Assembly: GCA_010672825.2 (NCBI GenBank)
Contig: JAAHFU020000002.1
Location: 1,252,001-1,316,000 of the forward strand
Length of the DNA stretch: 64,000 nucleotides
Direction: 5' to 3'
DNA from: Leptolyngbya sp. SIO1E4
GTDB taxonomy: Bacteria; Cyanobacteriota; Cyanobacteriia; Phormidesmidales; Phormidesmidaceae
Shown here: piece after piece, positions 1 through 64,000 of the stretch
Numbering within the stretch: the stretch's first letter is position 1
Layout of the letters: every line of letters begins with the position of its first letter
The notes under the pieces: model-generated
What the model saw: the letters and a program-made list of their open reading frames with translations, nothing else
What the model was told of the DNA's origin: nothing
Databases searched by the model: none
Position numbers and translations under genes: made by a program

Positions 1-2
1 CT

Positions 3-113
3 AAAGCCCTGCGAACCTGGTTTGTGGCCCATGTCAATATTCCACCGCCCAAACTTCAAAAGCGATCGCGGCGATCTCCGGTTGACCAACTCGCCCTCAA
101 CCTTGGTGTATAG
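3..113 (+). CDS. 3' end of an unidentified gene (partial)
   Basis: An open frame enters from the left edge and runs 36 codons to TAG at 111-113. The peptide is basic and ends in NLGV. Its composition looks coding and it contains HIP1 sites, but it is too short to place in a family. The stop codon lies in the first copy of an imperfect 12-13 bp tandem repeat (CTTGGTGTATAG, about 102-127). It converges with the cyclase gene on the other strand. The reading frame is visible; that it is a real gene is inference. Confidence 0.4.
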   Translation, partial: KALRTWFVAHVNIPPPKLQKRSRRSPVDQLALNLGV

Positions 114-155
114 GCTTGGTGTATAGAGTCGGCATATCACTTTAGCCCAATGCCG

Positions 156-1406
156 CTACGGCAGGGTATACACCTCAATTCGCTCATCTCGTCCACGAAT
201 GGGCATTTCTCCCAGGGACACCAGCGCCCCATTTCTCAGCTTGCGCTGGGTGGTTTGGCTAATCAGCAGAGAATGGTTGACCTCCTTGGTGAGTGCTTCT
301 AGCCGAGAGGCGACATTGACCGTATCCCCAATCACGGTAAATTCTAGGTGTCCATCTGTTCCCAGACAGCCCGCCACAATTGATCCAGAGTGCAGGCTAA
401 TCCCAATAGGCAGGGGGCTCCAGTGTCTGACGTCCCTCAAAATTGTTTGGGCTGCTTGTAAGGCCTGCTCGGCGTGGTTTTCTAGGGTTCTCGGTGCCCC
501 GAAGACTGCCAACATGCCATCCCCCATAAACTTATCGACCCATCCCCCCTGCTGTTCTACGCTGCTAGAGAGAAACCCCTGTAGCTGGTTCAAAAAATCC
601 ATGACCGCCAGGGGGTCTAGTTTTTCAGAATAGTGCGTAAAGTTGCGTAAGTCGGTCACCATGATCGTGACCTCACATTCCCTGGGTTCTTCAAGCAGGC
701 GAATGGGGCTTTCAAAAGCCGCTTCCACAATATTTTCAGGGAGGAACTGCCGCATGAGTAGACGACCCGCTTCATTTTTGCCCTGGCGTCTCACAATGCC
801 AGTGGTTAACATCCCAATCATGCCTGTCCCAAAAATTGTGAATAGGACGAACAGGCTAACCGCTGTATCAAGCTGAAACAAAATGGCGGCGTAGACAAAA
901 TTAGCTAAGGCTAAAACAGTGGTGAGTACAGAGGCACGCCGTCGAATTCGAATGCCTCCGGAAACGGCCAAGAGACAACAAAAAGCCGCAATGTTTGTGA
1001 TGATTTCAGGGTTGCTCTCTCCTAAGACGCGCCAAATGTTAGTAATGAACAGTGCCAACAGGACAGAATCAAAGAGGGGAATAAACGTCTGTAATCCGGT
1101 TAGCCATCGCCAAGCAGAAGGCTGTAGCAAGATAATGAGAATGCCTGCTGCCACTAAAGAGGCACTTGTGGAAAGGAGCGCAATGGTGGGTGAAACAGAC
1201 GCTTGGCCAAGCAGCGTTTGGGGGAAGAAAAAAATGAGACTGTCTAAGAGGCTGGAAATAATTAAGACGATCGCTCGAACGTAGGCAAAGTTACGCTCGT
1301 TTTTCAGCGAGGCTTGGGCAATCACCTGACCAACGGTGGCCTTAAGGGCATTACCCGCAGCTGACTTGCGAGGATCCCGAAATGGAGGGGTGCGTTGCTC
1401 AACCAT
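156..1406 (-). CDS. Membrane-bound class III adenylyl cyclase
   Basis: A 416-residue protein predicted to make cAMP from ATP at the inner face of the plasma membrane. Residues 40-205 hold about six hydrophobic segments, followed by a class III cyclase domain at about 245-405. The metal-binding aspartates are D252 (VTDLRNFT) and D296 (DKFMGDG). The purine-recognition pair is K292 and T357, the Lys/Thr combination of cyanobacterial CyaB1-type adenylyl cyclases, and the transition-state residues N364 and R368 (NVASRLE) are present, so the enzyme should be active as a homodimer. There is no CHASE, GAF, PAS or HAMP module, so the membrane region is the likely sensor. ATG start at 1406. It stands alone, with a 265-bp repeat-bearing spacer upstream. 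Adenylyl specificity is inferred from two residues. Confidence 0.85.
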   Translation of the reverse strand: MVEQRTPPFRDPRKSAAGNALKATVGQVIAQASLKNERNFAYVRAIVLIISSLLDSLIFFFPQTLLGQASVSPTIALLSTSASLVAAGILIILLQPSAWRWLTGLQTFIPLFDSVLLALFITNIWRVLGESNPEIITNIAAFCCLLAVSGGIRIRRRASVLTTVLALANFVYAAILFQLDTAVSLFVLFTIFGTGMIGMLTTGIVRRQGKNEAGRLLMRQFLPENIVEAAFESPIRLLEEPRECEVTIMVTDLRNFTHYSEKLDPLAVMDFLNQLQGFLSSSVEQQGGWVDKFMGDGMLAVFGAPRTLENHAEQALQAAQTILRDVRHWSPLPIGISLHSGSIVAGCLGTDGHLEFTVIGDTVNVASRLEALTKEVNHSLLISQTTQRKLRNGALVSLGEMPIRGRDERIEVYTLP

Positions 1407-1526
1407 AGTTCACTTACCACAAGGTTAAGGAATCAACCTGTGACTACTGCTGTATTGTTTTCGACTAACGGGAGATATGAAGGGATAGAGCACCTATGGC
1501 TAGTGTAAGCGGGAAAAAGCCAGAGT

Positions 1527-1652
1527 CTATGGCTTGTTCAGTTGAGTCCAGCACATCTTGGCCAAGACAGGGTCTAGGGTTTGGGGTCTAGGGTTTGAGG
1601 TCTAGGATCTACTTGATCAGCCTGCATACCGCTATCGTGGCAAATCTAGTTG
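1527..1652 (+). repeat. Dispersed repeat family A, copy 1
   Basis: Begins near TTCAGTTGAGTCCAGC, passes through a CTTGGCCAAG block and a small array of GTCTAGGGTTTGGG-type heptamers, and ends in a block reading CTGCATACCGCTATCG. The same blocks in the same order recur at 13141-13250 (+) and 4033-4160 (-), with partial copies at 26622-26690 (-) and 40156-40215 (-). It lies upstream of the cyclase gene and encodes nothing evident. Confidence 0.75.
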
Positions 1653-1671
1653 CACCCGTTTGCTCTTCGTC

Positions 1672-2154
1672 TCAGATTCTGATTTGAAAAACGGCATCAA
1701 AGCCCTCGTCACAATGGGGAGGTGCTCCGGCTAATTGCCGCGACATGGTGTGAATCACCTCCAAAGGAACCTGGCGTGATCGCAGATGATTGCGCTGCAC
1801 ACAACAGGCTAAGGGAATATCAAACCAAAGTGCCAGAACCCTGTTATAACCAATTTCTCGAGCTGTTTGAATAATTTCTCGGCGCCAGCGACGGCGGGTG
1901 TTGGTGGCATCATAGAGGACGCCACCGACTTTACCCTGTTGGGTTTCGATGGCCCCATACCGAAATCTTTGCTGCACTCGCTGCCAAATCTGTGGCCACG
2001 CTCCCTGGGTGGCCGCATCGCCGTAGAGTTGGGCCCGAATCTGATCAGTGGAAATCATCAGTAGGGGTAAATCGCCCTGAACAAATCTTTCCGCCCAGGT
2101 AGACTTGCCACTGCCTGGCAGGCCAATCAATATCCACAAGGGCACATCGCTCAT
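1672..2154 (-). CDS. P-loop nucleotide kinase-like protein (AAA_33 type)
   Basis: A 160-residue protein opening with a Walker A motif (GLPGSGKST) within the first 20 residues. This layout is typical of small polynucleotide-kinase or gluconate-kinase-like P-loop phosphotransferases that move a phosphate from ATP to a small molecule or nucleic acid end. The later arginine-rich stretch (NTRRRWRREI) fits the lid and substrate side of such kinases. The ATG at 2154 is preferred over an upstream in-frame ATG at 2226, because the extension would run through one arm of a perfect 23-bp inverted repeat and adds residues unlike the family. The substrate cannot be told from sequence. Confidence 0.7.
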   Translation of the reverse strand: MSDVPLWILIGLPGSGKSTWAERFVQGDLPLLMISTDQIRAQLYGDAATQGAWPQIWQRVQQRFRYGAIETQQGKVGGVLYDATNTRRRWRREIIQTAREIGYNRVLALWFDIPLACCVQRNHLRSRQVPLEVIHTMSRQLAGAPPHCDEGFDAVFQIRI

Positions 2155-2205
2155 AAAGACGATAGGGCAGAGAGAAGGGCAGACAGTCAACTGCTTTCTG
2201 TCTTT

Positions 2206-2268
2206 TGCCATCCCCTTGCCAACCAACCCATTGGCTGTCTCAACAGGTTGGTTGGCAAGGGGATGGCA
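2206..2268. repeat. Perfect 23-bp inverted repeat, 17-nt loop
   Basis: Arms 2206-2228 and 2246-2268 are exact reverse complements (TGCCATCCCCTTGCC... and its mirror). It lies between glgC and the kinase gene, just before the kinase start. There is no T-run after it on either strand, so it is not a standard intrinsic terminator. It could be a small palindromic mobile element or a transcript-stabilising hairpin. Confidence 0.8.
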
Positions 2269-2301
2269 GATTAGGCGTTAATCGTTAGTTTTGATTCATA
2301 G

Positions 2302-2338
2302 TTTATGGTGCGATCGCACAGCGCGATCGCACCATAAA
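2302..2338. repeat. 16-bp perfect hairpin built on two HIP1 sites
   Basis: Arms 2302-2317 and 2323-2338 are exact reverse complements with a 5-nt loop, and each arm ends in GCGATCGC. It lies about 75 nt past the glgC stop codon and may act as a 3'-end hairpin for glgC, although no T-tract follows on the minus strand. Confidence 0.75.
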
Positions 2339-2412
2339 TCCAGCTTATGAACGGCGACCTAAGGGCAGATCACTGCCTTGACCCCATCCACGCATTTACC
2401 TGGTCACTCCCG

Positions 2413-3702
2413 TTAGATAACCATGCCATCGGGAATCACCGCATTCTTCAAAATCACCACAATGCCGTTACGGATGTAAAACCCTAAGTCTTCGCGTTCC
2501 GCCTCTTCAATATTCTCTTTGTTGACAATCTGCACATTGCGGCCAACGCGGGCGTTTTTGTCCACAATGGCCTTACGCACGGTCGAGCCTTCCCCAATGC
2601 CAATGGGGATTTTGCCACGGGTTAGATGGCGACTGCTTTCTGACATGGGTTCGTAGTAGTCGGCCCCCATCAGCAAGGCTTCATCAATCACACAGTCGGC
2701 ATGAACCCGCTGACGCAGACCAATGACAGAGTGATTCACTCGGCAGTTCTTGAGAATGCAGCCATCCCCAATGAGGGAGCGAGTGACGTGACAATCGAGT
2801 AGTTTGCTGGGTGGCAGGTAGCGCGATCGCGTATAGATAGGGGCGTCTTCGTGGTAGAAGCTAAAAGAGGGCTGAGGCTGCTTCGTCAGCCCTAAGTTGG
2901 CATGATAAAACGCTTCAATGGTACCGATGTCTTCCCAATAGCCATCAAACAGGTAAGCCTGAACGTTATAGTCCTTGGCAGAGTTAGGAATAATTTCCTT
3001 ACCGAAGTCTGTTTGCTCCAAATGCTTCCGGAGCAAGTCAATCAGCACCTGCTTCTTGAAAACGTAAATGCCCATTGAGGCAATGTAAGGCTTCTCTACG
3101 GCTTGCTCAGGGGTTAGCCCCAGGGTCGTCGTATCTACCTGCATCTGCTTGAGGGCATCGCCTTTGGGCTTTTCGTAAAAGTCAACCACACGCCCTACGG
3201 TATCAATCTTCATGAGCCCAAAGCTAGAAGCATTTTTCTCTTCAATGGGGACGACTGATAACGTGATATCTGCATCGGTACTGCGATGGCGTTCTACAAA
3301 CAGGGTGTAGTCCATACGGTAGAGATGATCGCCTGAGAGAATCAGGAACTCATCGACATCCCAGGCTTCTAACATCCACAGATATTTGCGCACAGCGTCG
3401 GCTGTACCCTGAAACCAGCTAGGACTTTCCGGCGTTTGCTGGGCTGCTAATACCTCTACAAAACCCTCGGTAAACTGAGAGAATTGATAAGTTCGAGCAA
3501 TATGACGATTTAAGGAAGCAGAGTTAAATTGCGTCAGGACATAGATCTTATGAATTTCAGAGTTGATGCAATTACTAACAGGAATATCAATGAGGCGATA
3601 CTTCCCTGCGAGCGATACGGCTGGCTTCGCTCGAAACTTTGTCAGCGGGTAAAGACGGGTACCCGCCCCTCCTCCCAGAATGATGGCTAAAACTCTTTTC
3701 AC
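2413..3702 (-). CDS. glgC: Glucose-1-phosphate adenylyltransferase
   Basis: A 429-residue ADP-glucose pyrophosphorylase, the committed step of glycogen synthesis (glucose-1-phosphate + ATP to ADP-glucose + PPi). The N-terminal nucleotidyltransferase domain opens with [12 protein letters not shown] and the [15 protein letters not shown] block. The substrate-binding segments GDHLYRMDY and EKPKGD follow. The C-terminal left-handed beta-helix carries the allosteric region and ends GMVI, as in cyanobacterial enzymes regulated by 3-phosphoglycerate and phosphate. Length and start (ATG 3702) match the family. It is monocistronic by spacing, with two hairpins after its stop and a repeat-bearing 468-bp spacer upstream. 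Confidence 0.97.
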
Positions 3703-3939
3703 CAGGAACCTCGCAACTGGCAGTGACTTCCCTCGATTTACACCTTCAGTGTGAGGTGGAGAGTCCCTATTTGCAAGGGGGGATCGGGAATTTTTGAGCC
3801 CTATGTGTTCTAGATCACGGTAATTGGAATTGTAAAAATCCGGGGGCGTAAAGACATTAGAAATCAGGCGCTAGAAATCAGACCTTAGAAAGATGAGCCT
3901 GATCAGAATTTTGTACTAATAAGTGCGAACGTCTATAGC

Positions 3940-4036
3940 TAAAGGCAGAAAGCAGAAAGCAGAAATCCAAACCTTGCTGCATCAGGATTGCAGGAAATCT
4001 GATTGTCCTAACCGGTATTTCAGGTGCAACATAGCG
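3940..4036 (-). repeat. Dispersed repeat family B, copy 1
   Basis: Read on the minus strand this matches 20186-20281 on the plus strand over about 95 bp. Shared blocks include TTGCACCTGAA, TTAGGACA, GATTTCCTG and GCAAGGTTT, ending in a degenerate TTTCTGCCTTCTGC run. It directly abuts copy A3, so the two families form one composite block here. Confidence 0.75.
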
Positions 4037-4160
4037 GTCTGCAGACTCATCAAGTACACCCCAGACCCCAAACCCCAGACCCCAAACCCCAGACCCCAAA
4101 CCCTAAACCCCAGACCCCGTCTTAACCCAGACTTACTGGACTCAACCGAACAAAACCATA
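4033..4160 (-). repeat. Dispersed repeat family A, copy 3, with CCCCAGA/CCCCAAA heptamers
   Basis: On the minus strand this has the same block order as copy 1: GGTTGAGTCCAGTA, then AAGAC, the heptamer array, then GTACTTGATGAGTCTGCAG and ACCGCTATG. The heptamer array (4057-4118) is the longest of the family here, alternating CCCCAGA and CCCCAAA, and resembles the short tandemly repeated repetitive (STRR) sequences known from filamentous cyanobacteria. Confidence 0.75.
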
Positions 4161-4170
4161 AGTTGCGCCT

Positions 4171-6528
4171 TTACCGAAATTGTCCGTGGGTGGGTGACCA
4201 GGTGAGCAGCCTGTAGGTATTTCCCTGTGCGGTAACTAAAGCCGCTGCCCCAGCGTTGGGTTTTAACCACCCGATGAGGGGGTGTGACCCCTCAGCCCAC
4301 AGGTTGCTGTAAAGCAGGTCTCCCTGGGGGCTTATAACCATCTGAATCTCTGTTTGAACGGATAAAGATGATCCTGCCTGGGCCAAGGCTTGGGGCTCAA
4401 GGGTGAGGAATAGATCGGCATCGCTGTCGCCTGTGAAGTCTACCCATCGCACTGTGGCAAGCCTGGTGCCAGCGGCCTCGGCGGCTGGCAACGCAGAGGC
4501 TAGGGCGGTTGCATTGAGGCCAAGATGATTGCTGATTGTAGTCAGCAGGCGATTACCCAGCTCGGGGCGATCGCGGTAAACCTGAGACCAAGACTGGGCG
4601 CTGGTCTGTTGGGAGGTTCCCCAATGTCTGGGCGTAGTCACGATCCAAGGCCCCTCCTCGGGGGACGATGCCCCGCTGGCTAGGAGTTGAATTCTCCCCG
4701 ACTGCCACTGCAGTGCCCGCACCTGAACTGTTTGAGAGGATTGTCCAGGTGCAGATGCGACCCGTTGCAGTGCCGCATGGGTGTCTAATCCTAAAGCCTG
4801 CCAGAAAGCAGCGATCGCTGCGGGAGAGTCATCATCCGGGGCCCCCAAACGACTGCTCCACCGCTGATTGAGATGGCCAGCCTGAAGGGTGATCTCATAC
4901 CACTGCTGTCCAGATGGCAGGGTTAACTCAGGCATTCCGGCAGGCTGATGCCACTTGTTCGGGTTTAGATCCGTCAACGATCGCGCCGTGCCAAAGAGCC
5001 CTGACATGGCTACATTGGCTGTGCTGGCCTCAGCTGAGTTGGGCTGGGTAGCGACGGTGACGGCTGTATTCCCGTCAGGTGATTGAGGCTGAATTTCAGC
5101 CGCGATCGCGTCAAATTCTGACTTGATTGAAGCGTTTGCTGCTTGGTTTAGCCATTTCAAGGCGGCGTCTTCATCCTCCTTAGCCAGAAGGAGTAATGCG
5201 CCCCAGAGGCGAGCTGCCTTTTGGCCCGAATTGACCTGCAGAGAGGCCGTCAACCGTTGCCAGAGCCGCGTTGAATTTTGTTCTAGTAGCGGTAAGACCG
5301 CTGCCCTGAAACCGCTTTGGGGGGTATCGAGGGTTTTAAGTGCGTTGTCCCACTGGCCATCCAGCAACAGAGCGAGTAGCTTCTGACTTGCCCGCGACCA
5401 GTCTCTGGCGGCTTGGCTTTGGCTAACCTCGGCATGGAGGCTCACCAGCTGGAGCTGCTGTTCTAACCCTTGAGGCCACTGATCTGCCCACTGAGTTTTA
5501 AGCTGGGTCAGTCGTCGCTGAGCTTCTGACCACAATCCATGCTGAGCCAGAAAAAGGGCATTCCTATACGGCGCTTTATCGACCCCCTGAGGCAACGCTA
5601 TTTGGCTAAGCGAGATTTCCTCCAGCCGAGTCGCCACCGCTGAAGCCGTTGTGTTGGCAATCGTATAGAGGCTGAAACGAGGCTCTAACCCCACACTTTG
5701 ATTAACCACTAGCTCAGGCAGCCCAGTCTCATCTAAATTCCGCCAGACGGGTAAGCGACCGGGTGGGCTGTTCCAATTCAGCAGGGAATTGATCCGCAGA
5801 GTTTGGGAATCAACATGCAAAATTTGCCCATACAAGACAGGGCTACCCTGATGTTGCCAGCGCCCTGTGAGGGTCAACCAGCCCCCAGGGAGGGCGTCAG
5901 CTTTTAGGGATTTAACCTCCGATAACGGTAGGGGATGGGTCGAACCGACAACACCCGCCTGGGGCTGCAAGATCGGATCGAGCACTTGTTCTTCAGGTGG
6001 CCCCTGAATGGTGAGCTGATCCAGCAGCTGTAGAGACGCCTGGGGGTCACGGGAATGCACGCCATAGAGTCGTAGCTCTACGATCGCCTGGCAATCTCGC
6101 GTGCAGGACGATCTCGTCGCAAAAATGGGCAACAGCCTCAAATTGCCTAGCTGGGGGTCTGTTCCAAAGCTCGCGACGTTAACCAGTTTGCCCGCCTGGC
6201 GCCCCTGAGCCTGGAGTTCTGCTTCAATCTCCTCTAAGGACTGTGCGGGCATGTCGCCCCAGCCCATGGAAAAATACGGCAGCGTTTGCGCCAGCCAGCG
6301 GGGAGGATTGGGGTGCAAAATGAACACCACGCTGATCCACAAACAGACCCCTGCGAAGATGCCTGCCCCCAGCAGCCCGGCTGTGATGCCCAGCGATCGC
6401 AATAAGCGGTGCTTCAGAGTAGGCTTACGGCGACCCTGAACCCACACCTGCACGGTCTTGGTCTGCTTAAGGGCAAGCTCAGAGGCTGATGGGCGGGAAG
6501 ATCGAGGAGTAGGAGAGGAGTCAGGCAT
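4171..6528 (-). CDS. Large membrane-anchored protein of unknown function
   Basis: A 785-residue protein. A basic cytoplasmic tail (residues 1-45) precedes one hydrophobic segment at about 47-72, and the remainder is hydrophilic and probably periplasmic. The middle (about 300-480) is rich in Ala, Leu, Gln and Trp with a helical, TPR-like periodicity (ALFLAQHGLWSEAQRRL). The C-terminal third resembles a VCBS/FG-GAP-like reading (DFTGDSDADLFLTLEP), and a similar phrase (NLDETGLPELVVN) occurs near 270. I do not recognise the family. ATG 6528 is chosen over a TTG two codons earlier. It follows two glycosyltransferase genes by 29 nt, so a role with the same surface polysaccharide is plausible but inferred. 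Confidence 0.75.
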   Translation of the reverse strand: MPDSSPTPRSSRPSASELALKQTKTVQVWVQGRRKPTLKHRLLRSLGITAGLLGAGIFAGVCLWISVVFILHPNPPRWLAQTLPYFSMGWGDMPAQSLEEIEAELQAQGRQAGKLVNVASFGTDPQLGNLRLLPIFATRSSCTRDCQAIVELRLYGVHSRDPQASLQLLDQLTIQGPPEEQVLDPILQPQAGVVGSTHPLPLSEVKSLKADALPGGWLTLTGRWQHQGSPVLYGQILHVDSQTLRINSLLNWNSPPGRLPVWRNLDETGLPELVVNQSVGLEPRFSLYTIANTTASAVATRLEEISLSQIALPQGVDKAPYRNALFLAQHGLWSEAQRRLTQLKTQWADQWPQGLEQQLQLVSLHAEVSQSQAARDWSRASQKLLALLLDGQWDNALKTLDTPQSGFRAAVLPLLEQNSTRLWQRLTASLQVNSGQKAARLWGALLLLAKEDEDAALKWLNQAANASIKSEFDAIAAEIQPQSPDGNTAVTVATQPNSAEASTANVAMSGLFGTARSLTDLNPNKWHQPAGMPELTLPSGQQWYEITLQAGHLNQRWSSRLGAPDDDSPAAIAAFWQALGLDTHAALQRVASAPGQSSQTVQVRALQWQSGRIQLLASGASSPEEGPWIVTTPRHWGTSQQTSAQSWSQVYRDRPELGNRLLTTISNHLGLNATALASALPAAEAAGTRLATVRWVDFTGDSDADLFLTLEPQALAQAGSSLSVQTEIQMVISPQGDLLYSNLWAEGSHPLIGWLKPNAGAAALVTAQGNTYRLLTWSPTHGQFR

Positions 6529-6557
6529 GGGCAATATCGCCCACAGCTAAGGGGCTA

Positions 6558-7772
6558 TCAACAGGACAATACTTGGCGATAAGCCTGTCCGGCACTCTCC
6601 CAGGTATAATCCGCTTCAATCATAGTGCGCGCATTGCCAGAGAGTGTCTGTCGCAACCCTGGATTTTCAAAAAGTTGACTAATCGTAGCCACATACTCTT
6701 GAGGTGTATTGGCGCGCAGGGCTCGCAAAGGCACGGCGTCCCCATCGATTTGTAGCCCCTCTAGGCCGCGATCGCTCGCCACCACCGGCACCCCTGCCGC
6801 CATGGCTTCTAGGGTTTTATTTTTGATGCCGTAGCCAATCCGTAAGGGAACCACACACACCGCCGCTTTGTGCAAATAGTCAGTAGTCGAAGGAACTTTC
6901 CCCGTAACCACAACCCCTGGAATTTCTTTCAGGGCCAGAACCGGCGGAGTCGGTCGAGTGCCTACCAAATACAGGGTGGCATCGTCATATTGAGCCCGAA
7001 GCAACGGAAAAATTTCGCGGCTGAAATAGATAGCCGCATCCGCATTGGCGGGCGTATCCATCGCGCCCACAAAGACCAACGCGTGACCCCCGGGATCTTG
7101 GGTCCGGAGCGAAAACTCCTTGAGGTCAACTCCATTGGTAACTACATGCACCGGACGATCAGGGCGGAGTTCCTGAATTTGGATAGCATCTTCTGGCGTT
7201 GTCACGACCAGGTCTGTAAACTTGCCGCAATACTGCGTTTCATATCGCTTCAGCAGGGCTAAGTTAAGCCGTTCTCGCAGGGGGTTTTCGGCAGTGTTTG
7301 TGTCCAGCTGTTGTTTGCAGGTGCCATAGACAGAACTGTGAATATCGACCACCCGACGGGGAATCCGGGCCTGAACCGTTGGGCTCACAAAAATTTCGTT
7401 GGCACTATGTTCACAGGTAATGGCATCAAACTTGCCGCTGTTGGCCTGCTCATCCATCCAGGCTTGAATGTCTGACGTGTGGCGATGGCGTGTACTGGCT
7501 GGGGTGCCATCCAGCAAAAACCGCCCAAATCGGGCCGCTTTACTTAACACGCTGCGATCGTACTGATTAGAAGGCGCTGGAAAGAGTCTCAGATCGCTGA
7601 CTTCAGCTGTTAGGGCCTGCACATCGGCCTCTGGAATCCCACCGTGGCGCAACGTGAACAGCGTTACCTGATGGTGCTGCTGCAGCGCCTTGAGCAGATT
7701 AAAGGTTCTGACTTCGGTACCCCCCAGGGAAGGCGGATAAGGGAAGGTAACCGATAGCATCAAAATATTCAT
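6558..7772 (-). CDS. Glycosyltransferase family 4 (GT-B fold)
   Basis: A 404-residue cytoplasmic or peripheral glycosyltransferase that would add a sugar from a nucleotide donor to a growing glycan. The N-terminal Rossmann half starts MNILMLSVTFPYPPSLGGTE, with the glycine-rich acceptor loop of GT4 enzymes. The C-terminal donor half has VFVGAMD, then GIKNKTLEAMAAGVPVVAS, which is the usual E-x7-E type region of group 1 transferases. ATG start at 7772, 12 nt after the family 2 transferase stop and 29 nt before the next gene. Donor and acceptor cannot be assigned. Confidence 0.9.
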   Translation of the reverse strand: MNILMLSVTFPYPPSLGGTEVRTFNLLKALQQHHQVTLFTLRHGGIPEADVQALTAEVSDLRLFPAPSNQYDRSVLSKAARFGRFLLDGTPASTRHRHTSDIQAWMDEQANSGKFDAITCEHSANEIFVSPTVQARIPRRVVDIHSSVYGTCKQQLDTNTAENPLRERLNLALLKRYETQYCGKFTDLVVTTPEDAIQIQELRPDRPVHVVTNGVDLKEFSLRTQDPGGHALVFVGAMDTPANADAAIYFSREIFPLLRAQYDDATLYLVGTRPTPPVLALKEIPGVVVTGKVPSTTDYLHKAAVCVVPLRIGYGIKNKTLEAMAAGVPVVASDRGLEGLQIDGDAVPLRALRANTPQEYVATISQLFENPGLRQTLSGNARTMIEADYTWESAGQAYRQVLSC

Positions 7773-7784
7773 ACGTTTTAAAGT

Positions 7785-8864
7785 TCAAGATTCGCTGGAG
7801 GATGTCCCGAGGGCGCTAGGAGATGACTCGCTGTTTGCCAGTGGCTCAATTTGGCGAGCCTCTGGGGGCAGTTGAGCCTCCTTTTGTCCAGCGGCTCGGG
7901 CAATTTGACACCGCAACCCAATGGGCGTTTCGATCAGGGCAATTAAGGAGTCTTTGCCAGTTAAGATACGGTAGCTTGCGATCGGTAATTCTTTGAGTAA
8001 CCAACGGGCTAAACGATATCGAATTTCAGACCCCGACACGGATCGCATCAGGGGGACATCGTACAGTTCATACAGATACTTATTGGACTTGCCATATCGT
8101 CGCCATTGACTGCGCAGCTCTGCCAGGGTTCGGCGATGGCGATGGCGGACGATCGCCTGCTCAGCAAAGCGTATTTGCCACCCCCCTTCTCGCTGTAACC
8201 GCCAACAGATGTCGGCGTCACCGCCAGTGGTGAGATAGGGCCGAAAGAGCCCCACCCCATTAAACGCACGGGCGCGAATGGCCAGGTTGGCAGTTTGTGC
8301 GTATGGGCAAAAGGAATGCGCCAGGGTATGCTTCTGACTCAAGACATCCAGCCGGTCTGAATATTGCTCCAGCCAGTTATTGCCGGGTAGAGCAGCGACT
8401 TCACCAGCCACTAACCCCACGTCTGGATCCTCAAACGGCTTCAGTATGTGGGTGAGCCAATCCGGTTGAGGGCGACAGTCGGCATCTGTAAATACCAGAA
8501 TCTCGCCCTGGGCAGCGTGAATGCCTCGATTCCTGGCGGCATAGGAACTCTGAATATCCGTTTCGGAAAGAATCTGGACGCCAAACCCTTGGTGACTGGC
8601 TCTTTCAGCCCAACGACGCAGCCGCGATAGCGTATCATCCTGGCTATTGTTATCCACCAGCAAAAATTCGACCTGGGTAGCCGGAAAGGTCTGAGCTAAC
8701 AAGCAGTTTCCCAGGTCATCAACATCCTGAGACCCGTTGTAGATGGGCACAATCACCGATACATTCAGGGATCCCAGGTTAGAAGCGCCGCGATTAGAAG
8801 AGGTGACAGGTGAGGTCATAGAGGATGTAGAGTGCCTACTGCTGAAGTTTAAGCTCTGACGCAT
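7785..8864 (-). CDS. Glycosyltransferase family 2 (GT-A fold)
   Basis: A 359-residue inverting transferase. After a Ser/Thr-rich leader, the catalytic domain begins SVIVPIYNGSQDVDDL at about residue 36. It continues with VDNNSQDDT (donor binding), FTDADCRPQPDW (the DxD metal site) and the late GGDADICWRL (ED/GGD-type catalytic region). It lacks the C-terminal membrane segments of processive synthases, so a single sugar addition is more likely. ATG 8864 is the first start; ATG 8819 is an alternative that removes a low-complexity leader. It is first in the three-gene minus-strand run and divergent from the sulfotransferase. Confidence 0.9.
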   Translation of the reverse strand: MRQSLNFSSRHSTSSMTSPVTSSNRGASNLGSLNVSVIVPIYNGSQDVDDLGNCLLAQTFPATQVEFLLVDNNSQDDTLSRLRRWAERASHQGFGVQILSETDIQSSYAARNRGIHAAQGEILVFTDADCRPQPDWLTHILKPFEDPDVGLVAGEVAALPGNNWLEQYSDRLDVLSQKHTLAHSFCPYAQTANLAIRARAFNGVGLFRPYLTTGGDADICWRLQREGGWQIRFAEQAIVRHRHRRTLAELRSQWRRYGKSNKYLYELYDVPLMRSVSGSEIRYRLARWLLKELPIASYRILTGKDSLIALIETPIGLRCQIARAAGQKEAQLPPEARQIEPLANSESSPSALGTSSSES

Positions 8865-9364
8865 CTAAACGCTTCGTCATGGAATACCTCAGAGGAATCA
8901 TCCTGGTAACACGATGGGTAACTAAGAGCCTGAAACCAGCGAAGTTCAACTGAGTTAACCGAAGAGCCTGAGGGTTGAATCGCTCAACGCGGTTCCTTTA
9001 ATGGCTCCTCCTTATCGGTATTCTCTCCGAGTTAATCGGTATTCTCCCTGAGCTGAAGGCTCACCTCAGTGATCATTCCCTGAATACTGATAGATGTAAA
9101 CGTCTACTGAAAATTCCTGATCAAACTTTTGGGCCACAGCCATGGATCGCTTGCCTGGTCTCACGAACAGCCCTATTCTAAATTGCCAGATAGCCCAACA
9201 GGCTGTCGGTAGCTACGACGCGATGAGCCCACCACAATGAGTGCTTGACTGGGAGGAAACACTCAGGTTTGGGTATAACAGAGGATGGAATAGGCTATGT
9301 GGGAACTGGGTTCTCTGCGGCAATCTAGTTTAGTTCTTTATTCGTTACTTTTGAGACGTGGCTT
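8865..9364. other. 500-bp divergent spacer, no gene seen
   Basis: Separates the glycosyltransferase operon (minus) from the sulfotransferase (plus) and must hold both promoters. I see an imperfect direct repeat ATCGGTATTCTC near 9016-9050 and no confident -10/-35 pair. No coding frame or RNA gene is recognisable. Confidence 0.6.
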
Positions 9365-10261
9365 ATGCGCTTACCTACCTTCATTATCATTGGGGTTCAG
9401 AAAGCGGGAACTACCTCTATTTATAACTATCTCAAGCAGCATCCCCAGGTTTACATGAGCTCGGTGAAAGAGCCGCATTTTCTAGAGCGAGACTGGGATC
9501 AGTTCTATGCTGAAGGGGGAGCGCCAAAGCCCTCACGCATTGATACCTTTGAAAAATATACGGCTCTGTTTGAGGGGGTCACCGACGAGCTGGCTATCGG
9601 TGAGGCCTCTGCCAATTGCCTGTTTCACTATGACAAATCGATTCCGCAGATTTCAAAATACGTTCCTGATGCTCAGATTGTCGTGGTGCTGCGTCACCCG
9701 GCAGAGCGGGCTCATTCTGACTATCTGATGCACCTGAGGGATTGTATTAATCCGGGGACTCAACGATCGCTCTCGGAGCAAGTTCGCCATCGAGCAGAAA
9801 AGTCTTACATCGTCCGTAAGGGCTACTACTGTGAAGGGATCCAGCAGTTTAGAGAAGCTTTCGGTGCTGAGAAGGTCAAAGTTTTTCTCTATGACGATCT
9901 GAGGAAATCGGCGGTTAGCTTCATGCAGACCGTATATCAGGCGGTTGGGGTTGATGCCACGTTTGAACCTGATGTGGGCAAGCGATCGCAAACGGCTCAG
10001 GTGCCCAAAAATAAGGCCGTTAACTCCCTGTTAAGACGGCAAAATCCGCTGCGATCGTCCGTTGCAGCTGGGCTGAAGCTGGTGATGCCAGACACTATGC
10101 GGCAGCAGTTACGAGATAGCCTGATTCGCTGGAATTCATCCGGCAAGGACGCGATGCCCCTCTCGCCTGAGGATCGAGCAGCATTAATCGATCTCTATCG
10201 AGAGGACATTTTGAAACTCCAGGATTTGCTGCAGCGAGATTTATCAGCCTGGTTAGTTTAG
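9365..10261 (+). CDS. PAPS-dependent sulfotransferase
   Basis: A 298-residue sulfotransferase of the heparan-sulfate/NDST-like family, which transfers sulfate from PAPS to a carbohydrate hydroxyl or amine. The 5'-phosphosulfate loop is GVQKAGTTSIYNYL (residues 10-23). The 3'-phosphate-binding strand and helix is VVVLRHPAERAHSDY (about 106-120), with the conserved Arg and Ser. The KSYIVRKGYYCEGIQQF segment and a terminal L-x-x-L region also match the family. The family norm is about 280-320 residues. No signal peptide or membrane anchor. Its position opposite two glycosyltransferases suggests it sulfates a polysaccharide or glycolipid made by that operon, which is inference. Confidence 0.9.
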   Translation: MRLPTFIIIGVQKAGTTSIYNYLKQHPQVYMSSVKEPHFLERDWDQFYAEGGAPKPSRIDTFEKYTALFEGVTDELAIGEASANCLFHYDKSIPQISKYVPDAQIVVVLRHPAERAHSDYLMHLRDCINPGTQRSLSEQVRHRAEKSYIVRKGYYCEGIQQFREAFGAEKVKVFLYDDLRKSAVSFMQTVYQAVGVDATFEPDVGKRSQTAQVPKNKAVNSLLRRQNPLRSSVAAGLKLVMPDTMRQQLRDSLIRWNSSGKDAMPLSPEDRAALIDLYREDILKLQDLLQRDLSAWLV

Positions 10262-10332
10262 GCGTGATGTCATCTGGCGGAAGGCAGAGGACAAAAGAGC
10301 AGCAGGCAAAAGAGCAGAAGGTAAGGCTGTCT

Positions 10333-10716
10333 CTAGTGATCAATGCGATAGCGAATCATCGCTCGCACCACCTCTGGCGAGAGATTTAGCTCCTGAACGA
10401 TGGCCGCTTCAATCTGAGCAAATTCAACGAAGGGATATTCAAACTCCAGCTCTTGTAATGCGTTGCCGATAGTCTGTATCGTCACTTCGGTGGTGCCATC
10501 ATCCTGATCGATTTCGGCATCAATGGAGGCTATGGTTAGCGACAGGGAGAGCGAAATTTGAGGTTGCTCAGGGGTAGACGTAAATTGCGTTGTGGGCTCA
10601 TAGGGGTATCCCATCACTTGATGATTTAACCAGTGGGCACCCAGCCAGAACCCTGCGGCAATCAGCGGTAGGGGCAGCCAGAATTCCAGTCCAAGTTGAG
10701 CCAGCCTTCGTTTCAC
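10333..10716 (-). CDS. Small membrane-anchored hypothetical protein
   Basis: A 127-residue protein with a single hydrophobic segment at about 10-30 and an acidic exported region containing DAEIDQDDGTTEVTIQT. The C-terminal LSPEVVRAMIRYRIDH looks like a short helix. No domain is recognised. Composition and codon use match the neighbours. It stands alone between the sulfotransferase and the two-component pair. The reading frame is supported by length and a clean ATG at 10716; function unknown. Confidence 0.65.
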   Translation of the reverse strand: MKRRLAQLGLEFWLPLPLIAAGFWLGAHWLNHQVMGYPYEPTTQFTSTPEQPQISLSLSLTIASIDAEIDQDDGTTEVTIQTIGNALQELEFEYPFVEFAQIEAAIVQELNLSPEVVRAMIRYRIDH

Positions 10717-11101
10717 AATAGACCTCGTGCATTAATCCTAAAAGCCCCTTAAATTCCCCAATGCTGGGGGACTTTCGACCCTTGATTGGGTTATACAGAC
10801 TCTGTAAGAACAATCTCCCCCAATTTTGGGGGACAGAAGGGGGCCTCATTTTATTCGTGAAAGAGGCCTAATTTATGAGGCCATCAGTATTACAGAGATT
10901 AGCAACAAAGCTCCATCAAACCTGGTAACTTTGTTCCGGTGAGTCCAGCGCGGTTGGGGCAAGACACCGTTGAGAGGTTGGGGCAGCTGTGCAGAGTTTC
11001 ACTGGGGTAGACTGCCTGACAATCGGGAGAGGTCAATGGCTTCCATTGCAACATTTAGACTTAATGGTAGAGCCCTATGCCCCCAGACATGATGATCCGT
11101 G
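10717..11101. other. Intergenic region with C-rich palindromic repeat C
   Basis: Positions 10744-10850 contain two G/C palindromes, CCCCAATGCTGGGG and CCCCCAATTTTGGGGG, joined by a short spacer. This kind of dispersed palindromic sequence is common in cyanobacterial spacers. A weaker relative lies at 28386-28490. Positions 10930-10985 carry a faint resemblance to family A (GGTGAGTCCAGCGC). The response-regulator promoter should lie between 10990 and 11100 but was not resolved. Confidence 0.6.
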
Positions 11102-11782
11102 ATGAAAATTTTGTTGGTTGAGGATGATCCAATTCAGCTAGAACCGCTCAAGGCCGCGTTGCTCAAGGCGGGTTATGGGGTGGATGCGGTGCAGGATGGG
11201 GCGATCGCCCAGGATTTGATGGATCATCGTGACTATGATTTGCTGATTTTAGACTGGATGCTGCCCAACTTCAGCGGCATTCAGCTTTGTCAACATTATC
11301 GTCAGAGTCGAAAAGCTGCCCCAGTGCTATTTCTCACCGCTAAAGACACGGTTGTTGATCGCGTCACCGGGCTAGATGCAGGAGCCGATGATTATTTGGT
11401 CAAGCCTGTGAACCTGATGGAATTTTTGGCACGAGTGCGGGCATTGGGGCGGCGATCGCCCCTCTGGCAGGGAGATGTGCTCACCCTGGCTGATTTAGAT
11501 CTCGATCGCAATACCCTGACGATTCGGCGGCAGGATCACAGTATTCACCTCTCGGGTCGAGAATTTCAGCTAATGGAATATCTGATGCGCCATCCGCGAC
11601 AGGTGTTAACCCATGCCCAGCTTGAGCAAACGCTCTGGGAATGGGACATGGTGCCCGACAGCAAGGCTATTGTCACCCTTGTCTACCGGTTGCGACAGCG
11701 ATTGCAAAAAGTTGGGGCCGATGACTGGTTGCAAACCATCTACGGAATAGGCTATCGCCTGGCTGAGCCGGGGACCGTGTAG
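11102..11782 (+). CDS. OmpR-family response regulator (RppA-like)
   Basis: A 226-residue transcription factor. The receiver domain (about 1-115) has the acidic pocket EDD (7-9), phosphoacceptor D51 in [10 protein letters not shown]79 and K101 in LVKPVN. A C-terminal winged helix (about 125-222) carries [15 protein letters not shown] and the VYRLRQRLQ recognition helix. The receiver is closest in wording to cyanobacterial RppA/NrsR regulators ([27 protein letters not shown]), which sense metal or redox signals, but that assignment is tentative. ATG 11102 follows a GTG one codon earlier. The histidine kinase follows 5 nt downstream, so the two are a cotranscribed pair. Confidence 0.9.
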
Positions 11783-11787
11783 CGCCG

Positions 11788-13062
11788 ATGTTTTATCGTA
11801 GTCGTCGCAATCTGGCTCGCTGGTTTACGCTGTCGATGGGCAGTATTCTCATCGTTTTTGCGGGGCTGCTTTATTTCCGTGAAGTGCGCGATCGCCTACA
11901 CAATTTTGATGCTGCTCTCTACACCACCAGTCAAATTATGGCAGGGGGCGTCGAAGAGATTGAGTACCAGGGGCAGCGACAGATAGACCTGGAAAATGTA
12001 CCGCTGTTGGGCGACGACTCCCGGCTGCTGGATGTCAGCCTGATCTTTGCTCGCTGGTACACCCCCGAGCGGCGAATTCTGCAATTTTTTGGCGCCATTC
12101 CCCCTGAACAGCTGGAGGCTCCGGCGGGCTTTGCCACCCTGTCTGATGCGGAGAAGCCCTATCGTGTGCGTCAGCTGACCTTGCCCGTCTCCCAGGGCGA
12201 TCGCCTGTTGGGCTATTTGCAGATTGCCGCGTCCCTAGAATCTGTAGAAGTGCCCCTGCGAAACCTACAGATTTTTTTGGTTGTCGGGGTGCCAGCAGCA
12301 TTGGCAATGATTGCCCTGGCAGGGTGGTGGCTGGGCGGGGTGGCCATGCAACCGATTCGTCAGTCTTATCAGCAGTTGCAGCAATTCACCGCTGCTGCTT
12401 CCCATGAATTGCGGGCACCACTTGCAGGCATCATCAGCAATGCTCAGGTCGGGTTGATGGAACCCATCGACCCCCAAGAGCAATCGACCCGGTTATCCAC
12501 GATTTCTCAGGTGGCGGAAGATATGGGCAGCCTGGTGAATCAACTCCTGACTCTGGCTCGTCATGAAGGACCCTTATCTACTGAGGGGTTGCAGACGGTG
12601 GCGGGCGAGAAATTTCTACGGCAGGTCATCGATACGGTGCAGCCCCAAATGGTCGCCAAAGACCTGGTATTGCAGACGTCATTTCCGACATCCTCTATCC
12701 CCTTAACCATCGACCCCGACCTGATGCGTCAGGCGATCGCCAACCTGCTGAACAATGCCTGCTGCTACACCCCAGCGGGGGGAACAATCACGGTTTCGCT
12801 CATGGCCCACGGTCGCTGGAGTGTGATTGCCGTGGCAGATACCGGGATTGGCATTGCAGCTGCTGATCTGCCCCACATTTTTGAGCGCTTTTACCGAGTG
12901 GATGCGGTGCGATCGCGTCAGACCGGGGGGTTTGGCCTGGGGCTAGCGATCGCCCGCCAAATTGTTGAGGCCCACGGCGGTACCCTGACGGTTACCAGCG
13001 CCCTGGATACCGGCTCAACCTTCGAGATTCGGTTACCCCAGCTGCCACTGTCGAATCCGTAA
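11788..13062 (+). CDS. Membrane sensor histidine kinase
   Basis: A 424-residue kinase paired with the upstream regulator. TM1 lies at about 12-30, a periplasmic sensor of about 125 residues follows, then TM2 at about 158-183. After only a short linker comes the HisKA domain with phosphoacceptor H206 (AASHELRAP). The HATPase domain has its N box ([11 protein letters not shown]), G1 (DTGIGI), F box (FERFYR) and G2 (GFGLGLAIA), all intact, so autophosphorylation should work. The sensor loop contains no cysteine or histidine cluster that would point to metal binding. ATG at 11788. Confidence 0.92.
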
Positions 13063-13140
13063 GGCTGGCGATTGACATTTTTCTGTGACTTTTGCCTGTC
13101 ACTCTAAGCATTGAACACCTCAAACCGTAGGTACAGCCTG

Positions 13141-13250
13141 TATGGCACTGTTCAGCTGAGTCCAGTACATCTCGGTCAAGACAGAGTCTAGGGTTGTCCT
13201 TTATCCGAATGCAAACCGCTATACACATCGCTATGGCAAATCGTCTTGCG
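13141..13250 (+). repeat. Dispersed repeat family A, copy 2, overlapping the next start codon
   Basis: Same block order as copy 1 (TTCAGCTGAGTCCAGTAC, CGGTCAAGAC, GTCTAGGG, then GCAAACCGCTATA and GGCAAATC) but without the expanded heptamer array. Its last block includes the ATG at 13233 that I assign to the GH3-like gene. Confidence 0.7.
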
Positions 13251-14927
13251 CTTTCCTTAATCAGCCTCAATGCATCCTGGGCACGACAGCAGCTGATGCG
13301 CAAAACCCACCACATCATGGCTGCCCAGGAGCAGTTTTTAAAAAAACTGCTGCGCGCCCATGCCTCTACTGCACTCGGGCAACAGTTTCGACTCCAGGAC
13401 ATCCGCACCCTGGAGGACTTTCGGCGGCGGGTGCCCATTTCCCCCTATGAGTTCTATGAACCCTATCTTGATCGGGTTGCCCAGGGAGAATCCTGTGTCC
13501 TTAACCCAGACCCTGTGACCTATCTCAATCTCACTAGTGGGTCGACAGGCCGTAAGAAACGGGTTCCTGTGACCCAACGTTTTCAGCACACCCGGCAGCA
13601 GGCGAACTTGGCCAGCCTGGGGTATGCGATCTCCAGCCTCAAACATCACCATCGCTCGTTTGGCCCAGCCCTCCTCACAGATAGTGCCAAACCTCAGGGC
13701 GTTACCTTTGCAGGCATTCCCTATGGTTCGGTTAGCGCTGGCCGCCTGCACCTAGGGACGGGGCAGCCCGAGCAGCTTTTCTCCCCGCCGATTGAGGCTT
13801 TGGAAATTAGCGAACCCCTGACCCGTCAATATGTTTGTCTGCTGTTTGCCCTGCGCAATCGAACCTTGAAAGGCTGGGTCGCCAACTTTCCGATGTTGAT
13901 TCTGCGGACGTGTCATTTTCTGGAGCGATATGCCGACGAACTGATTGAGGATCTGCAGGGCGGAACCATTGCCCCCTGGTTGAAAATTGACGAGCCTATT
14001 CGCGATCGCCTAGAGCAACAATGGTCTGCTGATAAGACACGAGCGGCGGAGCTGGCGGCTATTGTGACGCAAGCAGGCAGGCTAACGCCGCGTACCGTCT
14101 GGCCTCAACTCAGCTATGTCACCACCGCGAGAGGGGGCACGTCTGATTTTTACCTGCAACGGTTCCCTGACTATTTTGGAGACATTCCCATATTTGGGGG
14201 CGTCTATGAGAGTGCAGAAGCCACATTCAGCATTTGCCCTGAAGTCAATTCGGAAGGTGGCATTCTGGCACTTGAAAGTGGGTTCTTTGAGTTTATTCCT
14301 GCCAACCAGTGGGATCGTGATCAGCCCGCCACTTTGCTCCCAACTGAGCTGACGGTGGGCGATCTCTACCGAGTCTTGGTGACCAACTACAGTGGGTTCT
14401 ACCGTTACGACAGTGGTGATGTGGTAGAAGTGGTGGGTTTTTATAATCAGTCTCCTCTGATCGTATTTCGTCATCGTGATGGAGAAGTCTTGTCAGCCAC
14501 CCTTGAGAAAACGACTGAATATCACCTCACCCAGGTGATGCAGAGGCTGCAGCAGGAGTTTGGCCTCCTGTTCGAAGACTTTTGCATCACCCTGTCAGAG
14601 CACGAGTTTCCCGCTCGCTATGTGGTCAATCTGGAATTAGCAGCCGGATATACGCTCCTCAAGCCGAGTACTTTTCTGCAACGATTTGATTATTGGCTGT
14701 GTCAGGTGAATCGGTCTTATGGCAAAGCTCGACAGAGTCACCTGCCCCCCCCTTGCCTGCGAATTTTACCTAGCTGTAGCTTTGTGACTCTCCGTCAGCG
14801 GCAGGTCAATCGGGGCATGTTTGACTCGCACCTCAAACTTCCACATCTGTGCCAAGATCACAATTTCCTGGCGGCCATCCCAGCTCAACTTGAGGTGAAT
14901 CTGAACAGGCTTTCTCTGGTGTCCTAG
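13233..14927 (+). CDS. GH3-like acyl-adenylating/amidosynthetase family protein
   Basis: A 564-residue member of the GH3 auxin-responsive promoter family. Plant members adenylate carboxylic acids such as IAA or jasmonate and join them to amino acids; bacterial members are mostly uncharacterised. The ATP/AMP motif LTSGSTGRKK lies at 100-109, and the mid-domain has TTARGGTSDFYLQRFPDYFG. The second AMP motif region is YESAEATF followed by LYRVLVTNYSGFYRYDSGDVVEVVGF, ending in the C-terminal lid (FRHRDGEVLSATLEK). The ATG at 13233 gives the usual N-terminus; an extension to 13194 would be read from dispersed repeat A. The acyl substrate is unknown. Confidence 0.88.
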   Translation: MANRLALSLISLNASWARQQLMRKTHHIMAAQEQFLKKLLRAHASTALGQQFRLQDIRTLEDFRRRVPISPYEFYEPYLDRVAQGESCVLNPDPVTYLNLTSGSTGRKKRVPVTQRFQHTRQQANLASLGYAISSLKHHHRSFGPALLTDSAKPQGVTFAGIPYGSVSAGRLHLGTGQPEQLFSPPIEALEISEPLTRQYVCLLFALRNRTLKGWVANFPMLILRTCHFLERYADELIEDLQGGTIAPWLKIDEPIRDRLEQQWSADKTRAAELAAIVTQAGRLTPRTVWPQLSYVTTARGGTSDFYLQRFPDYFGDIPIFGGVYESAEATFSICPEVNSEGGILALESGFFEFIPANQWDRDQPATLLPTELTVGDLYRVLVTNYSGFYRYDSGDVVEVVGFYNQSPLIVFRHRDGEVLSATLEKTTEYHLTQVMQRLQQEFGLLFEDFCITLSEHEFPARYVVNLELAAGYTLLKPSTFLQRFDYWLCQVNRSYGKARQSHLPPPCLRILPSCSFVTLRQRQVNRGMFDSHLKLPHLCQDHNFLAAIPAQLEVNLNRLSLVS

Positions 14928-14936
14928 ACCGTTGGT

Positions 14937-15782
14937 TTAGCGCTGGGGCACCTGCTGCATCAGTTGCTGGTCCAGATCTTGTAGATACTCCAGCCCGTAT
15001 GTGCTGTTTTCTAAAGTTTCGATCAACACAGCGGGAATATCTTGGGTGATTTCGGTTGAGCAGGACGCCGCCCCCAGCGCGATCGTGGCGACCGTGTCAA
15101 CATCCCCCGTAAAAGCGATGCAGGCTTTGAGAATTTCGCTGAGGGAATTGTGGGCCATGATGGCTGTGAGGGCAGCATGGGCGCTCATGAGGCCCTTGGA
15201 GCCCACCTTTCCCTGCCACGGTGTCTTCCATGACCCGGGCACCCATTTATGAATGAACTGTGGCAGGTCAGCCTTGGGGCCTAGGGCATAAATGAAGTAG
15301 TGTGACATCAAACTGGTGGCGATCGCAGCGTTGATGCCGTCTGGGGTGTTGTGGGTCAGGGCGGCCTGAAGTTTACATCGGTCTATCACAGTGCCAACAT
15401 CCGAGAATACGCCCAGTGGAATTGCCCGCATTGCGGCTCCGCTTTTATCGCTGTGGGGTCTAATTTTGGCAAGAAACTCTGCGCCATCATTAATCTCTTG
15501 CAGGAAGGCATGGAACCCCCCGGCATACCCCTGGCGCGGATCCCGTTTGAAGGCGGTCACGAATCGCTGTGCCAGGGTTTCGCGGGTCCAAGGTTCGCTG
15601 GAGACGATCGCTTCAGCGATGGCCAGGCTCATTTGTGTGTCATCGGTGTAGCACCCAGGCCGGATATTGTGCCGTGGATGTTGAACATAGCGACTCAGGT
15701 CGTTTTGTTCGCGGATCATGACGATGGGAGCGTATTCAAACCCCGCGCCATAGGCATCACCAATGGCCAGTTCTATCAGCAT
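14937..15782 (-). CDS. ADP-ribosylglycohydrolase (DraG/ARH family)
   Basis: A 281-residue di-metal hydrolase that removes ADP-ribose from proteins or small molecules. The family motifs are in order: GDAYGAG at the N-terminus, YTDDTQM (the first metal-binding aspartate pair) at about 47-53, and FTGDVDTVATIALG near 235 (second metal site). In DraG systems this reverses DraT modification of dinitrogenase reductase, but no nif or draT genes are in the window, so the target is open. ATG 15782 is chosen because the 22 extra residues from an earlier start would overlap the upstream hydrolase gene and lack family similarity. Lies 13 nt after that gene, probably cotranscribed. Confidence 0.88.
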   Translation of the reverse strand: MLIELAIGDAYGAGFEYAPIVMIREQNDLSRYVQHPRHNIRPGCYTDDTQMSLAIAEAIVSSEPWTRETLAQRFVTAFKRDPRQGYAGGFHAFLQEINDGAEFLAKIRPHSDKSGAAMRAIPLGVFSDVGTVIDRCKLQAALTHNTPDGINAAIATSLMSHYFIYALGPKADLPQFIHKWVPGSWKTPWQGKVGSKGLMSAHAALTAIMAHNSLSEILKACIAFTGDVDTVATIALGAASCSTEITQDIPAVLIETLENSTYGLEYLQDLDQQLMQQVPQR

Positions 15783-15795
15783 GCGATGAGTCCTC

Positions 15796-16821
15796 TTATT
15801 CTGCGGCGCGTCGCACAGGCGTGCCTTCGCGGTGAGCCGTGACCACATCGCTCACTGCCGTGATCACCGCCGCTGGATCGTCCCATTGGATGTAGTGCGA
15901 CGCTCCTATGATGACGCGGTGATCGATATTTGTGGATAACGCTGCCAATTCATTCTGCAGTTCGGCCCACACCTTTTGCATTTGGGTCCCGGCCTCCTGG
16001 CTAATCCAGGGCGGTAGCGGATCAGGAAGTTTGCCCGCCGACAGAACAACGACAGGGAGATCGTCAAATGGGCCTGTCTGCTGTGCCTGATCGAATATGG
16101 TCTCCATCACTGCCGATTCTTCAGTGATGCCTTCTATGCTCTGGGGCAGGTAGCCGTTGACGGCAGCTTCAACCAGCGGCGGTAGCACGCCCGATGGGGC
16201 CGGAGTGTTTAAGCGCAGAATGCCAAAAGCTGCAATACCCTTAAGCAGTAGGCGCAAAGACTTCTGTTGGTGCACAAGAACTTCTGAGGGCAGGCGTTCA
16301 GTCTGCTCTGGGTGAGAGGAGTCGACGAAAACCAGGCCCACGACTTCATCGCGGAAGCGGTGGGTAAACACCCGAATTAGCGGCCCTCCGAGTGAATGCC
16401 CCACCAGCACGTATGGCGGGGGTTCTGCCGCTGCCGCCAACAGATCGTGCAGTTCTGTGGCGATCTGGTCTGCATCTCTGGGGCGATCGCCGCGATCGCT
16501 CCACATAATGCCAGCCCGATCATAGGCGCATACGCGACTCAACTGGCTGATCTCTGGGCGCACCGTTTCCCAAACCTGGGAGCCTGCGTTGTCGAGCCCC
16601 GCTTCTAAAATCACGGTCGGGCTGCCTTCGCCACTACATTGAAGATGGGAGAACTTGCCATTAACCTGAATGAGAGTCCCTGGGGGTAAGAATGTTCGGG
16701 CCACAGTGTATCGAGACCACTGCTCGTAGATCAGACCCGTCAGTAATGCCAAGAGCAGTATCGCCATCAGGCCAACTGCGAGACGCTTCATCCACTGGAA
16801 CACGGTTCTCCATTTGAACAC
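15796..16821 (-). CDS. Alpha/beta hydrolase, membrane-anchored
   Basis: A 341-residue serine hydrolase with an N-terminal hydrophobic segment (about 12-32), probably a signal anchor. The oxyanion region has VILEAGLDNAGSQVW, the nucleophile elbow is GHSLGG (about 140), an acid Asp follows in the VVVLSAG region and the catalytic His in IIGASHYIQWDDP. Substrate unknown. The GTG start at 16821 is supported by an AGGAGA ribosome-binding site 6 nt upstream; the first ATG is ten codons later. It precedes the ADP-ribosylglycohydrolase. Upstream it borders the truncated kinase-like remnant. Confidence 0.85.
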   Translation of the reverse strand: MFKWRTVFQWMKRLAVGLMAILLLALLTGLIYEQWSRYTVARTFLPPGTLIQVNGKFSHLQCSGEGSPTVILEAGLDNAGSQVWETVRPEISQLSRVCAYDRAGIMWSDRGDRPRDADQIATELHDLLAAAAEPPPYVLVGHSLGGPLIRVFTHRFRDEVVGLVFVDSSHPEQTERLPSEVLVHQQKSLRLLLKGIAAFGILRLNTPAPSGVLPPLVEAAVNGYLPQSIEGITEESAVMETIFDQAQQTGPFDDLPVVVLSAGKLPDPLPPWISQEAGTQMQKVWAELQNELAALSTNIDHRVIIGASHYIQWDDPAAVITAVSDVVTAHREGTPVRRAAE

Positions 16822-16835
16822 GGAATTCTCCTGTA

Positions 16836-17062
16836 TCTGAGATCTGTTTCTGATTTTGGGCCTGCATTTCCAGCGCGGTTAAAGTCACGAGTTTGACAAA
16901 AACACTGGCGTCTCCGCTGCGAAATGACACCTTTCCCTGTCCGACTTCTGATATCTGCGCATCGTTGAATGCATGCAGCAGGTCTTCATCGCTCAAACGT
17001 TGGAGGTCGTCAGCGATCCGCCGATGGCGCTCAAGGCGGGTCATCCAATCACACGGTTTCAT
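16836..17062 (-). pseudogene. Truncated N-terminus of a protein-kinase-like/phosphotransferase gene
   Basis: About 70 codons from ATG 17062 read as coding: RRIADDLQRLSDEDLL, then VSFRSGDASVFVKLVTLTALE. These resemble the N-terminal strand-loop and ATP-lysine strand (VFVKxVPLT) of a family of protein-kinase-like phosphotransferases. Beyond ALEMQ the frame continues only as an out-of-frame reading of the hydrolase gene, so the rest of the kinase fold is missing. I interpret this as a gene cut off by the arrival of the hydrolase gene. Family recall is moderate; a short independent protein is the alternative. Confidence 0.4.
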
Positions 17063-17163
17063 CTGAGAAAATTACTAAGGGACAAGAACCCTCTAAGACA
17101 AGACTACGAGCCATTTTGGCTCTGTATTGAATATCCAAGCGACTGAACAAGGCCACAACATGC

Positions 17164-18192
17164 TCAAACCCGGATGGCGACTTTCCCCTGCACTTGCCGT
17201 TGTTCGAGATGACGAATCGCTGCCGGAACCTCACTCAGATCATAGGTTCGGTCAATGAAAGGGGTGATTTTCCCAGCAGCCAGGAGCTCCTTCACAGTGG
17301 CCAAATCGTCTTGATTCGGTGTCATCGCCAGGCATTTCACACTGCGGTGATTGATCTTGGAAACCCAAGAGCCCAGCAACATAGCCTGGAAAAAAGGTGC
17401 AGTAGCTCCACCGACAACAACGTAGGTACCCTCTGGGCGCAAAGCAGGCAGATAGTCAAAAAATGAACGATAGGCGGCCGCATCAACAATCAGGTCATAC
17501 TGCTGCCCCGTTTGGGTAACCGCTGCTTGGGTGTAGTCAATCACATGGTCGGCACCGATCTCGCGCAGCATGTCTAATTTTTGCGTACTACCGACGCCCG
17601 TTACTTCAGCCCCAAAAGCCTTTGCAATTTGCACCGCAAACGAGCCCACACCGCCAGAGGCACCATTAACCAACACGGTTTGCCCTGGCTGAACTTGCCC
17701 ACAATCATGCAGGGCCTGCAGGGCGGCCATCGCTGCTGCCGGAACTGCTGCCGCTTGCTCAAATGTGACGGTTGCAGGCTTAAGCACCCATGCCGTTTCG
17801 TCAGCACAGACATATTCCGCGAATGTGCCAAACCCACACTCCGACAAATCGCCAAAGACCTCATCACCGGGCTGGAACTGCGTGACGTCCTTGCCAACAG
17901 CTTCCACACGCCCCGCGACATCCGCACCAAGGGTTTTAACCGTGGGTTTGAAAAGACCGCCAAACATGAGCCGGAGCAGGAATGGAGCCCCCCGCATCAG
18001 ATGCCAGTCACTGGCATTGACTGAGGCCGCCTGCACCTTGACTCGCACCTCATTATCTTGAGGAACAGGCTTATCAACTTCCGCTAGCCTCAACACCTCC
18101 GGTGAACCATACTCAGTCTGAACGATAGCTTTCATTTTGTTGTCCCTTGGGCTGTCCACTTGAGTAGAGACAAACGTTTGGGTCGTTTCCAT
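17164..18192 (-). CDS. NAD(P)-dependent alcohol dehydrogenase / quinone oxidoreductase (zinc-free MDR)
   Basis: A 342-residue medium-chain reductase. It opens MKAIVQTEYGSPEVL (from residue 20), has a GroES-like fold, then the nucleotide-binding motif VNGASGGVGSFAVQIAKAFGAEV. It lacks the zinc-ligand cysteines of true alcohol dehydrogenases, so it probably reduces enones or quinones with NADPH. ATG 18192 carries an AGGTGA ribosome-binding site; ATG 18135 is a possible internal start. It is divergent from a TetR regulator with two palindromic operators in between. Regulation by that repressor, possibly with release by a toxic carbonyl or quinone, is a likely arrangement. Confidence 0.9.
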   Translation of the reverse strand: METTQTFVSTQVDSPRDNKMKAIVQTEYGSPEVLRLAEVDKPVPQDNEVRVKVQAASVNASDWHLMRGAPFLLRLMFGGLFKPTVKTLGADVAGRVEAVGKDVTQFQPGDEVFGDLSECGFGTFAEYVCADETAWVLKPATVTFEQAAAVPAAAMAALQALHDCGQVQPGQTVLVNGASGGVGSFAVQIAKAFGAEVTGVGSTQKLDMLREIGADHVIDYTQAAVTQTGQQYDLIVDAAAYRSFFDYLPALRPEGTYVVVGGATAPFFQAMLLGSWVSKINHRSVKCLAMTPNQDDLATVKELLAAGKITPFIDRTYDLSEVPAAIRHLEQRQVQGKVAIRV

Positions 18193-18251
18193 GACTTCAC
18201 CTAGTTAGAGAATCATCTCCAGGCATGCGAGGAGAGTTGCTTCAAACTCTC

Positions 18252-18287
18252 AACTTACACTGTAAGCTTAACTTACGCTGTAAGCTT
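18252..18287. promoter_or_regulatory. Two back-to-back TetR-type operators over the oxidoreductase promoter
   Basis: Two adjacent 18-bp near-identical units, 18252-18269 and 18270-18287, each centred on a palindrome: CTTACACTGTAAG (18254-18266) and CTTACGCTGTAAG (18272-18284). On the minus strand TTGACA (18292-18287) forms a plausible -35 box immediately next to them, so a bound repressor would cover the promoter of the oxidoreductase gene. The binding protein is most simply the divergent TetR product. Confidence 0.8.
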
Positions 18288-18371
18288 GTCAAGAGGAGGG
18301 GCGACCGTGCCACTCCTCTGCTGCAGTATTTGGGACAGCAAGCCTGATTACAAATTGATGTGAGAACAATG

Positions 18372-18403
18372 CGATGGCTAAGACAAGCGATGGCTAAGAC
18401 AAG
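18372..18403 (+). repeat. 16-bp tandem duplication at the TetR start
   Basis: CGATGGCTAAGACAAG occurs twice in a row (18372-18387 and 18388-18403). The duplicated segment contains the start codon; the upstream copy of the ATG (18374) is out of frame and stops after seven codons, while the second copy (18390) opens the TetR frame. Confidence 0.9.
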
Positions 18404-19058
18404 CAACGCAGATGCAATGCCCCCCCTTCCGTTGAGCCGGGAGCGGGTACTGCATGCGGCCCTCTGTCTAGCGGATGAGGGGGGGATTGAGTCACTCTCC
18501 ATGCGAAAGCTCGCGCATGAACTGGGCGTCAAGGCCATGTCGTTGTATAACCATGTCGCGAACAAAGACGACATCTTAGATGGCATTGTCGATATCGTCA
18601 TTCGCGAGATTGAAGTGCCTAGTCTTGCAACTGACTGGAAAACAGCCATGCGACGACGGGCGACGTCAGCCCACGCGGTGCTGCTGCGCCATCCTTGGTC
18701 AACGATGGCGATCGTGTCGCGGGTCAATGTGGGGCCAGCCATGTTGCGCTACATTGATGCGACGCTCGGTTGCCTTTACGAGGCGGGCTTTTCGATAACG
18801 ATGGCCGATCACATTTGGAATGCGATCGACAACCACATCTACGGGTTCACGCTTCAGGAATTGAACTTTCCCTTCGAGGCAGCAGAATATGCAGACGCTG
18901 CCAAGAACTTCGTTTCAATGATTCCTGTAGAGAAGTATCCTTACCTCAACCGACTCACGCATCACGTCATGGAGGGGCGGTACGATGGCCTGCATGATTT
19001 TGAGTTCGGGCTTGAGCTGATCCTCGACGGCCTTGATAAGCTTCAAGACACCGTCTGA
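18390..19058 (+). CDS. TetR-family repressor (TetR_C_1 type)
   Basis: A 222-residue regulator. The N-terminal helix-turn-helix domain (about 12-60) reads SRERVLHAALCLADEGG, then LSMRKLAHELGVKAMSLYNHVANKDDIL, the classic TetR recognition region. The C-terminal ligand domain is of the Tn10 TetR-like class (HPWSTMAIVSRVNVGPAMLRYID). It is divergent from an oxidoreductase, with paired operators between. ATG 18390 is preferred; an in-frame ATG at 18369 adds seven residues read through a recent 16-bp duplication. The out-of-frame ATG in the duplicate could lower translation. Confidence 0.9.
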   Translation: MAKTSNADAMPPLPLSRERVLHAALCLADEGGIESLSMRKLAHELGVKAMSLYNHVANKDDILDGIVDIVIREIEVPSLATDWKTAMRRRATSAHAVLLRHPWSTMAIVSRVNVGPAMLRYIDATLGCLYEAGFSITMADHIWNAIDNHIYGFTLQELNFPFEAAEYADAAKNFVSMIPVEKYPYLNRLTHHVMEGRYDGLHDFEFGLELILDGLDKLQDTV

Positions 19059-19096
19059 TTGAGCAATGCCGACGCTAATTCTAGCCACGCGGTGCG

Positions 19097-19909
19097 CTAG
19101 CGATTATCTGCCAGAAACGCTTTAACCTGTTGGTTAAAATCCTTGGTTTCTTCGTAGGCTCCGTGTCCAAGCCCCTCATACACTATGAGTTTGCTATCCT
19201 TTATCTTTGCCGCCATTTCCTCGGAGGTGTTTTTGCCGACAACATGGTCACTGTCTCCTCCAATGACCAGTGTTGGGCATTGAATTTTATCCAGTTCGTT
19301 ATAGGAATTGTGATGAAGGCAGGCGTCTGCCTGAATCAGAAACCTATCAAAGGACTTAGGCCTATTTAATCTGCTAATGATTGGATATAAGAATCTATAT
19401 ATTTTGAGGCGTTCCTCAGTAAAGGTTTTTTCCATCGTGTCAATAACTAAGGTTTTGTAATCATTGAGTTCAGCCATTTTCATCCAGCTTTTCACTACGT
19501 TCTGAATGGTTTGATTCTGTCTTGAAACGGATACCCCAATCACAAGCTTTTTGACAAAATCAGGATAATCAATCGCCAGGTGTTGGGCGATCATGCCACC
19601 CTGTGACACACCCATGACATCTGCGTGTTGAATGCCTAATGTCTCTAACGCAATTTTCTGGTCTCTTGCCATATCTTTTGTGCCATACCCTTTTTCTATT
19701 TGATTTTTTCTGCTAAACATGTAAATTCTAAAATCTTTGGCAAATTTCTGATAATAGATTGCGAGTTTCGTCGCCTCACCTTTAACCGTTTTGAGGCCAT
19801 CACTGAGTCCAGGCAAAATAACGAACGGCTTTTGCCCGCTTCCAAACACGACATAGTCCATGTCAGTGCCCTCAATGTTTATTTTTCTATTCTCGGCATT
19901 ATAAAACAT
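19097..19909 (-). CDS. Alpha/beta hydrolase, AT-rich, probably acquired
   Basis: A 270-residue hydrolase with nucleophile elbow GVSQGG (about 114-119), catalytic acid in VIGGDSDHVVG and His in LGHGAYEE. The acyl or ester substrate is unknown. It has no signal peptide. Base composition is clearly more AT-rich than its neighbours, with many AAA/ATT codons, no HIP1 sites, and a Lys/Asn/Ile-rich protein like those of Firmicutes. That points to recent transfer. It converges with the TetR gene and is isolated by a 500-bp AT-rich and repeat-bearing spacer upstream. Confidence 0.88.
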   Translation of the reverse strand: MFYNAENRKINIEGTDMDYVVFGSGQKPFVILPGLSDGLKTVKGEATKLAIYYQKFAKDFRIYMFSRKNQIEKGYGTKDMARDQKIALETLGIQHADVMGVSQGGMIAQHLAIDYPDFVKKLVIGVSVSRQNQTIQNVVKSWMKMAELNDYKTLVIDTMEKTFTEERLKIYRFLYPIISRLNRPKSFDRFLIQADACLHHNSYNELDKIQCPTLVIGGDSDHVVGKNTSEEMAAKIKDSKLIVYEGLGHGAYEETKDFNQQVKAFLADNR

Positions 19910-20430
19910 AGGTTTTCTCCTCGTCTGCCGTTTATATCATGCATCCTGCAGCATTATTACATGCTTCTCAGGGTGTTGTGGAAATCAATTTTTGTTGTTA
20001 TTTGATCGTTTTCTTGATGTTTATTCTTGACAATAAATGCTAACGCATGCGAATTTTTTTTGATTGACGCTTGCACCAAAGCTTGCATACTTTATGGCAG
20101 CACGTATGCTTTCTAATCAGGCTTTTTATTTATCCTTCTACCTACTGCTACGCAGAATTAAGCTACATTCTTCTGCCTTTTGCTATATTGCACCTGAAGT
20201 GCTGTTTAGGACAGTCGGATTTCCTGGAATCCTTATGCGGCAAGGTTTTGATTTCTGCCTTCTGCCTTCTGATTTCTGCCTTTTGCTATACCCCCTGTTG
20301 TGAAAAACCGTGAAGCGCTTAAGGGATAAGAACAGCAGAATGAATGAGAGGCCGAATAATAAAGGCGCGACTTAGAAGACAGCTTAGTTGACTGAGGTTT
20401 TCTCACACGAATGCATTCTAGAAGGCAATC
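19910..20430. other. AT-rich spacer with repeat B2, no gene
   Basis: Positions 19910-20185 are AT-rich with no credible coding frame beyond short chance ORFs. Positions 20186-20281 hold repeat B copy 2. The remainder up to 20430 lies behind the Nit1C cluster's last gene and shows no convincing terminator. Confidence 0.6.
20186..20281 (+). repeat. Dispersed repeat family B, copy 2
   Basis: Matches 3940-4036 read on the minus strand, from TTGCACCTGAA through TTAGGACAG, GATTTCCTGG and GCAAGGTTTTGATTTC into a TCTGCCTTCTGCCTTCTG tail. Shorter relatives of the tail occur near 10275-10325 and 46625-46665. Confidence 0.75.
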
Positions 20431-21435
20431 TTATCCATTGTGAGTAGGAGACCTTGAATGGGGAGACGTGGGATGGGTAAAGCCTGTTAATGTATCTTGG
20501 GTAAAATCCCAAAAAACATGGGTTTCAGTTTGAGTTTTAAGGGTCAAGATGCGATCGCCGGTCACCTGACCAATCGGTTCACACACCAGGTTTTCTTGAC
20601 GAAATAGTGCCTGTAGCGAGTTTAGATTCTCTGACGCCACGCTGAGCAAAAAGCCATAGCTGGGAAAGCTCAACAGCCATTTTTCTAAGGGGACTCCGTC
20701 AGGACGAGGAATCGTGTCAATGGTTAACACGGCCCCACAGCCGGAGGTTTCTAACAGCATCAGGGTGGTGCCAACAATGCCCCCCATGCTGACATCCTTA
20801 CCGGCTTTACATAAGCCCATTGCCGCAACCTGAGGCAGCAGGTCTAGCTGACGCCGTAGCCTGGCCGGATCGGCCAGGGTCGCTGCATCCCAAAATGGAT
20901 AGTCTGGGTGCGATCGCCCGTCGAGATTAGTCACCAGCACCAGGGCATCCCCCGGCTGGGCTTCAAAGCTGGTGATCAGGTGCTGCGCCCGTCCTAAAAT
21001 GGCTACGGATAGGGCCGCGTAAGGGCTATGACAGTTGGTGTGCCCTCCAACAATCGGCACGTTGAAGGTTTTAGAGGCCGCTATCATGCCCTGCCATAGG
21101 GCCTCGGCTGCCACCTCAGACGGGCTCCACAGAGCATCCACCACCGCGATCGGGCGTCCGCCCATGGCATAAATATCGCTAACGTTCACCAGTACCGCAC
21201 ACCAACCGGCAAACCAGGGTTCCGCCTCCACTAAAGGGGGCCATAAGCCCTCGGCTGCCAACAGTAAATAGCCGTCTCCCTGAGGGATGGCGGCACAGTC
21301 ATCTCCCAGCAGAATCGGGGCGTTTGTATCCCGGTGGGGAACGTAGCGCCCCAAATGAGCTGCGGCTGTCTGGATATCTTGCTTGTGGAGAATCCCCAGC
21401 GCCGGACGCAACGCTGTCACCAGATCCGCCAACAT
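20431..21435 (-). CDS. Sll0787-family AIR synthase-like protein (Nit1C cluster)
   Basis: A 334-residue PurM/HypE-fold protein, which usually means an ATP-dependent enzyme that activates an amide, formyl or thiocarboxylate-type substrate. The metal/ATP loop GDDCAAIP is near residue 43, followed by the VNVSDIYAMGGRP motif and the CKAGKDVSMGGIVG phosphate loop. It is the last gene of the five-gene Nit1C operon. Its ATG at 21435 overlaps the stop of the acetyltransferase gene (TGATG), which implies translational coupling. The exact reaction is not established. Confidence 0.92.
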   Translation of the reverse strand: MLADLVTALRPALGILHKQDIQTAAAHLGRYVPHRDTNAPILLGDDCAAIPQGDGYLLLAAEGLWPPLVEAEPWFAGWCAVLVNVSDIYAMGGRPIAVVDALWSPSEVAAEALWQGMIAASKTFNVPIVGGHTNCHSPYAALSVAILGRAQHLITSFEAQPGDALVLVTNLDGRSHPDYPFWDAATLADPARLRRQLDLLPQVAAMGLCKAGKDVSMGGIVGTTLMLLETSGCGAVLTIDTIPRPDGVPLEKWLLSFPSYGFLLSVASENLNSLQALFRQENLVCEPIGQVTGDRILTLKTQTETHVFWDFTQDTLTGFTHPTSPHSRSPTHNG

Positions 21436-21953
21436 CAAGACACCTTGCGGATTCCTTCAAACAAGACAGGGCGCCCCTCATTCCCTGGCGGATAAAAAGC
21501 CAGATCCGCTTCCATCAAGTGATGGGGGCGATCGCACACGGAAATTTCCTGAATTGAGTCCCAATGCTGCCGTCGGAAGAAGCGCACGTTTTGCAGCTGT
21601 ACGGTGGCGAGAAAGCGATCGCAGCCCCAGCCATTAGCCGTCGTGACTGCCTTGTGAATCAACCCTTTACCAATGCGACCCACCCGCCGATAGTCTGGAT
21701 GAACTCCTAGCCGTCCCCCGTACCATAGACGAGAGTGGTCTTCATAAATGCGCACAACCCCGACCACTCGCTTACCGGCAATCACATCATTTTCCACTGC
21801 GATGATGGGGTAAGCGATGTCGTCAATCTCATCCTCGTCATGCCCAGCAAACAGCCCCTGCTCGTCACAAAAGATCGTCTGCCGTAGCCGAAAATAGGCC
21901 TGCACATCCTGGGGCGATCGCGCCAATTCAAAGGTGTAGCGTTTCAATGACAT
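21435..21953 (-). CDS. MSMEG_0567/Sll0786-family GNAT acetyltransferase (Nit1C cluster)
   Basis: A 172-residue GCN5-type N-acyltransferase. The acetyl-CoA pyrophosphate loop is YRRVGRIGKGLIHKA, preceded by the beta-strand VVGVVRIYEDHSRLWYGGRLGVHP. ATG 21953 (MSLKRYTFELARSPQDVQ) is the family start; an upstream in-frame GTG-type start would overlap the radical SAM gene. The 3' end overlaps the next gene by one base. The acceptor is unknown but is presumably an intermediate of the cluster's nitrile/cyanide-linked pathway. Confidence 0.92.
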   Translation of the reverse strand: MSLKRYTFELARSPQDVQAYFRLRQTIFCDEQGLFAGHDEDEIDDIAYPIIAVENDVIAGKRVVGVVRIYEDHSRLWYGGRLGVHPDYRRVGRIGKGLIHKAVTTANGWGCDRFLATVQLQNVRFFRRQHWDSIQEISVCDRPHHLMEADLAFYPPGNEGRPVLFEGIRKVS

Positions 21954-21984
21954 GGGATACCTCGTAACTCCTAATCCCGACTTC

Positions 21985-23070
21985 CTACTTCTCAAAGGTT
22001 GACAATGCTGAACAGGCGCCACACTTGGCACACCCGGCATTGATATCTTCGGCAGACATGCCCGCTGCTTTTAATTGGGCACCCACTTTTTGATAGAGGG
22101 CAAACATGAAGTCTGTACTGGGGGCAGGGTGATTGGCCAAGGGGGTTTCTGTAATCGGCACAAAGGGCACCACGAAGGGATAAACCCCTAAGGCAATGAG
22201 GCGATCGCAGGCGGCTATCAGGGTTTCTAGACTGTCGCCCAATCCGGCCAGCAGGTAAGTGCTGACTTGTCCCCAGCCGAAGACCTTGACGGCTGCCTCA
22301 AAGGCTTTGAAATAGTGGGACAGGGGAACTTCAGCTTTGCCGGGCATAATCCGCGCTCGCACTGCGGGATCTACCGCCTCTAGGTGCATTCCCAGGCTGT
22401 CGATGCCAGCGGCCTGCATGCGCTCAAACCAGGTGAAGTCATCGGGGGGTTCACACTGGGCCTGAATGGGCAAATTCACCCGTGCTTTGATCGCTTTGGC
22501 ACAGTCGGTGAGGTAAGCGGCCCCACGATCGCTCGTGTTAGGGGTGCCTGTGGTCATCACCATATGCTTGACGCCATCCAACCGCACCGCGGCTTCGGCG
22601 ACTTCGGCTAGCTGGTCTGGGGTTTTGCGGGCAATGGTGCGATCGGCCTCTAAGGATTTTTCGATGGCGCAAAACTGGCAGGCGGTGGCCTCATCCCGAT
22701 ATCGCATGCAGGTTTGCTGCACGGTGGTTGCCAGCACATCATGGCTGTGGAGGAGAGCGATTTTCCAGTAGGGAATGCCATCGGCAGTGGTCAGGCTGTA
22801 GAACTGGGGCTGCTGAGGAAAGGCGATCGGGGCCACATCATGACTTTCGTGAACCAGCTTGCCCTGGTTGGGGCCAGCGGTCTGTACGGAGTAAGGTGAC
22901 TGGCTGGCAGTGCCTGTATAAATGGGCACCATGACTGTGGTGCCGCCAACGGTGACCGCTTTGTGGTCAGAGGGGCCAGCCCCACCTTTGCGGCCAGCGG
23001 CCCCGACGGTCGGGTCTATCAGCTTGAGCCCGCGAGTCTGGAGATCGGTAATAAGACGTTGTTTGTTCAT
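21985..23070 (-). CDS. MSMEG_0568-family radical SAM enzyme (Nit1C cluster)
   Basis: A 361-residue radical SAM protein. The iron-sulfur cysteines are C121, C131 and C134, spaced CX9CX2C rather than the usual CX3CX2C. The SAM-binding TTGTPNTSDRG and GQVSTYLLAGLGDS segments follow, as in biotin-synthase-like members. A second cysteine cluster at the C-terminus (GCAKCGACS, about 348-356) could hold an auxiliary cluster. ATG 23070, 20 nt after the nitrilase stop. It would generate a 5'-deoxyadenosyl radical; the substrate is not known. Confidence 0.93.
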   Translation of the reverse strand: MNKQRLITDLQTRGLKLIDPTVGAAGRKGGAGPSDHKAVTVGGTTVMVPIYTGTASQSPYSVQTAGPNQGKLVHESHDVAPIAFPQQPQFYSLTTADGIPYWKIALLHSHDVLATTVQQTCMRYRDEATACQFCAIEKSLEADRTIARKTPDQLAEVAEAAVRLDGVKHMVMTTGTPNTSDRGAAYLTDCAKAIKARVNLPIQAQCEPPDDFTWFERMQAAGIDSLGMHLEAVDPAVRARIMPGKAEVPLSHYFKAFEAAVKVFGWGQVSTYLLAGLGDSLETLIAACDRLIALGVYPFVVPFVPITETPLANHPAPSTDFMFALYQKVGAQLKAAGMSAEDINAGCAKCGACSALSTFEK

Positions 23071-23090
23071 GGGCGATCTAAAAGCGCTCC

Positions 23091-24149
23091 CTACGACGGG
23101 GGAGAGGCAGTGGGTTCTGGGGTGGGCAGGGTAATCAAGGTTGGCGTTTCAGGAGCAGTGGCTGCTGATGCTTGAGAATTCGCAGAAGTCGGTGTTTCAG
23201 GCGTCGCCAGGTCTGGTGCCATCGGCTGCATGACGGACCAAGCGGTGCGATTAACCTGGAGCTGCAGTAAATCGGGGCGTGCGTAATGACCCACCGAGTC
23301 CATCATGCGCTTGCGCTTGGTAATCAACGAAAAATCAAGATCGGCGATCGCCATCCCTTCGCCCTCTGTAATCGGATCACAGAGCGGCACCCCTTCTGGA
23401 CTAATAATGGCGGTATAGCAGCCGCCACTGAGGACTTTCTGGAGTGTTTCATCGGGGGTGATTTGCCCTTTTTGCTCCGCTGTGAGCCAGCCCGTGGCAT
23501 TCACCACAAAGCAGCCAGACTCTAGAGCGTGGTGGCGCATGGTGACTTCAATTTGGTCTCCAAAAATCTGCCCCACCATGGAGCCAGGAAACTGGCCACA
23601 GTGAATTTGTTCGTGCTGAGCCATCAGGGCAAACCGAGCCAGGGGATTGTAGTGCTCCCAACAGGCCAGGGATCCGAGTTGCCCCGCAGCCGTCTCGAGC
23701 ACGGTTAATCCAGCGCCATCCCCCTGGCCCCACACCATGCGTTCGTGGTAAGTCGGGGTGATTTTGCGGCGCTTCAGCAGCAGCGTGCCGTCCGCATCAA
23801 AGATGAGCTGAGTGTTATAGAGGGAACCCCCATCCCGCTCGTTGACGCCAAGCACCACTACCATGCTGTAAGAGCGGGCCGCTCGACTGATGGCATCCGT
23901 CACGGGCCCTGGCACGGTGACGGCCTCTTCGTACAATTGCATGTGGGCTTTCCCCATCAGCACCGGGGGCTGCACAAAAGAAAAATAAGGATAGTAAGGG
24001 ATGACTGTTTCTGGGAAGACGATGAGCTGCACGTCTTGTTGAGCAGCGGTGGCGATCGCCTCCAGCACTTTCTCTGTTGTGCCCTCTCGGCTGTGGAGCA
24101 CTGGGCTCAGCTGGACTGCAGCCGCGCGAACCGTTTTGGAATAATCCAT
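23091..24149 (-). CDS. Nit1-type nitrilase (Nit1C cluster)
   Basis: A 352-residue carbon-nitrogen hydrolase that converts nitriles to carboxylic acid and ammonia. The catalytic triad is complete: E47 (VFPETV), K129 (KRRKITPT) and C163 (LACWEHYNP). The C-terminal 45 residues are Pro/Thr/Ala-rich ([11 protein letters not shown]) and longer than the family core, probably a disordered tail. ATG 24149 is used in place of an upstream TTG at 24170. This is the Synechocystis Sll0784 counterpart and defines the Nit1C cluster, which has been linked to cyanide assimilation in Pseudomonas and to nitrogen starvation in Synechocystis. Confidence 0.95.
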
Positions 24150-24244
24150 GACGAAGGTAGGAAAAAGCAATCAATAAAGTGAGCTAGGGGCGCATAGTCG
24201 GGACTTGGGAACACACACAGACCCCCAGCTCAACTGGCGGCAAT

Positions 24245-24727
24245 TTACATCGTCCAGGTATCAAGAACGAAGGCACCTTCTTTACGATGCACCAGGATAA
24301 TATCCAACACATCTAGTGGATTAATGGGCGTAATCCCTGGGATTAAAGAGGGTTCGCCATGGCCATAAAGGGCTTGTAAGGCAAAGCGACAGGCATAAAC
24401 TTTGCCCCCTTCTTCCATCACTTTCACAAGCTGATTGTTCATCGCTAAATGGCCTGGGAAAGCTTCATCTCCAAGCTTGGGAAACCCTCGCTGAACGCCA
24501 AGGGTTACCCCAGGCCCATAGAGCAGTACCGAGGTTTCAAACCCCTTACGAATCAGGCGAGTGGCCTGCAATAAGTTCACTAATCCAATGGAACCTTCAA
24601 AGGCAACGGTATGGAAGGCCACGAGGGCTTTTTCCCCAGGTTCGGCCTGCACATCAGGGAATACTTTTTCTTCGTAATCAACAAAAAAGTCACCCGCTTG
24701 GTGAGCCGGAGTAGTTACTTGAGGCAT
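24245..24727 (-). CDS. MSMEG_0572/Sll0783-family nitrogen starvation response protein (Nit1C cluster)
   Basis: A 160-residue DsrE-like-fold protein of the family induced in nitrogen-starved Synechocystis (Sll0783), where loss impairs polyhydroxybutyrate accumulation. Sequence signs are [43 protein letters not shown], a typical DsrE strand-helix-strand, and [13 protein letters not shown]. It is the first gene of the minus-strand operon. Its ATG at 24727 lies about 58 nt below a TAGGGT -10 box and an exact NtcA site, so nitrogen control of the whole operon follows from the sequence. Confidence 0.95.
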
Positions 24728-24784
24728 GGGTTCAATTCCTAAGAAAACTTCAGAGACAGTGGTGTCTAAAGCGTGTTAGTCAGC

Positions 24785-24826
24785 ACCCTAAGGGTCTCTA
24801 ACGTCGCCGCTTGTATCAGGGTTTAC
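24785..24826 (-). promoter_or_regulatory. NtcA-activated promoter of the Nit1C operon
   Basis: An NtcA box GTATCAGGGTTTAC (GTA-N8-TAC) lies at 24813-24826. Read on the minus strand, exactly 22 nt separate it from TAGGGT at 24790-24785, which fits the TAN3T -10 consensus. This is the canonical class II NtcA architecture (GTA-N8-TAC, N22, TAN3T). The operon's first start codon is 58 nt further down. No -35 hexamer is needed in such promoters. Confidence 0.85.
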
Positions 24827-25026
24827 AGAATGGCAAGACCTAGTTCAAAAGACAGGCGATCGCGGTTTTTCTCGATATTTTGCTTAGAAACAATGAGTCT
24901 CCCTATTACTTTAGATAGGGTTACTCAGTGAAATTCAAGAAAGGTTAGGGGAAATGGGTAAATAAAAGCCCTTATCTATACCCTGAGAAGTACACCCCTA
25001 TCAGTATCTATAGATCCTGAGATTTC

Positions 25027-25068
25027 GTAGCGTAATTTACAAGACGCAGAGTTTTCACCTTTTATCGT
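25027..25068 (+). promoter_or_regulatory. NtcA-activated promoter of the divergent flavoprotein gene
   Basis: A second NtcA box GTAGCGTAATTTAC at 25027-25040, followed after exactly 22 nt by TATCGT at 25063-25068 (TAN3T). It points toward the flavin oxidoreductase gene, whose ATG is 78 nt downstream. Together with the minus-strand promoter it makes both halves of the cluster respond to the same nitrogen signal. Confidence 0.85.
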
Positions 25069-25146
25069 GCCCTTAACAGGTTTGATGGTGCTTGAATTTG
25101 CAGGAAGCCATCAATTTTCTGTATTTTTTGTCACAAGATTGTGCCC

Positions 25147-26424
25147 ATGAAAACTCACTATTCCGTAGTCATTGTTGGCGGAGGGCAGGCGGGGCTTTCG
25201 ATGAGCTATTGCCTCAAGCAGCGAAACATCGAGCACATTATTTTTGAGAAGTATCAGATTGCCCATTCTTGGCAAGAAAAGCGCTGGGACTCTTTTTGTC
25301 TGGTAACGCCCAATTGGCAATGTCAACTCCCGGGATACCCCTATCAAGGGGCAGAGCCAGGAGGATTTATGGGCAAAGCAGACATTGTTCAATATATTCG
25401 AGACTACGCCCAGAGCTTTGACCCGCCGGTTCAAGAGGGGGTTGAAGTAACACGTGTATGTCAGGGGCAGGGCGATCGCTTCGAAATAACTACCACTGTA
25501 GGAGACTTCACGGCTAACCAAATCGTGATTGCTACGGGCGGATACCATACCCCCCGCATTCCTCGCGTTGCAGAGCGATTATCCCCGAACGTTCTGCAGA
25601 TTCATTCCTCCGAATATCGCAGGCCCGAGCAGTTGCCCGCTGGCGAGGTTTTGGTTGTTGGTACCGGGCAGTCAGGTTGTCAGATTGCAGAAGATTTACA
25701 TCTGGCGGGGCGGCGCGTCCACCTGTGCGTCGGGGGCGCTCCCCGCTCTCCCCGGCGCTATCGCGGCAAAGATGTGGTGGACTGGCTAGACCAGATGGGC
25801 TACTACGATATGCCCATCGACGAACATCCTCAGAAAGAAACCATTCGCCACCGCACCAACCACTACGTCACCGGACGAGATGGCGGTCGAGAAATTGACC
25901 TACGCAAATTCGCCACCGAAGGCATGCAGCTCTATGGGCGGCTGAAAGATATCCAGGGCGATCGCCTGATTTTCAACAGCAATTTGAAGCAGAACCTAGA
26001 TGCCGCAGATGCCGTTGCCGAAAGCATTAAAGGCACCATCGACAAGTTCATTGATAAAAATAATCTGGATGCTCCTGAAGCCTCCCCCTACCAGCCCATG
26101 TGGGCACCAGATCAACCCATGCTCGAGATGAACTATAAAACCGCCAATATCGCTGCTGTTATCTGGTCTACTGGCTTTGAGGCTAATTTTGCCTGGGCAG
26201 AAGTCCCTGTCTTTGATGGCAAGGGTTATCCCAGCCACGATCGCGGCGTTACCCCAGTCAAAGGCTTTTATTTCCTCGGTTTACCCTGGCTGCACACCTG
26301 GGGATCAGGACGATTCTCCGGCATCGCACGAGACGCCCTGTACCTGGCCGATCAGATTGTAGCTAAACGCAAGATTCAATCGCCGTTGTTGGAGTTGATT
26401 AATGAAATGGCATTGGGGTCTTAG
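25147..26424 (+). CDS. MSMEG_0569-family flavin-dependent oxidoreductase (Nit1C cluster)
   Basis: A 425-residue two-dinucleotide-binding monooxygenase-like flavoprotein. The FAD motif is VIVGGGQAGLSMSYCL (about 6-21), the NADPH motif is VVGTGQSGCQIAEDL near 173-187, and the ATG motif (IVIATGGYHTPRIP) lies between them. It belongs to the Nit1C set and is the only member on the plus strand, with its own NtcA promoter. ATG 25147 is preferred over a GTG two codons earlier. The oxygenated substrate is unknown; cyanide- or nitrile-related chemistry is proposed for the cluster. Confidence 0.93.
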   Translation: MKTHYSVVIVGGGQAGLSMSYCLKQRNIEHIIFEKYQIAHSWQEKRWDSFCLVTPNWQCQLPGYPYQGAEPGGFMGKADIVQYIRDYAQSFDPPVQEGVEVTRVCQGQGDRFEITTTVGDFTANQIVIATGGYHTPRIPRVAERLSPNVLQIHSSEYRRPEQLPAGEVLVVGTGQSGCQIAEDLHLAGRRVHLCVGGAPRSPRRYRGKDVVDWLDQMGYYDMPIDEHPQKETIRHRTNHYVTGRDGGREIDLRKFATEGMQLYGRLKDIQGDRLIFNSNLKQNLDAADAVAESIKGTIDKFIDKNNLDAPEASPYQPMWAPDQPMLEMNYKTANIAAVIWSTGFEANFAWAEVPVFDGKGYPSHDRGVTPVKGFYFLGLPWLHTWGSGRFSGIARDALYLADQIVAKRKIQSPLLELINEMALGS

Positions 26425-26440
26425 GAGGTATGGCGTGGGG

Positions 26441-26546
26441 GGAATAGGGAATGAAGTAATCGGAGATATAGAGAGCAGGGAATGGGGGAATAAGGAATAG
26501 GGAATGAAGTAATCGGAGATATAGAGAGCAGGGAATAGGGGAATAG
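26441..26546 (+). repeat. 53-bp tandem repeat, two units
   Basis: Two consecutive units start at 26441 and 26494. Positions 26441-26483 and 26494-26536 are identical over 43 nt (GGAATAGGGAATGAAGTAAT and onward), with minor differences in the rest. A degenerate GGGGAATAGGGAATA tail continues to about 26570. It is noncoding and lies behind the flavoprotein gene. Confidence 0.85.
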
Positions 26547-26621
26547 GGAATAAAGAAGGGGAAATAGGGGACAGAGAGCAAATCAATGAGGAATTTATCG
26601 CAGTTTTCGTTGGGATAAAGC

Positions 26622-26690
26622 CAACCCTAGACCCCAAACCCTAGACCCTAGACCCTGCCTCAACCAAGCAGCACTGCACTCAACCAAAAA
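26622..26690 (-). repeat. Dispersed repeat family A, copy 4 (partial)
   Basis: On the minus strand this reads GGTTGAGTGCAGTGCTG, CTTGGTTGAGGCAGGG, then GTCTAGGG heptamers, matching the first half of family A. It is followed by a C/T-rich run (26697-26756) reaching the next gene's stop codon. Confidence 0.7.
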
Positions 26691-26756
26691 AATCAATCTC
26701 CCCCCCACTGCCCTACTCCCCTCTCGCCCTACTACCCCTCCCCCTCTCCCCCTCTC

Positions 26757-28172
26757 CTAAGCTTGGCGGCAAAGAGGCAGTTTAACCTTAAAGTGTGTCC
26801 CCATATTGGGCTGGCTTTCGACGCTTAGCTGTCCTCCACAGTAGAGCAGCAGCTGTTGCACAATGGTGAGTCCTAGGCCAGCTCCTTCCTCTTGGCCCGG
26901 TTGCCGTCCTCGGTAAAAGTGCTCGAAGATGTGCGGCAGTTCATTAGGGGGAATGCCGATGCCGGTGTCTTTGACGTTGAGGACGAGGTTGTCTCCATCT
27001 CCCTCGTTTTGTACTGTGACCCACACTTCCCCACCGGCTTCGGTGTAACGAATGCTGTTGTTGAGGAGGTGAATCACAATTTGGCGCACCCAGCTCTCGG
27101 GGCAACAGACCAGGGGCAGGGTATTTGGCACGGTATAGGCCAGACGAATCCCTTTCTCTTGAGCGATGGGCTGGTAGGTGCTAACCACCCCTGGAACCAC
27201 ATCAAACAGCTTTACCGGATCGGGGGTTGCTTTGGTAAAGCTCTGCTCTAACTGAAGCAGATCGAGAACCCCGTTGATCAGGCTGCTCTGGCGATCGCAC
27301 TCTCGACTAATCATGTCTAAATAGCGCTGGCGTTGGGCTGGCTTCAGCTGCAGTGACGCCAGGAGTGGCAAAGCCGTTTTGATAGTGGACAGTGGGCTGC
27401 GGAGCTCTTGGCCGACGGTGCTGAGAAAGTCATCTTTTAAGCGCAGGGTATTCAGCAGGGCATCATTCTGCGTAGACAGGGTAGATGCTTCTATTGCCTG
27501 GCGTCGGTACATCCGAGCCTGTTGCCGCAAGCGTTCCTGTTGCTTGCTCTGCTGCATCAAAATGGCCTCAATTAGAGCCGGGTCAGACTGGTTAGGAACT
27601 TGCAGGCGATCGCCCCAGCTAGAGGCTAAGGTCTGCAATGCCGTTTCCCCTGGATGCTCGGTCAGGCTGGCCTGAACCATTTGATGCAGCTCCCCTAATT
27701 TTTGTTGAATCAGCAAAGGCTGCAGGGTAATGCTGAGGTTGACTTTCGGTTGGCTATCGACCTCTTCAGATGGCGGTGCCTCCGGATCTGTCCCAGAGTC
27801 TTCAACGGTGGCAGGGGCTTCTTCGCGATGACCCAACACCATCATGCCAACGGCCTCTGAAAGCACAATCAGGCTATATTCCCCCTGCATTGAATAGGCA
27901 GCGGGAACAGGCACAGCGGTAAACCAGTCTGTTGTGCCCAAAGAACGCCGACTCAATAGGTAGATGTCGGGCTTGGGGGTGACCGCCTGACTATAGCGTT
28001 TTAGGTCTTCGAGCCAGTTGCTTCCGTTGGGAAGCTTAGCCAGAATGGTGGCAGTATGACGCAACTGAATCAGGGCGTCTACTACGGTTTCCAAATTAGA
28101 TTTGAACCCCCTAGGAGAAACCTGTATAGGGCTTGAAATCGCGGGTGATCCCTGCTCTTTCCACTGAACCAT
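26757..28172 (-). CDS. Histidine-kinase-like protein lacking the phosphoacceptor histidine
   Basis: A 471-residue soluble protein. The N-terminal about 120 residues form an unrecognised, probably sensory, domain, followed by an acidic linker and a coiled region (about 200-245). The dimerisation helix reads DDFLSTVGQELRSPLSTIK, with Gln255 where HisKA proteins have the phosphorylated His (SHELR-type motif); the codon is CAA. The HATPase domain is intact: HLLNNSIRYTEAGG, DTGIGIPP, FEHFYRG and GAGLGLTIV. It can probably bind ATP but not autophosphorylate in the normal way. It may act by partner binding or heterodimerisation. No response regulator is adjacent. ATG 28172. Confidence 0.8.
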   Translation of the reverse strand: MVQWKEQGSPAISSPIQVSPRGFKSNLETVVDALIQLRHTATILAKLPNGSNWLEDLKRYSQAVTPKPDIYLLSRRSLGTTDWFTAVPVPAAYSMQGEYSLIVLSEAVGMMVLGHREEAPATVEDSGTDPEAPPSEEVDSQPKVNLSITLQPLLIQQKLGELHQMVQASLTEHPGETALQTLASSWGDRLQVPNQSDPALIEAILMQQSKQQERLRQQARMYRRQAIEASTLSTQNDALLNTLRLKDDFLSTVGQELRSPLSTIKTALPLLASLQLKPAQRQRYLDMISRECDRQSSLINGVLDLLQLEQSFTKATPDPVKLFDVVPGVVSTYQPIAQEKGIRLAYTVPNTLPLVCCPESWVRQIVIHLLNNSIRYTEAGGEVWVTVQNEGDGDNLVLNVKDTGIGIPPNELPHIFEHFYRGRQPGQEEGAGLGLTIVQQLLLYCGGQLSVESQPNMGTHFKVKLPLCRQA

Positions 28173-29178
28173 AACAACAGTGGCCTGTCATGATGAATGG
28201 GCTCCAAGTGAGTCTCTGAACGCACCCGCCCCCTTTTAGAAGGCTGTGCAAATGGTGAGAGGCTCAAACTTTCTCCAAGCCTATCTCGCTTGCTTGAAGT
28301 CAAATCATTTACTTTTCGTGAATTTAAGTAATATTTAGTATTGATTCCCTGTCTCGATCCCCAATATCGCTGTCGATAAAAGAAACAGGACTTATATATT
28401 GGCTCCCTTAGCTCCTCACTTCTAGGGGATTTTGGATTAGGGGATTTTGAATCTGGTTCTCCCGGAATTGGGGCAAGGGGGGCGAAACTGACTCAACCAC
28501 GAGGCCCTACCTTTTGCCACATCGCATACGGAGACAAGCAGCAAAGAGAATTTAACTTCCACACCCCCCTAGCCTATGGCTGATTCATTCACCAGAGAAA
28601 ATACTTCAAACGGCTATTATTGCCGTTAACCTGCTGCTGTGCCTCGAATATCCCGACCCAGATCAAGCTGAAACCATCTGCTCTATCAGCCTTGCCAACC
28701 CCCTACTTCCGCGAGGTCCAGGACGGCGGAACGTCCTGGTCGTAGGCCGAAGGACTTGCGAAGCTAGGGGTCTGGGGGCAAGCGAAATGCCCCCAGGTAA
28801 CCCCCCTTAACCAGACCTGACTCTTCGCCTTACCGCCTTCACCAGAAGTGCCATCAGCCTTCCTTTCTAACGTCAACGCGATTTCCTTCTAGCAGAGAAT
28901 CATCCCTACCCCTAGCCTGATGCGGTTATTGTTGACATTCCAAACGATGCCAATTGCTTTGCCATTGCTTTACAGCGACTTTGCGTTGTCTTGTCCCAGC
29001 CTTCTTAGCTCCTTAAGATGTATTGAAAATTACATGAATTCACGGAAAAACCGGTGCCACTCCTCCTCAAGTCCTGCATTCTGTGGGTAAGCACTCTGCA
29101 GCTCCAAGGCTAGTTGGCCTTAAGGGTCATGCAGAAGGACGATTGTGTGACTGTCAAACTGAGAAGCGATTGCACCCT
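28173..29178. other. 1-kb intergenic region with repeat C-like and hairpin sequences
   Basis: No credible gene. Positions 28386-28490 resemble the C-rich palindromic repeat (AGGGGATTTTGGATTAGGGG, GGAATTGGGGCAAGG). Positions 28718-28796 hold two strong hairpins, annotated separately. The last 100 bp should contain the PEP-CTERM gene promoter, not resolved here. An open extension of the PEP-CTERM frame to 29083 is not supported by its composition. Confidence 0.6.
28718..28796. ncRNA. Possible structured RNA or palindromic repeat (two hairpins)
   Basis: Stem 1 is CCAGGACG/CGTCCTGG at 28718-28739 with a 6-nt GCGGAA loop. Stem 2 is CTGGGGGCA/TGCCCCCAG at 28772-28796 with a 7-nt loop, and between them runs a 32-nt purine-rich spacer. 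No flanking ORF, promoter or T-tract defines a transcript. It could equally be a palindromic extragenic repeat. Low confidence as an RNA gene. Confidence 0.3.
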
Positions 29179-29925
29179 ATGAATAAGACTTGGATATCTG
29201 TATCGGTGGCGGCGGTAGCTGTGGGTCTGATTGGGAGCCAAGCAGATACCGCAGCGGCTGCCACCTTAAGGGTGGTTGATGTGAACGACACCTACACCCA
29301 TGGCGTATTTAGTGGCCCTGACGGCACTTTTGAAAAACTAGTGCCCGTCAGCCCTGGAACCTATGGTCTAGAGGCCCGGGGAGGGCGCCAAGGTGCCCGT
29401 GACTGGGAAATTGGCGTCGGTACCCAGACCAGCCATGCTGGCACCTTTAGCGAAAACAAATACTTCGATGATGACTGGGGTGATGGCTCTACCCTGCATG
29501 ACCTGATGATGACTTGGATGCCTGGGGAAAAGGTGCAAGTCACTATCGGCGACACCACTGTCTCCTACGAAGCGGACTGGCAAGTTGGCAACGGCATTGA
29601 AATCTTGGCTAAGCGCAGCGCCCTCTTCACCCTGACAGAATTAGACGGCATGGCCTTTAATGAGACCGTTGGCGAGATTGGCAGTAACGCCGGGCATACG
29701 CCACTCTTTTTGGCGGGAGATAGCCTGCTGGATGGCTGGATTCTCAAAGGGCAAATTGCCATGACCGCTGGGGGTGGGTCTCGCAATACGGTGATGATTA
29801 CCCCAGGAACCTTCACGCCGTCAGATACCGCATCTGTGCCTGAGCCAACTTCTTTGCTAGGGCTAATGGCCCTTGGGGCCCTGGCGACAGGTGGACGGCT
29901 GAAAGCCATCCTGAATCGGTCTTAA
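29179..29925 (+). CDS. PEP-CTERM sorting-domain exported protein
   Basis: A 248-residue secreted protein. A signal peptide (about 1-27, ending TAAAATL) leads to a beta-rich domain of unknown function. It ends in a PEP-CTERM signal: VPEPTS, a hydrophobic helix LLGLMALGALATGG, then a basic tail RLKAILNRS. Such proteins are normally recognised by exosortase and anchored or released at the cell surface in polymer-producing bacteria; no exosortase gene is in the window. ATG 29179 is selected because it gives a proper signal peptide. A strong hairpin follows 27 nt after the stop. Confidence 0.88.
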   Translation: MNKTWISVSVAAVAVGLIGSQADTAAAATLRVVDVNDTYTHGVFSGPDGTFEKLVPVSPGTYGLEARGGRQGARDWEIGVGTQTSHAGTFSENKYFDDDWGDGSTLHDLMMTWMPGEKVQVTIGDTTVSYEADWQVGNGIEILAKRSALFTLTELDGMAFNETVGEIGSNAGHTPLFLAGDSLLDGWILKGQIAMTAGGGSRNTVMITPGTFTPSDTASVPEPTSLLGLMALGALATGGRLKAILNRS

Positions 29926-29952
29926 GACAGTTCCATGTTTTTGTAGGACAAC

Positions 29953-29986
29953 CCCCTTGGGGAGCACAGTCGTGCTCCCCAAGGGG
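29953..29986 (+). terminator. Hairpin terminator after the PEP-CTERM gene
   Basis: A perfect 15-bp stem (29953-29967 with 29972-29986) and 4-nt loop AGTC, reading CCCCTTGGGGAGCAC and its complement, followed by ATTT. The stem is strong, but the T-run is short for a classic intrinsic terminator. It lies between two convergent genes and could serve both. Confidence 0.7.
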
Positions 29987-30079
29987 ATTTGCCGTTGCAG
30001 TCAATGCGTTCAGCGTGTTCAGGGTCGGTTTATTCAGGGGGGGTGAGGGTTCGACCCTATCGCGAATGCTTCGCGAATG

Positions 30080-31891
30080 CTAGAAATTGGTGTGGGCCGC
30101 GATCGCCTCGGCCATTCTGGCAATCACATCATCCACCGGAATGACCCCGAGTTCTCCATCCGCACGGGTTCGAATGCTGAGAGAGTTGGATGCTTGCTCT
30201 TTGGCACCGACAACCGCCATGACGGGAATTTTGCCCTTCTCGCCGTTGCGGATGAGCTTGCCGAGGCGATCTCCGCTGGTATCTACCTGCACCCGAATTT
30301 CCTGAGCCCGCATGCGATCGGCAACCTGCTGAGCAAAGCCAATCTGCTCGCTGGTCACTGGCAGCAGTCGAATTTGCTCCGGCGCTAACCAAACCGGGAA
30401 ATCCCCAGCATATTCTTCGATCAAGATGCCGATCAGGCGTTCTAAAGAACCGAAAGGAGCCCGGTGAATCATCACTGGACGCTGGCGTGAGCCATCTTCA
30501 GCCACATACTCCAGCTCAAAGCGTTGGGGCAAATTGTAGTCTACCTGCACCGTGCCCAGCTGCCACTCGCGATCGAGGGCATCGGTGAAGATAAAGTCGA
30601 GCTTGGGGCCGTAGAAAGCTGCTTCACCCACGCCTTCAAAAAAGTCCATTCCCAGGGTTTCGACCGCACGGCGAATGGCATTTTGAGAGGTTTCCCACAC
30701 CTCATCAGAGCCAATATATTTGTCTGAATCAGGATCCCGAAAGCTGAGGCGAGCCTTGAAATTCTTGAGCTGCAGGCTCTTAAAAACCGCGAGAATGAGA
30801 TCGACTACTTTTAAGAACTCATCGTCCAACTGCTGGGGAGTCACAAACAGGTGGGCGTCATCTACGGTAAAACCGCGTACCCGTGTCAGCCCCCCCAGCT
30901 CTCCAGATTGTTCATAGCGATAAACGGTCCCAAACTCCGCGAGACGAATGGGCAGCTCACGGTAAGAACGCAGCTCGCTCTTATAAATCTGAATGTGAAA
31001 GGGGCAGTTCATCGGCTTCATGACAAAGCCCAGGTCATGGGTACGGGCTTCGTCGTCCTCAGCCATCATGGGAAACATGTCTTCTTTATATTTTTGCCAG
31101 TGCCCTGAGGTCTTAAACAAATCAATACGGGCAATGTGCGGGGTCACCACGGGCAAATACCCGCGCTTAAGCTGCTCTCGCTTGAGGAAGTCTTCTAAGG
31201 TCGAGCGCAGCACCGTTCCCTTAGGGGTCCATAGCGGGAGCCCTGGGCCGACTTCATCGGCGAAGATAAACAGCCCCAGCTCTTTACCCAACCTACGGTG
31301 ATCGCGTTTTTTCGCCTCCTCGCGACGACGCTTGTATTCCGCTAGCTGCTCGGGTGTCTCCCAGGCGGTGCCATAAATGCGCTGCAGCTGCGCTCGGGTT
31401 TCGTCGCCACGCCAGTAGGCACCGGCCACGCTTTCGAGGTCAAAGGCCTTAGGATGTAAGGCTTTGGTGGAGGCTACATGGGGCCCAGCACAGAGATCCC
31501 ACCATTGATCACCCAGGTGATAGAGGGTAATGGGATCTTCTAAATCTTCTAAAATCTCTAGCTTGTAAGGTTCGCCCAGGCTCTCAATGCGGCGTTTAGC
31601 CTCCTCTCGGCTCACCGTTTCTTGGGTCACTGGCAGATCTTTATTGATGATTTTGATCATCTCTTTTTTAATGGCTTTCAGATCCTTGTCAGTGAAAGAA
31701 TCGGGGCTGTCAAAATCGTAATAGAAGCCATAGTCAATCCAGGGGCCAATGGTGACCTGTGCTTTTGGAAAGAGCTTCTGCACAGCCATCGCCATCACAT
31801 GGGAAAAGGTATGACGAATGCGCTTGAGCTGTTCAGATTCGTCAGTACGGGGCAGATGAATCTTTTCAGGAGCGTCGCCTGGGTGAGCCAT
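30080..31891 (-). CDS. thrS: Threonyl-tRNA synthetase
   Basis: A 603-residue class II synthetase charging tRNA-Thr in the cytoplasm. It begins directly with the editing (SAD) domain, showing HTFSH at about 27-31 and CAGPHV near 167. The usual N-terminal TGS domain of E. coli ThrRS (642 aa) is absent. The catalytic core has motif 2 (RYEQSGELGGLTRVRGF), the zinc-site cysteine region MNCPFH, and motif 3 (HRAPFGSLERLIG). The anticodon-binding domain closes the protein. ATG 31891. It is monocistronic, with a 532-bp upstream region. A tandem CGCGAATGCTT repeat lies just past its stop, at about 30059-30080. Confidence 0.96.
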   Translation of the reverse strand: MAHPGDAPEKIHLPRTDESEQLKRIRHTFSHVMAMAVQKLFPKAQVTIGPWIDYGFYYDFDSPDSFTDKDLKAIKKEMIKIINKDLPVTQETVSREEAKRRIESLGEPYKLEILEDLEDPITLYHLGDQWWDLCAGPHVASTKALHPKAFDLESVAGAYWRGDETRAQLQRIYGTAWETPEQLAEYKRRREEAKKRDHRRLGKELGLFIFADEVGPGLPLWTPKGTVLRSTLEDFLKREQLKRGYLPVVTPHIARIDLFKTSGHWQKYKEDMFPMMAEDDEARTHDLGFVMKPMNCPFHIQIYKSELRSYRELPIRLAEFGTVYRYEQSGELGGLTRVRGFTVDDAHLFVTPQQLDDEFLKVVDLILAVFKSLQLKNFKARLSFRDPDSDKYIGSDEVWETSQNAIRRAVETLGMDFFEGVGEAAFYGPKLDFIFTDALDREWQLGTVQVDYNLPQRFELEYVAEDGSRQRPVMIHRAPFGSLERLIGILIEEYAGDFPVWLAPEQIRLLPVTSEQIGFAQQVADRMRAQEIRVQVDTSGDRLGKLIRNGEKGKIPVMAVVGAKEQASNSLSIRTRADGELGVIPVDDVIARMAEAIAAHTNF

Positions 31892-32423
31892 GGTGAGGTA
31901 TTGATGAAGAAGTCACAACAGTAGTCTACAGACCTGGGAAGCAGGCTCAGGGGCTGTTGCAATGCGTTTGGCAACAGTACCGATTTTAGCCTCATGCGGG
32001 TGATGGCCAGTATCCGTACAGAAGGCCGCCGTCACCCAAATGACAATAGCAGATTGAGATGTTATCTTAGCTTAGCTAGATACGTCCCTTATCGGGGTGA
32101 AGGGCTTTATCAAGACACCCATTACGGTTGGTTCGGTTAACCGTGTGCAAACTTGATAAACAATTGCATTTTCTTGTGCTATTGTGGGCAACTGGTAAGG
32201 AAAAAACAGCATTTTACTAGCTTCAGGGGCTGTTTAAGCGGTTTTTGCTGATGTAGGGCGGAGCAAAGGTAAAGCGTAGTCTCTTGGTTCAGCAAAGTAG
32301 GCTGGGGTGTCTCGTTTCCCAATGCTCTTATCGGCATGGCAAGCATGGCTCTCAGGGCATCCCCTTGATGAAAATCAAGGCTGTTGTTTCGTAATTTTCT
32401 GAAAGGTTTTTGCAAGCTTGAAT
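31892..32423. other. Divergent spacer between thrS and the DUF4327 gene
   Basis: No gene seen. It must hold the promoters of thrS (minus) and the DUF4327 gene (plus). An imperfect palindrome GGTTGGTTCGGTTAACC is at about 32125-32142, and AT-rich sequence TTGATAAACAATTGCATTTT follows near 32152. No T-box or other riboswitch is recognisable. Confidence 0.55.
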
Positions 32424-32657
32424 ATGAATGAAACCATGACCAACCAACAGGTTGTGCACCCAATGGTGAAGTTTCAGCGCCAGGTGCAATCTCTCGTGAA
32501 ACGAAATGTAGTAAAGCCGACGGATAGCATTTGGAAAATTGCTTTCCTCTTTAGCGATCAATGGCCTTACTGGCGCAAAGAGCTGGAAGACTTTGACTTT
32601 TCTATGCAGGATCCAATTAGCCATTTATTGGCGGTGGAGTCTTGGGAAGAGGAGTAG
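32424..32657 (+). CDS. DUF4327 family small protein
   Basis: A 77-residue protein of a cyanobacteria-specific family of unknown function. The conserved core is VHPMVKFQRQVQSLV, then PTDSIWKIAFLF, WPYWRKELEDF and FSMQDPISHLLAVESW. Soluble, no signal peptide. ATG 32424 is used; ATG 32436 (MTNQQVVHP) is also possible. It converges with purU 23 nt away. Confidence 0.88.
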   Translation: MNETMTNQQVVHPMVKFQRQVQSLVKRNVVKPTDSIWKIAFLFSDQWPYWRKELEDFDFSMQDPISHLLAVESWEEE

Positions 32658-32680
32658 CTGCCGTTCTTAGGCCGTAATCC

Positions 32681-33547
32681 TTAGGCAAAGACAACTGTTC
32701 GATTGCCGTAGACGAGAATCCGATTTTGTAAGTGCAGGCGCACGCCCCGGGCAAGCACGATTCGTTCGAGATCTTTGCCCTTGCGGATGAGATCTTTGAC
32801 ATCATCTCGGTGGCTGATGCGCACGACATCCTGTTCAATAATGGGGCCAGCGTCTAAATCTTCCGTGACGTAGTGGGCTGTGGCCCCAATAATTTTTACA
32901 CCTCGTTCGTAAGCGCGGTGATAGGGCTGTGCTCCCATAAAAGCCGGCAGAAATGAGTGGTGAATGTTGATGACTCGGGGAAACTGCCTCAAAAAGTCAC
33001 CGCTCAGAATTTGCATATATTTGGCCAGGACAACCAGATCGATGGTGTACTCCTGCAGGAGTTTGAGCTGCTGGGCTTCTTGGTGAGCTTTGGTTTCTGC
33101 AGTGACCGGGCTATGGTGGAAATCGATGCCAAACTGATCGGCAATAGGTTTGAGGTGGAGGTGGTTGCTGATGATCACGGCAATTTCAGCGGCAAACTCT
33201 TTGGCCTGATGACGCCAGAGTAAATCTAACAGGCAATGATCTTGGCGACTCACCCAGATAGCAATACGAGGCACGGCGTCAGAAAAGTGCAGTTGCCAGT
33301 CAGCCTCTAAGGGCTGGGCGATCGCGCTAAAGGCAGGCCCAATCAGATCGCGGGGTAGGTTGAAGCCTGCTAGGTGCCATTCAATGCGGGACAAAAATAG
33401 GCCACTGGCTTCATCTCGGTGCTGATCGGCATGAATAATATTGCCGCCATTGGCATAGATGAAATTCGCAATTTTGGCAACCAGCCCCTGCTGGTCGGGG
33501 CAAGAAATCAGCAGCGTGGCAGAGGGAGTATTGGCGGAGGGAGGCAT
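32681..33547 (-). CDS. purU: Formyltetrahydrofolate deformylase
   Basis: A 288-residue enzyme hydrolysing 10-formyl-THF to formate and THF, balancing one-carbon pools and feeding purine synthesis with formate. An N-terminal ACT domain (LLISCPDQQGLVAKIANFIY) is followed by the formyltransferase fold with INIHHSFLPAFMGAQPYHRAYERGVK and TEDLDAGPIIEQ, including the catalytic Asn/His/Asp residues. ATG 33547 lies only 2 nt past the stop of the DUF4340 gene, so purU is the last gene of the ABC/Gld-like operon in transcription terms, although no functional link is obvious. Confidence 0.95.
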   Translation of the reverse strand: MPPSANTPSATLLISCPDQQGLVAKIANFIYANGGNIIHADQHRDEASGLFLSRIEWHLAGFNLPRDLIGPAFSAIAQPLEADWQLHFSDAVPRIAIWVSRQDHCLLDLLWRHQAKEFAAEIAVIISNHLHLKPIADQFGIDFHHSPVTAETKAHQEAQQLKLLQEYTIDLVVLAKYMQILSGDFLRQFPRVINIHHSFLPAFMGAQPYHRAYERGVKIIGATAHYVTEDLDAGPIIEQDVVRISHRDDVKDLIRKGKDLERIVLARGVRLHLQNRILVYGNRTVVFA

Positions 33548-33549
33548 CG

Positions 33550-34371
33550 CTATTGAGAAGGATCGGCGTTTTCTGGAGCGGGGACAGGGGTGGATTCAGT
33601 TTCTGGGAGGGGAACGTCTATCTCAGAAGGGGCTGTATCCGGGGAGGGGGTCTGTGATTCTGGCCCTGATTCTGTTTCTGGGGTCGGCGCTTCTGACTCG
33701 GCATCGGTATCGCCCTCAATCGGTGGGGCGTCCCCCGCTGCCGGAGCGTCGATCTCGCCCGCCTCTGCCTCGCGCTCGGCATCATCGGTCTCTGCCGGAG
33801 TCTCAACCACCGCCTGCCACTCTTCTAAGGGCCGATCAACCCCATTGAGGACATCGTCTGATACCAGAACCACCGTGACTTCTCCCGCGGCTTCTGAGAG
33901 GGGGATGGTTTCAGGATCAATTAAGGCGTAGGAATTTTGACCGCTGAAGTCTGCATCGCCCAACACCAGCGAATGGTTTGTCTCGTCCTGCAGGGTGATT
34001 TCAACGGTCGCAAAGGGCACGTCTAAGCCAAACTCAGCCTGGTTGGCCGCGTCAATGGTGGTGGTTCGGAGTAACCCATCCGTGGTTAGTCGGCTCAAAA
34101 GAAAGGCGATCGCAGCCTCCTCTGCAGGGTGTGCCTCAGGGCTGGTCATTTGCCAAAAGCCTGCTTCATCTCGCTGGAAGGTCACGGCCTGGGTTTGAGT
34201 TTCAATATGCAGGCTGACAACGTCTGCTTCATCAAACCCATAAACGGGCGAGGCGGCCTCACCCTGGGCCGTGGTGGGGCGATTAGACTGACGTGCCTGC
34301 GTAAAGAGAGTAACCCCGCCCAAAAGTAGAGCACCAACCACTAAAACAAGTGTGCTGCGTTGAAGTTTCAT
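33550..34371 (-). CDS. DUF4340 domain protein
   Basis: A 273-residue protein with an N-terminal membrane anchor (MKLQRSTLVLVVGALLLGG), a DUF4340 region (about 45-170, with FQRDEAGFWQMTSPEAHPAEE and FGLDVPFATVEITLQDE) and a disordered Glu/Pro/Ala/Thr-rich C-terminal third. In bacteria DUF4340 genes commonly follow GldG-like genes, as here: its start is 5 nt after the upstream stop. ATG 34371 is chosen because it begins the membrane anchor. The role is probably as an envelope partner of the ABC transporter. Confidence 0.85.
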   Translation of the reverse strand: MKLQRSTLVLVVGALLLGGVTLFTQARQSNRPTTAQGEAASPVYGFDEADVVSLHIETQTQAVTFQRDEAGFWQMTSPEAHPAEEAAIAFLLSRLTTDGLLRTTTIDAANQAEFGLDVPFATVEITLQDETNHSLVLGDADFSGQNSYALIDPETIPLSEAAGEVTVVLVSDDVLNGVDRPLEEWQAVVETPAETDDAEREAEAGEIDAPAAGDAPPIEGDTDAESEAPTPETESGPESQTPSPDTAPSEIDVPLPETESTPVPAPENADPSQ

Positions 34372-34376
34372 CCTAA

Positions 34377-36182
34377 TTACCGTCGTCGCAATGCCATCAA
34401 AATCGCTAGGGCTAGCCCCGTTAAGGGCAGAATCAAGAGGGAGAAAATGCCGAGTCCCCAGGCCTGCTGCGCGGTCATTTGAATCCGGCGATCGGTCACG
34501 CTTTTGGGACGAATCGAAAGGGTTGCATCCCCTTCTTGCCCCAACCAACTGATTGCGTTCAAGAAAATATCGCCGTTAAGCTGCTGATCAAACACCCCAT
34601 CCGTCGCGAAGCCAGAGTTGCCAATGACGACGATGCGGGCTTCTAGGGTCTCGGGCGCTTCTTCTGCAGCCGCCCCTTCAGCGTCGTTCTCAGGTGCTTC
34701 TTCTACAGCCGCCCCTTCAGCGTCGTTCTCAGGCGCTTCTTCTGCAGCCGCCCCTTCAGCGTCGTTCTCAGGCGCTTCTTCTGCAGCCACCCCTTCAGCG
34801 TCCTCAGGCGCTTCTTCTGCAGCCGCCCCTTCAGTATCACCCTCAGGTGCTTCTTCTGTAGCCGCCCCTTCAGCATCACCCTCAGGTGTTTCCCCTTCCA
34901 CGGAACGGCTTAAGGCAGCGCCTAAGACGTATGGTCCCTCGGAGGGAGCCTCTGGGTCGAAGGACAAAGTGCCTTCGTCAGAAACCGTCTCGGCCAGGCT
35001 TTGAGGATTGGTGAATAACAGCGGCGTACTGTTGACATCCGGAATTTCCTGGGTTTCGATGGGACGGGCCAAAGGAAAGAACGATCGCCCATTGCCAAAT
35101 TCCTGGGTAATGGGATGGTCTCCATATTCAGACACAATGGGTGCAGCTTCGCCTAACCCCACAAACTGCCCGGCGCCAGAGGTGTCGAGCACGATGCGAT
35201 CGTCGAGCGCAACACCCCAGTCATCCAGCAGGGTTCCGAGGCCCCCATCGGTTCTTGGGTCGAGTAGTAAGAGCACCCCGCCCCCCTCGGCCAAATAGGC
35301 TTCGAGGGCTTCAACTTCCGCTTCAAAAAAGTCTTGATCAGGCCCCGCAATCACCAGGACGCTGGCATCGTCGGGTATTGTCTGGGTTTCGGCCAGATTC
35401 AGCGGATTCACGACATAGTTCTTGTCTTCCAGGCTGGTTGCCGCTTGAGACAATCCAGCTTCAGAGCCATCAATGACATATTCTCCATGCCCTTGGACAA
35501 AATAGACCGTGAGGCTGCGATCTCGAATGATTTGATCCAGCGCATTTGTAATTTGGCGCTCTGAGAGTCCGTCCGGAGCCCCTAAATTTTCAGGATTGTC
35601 CGCACCGCCGATGGATTGCAGAAAGCGGCGCTCCTCGCCTACTTCTAAAAAGACCATCCCCGGCTGATTTGCCCCGAATGCCTGGGCCTCTAACGGGTTG
35701 GCATAGGGATCAATGTAGTCGTAGCTGAACTGATTGTTGAGGCGACGATAGCTCTCTAGGAGCTGCACATCACCGGGGCTCCGTACCGGGTCAAAAATAA
35801 CGATACGAACCGGTTCATCCAGCTCCTGTGCAACTTGTTTGGAGGCCGGTGCCAGGGTAAAGAGTTGCGTCTCGGTCAGATCCAAGCGAGATGAGAACTG
35901 CACCGCAAGAAAGTTCAGCAGGCCCAAAATGACCAGAACAGCCACGACTGAAATGATCGCATTGGTTCCGACTTGGGTCGATCGCTGCTGCCAAAACGCC
36001 CCGGCGGTGGTGCCGCTAAAGCTCAGCCCTAGTAGCAGCAACCCCACCCCCACAATCAACAACCCCAGGGGTAACGGTTGCCAGCCTGTGAGGCTGCCTG
36101 CCACTAGCCCCGCTGTCATCAAAGCTAGCCCTGGCCAAGCCAAAAACTTTAACCACTTTCCCGAAAATATAAGTCCTTTCAT
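34377..36182 (-). CDS. GldG-like ABC-associated membrane protein with coding minisatellite
   Basis: A 601-residue protein of the GldG / ABC-type auxiliary component family. It has two or three N-terminal membrane segments (about 12-95), a large periplasmic Ig/Rossmann-like region (VYFVQGHGEYVIDG, VLVIAGPDQDFFEAEVEAL, VLLLLDPRTDGG) and a C-terminal membrane segment near 575-598. Between the periplasmic domain and the last helix is an array of about six 13-residue acidic repeats (EEAPENDAEGAAA), encoded by 39-bp units. ATG 36182 or 36191 are both possible. It sits between the permease and DUF4340 genes in one operon. Confidence 0.85.
   Translation of the reverse strand: MKGLIFSGKWLKFLAWPGLALMTAGLVAGSLTGWQPLPLGLLIVGVGLLLLGLSFSGTTAGAFWQQRSTQVGTNAIISVVAVLVILGLLNFLAVQFSSRLDLTETQLFTLAPASKQVAQELDEPVRIVIFDPVRSPGDVQLLESYRRLNNQFSYDYIDPYANPLEAQAFGANQPGMVFLEVGEERRFLQSIGGADNPENLGAPDGLSERQITNALDQIIRDRSLTVYFVQGHGEYVIDGSEAGLSQAATSLEDKNYVVNPLNLAETQTIPDDASVLVIAGPDQDFFEAEVEALEAYLAEGGGVLLLLDPRTDGGLGTLLDDWGVALDDRIVLDTSGAGQFVGLGEAAPIVSEYGDHPITQEFGNGRSFFPLARPIETQEIPDVNSTPLLFTNPQSLAETVSDEGTLSFDPEAPSEGPYVLGAALSRSVEGETPEGDAEGAATEEAPEGDTEGAAAEEAPEDAEGVAAEEAPENDAEGAAAEEAPENDAEGAAVEEAPENDAEGAAAEEAPETLEARIVVIGNSGFATDGVFDQQLNGDIFLNAISWLGQEGDATLSIRPKSVTDRRIQMTAQQAWGLGIFSLLILPLTGLALAILMALRRR
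34650..34890. repeat. 39-bp coding minisatellite in the GldG-like gene
   Basis: About six tandem units, most of 39 bp (one of 36), reading GCTTCTTCTGCAGCCGCCCC on the plus strand. They encode EEAPENDAEGAAA-type repeats in the minus-strand gene. Unit length divisible by three keeps the frame, so copy number can vary between strains without breaking the protein. Confidence 0.9.
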
Positions 36183-36233
36183 AATTTCCATATCTCGGTA
36201 GTGCACTGTCAGCGAGCAGAGAGGCGGGACGCC

Positions 36234-37049
36234 CTAAGTGCGCTGGAAACGCAGCGTTTCAATAGACTGAGCGGTCAGGAAAATTCCCAAAAGACTGTAG
36301 GACACAAACAAGACAACGCTGCTGCTGTCGAGCACCCCTTGAGTAAATCCGGTGAAATGCTGCAGTAGAGATAAATGGGTGAGCGAACTCCCCAACCAGC
36401 CGGGAACCGCTTGGGCTAGGGCATCCACAATCCACAAAAATATCACCAGGGCAAACGTCATGATGGCAGCCAGAACTGTGCTGCTGGTCAAAGACGAGAG
36501 AAACATGCCTAAGGATAAAACGCTAGCCGCCAGCAGAATCAACCCCAAATGCCCAGCCAGCAGCAGCGTGGGGGCCACTGCGGGTTCTGCTGCTCCCAGG
36601 GCGATCGCCTCGCACAGCATCAGAGGCAAAATCATCGCCACGTAAAACGTCACCACCGCTAGCAGCTTTCCTAAAGCCACCACCCAGTTGGTGACCGGAG
36701 ACGTCGCCAGCAGTTCTAAGGTGCCTTGTTTACGTTCCTCGGCATAGAGCCCCATCGACAAAATCGGTAACACGAACATCGACAAAGACCCCAGCACCCC
36801 CAAATAGGCTTGGAGGAACTCATAGGCCACATCTAATGGGGGCGGTGAGAAGCCCATCTGCTGTACCTGATCCCGTTCTGCGACCTGGGCAATGAGCCCC
36901 TGTGGGCTGAACAAAATCACGACCAGAAAAAAGCCCCCCAGTAGCCAAAACACGGCTGCAATCACATAGGCTAGCGGGGATGCAAAGTAACTCTGAAGCT
37001 CACGGCGGTAAATCGCTAACAGGTTGCTGATAACAGTTCGCAACGCCAT
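36234..37049 (-). CDS. ABC-2 type permease (GldF-like)
   Basis: A 271-residue membrane protein with about six transmembrane segments. It begins RELQSYFASPLAYVIAAVFWLLGGFF, the hallmark opening of ABC-2 permeases of the GldF / NosY group, and has EERKQGTLELLATSPV, the conserved cytoplasmic loop that contacts the ATPase. ATG 37049 is used instead of an upstream TTG. With the ATPase upstream and GldG-like and DUF4340 genes downstream it forms a four-gene ABC module. The substrate is unknown; in Bacteroidetes the Gld proteins support gliding. Confidence 0.92.
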   Translation of the reverse strand: MALRTVISNLLAIYRRELQSYFASPLAYVIAAVFWLLGGFFLVVILFSPQGLIAQVAERDQVQQMGFSPPPLDVAYEFLQAYLGVLGSLSMFVLPILSMGLYAEERKQGTLELLATSPVTNWVVALGKLLAVVTFYVAMILPLMLCEAIALGAAEPAVAPTLLLAGHLGLILLAASVLSLGMFLSSLTSSTVLAAIMTFALVIFLWIVDALAQAVPGWLGSSLTHLSLLQHFTGFTQGVLDSSSVVLFVSYSLLGIFLTAQSIETLRFQRT

Positions 37050-37121
37050 AGGGATCCTCAAAAATAGGTCAGAAAGAAGGCGCGGTTAAGCACCCCTGCA
37101 AGGGGAGCACAAGGGATGACA

Positions 37122-38138
37122 TTAATCCTCCGCAGCAGGCTCAGCAGCGGGCTCAGCGTCCTCGGGCGTGGCTGCTGCCGGGGCCATCTCAGTGCTCGTT
37201 TCCTCAGTCGTTAGGTTCAAAAAGATATCTTCTAAACTGGCCCGGTGGCGATGCAATTCACGTAGCCCAAACCCAGCGTTCACCAGGGTGGCGGCGATCG
37301 CTTCCCCCGGATCTTCCCCTGCCGCAGCCGTAACTTGGAACCGATAGCGAGAATCTTGCTGGCTCTCTGAAGGCACTAACTCCACAGCTGCAACGCTCTG
37401 AATGTGCTGCAACGCCTGCTGAATATCCGCTGGGGCCCCGCGCACCTCAACTTCATAGCTGAGGGAACCCGTCAGCTGATGCATCAATGACTTGAGTGCC
37501 CCAGCTGCGACCAACTGTCCTCGGTTAATAATGGCAACGCGGTTACAGGTCGCATCTACCTCGGGCAGGATGTGGGTGGAAAGAATGATGGTATGGTCGC
37601 CCGCTAAACTCCGAACCAGGTTTCGCACCTCGCTGTTTTGGCGCGGGTCTAAGCCAGAAGTGGGTTCGTCTAACACAATCACAGGGGGATCGTGAACAAT
37701 CGCCTGGGCAATCCCCACCCGCTGGCGATAGCCCTTAGAGAGCTTGCGCACCAAGACCGATCGCTTCTCCTCTAAACCGCACCGCTGCACGGCATGCTCA
37801 ACTCGCTCGGGGCGATCGCCAGCTGATACCCCCTTAATGCGCCCCACGAAATGGAGGAATGCCTCAACGGTCATATCAGCGTATAGGGGCGGCTGCTCTG
37901 GTAAATAGCCAATACGCTGACGCACAGCCATAGACTGAGTGTGGACATCGTAGTTGGCAACCCGAACCGTGCCGCTTGTCGCGGGCAAATAGCCCGTCAG
38001 AATCCGCATCGTCGTCGTTTTGCCGGCACCATTAGGCCCAAGAAAGCCTAAAATCTCGCCCGGTTCTACCGCAAAGGAGACATCCTTGAGAGCTACGGTA
38101 GATCCATAAACTTTATGCAGGTTTTCGACTTCAATCAT
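37122..38138 (-). CDS. ABC transporter ATP-binding protein (GldA-like)
   Basis: A 338-residue ATPase. Walker A is GPNGAGKTT (about 35-43), the Q-loop region is YLPEQPPLYADMT, the signature LSKGYRQRVGIAQA, Walker B VIVLDEPTSGLDP and switch His in STHILPEV. The C-terminal 120 residues form the DUF4162-type extension seen in ABC-2 ATPases, ending in an Ala/Pro/Glu-rich tail. First gene of the operon; ATG 38138. It energises the permease encoded 72 nt downstream. Confidence 0.94.
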   Translation of the reverse strand: MIEVENLHKVYGSTVALKDVSFAVEPGEILGFLGPNGAGKTTTMRILTGYLPATSGTVRVANYDVHTQSMAVRQRIGYLPEQPPLYADMTVEAFLHFVGRIKGVSAGDRPERVEHAVQRCGLEEKRSVLVRKLSKGYRQRVGIAQAIVHDPPVIVLDEPTSGLDPRQNSEVRNLVRSLAGDHTIILSTHILPEVDATCNRVAIINRGQLVAAGALKSLMHQLTGSLSYEVEVRGAPADIQQALQHIQSVAAVELVPSESQQDSRYRFQVTAAAGEDPGEAIAATLVNAGFGLRELHRHRASLEDIFLNLTTEETSTEMAPAAATPEDAEPAAEPAAED

Positions 38139-38359
38139 GGTGCTATCCCCAATCTGAATCTATGCCCTTTTTGTCGGAAAAAGGTGACAGATACCTTTCT
38201 AAAAGGTTTCTTGCCTCCACATGCAGGGCAACCAATCCTGTATGACTTTAGATTCTGCTCTCGGAGATTATTACTCTAGAACCTCATGGGCAGACATGCA
38301 CGTAGTTTACAAATCACCTCTGATGATAATAAGGTTTGATTTGCTCTTGACGAATACCC

Positions 38360-38818
38360 ATGTCTGAGACTCCCACCCCTTCCACGGACGCCCCTGACAT
38401 CCCCACTGGCCCTGGCGTTACCTTTACATTCTTCTATTATTTTTCTGGAGCAGCCCTAATTACCGCTGTCTTTGCGGTGAAAACCCTCGGGGTTGGGTTT
38501 GGCAGCGGCATCACAGGGCAGCTAGCCCTGGCAGTGGGCTCCGTCGGGGGATTATTGGGGGCTTTTTATAACCGCACCAAAACCTTAAAGATTCCTGTCT
38601 CCAAGCCCAAGGCTTTTGCCCGAAAACTGGAAGACACCCTCTCAGAGATGGGGTACACCCTCTCTGAAACCGTAGAGGGCATTTCGGTCTATCAGCGATC
38701 GCGCTTCCGCAGGCTATTTTCGGGCGATATCTATGTTCAGAATCAGGAAAAGGAAGTGGTGCTGGCTGGTCGGGCGATGCATATCCGCACCTTAGAAAAA
38801 CGCCTGGATTTAAGGTAA
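38360..38818 (+). CDS. Cyanobacterial membrane protein of unknown function
   Basis: A 152-residue protein with a Pro/Thr-rich leader, two hydrophobic segments (about 19-45 and 50-72, the second GQLALAVGSVGGLLGAFYN) and a basic cytoplasmic domain of about 80 residues (FARKLEDTLSEMGYTLSE, then FSGDIYVQNQEKEVVLAGR). The overall design resembles cofactor-assembly or biogenesis factors of thylakoid complexes, but I do not recognise the family firmly. ATG 38360, with its own promoter region divergent from the ABC operon. Confidence 0.75.
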   Translation: MSETPTPSTDAPDIPTGPGVTFTFFYYFSGAALITAVFAVKTLGVGFGSGITGQLALAVGSVGGLLGAFYNRTKTLKIPVSKPKAFARKLEDTLSEMGYTLSETVEGISVYQRSRFRRLFSGDIYVQNQEKEVVLAGRAMHIRTLEKRLDLR

Positions 38819-38882
38819 AAGCAGTGGTCAGGATTGAGTTCAGGATCCTGAGACCGGTGGATGCAGCGGAGCGATCGCGACA

Positions 38883-39128
38883 ATGACTAAGAAGCAAAAA
38901 TTTCCTCACCTGGTGGGGTCAAAATGGACGGCCCGACAGAAAACCTTTGGATGGCGGCATTTCCAAGTGGTGAATCGCAAAAATGAAGGCAATCTCGTAT
39001 TTGCAGAACTGGTCGCTTCTTGCGATGCGGACGTGCGTTTTTGGATCAACGCAAAGGGGTTGAAGAATCGGAATCTTTGGGCCGCTGGGTGGCAATCCCT
39101 CCAGGAGCAAGAAGAGATATTTTTGTAA
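38883..39128 (+). CDS. TIGR02450 family Trp-rich protein
   Basis: An 81-residue protein of the conserved tryptophan-rich TIGR02450/DUF2389 family, function unknown, common in cyanobacteria and proteobacteria. Signature phrases are FPHLVGSKWTARQKTFGWRH, FAELVASCDADVRFWIN and NLWAAGWQ, containing four of its conserved tryptophans. Soluble. ATG 38883; it lies 64 nt after the preceding gene and 53 nt before the DUF2605 gene, so cotranscription is possible. Confidence 0.88.
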   Translation: MTKKQKFPHLVGSKWTARQKTFGWRHFQVVNRKNEGNLVFAELVASCDADVRFWINAKGLKNRNLWAAGWQSLQEQEEIFL

Positions 39129-39181
39129 AAAATCGTTAAGATAGTTTACATTCTTCTTGTCGTCCTTCTCTGTTTGACTGC

Positions 39182-39532
39182 ATGTTTTCATCTGAACCTT
39201 CGAATACCCCTGACCAGCCGTTAGTCAAAGCGCTGCTTGAACCCTTGCTGGATGACTTTCAGTATTGGTTTAGTGAGGCCAACACGTTGCTCACCTCCCC
39301 CAAAGCTGATTGCTTGGCCACTGAGCAGCGTCACGGGTTGCTTGAGAAAATTGGGGTGGCTCAGCAAGAGGTCGCGACTGCCCGTACCCTGCTGATGGCA
39401 ACGGATGGCCAGGCCGGGGTCGATACTGCCATGTTGCGGAATTGGCATCAGCTGGTTTCGATTTGCTGGCAAACTGCACAAAAAGTTCGTAAACACAACC
39501 GCTCCGCCCAGCCCGGGGAGGATGCCCAGTAA
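39182..39532 (+). CDS. DUF2605 domain protein
   Basis: A 116-residue soluble, largely helical cyanobacterial protein of unknown function. It contains LVKALLEPLLDDFQYWFSEA and LEKIGVAQQEVATARTLLMAT, the core of DUF2605. It is usually found next to a DUF2973 gene, as here (164 nt downstream), which suggests the two act together. ATG 39182. Confidence 0.88.
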   Translation: MFSSEPSNTPDQPLVKALLEPLLDDFQYWFSEANTLLTSPKADCLATEQRHGLLEKIGVAQQEVATARTLLMATDGQAGVDTAMLRNWHQLVSICWQTAQKVRKHNRSAQPGEDAQ

Positions 39533-39696
39533 CAACGTTGATATCAATACTGTCCCAAAGCAATGCGTCGGTTTCTGGCGGGCTTTGGATACTATGCTGG
39601 TAGGGGTGCAAACACCTAAGCTTGACTTCTTCGTCAGATAGTCACGAACGAATCTAAACTAAAATCTAAGTTAAAAGGGACTGGGTTTTTAGGATT

Positions 39697-40008
39697 ATGC
39701 TGCACGCTCTTTACATCATTGCCTTTGCAGTTTTAGCGGTTCTTGCCATCAGCAACCTGATTCGTAACATGATGGTGCTGGGGGTAGATGCTCGCCGAGA
39801 GCCGCGTCAGCCTTTTGCTGGGGATAAGACTCAGGGCGGTGCTGATCGTTCGACCCCACACCCTGAGATGCTGGATGAATCTGGACGGGTGGTTGATGAA
39901 CCCCTACTGGTGATGCGCTCCATCTCTTTAGAAGATGCCCGTGAGCGATTAGACGCGCTCTATGACGGGTCTTCTAACCAGTCTGACGACTCCTCTGACG
40001 AGGATTAG
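39697..40008 (+). CDS. DUF2973 domain protein
   Basis: A 103-residue protein with one N-terminal membrane helix (LYIIAFAVLAVLAISNLI) followed by the DUF2973 signature NMMVLGVDARRE and an acidic, Ser/Asp-rich C-terminus ending SDDSSDED. The partner gene DUF2605 lies upstream. Cyanobacteria-specific, function unknown. ATG 39697 with an AGG-containing ribosome-binding site. Confidence 0.88.
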   Translation: MLHALYIIAFAVLAVLAISNLIRNMMVLGVDARREPRQPFAGDKTQGGADRSTPHPEMLDESGRVVDEPLLVMRSISLEDARERLDALYDGSSNQSDDSSDED

Positions 40009-40155
40009 TCGCGATCGTTCCGCTAAATCTAGGGTTGAATAGCGCTGCCTTCAGCGTTCACGAGTTGCCAAACGTCTGCAGATTTCTGAGGGGTGTGGAT
40101 ACCACTACCTCTGGCTAAGGGTCTGCCTTCTAGTCGGTTTGCCGTCGGAGTCAGC

Positions 40156-40215
40156 TCACCCTAGACCCCATACCCTAGCCCCTATCTTGATCTAGACGTA
40201 CTGGATTAAGTGCAC
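40156..40215 (-). repeat. Dispersed repeat family A, copy 5 (partial)
   Basis: On the minus strand: ACTTAATCCAGTACGTC, GATCAAGATAGG, then GGCTAGGGTATGGGGTCTAG. It matches the first half of family A and lies between the convergent DUF2973 and PBP2 genes. Confidence 0.65.
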
Positions 40216-40250
40216 AAAACTCAGTGCACAGGGCGATCAGTGCCATTCCT

Positions 40251-42044
40251 CTATGGCGTGCGGTCTTTGTAATATCCCTCAAGAATCTGTTTGACCATGG
40301 GGACGGCTACCGATCCCCCTCCTCCTCCCGAGTGTTCTGCAAAGGCCACCACCAGGAGTTCGGGGTCATCTGCCGGTAGGTAAGCCCCAAACCAGGCATG
40401 GTTCTCGAAAGGGGGAGCTTCAGCGGTACCTGTTTTACCCGCAATGGGGGGTAAGTTTGGCAGGTTAAGGGATTGCGCGGTTCCTGCTGTAATCACTTGG
40501 CGTAAGCCGTCTTGCAAAATGGTGACGGTGCTGGGCTGCATCCCAACCGATTCGCGCCAATCGTCTGCGGTGCGGCTATCTTTCAACAGGTGAGGAGTGA
40601 CCTTGTATCCCCCATTGGCGGGCACTGCGAACATCACGGCTACCTGTAAGGGGCTGGTCTGCAAAAATCCCTGGCCGATAGACATATTAATGGTGTCCCC
40701 TACGAACCAGCCATAGCCCATGTTTTCCTGCTTCCAGGCATCATCGGGAACCAGGCCAGGGCTCTCTTCTGCGGCAATTTCGATCCCTGTTTTAGCCCCA
40801 AACCCGTAGCGCCGGGTCCATTGAATTAGCGTTTCTCCGCCAATGCGCCTGCCTATCTGATAGAAAAAGGTGTCGCTGCTCATGGCCATTGCCCCCCGGA
40901 AACCCAGGGCTCCAAAGCCGGCATTATTCCAATCCCAAAATTGAATGCCCCCCACGGTGATAAACGGAAACGTGGGTAAAATTGCCTCGGGGGAAAACTT
41001 GCCAGATTCAATCCCGGCAGCGGTGGTTACGATTTTAAAGGTGCTGGCCGGGGCAAAGCCTTGCAAAGATCGGTTGAGGAAAGGGTGATCGGCCCCTTGC
41101 AGCTGTTCCCACTGGGCGTCGGTAATTTTGGTCGTGAAGATATTGGGATCAAAGGTCGGACGGCTTACCATGGCCAGAACTTCACCGCTGTGGGGCTCCA
41201 TCGCCACGATCGCCCCTTTACGATTGCCCAGGGCCGCCTCTGCTAATTTCTGCAATTCCAGGTCGATGGTGAGCTGTACATCATTGCCAGAGACTGCAGG
41301 TTTATTGCCAAGAACGCTAATTACCCGTCCAGCGCTATCAACTTCCACCTGCTGACCGCCCCATTGACCTCGCAGGAGGCTCTCGAATGCAGCTTCAGCC
41401 CCCATTTGCCCAATGACGTCCCCCAGGCGATAGCCTTCGTAGGCAGAGCTGTCGAGTTCCTCTTCAGTGATTTCGCCGGTGTACCCCAAAGCATGGGCTG
41501 CCAAATCTCCATTGGGATAGTTCCGTACGGCTTCAGCTTCCAGGCGCACGCCGGGCAGTTCGCTACCAAATTCAGCGATCGCGGTGGCTTGGGCCGGGCT
41601 AATGCCTCGCGTAATCGTGATAGATTCAATCGACTCATATCCGGCCTGTTCTAGGCGCTGTCGAATGTTCTCCGGCGGCACTTCCAGAATCTGGGCCAGG
41701 CGATCGATGACCGCTGGCCATTCTGTCCGGGGCAGTGCGATCGGCCAGATCGAAATGGAGTGAGACAGACGACTGCCTGCCAGCACTTTCCCGTTACGGT
41801 CTAGCAGGGCGCCCCGTGCCGGTCGCTTAGGAATCAAGCGGATGCGATTGGTTTCAGCGCGCTGGCGGTTGCGAGGCCCATCGATCAACTGCAGCTGAGT
41901 GAGGCGAGTGCCAATCGCCCCAAATAAGATGGCGGAGACAAACAGCATCACGACAACCGACTGAAAATGGCGCCCTACCGTCCGCTCACTGTCGCCATTT
42001 CGATTGATTGCAACCCGTGATTGTGGGGGTAACCCGATCGCCAT
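40251..42044 (-). CDS. mrdA: Penicillin-binding protein 2 (peptidoglycan transpeptidase)
   Basis: A 597-residue class B PBP. A short cytoplasmic N-terminus and one membrane segment (about 28-48) precede the dimerisation domain (RNRQRAETNRIRLIPKRPARG) and the transpeptidase domain. The active-site motifs are PASTFK (SxxK, about residue 331), SSDTFFY (the SxN-like motif) and KTGTAE (about 537). It crosslinks peptidoglycan during cell elongation, normally with RodA, which is not in this window. ATG 42044. Monocistronic. Confidence 0.94.
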   Translation of the reverse strand: MAIGLPPQSRVAINRNGDSERTVGRHFQSVVVMLFVSAILFGAIGTRLTQLQLIDGPRNRQRAETNRIRLIPKRPARGALLDRNGKVLAGSRLSHSISIWPIALPRTEWPAVIDRLAQILEVPPENIRQRLEQAGYESIESITITRGISPAQATAIAEFGSELPGVRLEAEAVRNYPNGDLAAHALGYTGEITEEELDSSAYEGYRLGDVIGQMGAEAAFESLLRGQWGGQQVEVDSAGRVISVLGNKPAVSGNDVQLTIDLELQKLAEAALGNRKGAIVAMEPHSGEVLAMVSRPTFDPNIFTTKITDAQWEQLQGADHPFLNRSLQGFAPASTFKIVTTAAGIESGKFSPEAILPTFPFITVGGIQFWDWNNAGFGALGFRGAMAMSSDTFFYQIGRRIGGETLIQWTRRYGFGAKTGIEIAAEESPGLVPDDAWKQENMGYGWFVGDTINMSIGQGFLQTSPLQVAVMFAVPANGGYKVTPHLLKDSRTADDWRESVGMQPSTVTILQDGLRQVITAGTAQSLNLPNLPPIAGKTGTAEAPPFENHAWFGAYLPADDPELLVVAFAEHSGGGGGSVAVPMVKQILEGYYKDRTP

Positions 42045-42332
42045 CGTTTCCTCCGGAGATGATCAAACATTCGTCAAACAGCCACATTAGACACTAGGAT
42101 AGCGGCCTGCTGGGAAATCTTACTGGACTCTGGTAAGGTCATCAGTCAGAGAGTTGGGCATTCTGATGCTCAAACGGTGGCCTCTGCTACTTTTTGGAAT
42201 CTCTCAATTCTTGATAGTGAAAACGAGTAACTCTGCATCACAGCCTATTTTGCATGTCCTCGATAGAATTGGGGCGTTTGTTGCTTGAGTTTGCTCTAGG
42301 GCAATTCTGCTGCTATCCAGGGGATTACCTTT

Positions 42333-43457
42333 ATGTCTCAGACAGTTTCTCCCACAATTTCGTCACGGCAGGCTGAAGCCATGCTAGATGTCGAACTTCA
42401 GCGAGTGTCTAAATTTTACGGGGCAGAAGCTGCCATTCAGGACATCAATTTACAGATTTGCGAAGGTGAGTTTTTTAGTATTCTGGGGCCGTCAGGCTGT
42501 GGTAAAACCACGACGCTAAGACTCATTGCTGGATTTGAACAACCGTCAGCGGGGGCTGTATTTATCCAACGGCAAAACATGAGCCGAACCCCGGCCCATC
42601 GCCGCTCCGTCAATACTGTTTTTCAGAGCTATGCGTTGTTTAACCACATGACCGTGTGGGACAACATTGCCTTTGGGTTACGCATCAAACGCCTGGGGCG
42701 ATCGCAGCGGCAAAAACAGGTGGCTGATGCGCTGCAGCTCGTCAAAATGGAAGGATTTGCCCAGCGCTACCCTCAGCAGCTATCGGGGGGGCAAAAGCAG
42801 CGAGTGGCCTTAGCTAGGGCATTGGTTAACCGTCCAGCGGTCATGTTACTGGATGAGCCGCTGGGTGCCCTTGATTTGAAACTGAGGAAGCAAATGCAGG
42901 TGGAGTTATCCAACCTGCATCGTCAGCTGGGGATTACCTTTATCATGGTTACCCACGATCAAGAAGAGGCCCTATCGCTATCTGATCGCATTGCCGTGAT
43001 GCGCGATGGGGATATTGAACAGGTCGGCACACCCAGCGAGATTTATGACTTTCCCAAGACCCCTTTTGTGGCTGATTTTATTGGGGATACGAACCTACTG
43101 CAGGGGCAGGTTGATGCTGCCGACAAGCATCTATTGCGCGTCCGAACCGAAGGCGGGTTAAAGGTATTAGTGCAGCGATCGCCGCAGCTATCTCAAGTGC
43201 CGAAAGCCATGGTTGTAAGCGTTCGCCCAGAAAAGATTCATCTCAGTCAAACTGTACCCAGAGATAAGGGAAACTGCTATTCTGGCTACGTCAAACACAT
43301 GATGTATCTGGGGACTCATTTACACTGCGTTGTACAGCTTCAGACAGGGGATTGTCTGACCGTGATGCAGCCTAATCGAGCGGAGCATCAGCTAGCAGCG
43401 GAGACGCCCGTGTACATTCATTGGCACCCTAAAGATTGCCTTGCTCTAGCTGCGTAG
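42333..43457 (+). CDS. potA: Spermidine/putrescine ABC transporter ATPase
   Basis: A 374-residue importer ATPase. Walker A is GPSGCGKTT (about 53-61), signature LSGGQKQRVALARAL, Walker B VMLLDEPLGALD and switch His in VTHDQEEA. A C-terminal TOBE domain (about 290-370) fits the CUT1/MOI-type regulatory region. First gene of a potA-D-B-C operon, ATG 42333; the binding-protein gene starts 82 nt downstream. Polyamine specificity is inferred from the neighbouring binding protein. Confidence 0.93.
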   Translation: MSQTVSPTISSRQAEAMLDVELQRVSKFYGAEAAIQDINLQICEGEFFSILGPSGCGKTTTLRLIAGFEQPSAGAVFIQRQNMSRTPAHRRSVNTVFQSYALFNHMTVWDNIAFGLRIKRLGRSQRQKQVADALQLVKMEGFAQRYPQQLSGGQKQRVALARALVNRPAVMLLDEPLGALDLKLRKQMQVELSNLHRQLGITFIMVTHDQEEALSLSDRIAVMRDGDIEQVGTPSEIYDFPKTPFVADFIGDTNLLQGQVDAADKHLLRVRTEGGLKVLVQRSPQLSQVPKAMVVSVRPEKIHLSQTVPRDKGNCYSGYVKHMMYLGTHLHCVVQLQTGDCLTVMQPNRAEHQLAAETPVYIHWHPKDCLALAA

Positions 43458-43539
43458 CAAGCCTTAAATTTGAGAATCTAACGGGTTTGGTTGTTGTCTG
43501 TGCATTTGTACATCCAGTTACCAGTTGAGGAGAAAAGCT

Positions 43540-44700
43540 GTGCCACGTAAGCGATCGCTCTATTCGAATCAGTTCCGTCGGTTAGGCCCCACTCGGCGGC
43601 GCTTTTTGCAAGGATCCGCAGCCGCGATCGCAGGGGTGACGCTGGCAAACTGCCGCCAAAATATTGCCGATGTACAGTCTGAAGGCGAAACGGCCACTGC
43701 TCCTGAAGAGAGCAGTGGTGATACAGGGGCCGAGGTCTTGCATGTTTACACTTGGGCAGACTACACCAGCGACAAACTGGTGGAGGCATTTACCGAGAAG
43801 ACCGGGATTGAGGTGATTGTCGATATTTATGATTCTAACGAGACGATGCTGGCCAAAATGCAGGCCGGAGGGGGCGATGCCTATAGCATCCTCTATCCGT
43901 CTGACTACATGGTGCAGCAGATGATTGAACTGGGGCTGCTCACCCAGATTGATAAGGCTCGCATCGAAGGGTTGGACAATATCTTCGACAAATGGCAAGA
44001 CCCGGTATATGACTCTGGCAACACTTTCAGCATTCCTTATGCCTGGGGCACCACTGGGCTGCTCTATAACAAGGAAGCTGTTTCGGGCACCCCAGAAGAC
44101 TGGGATTACCTCTGGGAGAACCAGGATGCCTTGTCTCGCCGCATGACCCTGCTGGATGACGTCCGCGAAACGATGGGAGCGGTTCTAAAATCCCTTGGCT
44201 ATTCCTACAATTCCACCGATCCGGCCCAGCTAGAGGAAGCCTACAACCGGTTGGCAGAACTCAAACCTGCGATCGCCTCCTTTATGTCCTTCGGTTACGA
44301 AGATGCGCTCTTTGGGGGTGACCTGGCCATCGTCATGGCCTACTCAGTAGATGCGATCGCCGCTACCCTGGAGGACGAGCGCATGGAGTACTTCGTACCC
44401 AGGAGTGGGTCTTCGGTCTGGACAGACACTATGGTGATTCCCCCGAATGCCCCCAACGTAGATGCGGCCTATCAGTGGATTAATTTCAACTTAGACCCCG
44501 CTATCTCGCAAATGAACACTGAGACGTTGTTCAATGCCACCCCAAACAAAGTGGCCTTTGAGAACCTCTCCGATGAGCTGAAGGCCAACACCGATCTCTT
44601 CCCTCCCCAAGAAATTTTGGATAGTTGCGAAGGGATTGCGCCCGTGGGCGAGGCTACGGCCCTCTATGACGAATATTGGACTCGGATCACCAGCGCCTAG
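43540..44700 (+). CDS. potD: Polyamine-binding periplasmic lipoprotein (Tat-type signal)
   Basis: A 386-residue PotD/PotF-like solute-binding protein. The leader has a twin-arginine motif (TRRRFLQGSAAAIAG) followed by a possible lipobox (LANC), so export as a Tat lipoprotein is likely. The mature protein opens with VLHVYTWADYTSDKLVEAF and has YPSDYMVQQM and IPYAWGTTGLLYN, typical of polyamine binders. The GTG at 43540 is supported by GAGGAG 7 nt upstream; an earlier TTG at 43525 lies inside that ribosome-binding site. Ligand (spermidine or putrescine) unassigned. Confidence 0.92.
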   Translation: MPRKRSLYSNQFRRLGPTRRRFLQGSAAAIAGVTLANCRQNIADVQSEGETATAPEESSGDTGAEVLHVYTWADYTSDKLVEAFTEKTGIEVIVDIYDSNETMLAKMQAGGGDAYSILYPSDYMVQQMIELGLLTQIDKARIEGLDNIFDKWQDPVYDSGNTFSIPYAWGTTGLLYNKEAVSGTPEDWDYLWENQDALSRRMTLLDDVRETMGAVLKSLGYSYNSTDPAQLEEAYNRLAELKPAIASFMSFGYEDALFGGDLAIVMAYSVDAIAATLEDERMEYFVPRSGSSVWTDTMVIPPNAPNVDAAYQWINFNLDPAISQMNTETLFNATPNKVAFENLSDELKANTDLFPPQEILDSCEGIAPVGEATALYDEYWTRITSA

Positions 44701-44709
44701 GAACCTGCG

Positions 44710-45663
44710 ATGTCCGCTTCTCTGTCACCTGATGACCCCCCTGGGGCGCTTAAAACCCGGTTTCAAGATCGCTTACGGGCCTTAATTGGCCCTGTGGCGC
44801 TGCTGGGGCCGTCTGGCCTGTGGCTGGTGCTATTTTTGGTGTTGCCGACCCTGCTGATTTTAGACATCAGCCTGGTGCCGGGGCTGCGCCCTGGTGAGGG
44901 TGGGGGTGCCTATGGATGGGGCAACTATTCTCAGGTTTTTAACCCCTTTGATCCGGCCTTTGACCCTGTTTATCTGCAGGTTGTTGGGCGATCGCTATCC
45001 TATGCCACGGGTACCACCATGGCGTGTTTATTGCTGGGCTTCCCGGTGGCCTATTGGTTAGCCATCATGGCGCCCCAGCGTTGGCGCAGCTTTCTGGTGG
45101 TGGCGTTTATTTTGCCCCTGTGGACGTCTTCGCTGCTGCGGGCCTATGCCTGGATCAGCATTTTGCGACCGACGGGCTTACTCAACACCTTTTTGGGATG
45201 GTTAAGTGGTCTAATACCGGGCCTGCAGCTACCTACCCAAGACTGGTTATACACGGCCACAGCGGTCTTGATTGGGCTCACGTACAGCTTTCTGCCCTAT
45301 ATGGTGCTGATTCTCTATGCCTCTTTAGAGAAGCTGGATCCTTCTCTGCTGGAGGCGTCTGCAGATTTGGGCGCTAACCCACGCCAAACCTTTTGGAAGG
45401 TGACCGTTCCCCAAACCCTGCCGGGAATTGCGGCAGGCTGTCTGCTGGTGTTCATCACCAGTATGGGAGACTTTGTGGTGCCGACCCTGTTAGGGGGGGC
45501 CTCTAGCACTACCATTTCGCGGCTAATTTATAACCAGTTTCTTGGGATTACGCGCAACTGGGGGCTGGGCTCGGCCTTGAGTATGGTGCTGATTTTGGCG
45601 GTGAGTTTGGCGATCGCCCTACTGCTGAAATATGGCGATCGCAATTCGGTGTCCGAAACCTAG
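44710..45663 (+). CDS. potB: Polyamine ABC transporter permease
   Basis: A 317-residue inner-membrane permease with about six transmembrane helices. The EAA loop contacting PotA is ASADLGANPRQTFWKVTVPQT. Compared with family members it has a normal length and an N-terminal cytoplasmic extension of about 30 residues. ATG 44710 is 9 nt after potD and the following permease starts 16 nt after its stop. Confidence 0.92.
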   Translation: MSASLSPDDPPGALKTRFQDRLRALIGPVALLGPSGLWLVLFLVLPTLLILDISLVPGLRPGEGGGAYGWGNYSQVFNPFDPAFDPVYLQVVGRSLSYATGTTMACLLLGFPVAYWLAIMAPQRWRSFLVVAFILPLWTSSLLRAYAWISILRPTGLLNTFLGWLSGLIPGLQLPTQDWLYTATAVLIGLTYSFLPYMVLILYASLEKLDPSLLEASADLGANPRQTFWKVTVPQTLPGIAAGCLLVFITSMGDFVVPTLLGGASSTTISRLIYNQFLGITRNWGLGSALSMVLILAVSLAIALLLKYGDRNSVSET

Positions 45664-45679
45664 GGAGGGTAGGGTTGTT

Positions 45680-46537
45680 ATGGGTCAAGCCTCGTCTAAG
45701 CTCACGATGCCCAAAGGCTTTCTGACGGCCTTTGAAGGGCTGCGTGCTCTCAACCAACGGTTGCCCTGGCAGGGATGGCTCACCGTGGTTCTGTACGGCT
45801 TTATGTACGGCCCCATCCTGGTGCTTGCGGTTTATAGTTTTAACGACTCCAGGCGCTATACCTCTGTTTGGCGAGGCTTCAGCCTGCGCTGGTATGAAGC
45901 GCTGTTTCAAGACACGCGCATTTTTCGGGCCCTGCAAGATACGCTGTTCATTGCTGTGATGGCGGTGGGTATTTCAGCGGTTGTAGGCACACTGATGGCG
46001 ATCGGGCTGTCTAAATATTTTTTCCCAGGCAAAGGGCTCTATCGTGGGGTTTCTTACCTGCCGCTGATCATCCCTGATATTTCGATCGGGGTCGCCACGC
46101 TGGTATTTTTGGCCTCTATGGCGATTCCTCTGAGCATCTGGACGGTTATCGCGGCCCATATGGTGTTTTGCCTGGCCTATATTGCTGTGGTGGTCTCTAG
46201 TCGCCTGGGCAGTCTAGATCCCCACCTGGAAGAAGCCGCGCTAGATTTAGGGGCCACCCCGACCCAAGCCTTAATTAAAGTGCTGCTGCCTCAACTCATG
46301 CCCGCGATCGTGTCGGGCTGTCTGCTGGCTTTTGTGCTCAGCATTGATGACCTGCTGATTTCTAGCTTCACCGCTGGCGGCGGTGCTAACCCCCTGCCGA
46401 TAGAAATTTTCAGCCGCATTCGTAACGGCGTTAAACCTGATATGAATGCCCTGAGCGTATTGTTGATTCTGGCATCGGGCATGATCGCCGCCCTGGCCGA
46501 GTATTTGCGATATCGCGGCTCCACCAGCCAGCGCTGA
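45680..46537 (+). CDS. potC: Polyamine ABC transporter permease
   Basis: A 285-residue second permease of the heterodimer, about six helices. The EAA loop is AALDLGATPTQALIKVLLPQL and the opening VLYGFMYGPILVLAVYSFNDS is typical of PotC. ATG 45680 is preceded by a GGGAGGG stretch and avoids overlapping potB by 31 nt, as an earlier start would. Ends the operon. Confidence 0.92.
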   Translation: MGQASSKLTMPKGFLTAFEGLRALNQRLPWQGWLTVVLYGFMYGPILVLAVYSFNDSRRYTSVWRGFSLRWYEALFQDTRIFRALQDTLFIAVMAVGISAVVGTLMAIGLSKYFFPGKGLYRGVSYLPLIIPDISIGVATLVFLASMAIPLSIWTVIAAHMVFCLAYIAVVVSSRLGSLDPHLEEAALDLGATPTQALIKVLLPQLMPAIVSGCLLAFVLSIDDLLISSFTAGGGANPLPIEIFSRIRNGVKPDMNALSVLLILASGMIAALAEYLRYRGSTSQR

Positions 46538-46671
46538 GCACAGATTAACCCTGCCCCCAGCACACTTGGTGATCCCTCCGAAAAGATCAAGGCGACGATT
46601 CCTCGGGTGAATGGCTGACCGAGCTGCAGTTCATTCTGCCTTCTGCTCATTTTCTTTTTGCTACAGAGTTC

Positions 46672-47271
46672 CTATTTTTTAGAAACGGCTGGACAATCCG
46701 CTAAGTACCAGCGCCAGGGCAGCTCTGTCCCCCGTGTGAGCCCAATGCGTGTCGTCTGCACGAGCCCCTTATCACCCGTGTCTAAAGCCTGCTGAAAAGT
46801 CGAGCTTCGGGGCTCTAGCCAGAAAGGCTGCCCAGGTTGCAACAATGCCCCGTTTAAGGACAAGTCAATTTTCAGGGCTCGGCAGAGCTTACCCGGCCCG
46901 GCTGCGACCCGTTGGGACTTGGCCTGCTGCTTAGGCTCTATCCAGGGGGGAATCGTCTCTAGCTGCAGCGCTCGAATGAGAACTGCGCTGGGAACAGAGT
47001 CTGCATCTGTGACAACGTTAATGCAGTGGTACATGCCGTAAATTAGGTAGACATAGCAGGCCCCTGCTGACCCAAACATCACTTCATTACGCGCTGTGCG
47101 GCGACGGTAAGCATGGCAAGCCGGGTCGTCTGGGGCATAGGCTTCTGTCTCTACAATGAGACCCCGGTAAAGAGTCCCATCTGGAAACTGCCTGACCAGG
47201 GTACAGCCTACCAGGTCAGGGGCAACGTCTGGGGAGGGGCGACTCAGCCAGTCAGCCTCAATATGCAGCAT
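46672..47271 (-). CDS. DNA-3-methyladenine glycosylase (AAG/MPG family)
   Basis: A 199-residue base-excision glycosylase removing alkylated purines and hypoxanthine. Family motifs: LVGCTLVRQFPDG, IVETEAYAPDDPACHAYRRRTARN (with the catalytic Glu), SAGACYVYLIYGMYHCINVVTD, and GPGKLCRALKIDLSLNG. ATG 47271; the TTG one codon upstream is not needed. It sits alone between potC and a membrane protein gene. Confidence 0.93.
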   Translation of the reverse strand: MLHIEADWLSRPSPDVAPDLVGCTLVRQFPDGTLYRGLIVETEAYAPDDPACHAYRRRTARNEVMFGSAGACYVYLIYGMYHCINVVTDADSVPSAVLIRALQLETIPPWIEPKQQAKSQRVAAGPGKLCRALKIDLSLNGALLQPGQPFWLEPRSSTFQQALDTGDKGLVQTTRIGLTRGTELPWRWYLADCPAVSKK

Positions 47272-47334
47272 CAATATCAGAAATTATGGGGTCAGATCTC
47301 ATCGGGGTACGGTACCTTGTAAACGGCCAAAAGC

Positions 47335-48003
47335 TTATGCTCTGTTTCGGTAGTGCTGAAAAAACTGCAGGCCGACGCGCAAGAGACTCACAAGAATTAG
47401 GAGCGTGCTCAGCATATAGAGGTTGTGATAAAACTGGGCGCTCTGCGCATAGGGTAAATTGCTCCGGAGGTCGCTAAGACGTACGTAAATTAAGTTTGTA
47501 CCGAAAAGCCCCAAGATGCCTGGGAAAAGCAGGGCCATGCCCCCTGCTAGCAGGTCAAGAATGCCCCGTTTAGGGTCGAGCAAAATAGGTGCAATCAGAG
47601 TGACATCCACGGATGGATCTAAGGAGACGACTTGTTTTTGAATGGCCTGTCGTAGCCGCATTAACCCGACAAGTTGGGCTGACACCGCCGTAATGCCTGC
47701 TGCGACTAGCACTGGAAAGATCATTACGGCCTCTGCTGTCGAGATGGGAATATTGCCCCAGGAGGTGGTAACTTCAGTGAATCGTTGTGTCAAGATTGAG
47801 GTCTCAACCGGCTTACATGCAATTTGTTGAGCCAGGCAATCTTCCAAGTTTCCTAACAGGGTTAGGTAAGGGAAAAAGATGAAAAAGAAAAATGCGATCG
47901 CCCCCACCAGCAGCAGACTAAACGACCATTGAAATCGCTTTCGCTTCTCGTCGTAGAGGTCTAGTAAACGTTGGAGGTAAGGGGATAGCTCCGATAAGCT
48001 CAT
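47335..48003 (-). CDS. Multi-pass membrane protein of unknown function
   Basis: A 222-residue protein with four hydrophobic segments at about 27-50, 95-118, 150-170 and 195-213, and a cytoplasmic basic N-terminus (YDEKRKRFQW). The first extracytoplasmic loop has two cysteines (EDCLAQQIAC) that could form a disulfide. No domain recognised. ATG 48003. Codon use is typical of the neighbours. Confidence 0.75.
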   Translation of the reverse strand: MSLSELSPYLQRLLDLYDEKRKRFQWSFSLLLVGAIAFFFFIFFPYLTLLGNLEDCLAQQIACKPVETSILTQRFTEVTTSWGNIPISTAEAVMIFPVLVAAGITAVSAQLVGLMRLRQAIQKQVVSLDPSVDVTLIAPILLDPKRGILDLLAGGMALLFPGILGLFGTNLIYVRLSDLRSNLPYAQSAQFYHNLYMLSTLLILVSLLRVGLQFFQHYRNRA

Positions 48004-48104
48004 GGTGAGTCAGTCTGCGAGCAAATTCAGATCCTTAGCGTCTCATATCTGTTTCATCTATTCCCAACGTTTTTGCCAAAATGTGAGGATTTTCCGCGAT
48101 CTCT

Positions 48105-48722
48105 CTAGATCTGGATCAGGCGCCCTCTCTCCGTAAAGCGCACTGAATCAATATTAAGCGCTGGATTTTCTACCAGGGTTTTGCGAAGACTGCCAAAGAG
48201 AACCTGCTGCTCGCAGATCGAGAGTGAGACAAAATGGCGCTGGGCATCCGCTGCCCGACGGAAATCAATGGTAATGCTGCTGCCTTTAGGGCCAGGTTGA
48301 ACCCGATACCCTGCCAGTTCAAAGTCGAGCAGGTTGGGGCTTTGGTCAGCGAGCAAAGTGTGAACAACTTGAGCGATCGCTGTGTCTGCAACGATCGCCT
48401 GCTCCTGGGTCTGGAACCCTTCACAGGTGTTAGTCGGTGTGTAAAACGTAACCGGTAACAGATCGGGAGCATTCGCTTGAGCTGTTTGCCAAAGCACGTC
48501 GGTGGCGTTGAGGGTGCTGGGCAGCTGCTCGTACTCTGGATCAATGAACTGCGGTGAAAGGGGTGCCACAGGTTGACTGGCGGGTGTTCGAGGGGCTGCA
48601 TCTTGGGTGGGGGAAGGGGGCGGCGCGATCGCCCCTACGGTTAACAGCCCAATCCCTAACCCCAAAGAGACGAAAAATCGCCGGGGAAGTCCTGCGAAGC
48701 GGTGTAAGCTAGCCTTGGTCAT
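48105..48722 (-). CDS. GerMN-domain-like exported protein
   Basis: A 205-residue protein with an N-terminal signal or anchor (about 13-33), a Pro/Ala-rich linker and a C-terminal domain resembling GerMN (sporulation and germination-type). Matching phrases are LPVTFYTPTNTCEGF, VVHTLLADQSPNLLDF, GSSITIDFRR and FGSLRKTLVENPALNIDSVRFTERG. In cyanobacteria such proteins are probably envelope or peptidoglycan-associated, not spore proteins. ATG 48722 has AGGAGA 7 nt upstream. Divergent from pyrB with only 41 bp between the start codons, so the two promoters must overlap. Confidence 0.8.
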   Translation of the reverse strand: MTKASLHRFAGLPRRFFVSLGLGIGLLTVGAIAPPPSPTQDAAPRTPASQPVAPLSPQFIDPEYEQLPSTLNATDVLWQTAQANAPDLLPVTFYTPTNTCEGFQTQEQAIVADTAIAQVVHTLLADQSPNLLDFELAGYRVQPGPKGSSITIDFRRAADAQRHFVSLSICEQQVLFGSLRKTLVENPALNIDSVRFTERGRLIQI

Positions 48723-48763
48723 GACATATTCTCCTGATTGACGCATTGGATTAGGATGCTGCT

Positions 48764-49795
48764 GTGGCTGAGAACGCCTGGAATCACCGTCACATTCTCT
48801 CGTTGGCTCGATTTACCCCAGCGGATTACGAAACCGTGATGCGCACGGCAGCGAGCTTTCAAGAGGTGCTCTCCCGCCGCAATAAAAAGGTTCCGACGCT
48901 GCAAGGCCGAGTCGTCACCAATCTGTTTTTTGAACCTTCGACCCGTACCCGCAGTAGCTTTGAGCTGGCCGCCAAACGCCTCTCGGCAGATGTGCTCAAC
49001 TTTGCCCCCGGCAGTTCTTCGCTGACCAAAGGGGAAACCATTTTGGACACGGCTAAAACCTACCTGGCCATGGGGGCCGATTTGATGATCATTCGCCATG
49101 GGGCCACGGGGGTGCCCCACGCGATCGCCACCGAATTGGATCGGCTGAAAACCGGGGTTGGGGTGTTGAACGCAGGGGACGGGCAACATGAGCATCCATC
49201 TCAAGCACTCCTAGATCTCTTCACCCTCTGTCGCGTCCTTGATCCGGATAATCCCGGAATTGAATCACTCCGAGGCAAGAAGATCGCGATCGTGGGGGAC
49301 ATTGTGCATTCACGGGTGGCGCGCTCTAACCTCTGGAGTCTCACCGCCTGCGGGGCTGAAGTTCATCTGGCAGGGCCGCCCACGCTGCTGCCTCCAAGGT
49401 TTACCGAAGCGTTTCAGCGATCACCGGTAGATCCCCCCCATCTGTCTCGGCAAATGTTTCAGCACACTGATCTCAACGTGGCCCTGACAGAGGCTGACTT
49501 TGTCATGACCTTGCGCCTGCAGCGAGAGCGCATGACCCAACATCTGCTTCCCAGCCTGCGAGAATATCATCAACAGTTTGGCATCACCTTGGAGCGGCTC
49601 CAGGTCTGCCAGCCGACGGTCAAAATTTTGCATCCGGCCCCGGTGAATCGCGGGGTGGAGCTGAGTTCAGAGCTGATGGATGATCCGAATCGCAGCCTTA
49701 TTAGCCAGCAGGTGACCAGCGGAGTCGCGGTGAGGATGGCTTTACTATATTTGTTAGGTACCCGTGGTCGGGACGCCGCTGCCGTTGATGGATAA
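48764..49795 (+). CDS. pyrB: Aspartate carbamoyltransferase catalytic subunit
   Basis: A 343-residue enzyme catalysing the second step of pyrimidine biosynthesis (carbamoyl phosphate + aspartate to carbamoyl aspartate). Carbamoyl-phosphate motif [16 protein letters not shown], the active-site HPSQALLDL, and aspartate-binding regions near RLQRERM and [11 protein letters not shown] are all present. No regulatory pyrI is nearby. The start is GTG 48764 with AGGA upstream. moaE follows 8 nt after its stop. Confidence 0.95.
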
Positions 49796-49803
49796 TCTAC
49801 CCC

Positions 49804-50301
49804 GTGGTTCTAAATTCAACGTTACCCTTTGCCCCTGATACCCCCACAACTGAGGGAGATCACTTTGCCATCACCTTTGCACCGTTATCTCTGGATGTGG
49901 TGTATCGCCAGGCAGATGAGTCTCGCAATGGTGCGGTTGTGGTAATGAGTGGCATGGTGCGCGACAACACCGACGGTCGCCCCGTCGCCTTTCTGGAATA
50001 CCAGGCCTATGAACCCATGGCGCTGGAGGTATTTAAGCAAATTGCGGCCCAAATTCGTCAAACCTGGGCAGATATCACCCGCGTCGTGATTCACCATCGC
50101 ACGGGCAAGTTGACGGTGGGGGACATTAGCGTGTTGATAGCGGTGGGCTGCCCTCACCGGGGCGAGGCGTTTGCGGCGTGTCAGTTCGCGATCGACACGC
50201 TTAAGCACAATGCTCCGATTTGGAAAAAGGAGTGGTATTGCGAGCAAGATGGTACCCTCAGCAGTAGCTGGGTAAGCATCGGTGCTTGTGAAGAGGAATA
50301 G
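49804..50301 (+). CDS. moaE: Molybdopterin synthase catalytic subunit
   Basis: A 165-residue MoaE, which with MoaD puts the dithiolene sulfurs on precursor Z during molybdenum cofactor synthesis. Motifs: GAVVVMSGMVRDNTDGRPVAFLEYQAYEPMA, HRTGKLTVGDISVLIAVGCPHRGEAF and KHNAPIWKKEWY with the conserved catalytic Lys. GTG start at 49804, 8 nt after pyrB. The C-terminus (SSSWVSIGACEEE) is normal for cyanobacteria, so the downstream recombinase did not disrupt it. The recombinase's ribosome-binding site lies inside its last codons. Confidence 0.93.
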   Translation: MVLNSTLPFAPDTPTTEGDHFAITFAPLSLDVVYRQADESRNGAVVVMSGMVRDNTDGRPVAFLEYQAYEPMALEVFKQIAAQIRQTWADITRVVIHHRTGKLTVGDISVLIAVGCPHRGEAFAACQFAIDTLKHNAPIWKKEWYCEQDGTLSSSWVSIGACEEE

Positions 50302-50303
50302 CG

Positions 50304-51395
50304 GTGTCGTCGATAGTTGGTTATTGTCGCGTCAGTAATCGAGAACAAAGTGACAATAGCTCTGCTCTGGAGCAACAGATAGCCCGTGTCAGGGAAGCCG
50401 GTGCAGAGGAAGTCCTGATTGATGTAGAGTCTGGTCGTTCTAGTCGAGAAGATGACAGAACCGAGTTTCAAAGGCTTATGAAGCTGGTAGAACAGCAGCG
50501 GCTAGAAAAGGTTATCGTCACTCGGTTAGATCGATTAAGCCGATCTCTGCCCACACTCAGAAGGATCTTAGATACCTTTCAAGAATCTGAGGTTGTACTA
50601 GTCGCACTCGATAACGCAGTAGATATGTCCACTGCTGCGGGAAAATTTCACCTCAATATGTTGGGCGCTTTGGCCGAAATGGAGAGCGATCACTTATCTG
50701 AGCGTATCCGGCATGGCCATGCCCATTTCAGAAAGCAAAAAAAGGCTTGCCATGCTCCCTTTGGGTACGTAGTAGAGGGCTTCAAGTTGTTGGTTGATCG
50801 CACCAAATTTATTTGCCTGATTGAAACACAAGCAGAATTCTCCAAAGCTGATTTATCACGCTGGCTAATTGATACTTACATTAGTGTCCAGAGCCTTGGA
50901 GGTACTATTCGTAAGTTCAATGAAGTTTATGGGTTTCCTGTATTCTATTCATCCAGCGCTTTTAGACGTTGGATAATGAGCCCCATCTTACGCGGACATT
51001 TGGTCTACCATCCAAAGTCAACCAATCCAGAGATCCACCATAATGAGCATGAGCCAATCATGATGGAATCGGAGCACCAAGACATCAAGCAAATTATGGA
51101 ATTTAATTCCAAAGTCGGTGGTTTTGGTTATTCTCGTGGTCGTTATGCGCTTACAGGGTTAGTTAAGTGTGACTGTTGCAGTAAAGGCTGCGTAGTTGCC
51201 AATGGCGCTGGGGGCAAGTACAAGTATTTTTTGTGCGCTCGCAGCCGTACTAAGGCTTGTGAATGCTTTAAAGGGGTGCGGATGGAGGTTTTAGAGAAAG
51301 CAGTTATTGAAGCATCTTCGTTCATGCTCTTGTCTCTCAAGGCACACTGCGCTTTGAATTTTGCTCGCAGGGTATGGGGCACACGCTGGTCCTAG
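50304..51395 (+). CDS. Serine recombinase (XisF-like), C-terminally truncated
   Basis: A 363-residue large serine recombinase-like protein. The resolvase domain has GYCRVSNREQSDNSS with the catalytic Ser of CRVS, DRLSRSLPTLRRIL and the ERIRHGHAHFRK helix, followed by a recombinase domain and a zinc ribbon (CDCCSKGCV and CARSRTKACEC). Cyanobacterial excision recombinases such as XisF are about 500 residues. This one loses similarity after VIEA and ends after 26 unrelated residues, lacking the coiled-coil domain. GTG start at 50304, 2 nt after moaE. It probably belongs to an integrated element and may no longer be active. Confidence 0.75.
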   Translation: MSSIVGYCRVSNREQSDNSSALEQQIARVREAGAEEVLIDVESGRSSREDDRTEFQRLMKLVEQQRLEKVIVTRLDRLSRSLPTLRRILDTFQESEVVLVALDNAVDMSTAAGKFHLNMLGALAEMESDHLSERIRHGHAHFRKQKKACHAPFGYVVEGFKLLVDRTKFICLIETQAEFSKADLSRWLIDTYISVQSLGGTIRKFNEVYGFPVFYSSSAFRRWIMSPILRGHLVYHPKSTNPEIHHNEHEPIMMESEHQDIKQIMEFNSKVGGFGYSRGRYALTGLVKCDCCSKGCVVANGAGGKYKYFLCARSRTKACECFKGVRMEVLEKAVIEASSFMLLSLKAHCALNFARRVWGTRWS

Positions 51396-51662
51396 TCGAG
51401 ATAGCAGTTGTCGTCATCGCGGGAGTCCTCTGCGGTTCGGCGTTACCGCAGTGATATCGTGTCTCAACTTGTTGCAGCTAGCCCGAAATTCTTAACAGGC
51501 GAGGCGTTGCGAGATTCTGATGGTGCAACAGAGGAATATGCCTAACTGCTAAAGCGACGGTAAAAGAAACTTCGCAGATCCACATTCACAAAAACACAAA
51601 TAAACTCCGTTCTCTATAGGCTATCCGTAAATTCTTGGGCATGATTAGGGTGCTGACAAAAG
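51396..51662. other. 267-bp junction after the truncated recombinase
   Basis: Contains a 45-codon open stretch ending TAA at about 51545 (reading SAVRRYRSDIVSQLVAAS in part) with no credible start and no family I can name; it may be the tail of a deleted gene. The remainder leads into the helicase-nuclease gene without a clear promoter. Confidence 0.5.
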
Positions 51663-54600
51663 ATGTGTCCTGAAGAGCAATCACATATCCCTGAACAGCT
51701 GCAAAAGTCCATGACTGACCGATTTTTCGATGCCCCCATTCTCAACTCTCCTTACGAATATCCTGCAAAGCATTGGGAATTGGACGAATCCCGACAGCCG
51801 ACAGGAGAGGACCTCCCTAACCGTCGCCCCGCTGACTTCATAACCCCGATTCCTAAGCCCCGGAAGCGGCGGCAGTCTCAGGATGCGGTGCAGCAGACCT
51901 TAGCTCTATTTGATACCGAGGGCATCTCTGATGACGCTCAGACTTATGACTTATCCCTTTACATCAACAGCGTTCGAGACAAGGTAAACGCTTGGCGGCA
52001 GTTGCCTGACCCCAAAGCCTGGAAGGTCAATCCCACTACGGAAAAGCTGCTTCAGCACTGGCGGCATTATCCGTTTCAAGGCATCCGGCCTTTCTTCTGC
52101 CAAGTAGAGGCGGTGGAGACGGCGATTTGGCTGGCAGAAGTTGCTCCCAAGAGCGGCAAGAAGGAGAAGGCGTTTCTTCAGCATCTAGATGAGGTGAATG
52201 AGGATGCCAACCCAGATCTGTTTCGCATCTGCCTGAAGCTGGCAACAGGGGCTGGGAAAACTACGGTGATGGCGATGCTGATCGCGTGGCAAACGCTCAA
52301 TGCAGCAAGACATCCCGGCAGCAATAAGTTCACCAAAGACTTTTTGATTGTGACCCCTGGCATCACCATCCGAGATCGCCTACGAGTGCTCCAGCCTAAT
52401 GATCCGGATAGCTATTATGCCAGCCGAGAACTGGTGCCCAGCGACATGCTGATGGACTTGCAGCGGGCCAAAATAGTCATCACCAATTATCACTCTTTCA
52501 AGCTCCGGGAGAAGACACAGATTTCTAAGGGTGGCCGCGCCTTGGTGGAAGGTCGAGATGGCAAGCTCGACACCCTAGAGACAGAAGGGGAGATGATCCG
52601 GCGAGTGATGTCGGGGCTGACCAAAAATGTCCTGGTCATTAACGATGAGGCTCATCACTGCTATCGAGAGAAACCAGGTGAGGCAGAGGAAACTGACCTC
52701 AAAGGGGACGATAAGGACGAGGCTAAGAAGAACGCGGAAGCGGCCCGGTTGTGGATCTCTGGTATTGAAGCGGTGAAGCGCCAGTTAGGTGTCCTTAATG
52801 TCTATGACCTGTCGGCCACCCCGTTTTTCCTCAGAGGTTCAGGCTATGCCGAGGGGACGCTATTTCCCTGGACGGTCAGTGACTTTTCCTTAATGGATGC
52901 GATCGAATGCGGCATCGTCAAGCTACCTCGAGTGCCGGTGGCCGACAACGTGCCAGGGGGTGAGATGCCCAAGTTCCGTAATCTGTGGGAGCACATTGGC
53001 AAACGGATGCCCAAGAAGGGCCGGGGCAAAGCCCAGGGTCTCGACCCACTGAACCTGCCGGTGGAACTAGAAACGGCTCTAGAAGCGCTCTATGGGCACT
53101 ATGTCAAAACCTTTGAGCTATGGCAGGAGCAGCAGATTCCGGTACCTCCAGTCTTCATCGTGGTGTGCAATAACACGGCTTCATCAAAGGTCATCTATGA
53201 CTACATCTCGGGATTCTTTCGGCTGAACGAGGAAGGCGAAGAGACTTCCTACAACAAAGGACGATTAGAGCTGTTCCGTAACTACGATGAGCACGGCAAC
53301 CGCCTCTCTCGTCCCCGCACACTACTCATCGACAGTGAGCAGTTGGAATCAGGCGATGCGTTGGACAAAAATTTTCGGGCGATCGCATCGGACGAAATTG
53401 ATCGCTTCCGCCGCGAGCTGGTGCAGCGTAGCGGCGATATTCGGGACGGCGAAAACCTCAGCGACGAGGCGTTGCTGAGGGAGGTGATGAACACCGTCGG
53501 CAAGGAAGGCCGTCTGGGAGAGTCGATCCGCTGTGTGGTCTCGGTGTCGATGCTGACGGAGGGCTGGGATACCAACACGGTGACCCATGTGCTGGGGGTG
53601 CGAGCCTTTGGCACCCAGTTGCTCTGCGAGCAGGTGATTGGTCGTGCCTTACGTCGTTACTCCTACGACCTGAACGAGGAAGGCTTATTCAATGTGGAGT
53701 ACGCCGATGTCTTTGGCATTCCCTTTGACTTCACGGCGAAACCGGTAGTGGTGAGGCAGAAGCCCCCGAAGCGGACAGTGAATGTCAAAGCGGTGCGACC
53801 GGAGCGGGACCATCTGGAAATTACCTTTCCCCGTGTGGAAGGCTACCGGGTGGAATTGCCTGATACCCACCTAGAGGCTGAGTTTACGGAGGATTCGGTG
53901 CTGGAGCTTACCCCAGCGCTGGTGGGGGCGACGCAAACTCAAAACTCCGGCATCATCGGTGAAGCCGTGGACATGAATGTGAAGCACCTGGCTGAAGTCC
54001 GTCAGTCCACCGTCCTCTATGAACTGACTCGCCATTTGATTTTTAACAAGTATCGAGATCCAGGAGAGGAGCCGAAGATCAACCTGTTCGGTCAACTGAA
54101 GCGGATTGCCAAGCAGTGGATGAAGCAGTGTCTGGTCTGTAAGGGCGATACCTTCCCAGCGCAGTTAATGTATCGGGAGATTGCCGACATGGCCTGCGAT
54201 CGCATCAAGGCCGCCATTACCGAAGCCACCATCGGCGAGAAGCCTATCAAGGCGATTTTAGACGCCTACAATCCCACGGGGAGTTCGGCCCACGTCAATT
54301 TCAACACCTCTAAGAACACCCTTTGGGATGCCAGTATGCGGCACTGCCATGTGAACTGGGTGGTGTGCGACAGCGACTGGGAAGCGGAGTTGTGTCGGGT
54401 GGTGGAACGGCATCCCCGCGTCAGAGCCTATGTGAAGAATCAAGGCTTGGGCTTTGAGGTGCCCTATCTCTACGGCTCCACCCCCCGCAAGTACATCCCG
54501 GATTTCATTGTGAAGGTAGATGACGGCCACGGGCCGGATGACCTGCTGAACCTAATTGTCGAGATCAAAGGCTATCGCGGCGAAGACTCGAAGGACAAAG

Positions 54601-54782
54601 CCAGCACCATGCGGAACTATTGGGTGCCAGGGGTGAATAACCTGGGCACCTATGGGCGCTGGGCCTTTTCAGAGTTCAAAGAGGTTTACCAGATTCAGAC
54701 GGACTTTGAAGCATTAGTAGAAGCAGAGTTTGAGGAGATTATCGTTCAAGCCATCAGCCAGCAAGTAGTAGAGGTTGCATAA
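51663..54782 (+). CDS. Helicase-nuclease restriction enzyme (BPTD_3080 family, Res-like)
   Basis: A 1039-residue superfamily 2 helicase with a C-terminal nuclease, the restriction partner of the adjacent adenine methyltransferase. Walker A is ATGAGKTTV near 192, motif II is NDEAHH near 325, motif III LSATPF follows, and motif VI EQVIGRALRR is at about 656. The C-terminal PD-(D/E)XK nuclease reads YIPDFIVKV then LIVEIKGYR at about 943-970. The N-terminus (FDAPILNSPYEYPAKHWELD) matches BPTD_3080-type enzymes. It should translocate on DNA and cut unmodified sites. ATG 51663; ATG 51711 is an alternative. The DUF262 gene starts 1 nt after the stop. Confidence 0.9.
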   Translation: MCPEEQSHIPEQLQKSMTDRFFDAPILNSPYEYPAKHWELDESRQPTGEDLPNRRPADFITPIPKPRKRRQSQDAVQQTLALFDTEGISDDAQTYDLSLYINSVRDKVNAWRQLPDPKAWKVNPTTEKLLQHWRHYPFQGIRPFFCQVEAVETAIWLAEVAPKSGKKEKAFLQHLDEVNEDANPDLFRICLKLATGAGKTTVMAMLIAWQTLNAARHPGSNKFTKDFLIVTPGITIRDRLRVLQPNDPDSYYASRELVPSDMLMDLQRAKIVITNYHSFKLREKTQISKGGRALVEGRDGKLDTLETEGEMIRRVMSGLTKNVLVINDEAHHCYREKPGEAEETDLKGDDKDEAKKNAEAARLWISGIEAVKRQLGVLNVYDLSATPFFLRGSGYAEGTLFPWTVSDFSLMDAIECGIVKLPRVPVADNVPGGEMPKFRNLWEHIGKRMPKKGRGKAQGLDPLNLPVELETALEALYGHYVKTFELWQEQQIPVPPVFIVVCNNTASSKVIYDYISGFFRLNEEGEETSYNKGRLELFRNYDEHGNRLSRPRTLLIDSEQLESGDALDKNFRAIASDEIDRFRRELVQRSGDIRDGENLSDEALLREVMNTVGKEGRLGESIRCVVSVSMLTEGWDTNTVTHVLGVRAFGTQLLCEQVIGRALRRYSYDLNEEGLFNVEYADVFGIPFDFTAKPVVVRQKPPKRTVNVKAVRPERDHLEITFPRVEGYRVELPDTHLEAEFTEDSVLELTPALVGATQTQNSGIIGEAVDMNVKHLAEVRQSTVLYELTRHLIFNKYRDPGEEPKINLFGQLKRIAKQWMKQCLVCKGDTFPAQLMYREIADMACDRIKAAITEATIGEKPIKAILDAYNPTGSSAHVNFNTSKNTLWDASMRHCHVNWVVCDSDWEAELCRVVERHPRVRAYVKNQGLGFEVPYLYGSTPRKYIPDFIVKVDDGHGPDDLLNLIVEIKGYRGEDSKDKASTMRNYWVPGVNNLGTYGRWAFSEFKEVYQIQTDFEALVEAEFEEIIVQAISQQVVEVA

Positions 54783-54783
54783 T

Positions 54784-57018
54784 ATGAGAAACGCTCAAAA
54801 GCCTGACCATATCAGCCTAAATGTGCTGCTGAACTGGCTCAAAGAAGGTCGGTTCGTGATTCCCGATTTTCAACGCGAATTTGAATGGGCACCGTGGGAT
54901 ATTCGCGACCTCATGCGCTCCATCTTTTTGGACTACTACATCGGTAGCCTGCTGTTGTGGAAGGGCAAAGCCGACAATTTCAAGGCGTTATCCTGCGAGT
55001 CGGTCTATGGCCATTCTGGTAGTGACAATAAGCAGTACATCGTATTGGATGGACAGCAGCGTCTCACCGCCATGTACTACGCGTTTGTTGCACCCGAGAT
55101 GTCACTCCCTAACCGCTCAAACCGCTGTCTCTACTACGTGCGCATTGATCGGTTCATGGCAGAGGAGTATGACCAAGCCTTTAACTACCAGTTTCCGAGT
55201 CGAAAGTGGTTAAACATCTTTGACAATCGAGAACTACAGTTTGAAGACCATATTTTTCCGCTCTCGGTCGTAGGTGCCGGAGGATGGGACTTATATTCCT
55301 GGTTTGAGGGTTATCAGAAATTCTGGAAGCAGAAAGCTGACGCCGCAGAAACGGCAGAAGACACAGAAAAAGCCAAAATTGCTGCTTACCATACTAATAA
55401 CGCCAGAGAGTTTGGCGATCACCTGCGCAGCATCACCGAACAGTATCAAATCTCCTACATTGAACTAGATGAAGACCTCGGTATCGATAAGGTCTGCGAC
55501 ATCTTTACCCAGATCAACAGCAAAGGCGTTCGCCTGGATGTGTTTGACCTGATCAATGCCTTGCTTAAGCCGAAAGATTTACAGCTCAAGCATATGTGGC
55601 GTGAGGCCGCTCCTCGCCTGGAATTTGTTGAGACGGAAAAGATGAACGTCTACATTCTCCAGATAATGTCAATTTTAAAGCAGTCCTACTGCTCTCCAAA
55701 ATATCTTTATTTTCTGCTGCCTGAGCAAGAGAAACCCGTGCGAGCAGCCGACGGTACCCGGAGTAAAGAAGTATTGATTTCTAATGCCCAGGCGTTTGAG
55801 CAGTCCTGGAATTATGCTGTTGATGCCCTAGAAGATGCCATTAAAATGCTTCAGCATCCCCAAGAGTTTGGGGTGATTTCATCGGGCTATCTGCCCTACG
55901 TTGCCATTCTTCCAGTGTTTACAGCGCTTCAGGCTGATGTAAAAAACCTCCCTGCGGGCAAGCAGCTTCATGCCCAGCGCAAAATTCGCTACTGGTACTG
56001 GGCCTCAGTCTTTACCAATCGCTATTCAGGGTCGGTCGAATCAACCAGTGCTCGCGACTTTATCAGCATGAAAGCCTGGTTCGAGGAGGAGGATGCCAAG
56101 CCAGGGCTGATTCAAGATTTCAATTCTCGATTCAAAAGCTTAGAACTGCGCCGAGAAATAAAGCGGGGATCCTCAGTTTATAACGGCATTTTTAATCTGT
56201 TTGTCATTCAAGGCGCACGAGATTGGATAACGGGCAATATTCCCCAACACGACGATTTACACGACCATCACATCGTGCCGGCCGCTTGGGGCAAGAAAAA
56301 CTTGGGCAGCAATACGATTAATACCATCCTGAATCGCACGCCGCTAACCGCTAAAACTAATCGAGACATTATTCGCGATCGCCTCCCCAATGCCTACCTC
56401 CCAGAACTGATTCAAACCTGCGGGGAAGATACCGTTCGAGCCATTCTCGACTCTCACTTCATCTCCCCTGCGGCACAGCAGATTCTGTTACGTGACCCGT
56501 TTACGCCTGAAGACTATGAAGCATTCATTTCAGAGCGACAGCGAACCTTGCAGTCTGCGATCGAAAGCCTCCTGATTAAAGAGCGGATTGATCTTTCACC
56601 GCCGCTTCGGGAGCTAGATGCGCAGATTGAGCAGATTGAACTCCAACTGAGATCGCTGCTGGCCGACACCCTAGAGGATGGCTGGTCAGCGATTCCCGGT
56701 GGGGTAAGAAATATGGTTGAGCAGCGGATACACAAAGCGACGAAGAAAAACGCTGCTCTCAATCCTGAAGATTACGCCACCCTAACCGACAAATTAGAGT
56801 TCTTTGATCTACGGGAACTAGAACAAACCATCTGTACAAAAAGCTTATGGCCTCGGTTTGAGCCTTGCTTTGCCAATAAGGATGTGCTGGTTGGCAAGTT
56901 TAATCAGCTAGCAGAGCTCAGAAACGGCATTCGCCACAGCCGTACTGTGAACGACATTGCTCGGAAGGAAGGTGAAGCCGCCGTCATCTGGTTTGAAACT
57001 GTACTTGGCAAAACCTGA
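54784..57018 (+). CDS. DUF262-HNH-HEPN fusion protein (GmrSD-like)
   Basis: A 744-residue three-part protein. Residues 1-330 are DUF262 (ParB/sulfiredoxin-like nucleotide-binding), with VIPDFQREFEWAPWDI and IVLDGQQRLTAMY. About 485-525 is a DUF1524-type HNH nuclease (LHDHHIVPAAWG with a downstream Asn/His region). Residues 620-740 carry a HEPN-like helical domain with the Rx4H-type motif ELRNGIRHSR. GmrS/GmrD proteins are type IV restriction enzymes that cut modified DNA, and HEPN domains usually cut RNA. ATG 54784 with GAGG upstream, directly coupled to the Res gene. The combination suggests two nucleases in one effector; activity is inference. Confidence 0.85.
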   Translation: MRNAQKPDHISLNVLLNWLKEGRFVIPDFQREFEWAPWDIRDLMRSIFLDYYIGSLLLWKGKADNFKALSCESVYGHSGSDNKQYIVLDGQQRLTAMYYAFVAPEMSLPNRSNRCLYYVRIDRFMAEEYDQAFNYQFPSRKWLNIFDNRELQFEDHIFPLSVVGAGGWDLYSWFEGYQKFWKQKADAAETAEDTEKAKIAAYHTNNAREFGDHLRSITEQYQISYIELDEDLGIDKVCDIFTQINSKGVRLDVFDLINALLKPKDLQLKHMWREAAPRLEFVETEKMNVYILQIMSILKQSYCSPKYLYFLLPEQEKPVRAADGTRSKEVLISNAQAFEQSWNYAVDALEDAIKMLQHPQEFGVISSGYLPYVAILPVFTALQADVKNLPAGKQLHAQRKIRYWYWASVFTNRYSGSVESTSARDFISMKAWFEEEDAKPGLIQDFNSRFKSLELRREIKRGSSVYNGIFNLFVIQGARDWITGNIPQHDDLHDHHIVPAAWGKKNLGSNTINTILNRTPLTAKTNRDIIRDRLPNAYLPELIQTCGEDTVRAILDSHFISPAAQQILLRDPFTPEDYEAFISERQRTLQSAIESLLIKERIDLSPPLRELDAQIEQIELQLRSLLADTLEDGWSAIPGGVRNMVEQRIHKATKKNAALNPEDYATLTDKLEFFDLRELEQTICTKSLWPRFEPCFANKDVLVGKFNQLAELRNGIRHSRTVNDIARKEGEAAVIWFETVLGKT

Positions 57019-57121
57019 ATGGAGGCGATTCACAATAGAGTCAAGGTACCCTCGATAATCTTCCTCAAGACCATCATCCCTAGCCGTAAACTCAAACGTC
57101 AGTACCTCGGAGATTAAGCCC

Positions 57122-57385
57122 ATGCCCCCCCTCGATGCTGCAGAACAAGCTCTTTTAGACTCCGTTGAACTCGGTGAATGGCAGTCCGTGCCCGATGTCA
57201 CAACCGAAATTGAGCGCTATCAGCACTACGCCCAAGTTCAAGAAAACACCCTTGAATCGGTCAGCCTTGAGTTACCTAGCCAAGATCTACAAGCATTACA
57301 AGCCTTTGCCCAGCAGGCCGGAACCTCCGTCTCAGTGTTGATGGCGACGGTACTCCACCAGTTCATTACCAGCCGTCAGGAGTGA
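57122..57385 (+). CDS. RHH-type antitoxin-like protein, no partner
   Basis: An 87-residue protein. The N-terminal half (PLDAAEQALLDSVELGEWQSV) is a toxin-binding-type tail and the C-terminal half is a ribbon-helix-helix motif (VSLELPSQDLQALQAFAQQAG then VSVLMATVLHQFI), as in CopG/BrnA-type antitoxins. No toxin gene is adjacent: the 103-bp spacer before it only allows a 32-residue frame, and mod follows. It could be an orphan antitoxin or a transcription factor for the restriction genes. ATG 57122. Confidence 0.7.
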   Translation: MPPLDAAEQALLDSVELGEWQSVPDVTTEIERYQHYAQVQENTLESVSLELPSQDLQALQAFAQQAGTSVSVLMATVLHQFITSRQE

Positions 57386-57459
57386 TTAGTGATTAGTCGC
57401 GTTACCCATCACTCCAAACTTAAAACGACTCACTCACTCCACCTACCCACTCTCTAAAA

Positions 57460-57487
57460 CCCAATACCCAATACCCAATACCCAACA
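57460..57487 (+). repeat. CCCAATA heptamer array
   Basis: Four consecutive 7-bp units (CCCAATA three times, then CCCAACA), a short tandem heptamer repeat of the STRR type, followed by a C/T-rich run to 57530. It lies in the spacer before the methyltransferase start. Confidence 0.85.
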
Positions 57488-57534
57488 CCCCTGCTCCCTC
57501 GCCTCCTTTCTTCCCCTCTCCCCACCCCAAAGCC

Positions 57535-57744
57535 ATGCCCCGCAAGTCCACCAGCAAATCCCCCAAGCAAATCAAATCGCTGAAGCATGAGGAAGCGACT
57601 CGCAAAAACATTCCCACAGCGGAGTTTCAGTCGCTTATGGCGGATGAGGAGCTGACGCCGATTCAGGTGGCCTATGAGCGTCGCAACCCCCGCAACTGGT
57701 GTGGCGCGGCAAGGACAATCAGGATTGGTCAGACCTCGTGGTGA
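57535..57744 (+). pseudogene. 5' fragment of the methyltransferase gene, cut off by a frameshift
   Basis: This frame carries the family's basic N-terminal leader: KSPKQIKSLKHEEATRKNIP, PTAEFQSLMADEELTPIQ and YERRNP, up to about codon 52. After RRNP at the C5 tract (57687-57691) the reading frame is wrong and runs into unrelated sequence, while the continuation of the family sequence (PQLVWRGKD) is in the frame of the following ORF. Adding one C would rejoin the two. The family sequence between has DLD as well, so a 10-nt loss is an equal explanation. ATG 57535. Confidence 0.75.
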
Positions 57745-60700
57745 ATGCGCCGCCCCTCTACATCCAGGAAAAGGTACACCCGAAGGTGCTGCTGGATGAC
57801 CTGAAGCGCCAGAGCGAAGATCGGCAGGATACCCAGCTAGGGCTGGATTTGTTTGCCGATTTTAATGGGTTGCCGGAGGGGGCGACGGAGACAGATTTTT
57901 ACCAGCACGATGCCAACTGGACGAACCGCATGATCTTAGGCGACAGCCTACAGGTGATGGCGAGTTTGGCGGAGCGGGAAGGGTTGCGGGGCAAGGTGCA
58001 GTGTATTTATCTCGACCCGCCCTATGGCATTAAGTTCAACTCAAATTTTCAGTGGTCAACGACGAGCCGGGATGTGAAGGACGGCAAGACCGACCACATT
58101 ACGCGGGAACCGGAGCAGGTGAAGGCGTTTCGGGATACCTGGCGGGATGGGATTCACTCGTATTTGACCTATCTCAGAGATCGCTTGACGGTGGCGCGGG
58201 ACTTGTTGGCGGATAGCGGCTCGATTTTTGTGCAGATTGGGGATGAGAACTTACATACCGTCAGACTTCTAATGGAAGAAGTTTTTGGCAGCGCTAACTT
58301 TGTTTCCTTAATCACCTATGCAAAAACAACAGGGTTTTCGGGTAATTATTTGTCATCTGTATCTGACTATATAATTTGGTATGCCAAGAAAGCAGAGACA
58401 CTAAAATTTAGGCCGCTGAACCTACTAAAAGAGGCTGGAGAGGAAGGTGCTTCAAAGTACAGACCTGCATCAACTATAAAAGCGTTATCAGAGTATCCAA
58501 TAAATTTTGAGCGCCTTGCGATGTCAGCTGATCTGACGTCGCAAGGCGCTTCACCTAACTCTGATCAATTGTTTTATTTTAGAGGGAAAAACTGGTTGCC
58601 TCCTTCAGGTTTGCATTGGAAGACAACAGTTTCTGGATTGGAAAAACTATCTAAGGCTAGTCGTGTTATTTGGGAGGGAAAATCAATTCGATATGTTAGA
58701 TATTTAGATGATTTAGCTGTATATCCACAAACCAATATCTGGCTTGATATTGGCGGTGTTCAGAGTCGTTACGATCCCAAAGTTTATGTTGTTCAAACAG
58801 CAAATGAAGCAATTAAACGTTGCCTCATGATGACTACAGATCCAGGCGATCTCGTTCTCGATCCCACCTGCGGTTCTGGCACAACCGCCTACGTCGCTGA
58901 ACAATGGGGTCGCCGATGGATAACTATCGATACCTCCCGTGTTGCCCTTGCTCTCGCCCGTGCTCGCATCATGGGTGCCCGCTATCCCTACTACCTGCTG
59001 GCAGACTCTAAAGCGGGGCGGGAAAAAGAAGCTGAAGTCACCCGCACAGCGGTTTCCGACACCCCTACCTACGGCAATATTCGCCAGGGCTTTGTCTATG
59101 AGCGGGTGCCTCACATCATGCTCAGCTCCATATCCAACAACACCGAGATTGATACCATCTGGGAGCAGTTTCAGCCCAAGGTCGAGCAAGCCTTAGCCGA
59201 TCTCAACGCTGCCCTCAAAGATCACAGCAAACCCTTCCCAGTCACCACCGGCGGCAGGGATGGCCAGAAGATTGACTTCACCGCTAGCGGCACGGTCAAG
59301 CTCCCTTCCGGCGAGTCAGCCCCCGCCAATGCCCTGCTGGACTGGGAAGTGCCCCGCGAGGCTCCTGCCGATTGGCCCCAGGTTGCCCAGGCTCCCCTAA
59401 CGGCATTCTGGAAAGCCCGTATTGCCCGACAGCAGGAGATCGATGCCTCCATTGCCGCCAAAGCCGACCAGGAATATCTCTACGACAAGCCCTACGAAGA
59501 CAAGAACATCGTCCGAGTAGCAGGCCCTTTCACTGTCGAGAGCCTATCGCCCCATCGGGTACTAGTGGTCGATGAAAACGATGAGTTGGTAGACCCCAAC
59601 CTCACCAAGCCGGACCGCAGCACCGAGGAGGCCAAGTTTGCCGATGTCATCCTCGAAACCCTCAAAACCGCTGGGGTGCAGCAGGCCCACAAGGAAGACA
59701 AGATCAACTTCACCTCCATTTCTGGCTGGCCGGGTCAATACATCTGTGCCGAAGGTCGCTACATCGAGGCCGAAAGCGACACCGAGAAACGCGCAGGCAT
59801 CTTCATCGGCCCGGAGTTCGGCACCGTCTCCAGAGCCGACCTGATCGCCGCTGCCCGCGAAGCCGGAGACGCCCGCTTCGATGTCCTGATTTCCTGTGCC
59901 TTCAGCTACGACGCCCACTGTGCCGACACCAAAAATCTAGGCCGCGTCCGCATCCTCAAAGCCCGCATGAATGCTGACCTGCACATGGCCGATACCCTCA
60001 AAAACACGGGCACTGGCAATCTCTTCGTCATCTTCGGTGAGCCGGATATGGATGTGATCAGTGGTCAGTGGTTGGTGACGAGTACAGGGCAATTGGTGGT
60101 GAATTATGACATCGTTGCAGAGCTATCGGGACTTAGCAGTTTGGCAGAAATCAATCGTCTGGGTCGAGACGATTTACCAAGCCTCCAACAACTTTCCCCC
60201 CGAAGAGAAGTTCGGTCTGATGAGTCAACTGCGACGAGCGGCGGTGTCAGTGCCAGCCAATATCGCGGAGGGAGCAGCGCGCAGCGGGACAGGGGAGTTT
60301 CTTCAATTTCTGAGTATCGCCAGCGGGTCACTAGCGGAAGTCGAAACGCTGCTGATTCTGGCGCAGCGACTGGGATTTATCGAACCACCGATGGCGGAAC
60401 CGCTCATGCAGGAAGCGAACGCTATTGGTCGCATGCTCAACGGACTCAAGCGATCGCTGCGATCGAAACGCTCACGCCCAGCGACTTCCCCCTCTCACTA
60501 ACCACCGACCACTACACACAAGTCACCATCCACGGCATTGATGTCTTTCATCCCTTATCCGGTGAAGTCCGCTCCAGCAGCCCCGACGAAATCGCCTGCT
60601 GGTTCATCGACACCGACTACAACGAAGAAAGCTTCTTTGTCCGTCACGCTTATTTCTTAGGGGCCAGCGACCCCTACAAAGCCCTCAAAACCACCCTCAA

Positions 60701-60842
60701 AGCCGAAATTGACGAAGAAGCCTGGGATACGCTATACAGCGACACCTCCCGCCCCTTCTCCAAGCCCCCCTCAGGCCGCATCGCCGTCAAAGTCATCAAC
60801 CACCTCGGCGATGAAGTCATGAAGGTTTTTAGCGTGAATTAA
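57699..60842 (+). CDS. Adenine-specific DNA methyltransferase (Mod), frameshifted start, with inserted element
   Basis: Open frame of 1047 codons for an N6-adenine methyltransferase of the beta class, as in type III-like systems. Motif IV is LDPPYG at 105-110, motif I is DPTCGSGT near 387, with the recognition domain between them (about 190-385). The C-terminal half (IGPEFGTVSRADLIAAAREAG and CWFIDTDYNEESFFVRHAYFLG) is that of BPTD_3079-type partners of the Res gene. The frame as annotated starts at a GTG because the true N-terminus is out of frame (57535-57744). Codons 787-938 are not mod sequence but an in-frame 456-bp element. Function may be impaired. RNA or protein data would show whether a full product is made. 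Confidence 0.85.
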   Translation: MWRGKDNQDWSDLVVNAPPLYIQEKVHPKVLLDDLKRQSEDRQDTQLGLDLFADFNGLPEGATETDFYQHDANWTNRMILGDSLQVMASLAEREGLRGKVQCIYLDPPYGIKFNSNFQWSTTSRDVKDGKTDHITREPEQVKAFRDTWRDGIHSYLTYLRDRLTVARDLLADSGSIFVQIGDENLHTVRLLMEEVFGSANFVSLITYAKTTGFSGNYLSSVSDYIIWYAKKAETLKFRPLNLLKEAGEEGASKYRPASTIKALSEYPINFERLAMSADLTSQGASPNSDQLFYFRGKNWLPPSGLHWKTTVSGLEKLSKASRVIWEGKSIRYVRYLDDLAVYPQTNIWLDIGGVQSRYDPKVYVVQTANEAIKRCLMMTTDPGDLVLDPTCGSGTTAYVAEQWGRRWITIDTSRVALALARARIMGARYPYYLLADSKAGREKEAEVTRTAVSDTPTYGNIRQGFVYERVPHIMLSSISNNTEIDTIWEQFQPKVEQALADLNAALKDHSKPFPVTTGGRDGQKIDFTASGTVKLPSGESAPANALLDWEVPREAPADWPQVAQAPLTAFWKARIARQQEIDASIAAKADQEYLYDKPYEDKNIVRVAGPFTVESLSPHRVLVVDENDELVDPNLTKPDRSTEEAKFADVILETLKTAGVQQAHKEDKINFTSISGWPGQYICAEGRYIEAESDTEKRAGIFIGPEFGTVSRADLIAAAREAGDARFDVLISCAFSYDAHCADTKNLGRVRILKARMNADLHMADTLKNTGTGNLFVIFGEPDMDVISGQWLVTSTGQLVVNYDIVAELSGLSSLAEINRLGRDDLPSLQQLSPRREVRSDESTATSGGVSASQYRGGSSAQRDRGVSSISEYRQRVTSGSRNAADSGAATGIYRTTDGGTAHAGSERYWSHAQRTQAIAAIETLTPSDFPLSLTTDHYTQVTIHGIDVFHPLSGEVRSSSPDEIACWFIDTDYNEESFFVRHAYFLGASDPYKALKTTLKAEIDEEAWDTLYSDTSRPFSKPPSGRIAVKVINHLGDEVMKVFSVN
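58260..58850 (+). other. AT-rich target-recognition segment inside mod
   Basis: Between motif IV and motif I the gene becomes clearly AT-rich (many TTT, AAA, ATA codons; AAAATTTAGG, TATATAATTTGG, ATATGTTAGATATTTAG), while both flanks are GC-rich with C/G third positions. The boundary is sharp on both sides. This is the part that reads the DNA recognition sequence, so the segment looks exchanged by recombination. Confidence 0.7.
60059..60514. mobile_element. 456-bp inverted-repeat element carrying a four-helix-bundle gene, in-frame inside mod
   Basis: The ends 60059-60078 and 60495-60514 are imperfect inverted repeats (17 of 20 positions match; CAGTGGTCAGTGGTTGGTGA on the left). Total length of 456 nt is a multiple of three, and removing it joins GEPDMDVI directly to TQVTIHGIDVFHP, which matches the family continuity of mod. 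The inserted sequence is open in the mod frame but reads there as low-complexity Ser/Gly/Arg/Ala. Confidence 0.75.
60106..60501 (+). CDS. Four-helix-bundle protein (23S rRNA intervening-sequence/Avd-like), nested inside mod
   Basis: A 131-residue protein with the family pattern: [91 protein letters not shown]. It is read in a different frame from mod, with a clean ATG at 60106 and its stop inside the right inverted repeat. Its relatives occur as intervening sequences in 23S rRNA genes and, as Avd, in diversity-generating retroelements. Here the whole gene sits inside a protein-coding gene. The protein family is recognised with good confidence; whether it is expressed is not known. Confidence 0.85.
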   Translation: [131 protein letters not shown]

Positions 60843-60862
60843 ATCGAATTGGAAGTTTAAGT

Positions 60863-61366
60863 ATGCTCAAGCAATTTCTGTCACTGGCCACAGTCATGAC
60901 CGCTATCTTCGCAGCACTACCAGCATCCGGAGAACTCATTCTGCCCGGAAGATGTCACATGGGTATCTGCTGGGATCAGAAGTTCCTTGGCAAGGCCCTT
61001 ATTGATCAAAGTGCTAATGGAAAACTATATGAGGTTGAGCTAGCTTTTCGGTCTTGGCCGATGGAGTCAGAGCCACCGAATACTTTTGAAACGCCCGATA
61101 CTAGCTATGTCTTCTGCTCAACAGATAGGCCGGCTTACATTTTTGAATCAGACGGTACCTACTTCGCTCATCTGCTCAATCCAGGCGGCGACTGGTATGG
61201 ATATAACGTGTCCGACTATCCGGTTTACTGGGCTACTTGCCACAACTTTGTCGGCCCAAATTTCTTCTCCGAGGAGATGACAAACCGCGCCATCCAATTG
61301 GGATATTCCCTTGACCTACCTTCAGATCAAATTGAACTGACCAATGTACGAGACATCATGAATTAG
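60863..61366 (+). CDS. Secreted protein of unknown function
   Basis: A 167-residue protein with a typical signal peptide (LKQFLSLATVMTAIFAALPASG, cleaved near 22-24). The mature part has four cysteines (CHMGICW, VFCSTDR, ATCHNF) that may form two disulfides, and aromatic-rich, acidic sequence. Family not recognised. ATG 60863 has a GGAAG ribosome-binding site. It is wedged between mod and a duplicated fragment of the mod 3' end, so it looks like cargo of a rearrangement. A secreted protein inside a restriction locus is unusual. Confidence 0.7.
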   Translation: MLKQFLSLATVMTAIFAALPASGELILPGRCHMGICWDQKFLGKALIDQSANGKLYEVELAFRSWPMESEPPNTFETPDTSYVFCSTDRPAYIFESDGTYFAHLLNPGGDWYGYNVSDYPVYWATCHNFVGPNFFSEEMTNRAIQLGYSLDLPSDQIELTNVRDIMN

Positions 61367-61371
61367 CATTG

Positions 61372-61455
61372 CCTCAATCTTCTTCTGGCCGCATCAGCGT
61401 CAAAGTCGTCAACCGTCTTGGCGACGAAGTCATGAAAATATTTAGTGTGTGCTAA
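61372..61455 (+). pseudogene. Duplicated remnant of the mod 3' end
   Basis: Translates as PQSSSGRISVKVVNRLGDEV and MKIFSVC, then TAA, mirroring the mod C-terminus (PPSGRIAVKVINHLGDEVMK, then VFSVN) at 60759-60842. The two are diverged at many third positions and a few residues, so the remnant may come from a second mod allele, not a fresh tandem duplication. It has no start codon or upstream frame. Confidence 0.8.
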
Positions 61456-61507
61456 CGCATCTCATATACGACCGAAATATTCGATCTAGTTAAATTAGAA
61501 ACTCATC

Positions 61508-62029
61508 ATGAAAGACATAATCAAGAAATACAGAATACATCATGTTTGGCATTTTACAGATGAATCCAACATAGAACTCATAAGAGCACATGGAGGAGTC
61601 CTTTCTCTAAGTGAAGTCAGCAATCGAAATATTGTTATCCCCTCACCTGGAGGAAACGAATGGAGCCATAAAGCCGACAAAGCAAAAGGAATAGATAGAT
61701 ATGTACATTTGGCATTCATAAAAGACCATCCTATGCTTTTTCAGGCCAAGTCTGACGGTAGAATAAAGAAGCCTGTATGGCTGAAAATCAAATCTTCTAT
61801 CCTTTTAAAAGAAGGGGTTAAGTTCAGTTCTGATGTTGCTAACAAAGCAGGCGTAGAAGTTCTTTCTAGTGAAGAGGCAGAGAACGCTATTGACTTCGAC
61901 GTTCTATTTACGTATATGGATTGGCATGATGCTAATGTTCAGCAACGCAGAAGTTTGGCCAAAAAGGCCGAAATACTTGTCCCTAAGATTGTACCGATCG
62001 AATATATAGAGTCAGAAGAACATGGCTAA
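61508..62029 (+). CDS. DarT-family DNA ADP-ribosyltransferase toxin
   Basis: A 173-residue protein of the DarT/DUF4433 family, which attaches ADP-ribose from NAD+ to DNA bases. It has the NAD-site HFTDESN motif (about 16-22), the substrate loop region GGNEWSHKADKAKGIDRYVHLAF, the segment LKEGVKFSSDVANKAGVEVLSSEEA and the C-terminal catalytic Glu in KKAEILVPKIVP. The following gene is its antitoxin, overlapping by 8 nt. The pair is far more AT-rich than its surroundings, which points to transfer. The modified base (guanine or thymine) is not predictable here, though NADAR-paired DarT1 proteins are reported to act on guanine. Confidence 0.85.
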   Translation: MKDIIKKYRIHHVWHFTDESNIELIRAHGGVLSLSEVSNRNIVIPSPGGNEWSHKADKAKGIDRYVHLAFIKDHPMLFQAKSDGRIKKPVWLKIKSSILLKEGVKFSSDVANKAGVEVLSSEEAENAIDFDVLFTYMDWHDANVQQRRSLAKKAEILVPKIVPIEYIESEEHG

Positions 62030-62723
62030 AAGACCAGTTTTTATTCCAACGGGAAAATCCAAGCCTCTTTTTGATTCTGAGCAGATAGATTTTCAGTGGA
62101 ACCCTGGATTTGCTCCGATACAAAAGAAAAAGAATATTCTTGCATTGCATAAAGCAGCAGAAGCAAAACATTTATTTTCATTGCTTGAAGTTTCTACTAA
62201 ATCAGAAAAACCTTTGGGTCAAAGATTGAGTGCCTTTAACTTGAAGATTGAAACTGAAATTGGAGAAATAAGCATAGAAGCCGCCTATCAAGGTAGTAAG
62301 GTATTTGAAATGGGAGGCCCTTTCACGGATATTTACAGGATGGATAGTCGAAGTGCAAAGAGAGACTTGAGGCTTAAGGAGTCAGGGAATCTAATCCAAT
62401 TCAAATTTTTTGAAAGGAATTGGCCATTAAATCCACCTAACGCTTTCTATGATTGGTTGTACATATCTGCACTTCAGCCACATCAAGGATTCATTAAAAA
62501 TGAATTATTTAAGTATCAAGGTTTTACTGATATTGAATTCAATCCAAGCAAATCTATAAATTGCCAAGCCAGAGCATGTGCATTACTGGTTTCTCTCTTG
62601 AAGCTTAATTCTTTGGATGGTGCACTTCGCTCTCAGAAAGACTTTATTGAGATGATCTCTTCTGGTGCTCTTAAACAGAAGAAAATCGAAGAATATACGC
62701 AGGGTGAAATACCTTTCAATTAA
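62022..62723 (+). CDS. NADAR-family antitoxin paired with DarT
   Basis: A 233-residue DarT1-associated NADAR protein, expected to remove ADP-ribose from guanine bases and so neutralise the toxin. Characteristic phrases: ESAFQ-like EAAYQGSKVFEMGGPFTDIYRM, SRSAKRDLRLKESG, NAFYDWLYISAL and FTDIEFNPSKSINCQARACAL. It starts inside the end of the toxin gene (ATG 62022), ensuring joint translation. AT-rich like the toxin. Follows the known toxin-then-antitoxin order of darT1-nadar loci. Confidence 0.88.
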   Translation: MAKRPVFIPTGKSKPLFDSEQIDFQWNPGFAPIQKKKNILALHKAAEAKHLFSLLEVSTKSEKPLGQRLSAFNLKIETEIGEISIEAAYQGSKVFEMGGPFTDIYRMDSRSAKRDLRLKESGNLIQFKFFERNWPLNPPNAFYDWLYISALQPHQGFIKNELFKYQGFTDIEFNPSKSINCQARACALLVSLLKLNSLDGALRSQKDFIEMISSGALKQKKIEEYTQGEIPFN

Positions 62724-62734
62724 GATGAGACTTC

Positions 62735-64000
62735 ATGGAATTCCGTATCTCTGATACCTTCACCGACAGCCTCACCAAGCTGACCAGCCAGGAACAAAAA
62801 GCTGTCAAAACTACTGCTTTTGACCTGCAACTGAACCCGGCGAGTTCAGGGCTGCGCTTCCATAAACTCGATCGCGTCAAAGACCCCAATTTCTGGTCCG
62901 TCAGCGTCAACATGGACATTCGCATTATTGTCCATCGCACCGCTGCCAGCCTCATGCTCTGCTACGTCGATCATCACGACAACGCCTACAACTGGGCGCA
63001 GAAGCGCAAGATCGAACGCCACCCCAGAACTGGAGCCGCCCAACTGGTCGAGGTGCGCGAAACCATTGAAGAAGTGATCATCCAGCAGCCCGTCATGGTG
63101 CCTACGGCTGCCCCAACCCAGTGTCGCCCCTTTGCCGATATTCCCGATGATGACCTCCTGGCCTACGGTATCCCCCAAGAGTGGCTAGAGGATGTGCAGC
63201 AGGCCACCGAAGACACGCTGTTCGATGTCGCTGTCCACCTGCCCCAAGAAGCCGCCGAAGCGCTACTGGAACTCGCCACTGGAGGCATCCCCCAGAAACC
63301 CGCCAGCATCCCCAACGACACCGATCCCTTCAGCCATCCTGACGCCCAGCGCCGTTTCCGCATCATGAGCAATGTGGAAGAACTGGAGCGGGCGCTGGAG
63401 TACCCCTGGGAAAAGTGGACGGTCTTTCTTCATCCTGGACAGCGATCGCTAGTCGAGCGGAACTGTAGTGGTCCCACGCGCGTCTCTGGTTCTGCTGGCA
63501 CCGGGAAAACCATCGTTGGTCTCCATCGCGCCGTTCACCTGGCTCGCAGCTATCCCAACGCCACCATCTTGCTCACCACCTTCTCTCCCGCCCTGGCCAA
63601 TGCCCTCGCCATCAAGCTCGATCGCTTAGTCGGCAACCAGCCAGCGGTCATGAGCCGCATCCAGGTCAAAGCCATCCACGAAGTGGTGCGAGAACTCTAC
63701 ACGAACATTTTCGACTCTCCCCCGGTTCTGGTCGATCTGGACGAGGTGCGATCGCGCCTACTCACCCGCGCCGCCGACTTTCCCGATCGCAAATTCTCCG
63801 ACGCCTTTCTCTGGAGCGAATGGGCTGAAGTTGTTGATGCGTGGCAACTCACCACCTGGGACGCCTATCGCGATGTGCCCCGCATTGGTCGCCGCACTCG
63901 CCTGGGCAGCAAACAGCGAGAACTCCTCTGGCAAGTCTTTCAGGACATTCATTCCTGGCTAGACGACAGCCAGCAGTTAACCTGGCCTGCTGTCTTCCGT
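62735..64000 (+). CDS. RelE-like/UvrD helicase fusion (partial, runs off the window)
   Basis: The frame is open from ATG 62735 to the last base, 422 codons. Residues 1-110 form a RelE/ParE-like fold (FTDSLTKLTSQEQKAVKT, NPASSGLRFHKLDRVKDPNFWSV, DIRIIVHRTAASLMLCYVDHHDNAYNWAQKRK). From about 215 it becomes a UvrD/Rep-type helicase: Walker A SGSAGTGKTIV, then LTTFSPALANAL. Proteins with this pairing are often encoded next to restriction or toxin genes. It follows the NADAR gene by 11 nt but is GC-rich, unlike that pair. The helicase C-terminus is outside the window. Confidence 0.85.
   Translation, partial: MEFRISDTFTDSLTKLTSQEQKAVKTTAFDLQLNPASSGLRFHKLDRVKDPNFWSVSVNMDIRIIVHRTAASLMLCYVDHHDNAYNWAQKRKIERHPRTGAAQLVEVRETIEEVIIQQPVMVPTAAPTQCRPFADIPDDDLLAYGIPQEWLEDVQQATEDTLFDVAVHLPQEAAEALLELATGGIPQKPASIPNDTDPFSHPDAQRRFRIMSNVEELERALEYPWEKWTVFLHPGQRSLVERNCSGPTRVSGSAGTGKTIVGLHRAVHLARSYPNATILLTTFSPALANALAIKLDRLVGNQPAVMSRIQVKAIHEVVRELYTNIFDSPPVLVDLDEVRSRLLTRAADFPDRKFSDAFLWSEWAEVVDAWQLTTWDAYRDVPRIGRRTRLGSKQRELLWQVFQDIHSWLDDSQQLTWPAVFR

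Follow-up and report, generated by a model that had tools for sequence, protein, structure and literature searches.

Palindromic operators beside NtcA-type promoters of the divergent Nit1C cluster in Leptolyngbya sp. SIO1E4, and a candidate GAF-LuxR regulator

The 419-nt intergenic region between the divergent genes nitB and nitH of Leptolyngbya sp. SIO1E4 contains two NtcA-type promoters, each preceded at a fixed distance by a palindromic operator, and a further palindrome is located between them. We consider it likely, with a probability of roughly 0.7, that NtcA and a nit-specific regulator of the GAF-LuxR type act together at this two-promoter switch of the Nit1C cluster, an assessment derived from sequence comparison. 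NtcA control of Nit1C was already expected; the operator set and the candidate regulator were not found in the open-licence literature searched.

The Nit1C genes and their NtcA-type promoters

The window, as the whole analysed stretch of 64,000 nt is called here, contains six Nit1C families contiguously at 20431-26424, all of them above the NCBIfam cut-offs:

20431..21438, minus strand: nitF, sll0787 family AIR synthase-like protein (TIGR04049, 466.2 bits, cut-off 321.3)
21435..22040, minus strand: nitE, MSMEG_0567/Sll0786 family N-acetyltransferase (GNAT) (TIGR04045, 236.7 bits, cut-off 68.45)
21985..23070, minus strand: nitD, MSMEG_0568 family radical SAM protein (TIGR04043, 612.2 bits, cut-off 303.7)
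23091..24149, minus strand: nitC, Nit6803-family nitrilase (TIGR04048, 580.9 bits, cut-off 502.6)
24245..24727, minus strand: nitB, MSMEG_0572/Sll0783 family nitrogen starvation response protein (TIGR04044, 286.9 bits, cut-off 109.85)
25147..26424, plus strand: nitH, MSMEG_0569 family flavin-dependent oxidoreductase (TIGR04046, 678.3 bits, cut-off 498.35)

These matches to nitB-F and nitH agree with the initial annotation of this DNA, which had named a nitrilase, a radical SAM protein, an acetyltransferase, a PurM-like protein and a flavoprotein. The ORF of nitC opens at TTG 24170, with an ATG at 24149; the true start of nitE is probably inside its ORF, the family match beginning at residue 34; and nitH starts at ATG 25147, GTG 25141 being also possible. 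The gene families are the same as in the Nit1C relatives nitABCDEFGH of Pseudomonas, sll0783-ssl1464 of Synechocystis and nitHBCDEFG of picocyanobacteria. In contrast to those clusters, nitH of the window is divergent with a promoter of its own, and the glycosyltransferase gene nitG (C2:1242463-1243581) lies together with an adjoining MSMEG_0570 gene outside the cluster, about 33 kb from nitB.

Several side observations concern these genes and their surroundings. The nitG/MSMEG_0570 pair (G000:C2:1242463-1244000; L196:2440-3992) adjoins a NifX-like gene, which scored 105.5 bits and thus below the cut-off of 112. The Nit6803 profile matches residues 12-311 of the 359 residues of the nitC nitrilase, and beyond this match the protein continues for 48 C-terminal residues, among which Pro, Thr, Ser and Ala are abundant (window 23091-23237, minus strand). 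The radical SAM protein encoded by nitD (21985-23070, minus strand) has the cysteine cluster C-X9-C-X2-C; the usual radical SAM cluster is C-X3-C-X2-C. Just past nitH, a histidine kinase with an N-terminal DICT domain is encoded at 26757-28172 (minus strand), and the protein encoded at 29083-29925 (plus strand) carries the C-terminal signature VPEPTSLLGLMALGALATGGRLKAILNRS, which we take to be PEP-CTERM-like.

The promoter elements in the nitB/nitH intergenic region are the following:

24785..24790, minus strand: TAGGGT, -10 box on the nitB side, transcription predicted to start near 24778
24826..24813, minus strand: NtcA-type site GTAAACCCTGATAC on the nitB side, GTAN8TAC, 22 nt to TAGGGT
25027-25040, plus strand: NtcA-type site GTAGCGTAATTTAC on the nitH side, GTAN8TAC, 22 nt to TATCGT
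25063-25068, plus strand: TATCGT, -10 box on the nitH side, transcription predicted to start near 25075

GTA-N8-TAC, exactly 22 nt and a TAN3T box had been described for both divergent transcripts in the initial annotation, and this arrangement is indeed present at the boxes TAGGGT and TATCGT; the spelling GTATCAGGGTTTAC used there gives the plus-strand letters of the minus-strand site GTAAACCCTGATAC on the nitB side. Both sides have the form of a class-II NtcA promoter, with TAN3T about 22 nt downstream of GTAN8TAC. For NtcA-activated class-II promoters such as those of urtA, nirA and glnA, a GTAN8TAC site at about -41.5 together with TAN3T is described in PMC3898017, and examples of N22 spacing at NtcA promoters are given in PMC9430850. 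The predicted leaders comprise 51 nt ahead of nitB and 72 nt ahead of nitH, and the NtcA gene is present in the genome (TIGR03697, 385.4 bits, cut-off 244.95).

Chance matches to a short consensus could in principle account for the promoter pair, as the bare GTAN8TAC motif is frequent and occurs at 8 places in the window, equal to 16 readings over the two strands. Only two of these readings have a TAN3T box 20-24 nt downstream; both are the nit promoters, and they are the only such arrangements on either strand of the window. The mean expectation per window in 200 Markov-2 shuffles was 0.375 for a spacing of 20-24 nt and 0.095 for exactly 22 nt, and at least one such promoter per strand, any relative orientation of the two being accepted, appeared in a fraction of 6.5e-4 of 20,000 Markov-1 shuffles of the 419-nt intergenic region. 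Far stronger evidence for the NtcA promoters than these shuffles is their conservation across divergent loci. A nitB above the cut-off was found in 54 of the 95 genomes searched, the window's own genome counted, and all 54 loci were used. The divergent set consists of 42 distinct nitB/nitH intergenic regions including that of the window. Both sides carry an exact promoter in 33 of them and a promoter with at most one mismatch in 40; the two exceptions (L043 and L052) both lack the promoter on the nitB side. With the TAN3T box nearest to 22 nt chosen where several were possible, the 22-nt spacing was found in 39 of 40 nitB promoters and 37 of 42 nitH promoters of the divergent loci. Exact promoters numbered 71 in 17.6 kb of intergenic DNA versus 0 in the remaining 136.8 kb of the same loci. 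This both-sided conservation and the lack of exact promoters in the flanks decisively oppose a chance origin of the pair, which was rejected and to which we assign a practically negligible probability, in line with the earlier statement that the pair was unlikely to have arisen at random.

The contig-search set comprised 80 loci, 67 of them cyanobacterial, and in 65 of the latter a promoter within one mismatch precedes nitB or nitH. Upstream of nitB, 46 of the 67 loci have an exact promoter, 10 a promoter with one mismatch and 11 none; for nitH the numbers are 43 and 8, with 16 loci not assessable. L094 and L112 are the only cyanobacterial loci without either promoter, and nitH is outside their stretch. 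In nine of the 11 loci without a nitB site, nitH and nitB stand in tandem and the site precedes nitH, and the unlinked nitH genes of L143 and L165 retain their own NtcA promoter. The unlinked and tandem cases therefore indicate that each transcription unit, as a rule, has its own NtcA site wherever the genes moved. No NtcA promoter within one mismatch was detected in the proteobacterial upstream regions (13 of nitB and five of nitH). NtcA control of Nit1C is very likely and was largely to be expected from Synechocystis, where sll0783 is under direct NtcA control.

Palindromic operators at fixed spacing

The promoters were aligned on the NtcA site alone, with nothing upstream selected. The alignment revealed a palindrome with a CT-N12-AG core and a TA centre at columns -30 to -12 before GTAN8TAC, designated O1. 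Its key positions are conserved (C 95%, T 96%, A 95%, G 88%) over divergent, tandem and unlinked arrangements, and an exact CT-N12-AG stands at the fixed place in 129 of 150 distinct promoters. An initial symmetric form of O1 proved too strict and was replaced by the better form given by the column counts. In the window, three operators were located:

24838..24856, minus strand: operator O1-B, CCTGTCTTTTGAACTAGGT, centred 28 bp upstream of the middle of the NtcA site, matrix rank 2
24902..24920, no strand assigned: central operator O2, CCTATTACTTTAGATAGGG, a more symmetric palindrome, matrix rank 3
24997..25015, plus strand: operator O1-H, CCTATCAGTATCTATAGAT, centred 28 bp upstream of the middle of the NtcA site, matrix rank 1

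The ranks refer to a scan of about 128,000 positions of the window with a weight matrix derived from 52 promoters whose loci are non-divergent (tandem, or with a lone nit gene in the stretch), including a few promoters from the window's own family. The other 14 readings of the GTAN8TAC places in the window all had operator scores below 0. At the fixed place, 90 of 98 divergent promoters reached a score of at least 5, compared with none of the 98 when the place was moved to any one of seven other offsets. Genomes G105, G215 and G363, which were outside the training set, have the operator at both promoters with scores of 16.0-22.1. The operator is weak at the fixed place in G145 (9.1 and 6.9), where the regulator described below is linked to nitH; in G203, where the regulator is likewise linked to nitH, the operator-like palindrome stands outside the fixed place. 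In the loci of these two genomes (L221 of G145 and L217 of G203), the best operator-like palindrome precedes the NtcA site by a greater distance than usual.

Measured from centre to centre, the chain NtcA-O1-O2-O1-NtcA of the window has distances of 28, 63, 95 and 28 bp. At 10.5 bp per turn, O2 is 6.0 helical turns away from O1-B and 9.05 turns from O1-H. The best extra palindrome of the form CCTRTC-N6-GAYAGG had at least 11 of 12 matches in 29 of the 42 divergent intergenic regions versus 3 of 1050 shuffles; only with this threshold does O2 stand out in divergent loci, as shuffles reach 315 of 1050 at 9 of 12 matches. Of the 40 divergent intergenic regions with a measurable distance, 33 have O2 centred 62-65 bp from the operator on the nitB side. 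Among the non-divergent promoters, 36 of 52 have an O2 with at least 10 of 12 matches (nitB tandem 12 of 16, nitB alone 15 of 15, nitH tandem 7 of 19, nitH alone 2 of 2), and in 27 of these 36 the distance is 61-67 bp; the remaining nine distances are 41, 42, 52, 53, 53, 77, 84, 85 and 156 bp. Distance classes are apparent near 42, 52, 63-65 and 85 bp, and Rayleigh tests on distinct distances yielded p values of 0.018, 0.016 and 0.008; kinship is ignored in these tests, as it is in the shuffle and Fisher tests.

The specificity of the combination was assessed with R1, a sequence-only composite profile that was made from 72 promoters with 22-nt spacing and spans the operator, the NtcA site and the -10 box. 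In the organism's own 8.2-Mb genome only the two nit promoters were strong matches (E 1.2e-8 and 1.6e-8), followed by matches with E values of 1.64, 3.45 and 5.26. Those of 1.64 and 5.26 are located upstream of glnA. This gene is a known kind of NtcA target, and its copy in this genome has an NtcA promoter without operator (operator score -27.6), on account of which the operator was rejected as a general part of NtcA promoters. Upstream of nitG there is no R1 match, and no NtcA site with TAN3T within 500 nt. In the 95 genomes, of which only the best candidates per genome were scored and weak sites may escape, all 101 matches with E at or below 3e-4 fall within 1 kb of nitB or nitH. They belong to 52 genomes, all nitB-positive; the nitB-positive genomes without such a match are G079 (E 0.0014) and G086 (nothing at nit). 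Most weaker matches begin after the operator columns, and those that cover them in G007, G008, G042, G065 and G073 have E values of 0.002-0.05, which is chance level over 95 genomes. Judged by strong matches in these 95 genomes, operator plus NtcA site is a mark of nit promoters only.

The candidate GAF-LuxR regulator

A Pfam scan of 108 of the 195 neighbouring ORFs gave GerE and GAF as the commonest domains, with seven members each. BLAST clustering of the flanking ORFs was discarded as it returned mostly antisense frames; one of its groups was the regulator. The regulator is a GAF-LuxR protein of roughly 360-530 aa whose gene adjoins nit genes in many cyanobacterial loci, upstream of nitB (L183), upstream of nitH (L179, L180) or between nitH and nitF (L177), and beside an unlinked nitH in L188. 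Leptolyngbya sp. SIO1E4 encodes a regulator of 381 aa at G000:C2:961041-962174, 0.3 Mb from nitB. A common GAF core, two invariant cysteines and an HTH are present in 18 aligned regulators. Three regulators matched the GerE HTH (PF00196, E 5e-19 to 1.3e-17), and in the same three Pfam yielded no receiver domain at E at or below 0.001 and no autoinducer-binding domain, a GAF domain being found instead. An AlphaFold model of the regulator had a mean pLDDT of 82.7 and a pTM of 0.43, and the PDB matches of its second domain were mainly GAF and response-regulator folds.

The 16-bp symmetric CT-N12-AG corresponds to the form bound by dimeric GerE/LuxR-type proteins, as in the lux/las box and the 7-2-7 site of NarL. 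GerE (PDB 1fse), VraR and NarL (1je8) were matched by the regulator profile in the PDB and share with the regulator the GerE-type HTH; the putative operator of the regulator has the length and symmetry of theirs. Unlike NarL and LuxR types, the regulator has a sensor part of a GAF domain and a middle region. The palindromic operators are most likely bound by the GAF-LuxR regulator because its gene adjoins nit genes in many loci and co-occurs with nitB, and because operators are missing where the regulator is missing. Against this assignment count the unlinked position of the regulator gene in Leptolyngbya sp. SIO1E4 and the presence of a paralogue there.

Regulator presence was defined as a match with E at or below 1e-90, the contig-edge fragments of G039 and G047 being left out. 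By this definition it occurs in 49 of the 54 nitB-positive and 5 of the 41 nitB-negative genomes (Fisher p 2.6e-15, kinship ignored). In a phylum sample of 292 genomes, which partly overlaps the set of 95 and in which the best five regulator and best 16 promoter candidates were scored per genome, the regulator was detected in 11 genomes, all among the 21 with nitB (Fisher p 1.3e-14). The ten nitB-positive genomes without regulator comprise nine small genomes of 1.6-3.7 Mb (f2, loci L207-L215) and G241, in which nitB has an in-frame stop. The nine f2 cyanobacteria have neither the regulator nor an operator in their nit upstream regions, and an NtcA site within one mismatch followed by TAN3T was found in 0 of 9 nitB and 1 of 9 nitH upstream regions. 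Likewise, the nitB-positive G086 has no regulator and no operator. R1 matches with E at or below 0.01 are present at nit in 10 of the 11 regulator genomes of the phylum sample, G203 being the exception, and are lacking there in all nine f2 genomes. A composite promoter occurs where the regulator was not detected in G016, G018 and G023, drafts that are 83%, 98% and 91% complete, and in G047 with the regulator seen only as a contig-edge fragment. Regulator-type proteins also occur in five nitB-negative genomes, namely G010 (gene broken), G017, G022 (paralogue type), G035 and G066, and the stretches surrounding these genes contain no nit genes.

Within 300 nt upstream of the regulator gene, an exact GTAN8TAC was found in 21 of 30 distinct upstream regions, with about 2 expected, and 14 of these sites lie between -68 and -88. 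Since TAN3T follows at the usual spacing in one case only, these common sites suggest possible NtcA control of the regulator gene. The genome of Leptolyngbya sp. SIO1E4 also encodes a GAF-LuxR paralogue of 491 aa (C1:248899-250296; L224:1343-2818), with counterparts of similar score in G002, G022, G032 and G033. As G022 lacks nitB, the targets of the paralogue probably differ.

Models of nit control

The initial annotation had predicted that the nit genes switch on together under nitrogen starvation, with NtcA as the switch. The NtcA gene and the two class-II promoters are well supported, and induction by nitrogen starvation agrees with the parallel in Synechocystis. This reading is incomplete, as each promoter also has a nit-specific operator at fixed spacing; this operator and the co-occurring GAF-LuxR regulator imply that NtcA alone probably does not set nit expression.

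If NtcA and the GAF-LuxR regulator act together, the 419-bp region would form a compact switch with two promoters that governs the Nit1C nitrile/cyanide cluster. NtcA near -41.5 would be the class-II activator that reports nitrogen shortage, and a GAF-LuxR dimer at O1, at about -69.5, would contact NtcA or the polymerase. Lying on the same helical face, O2 would probably assist the regulator at O1, and a single O2 in a divergent locus could serve both promoters. Bound at O2 and O1, the regulator would help NtcA to recruit RNA polymerase. From the observed sites, spacing, conservation, nit-promoter specificity, and regulator linkage and co-occurrence we infer binding, activation rather than repression, and an AND logic that requires both nitrogen shortage, reported by NtcA, and a nit-specific signal, for which the GAF protein would be the sensor. 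A more elaborate version is tentative and, taken with all its parts, rather doubtful. It combines a helically phased enhancer (O2-63 bp-O1-28 bp-NtcA) and the GAF-LuxR sensor with a feed-forward loop, in which NtcA would also act upstream of the regulator gene in most cases, and with the sensing of cyanide, a nitrile or a cluster product by the GAF protein with its two invariant cysteines. If this phased-enhancer reading is true, the pathway would open only when the cell is both nitrogen-starved and exposed to the substrate.

The palindromes might be bound by a different factor, either a co-activator of the LysR type, NtcB for example, or the GAF-LuxR paralogue, with the nit-adjacent protein otherwise employed. 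The operator fits the LuxR type by form only, NtcB is the LysR partner of NtcA at nitrate-assimilation promoters, and the paralogue exists in the same genome. Nevertheless, this is unlikely: an NtcB site should recur at nitrate genes, whereas strong matches to operator and NtcA site were confined to nit promoters in the 95 genomes, the regulator and operators are jointly missing in the nitB-positive f2 genomes and G086, and few genomes have the paralogue type, among them G022, which lacks nitB. Improbable, too, is a GAF-LuxR repressor that shuts both promoters by looping via O1, O2 and O1 until the signal arrives, with NtcA activating after release. O1 is located upstream of the NtcA site and not over the -10 box or the start, and the constant 28 bp between O1 and NtcA would favour contact with NtcA or the polymerase, although several operators at near-integral helical spacing, such as the 63 and 95 bp of the window, would suit looping. 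That NtcA alone runs both promoters and the palindromes are structural or vestigial seems very improbable. Its sites and spacing are canonical, and the Synechocystis homologues track nitrogen status (PMC10094980, PMC3901256), but the operator columns are kept across all arrangements of the genes, and glnA of the same genome has its NtcA promoter without them.

Joint action of NtcA and the candidate GAF-LuxR regulator would resemble the NtcA/NtcB nitrate promoters, where a global and a pathway-specific regulator meet at one promoter. It differs from them in that the candidate partner is a GAF-LuxR and not a LysR protein, and in that strong composite matches do not occur elsewhere in the 95 genomes searched. 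Compared with canonical class-II NtcA promoters, the window adds nit-specific palindromes at fixed spacing. For the Pseudomonas Nit1C cluster, PMC11049912 describes a sigma-54-dependent regulator, NitA, whereas the window has NtcA and the GAF-LuxR candidate. Responses to cyanide, ammonium or nitrogen starvation are reported for Nit1C relatives (PMC11049912, PMC9716671, PMC10119275, PMC10094980), and the use of nitriles or cyanide as nitrogen source, with which the initial annotation had connected the cluster, is the subject of work in Pseudomonas (PMC11049912). The Synechocystis sll0783-ssl1464 operon is described as induced by nitrogen starvation (PMC3901256), and both the sll0783 operon and sll0782 as ammonium-repressed (PMC10094980). 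Sll0782 itself is named an HTH protein in PMC5318462, where a knockout is mentioned, and an ammonium-repressed kinase/regulator in PMC10094980; its being the orthologue of the regulator is a guess from locus numbering. A search of the open-licence literature, with subscription papers outside its range, found no Nit1C-specific regulator or operator set in cyanobacteria.

Nit1C is a widespread cluster whose actual substrate in cyanobacteria is not settled. A sensor of its own, together with an operator that is easy to recognise, would offer a direct handle on what Nit1C responds to. The system would exemplify the gating of a global nitrogen activator by a partner that is specific to one pathway and sits at an exact helical distance, and also a partner that, together with its sites, is absent from small-genome relatives which retain the enzymes.
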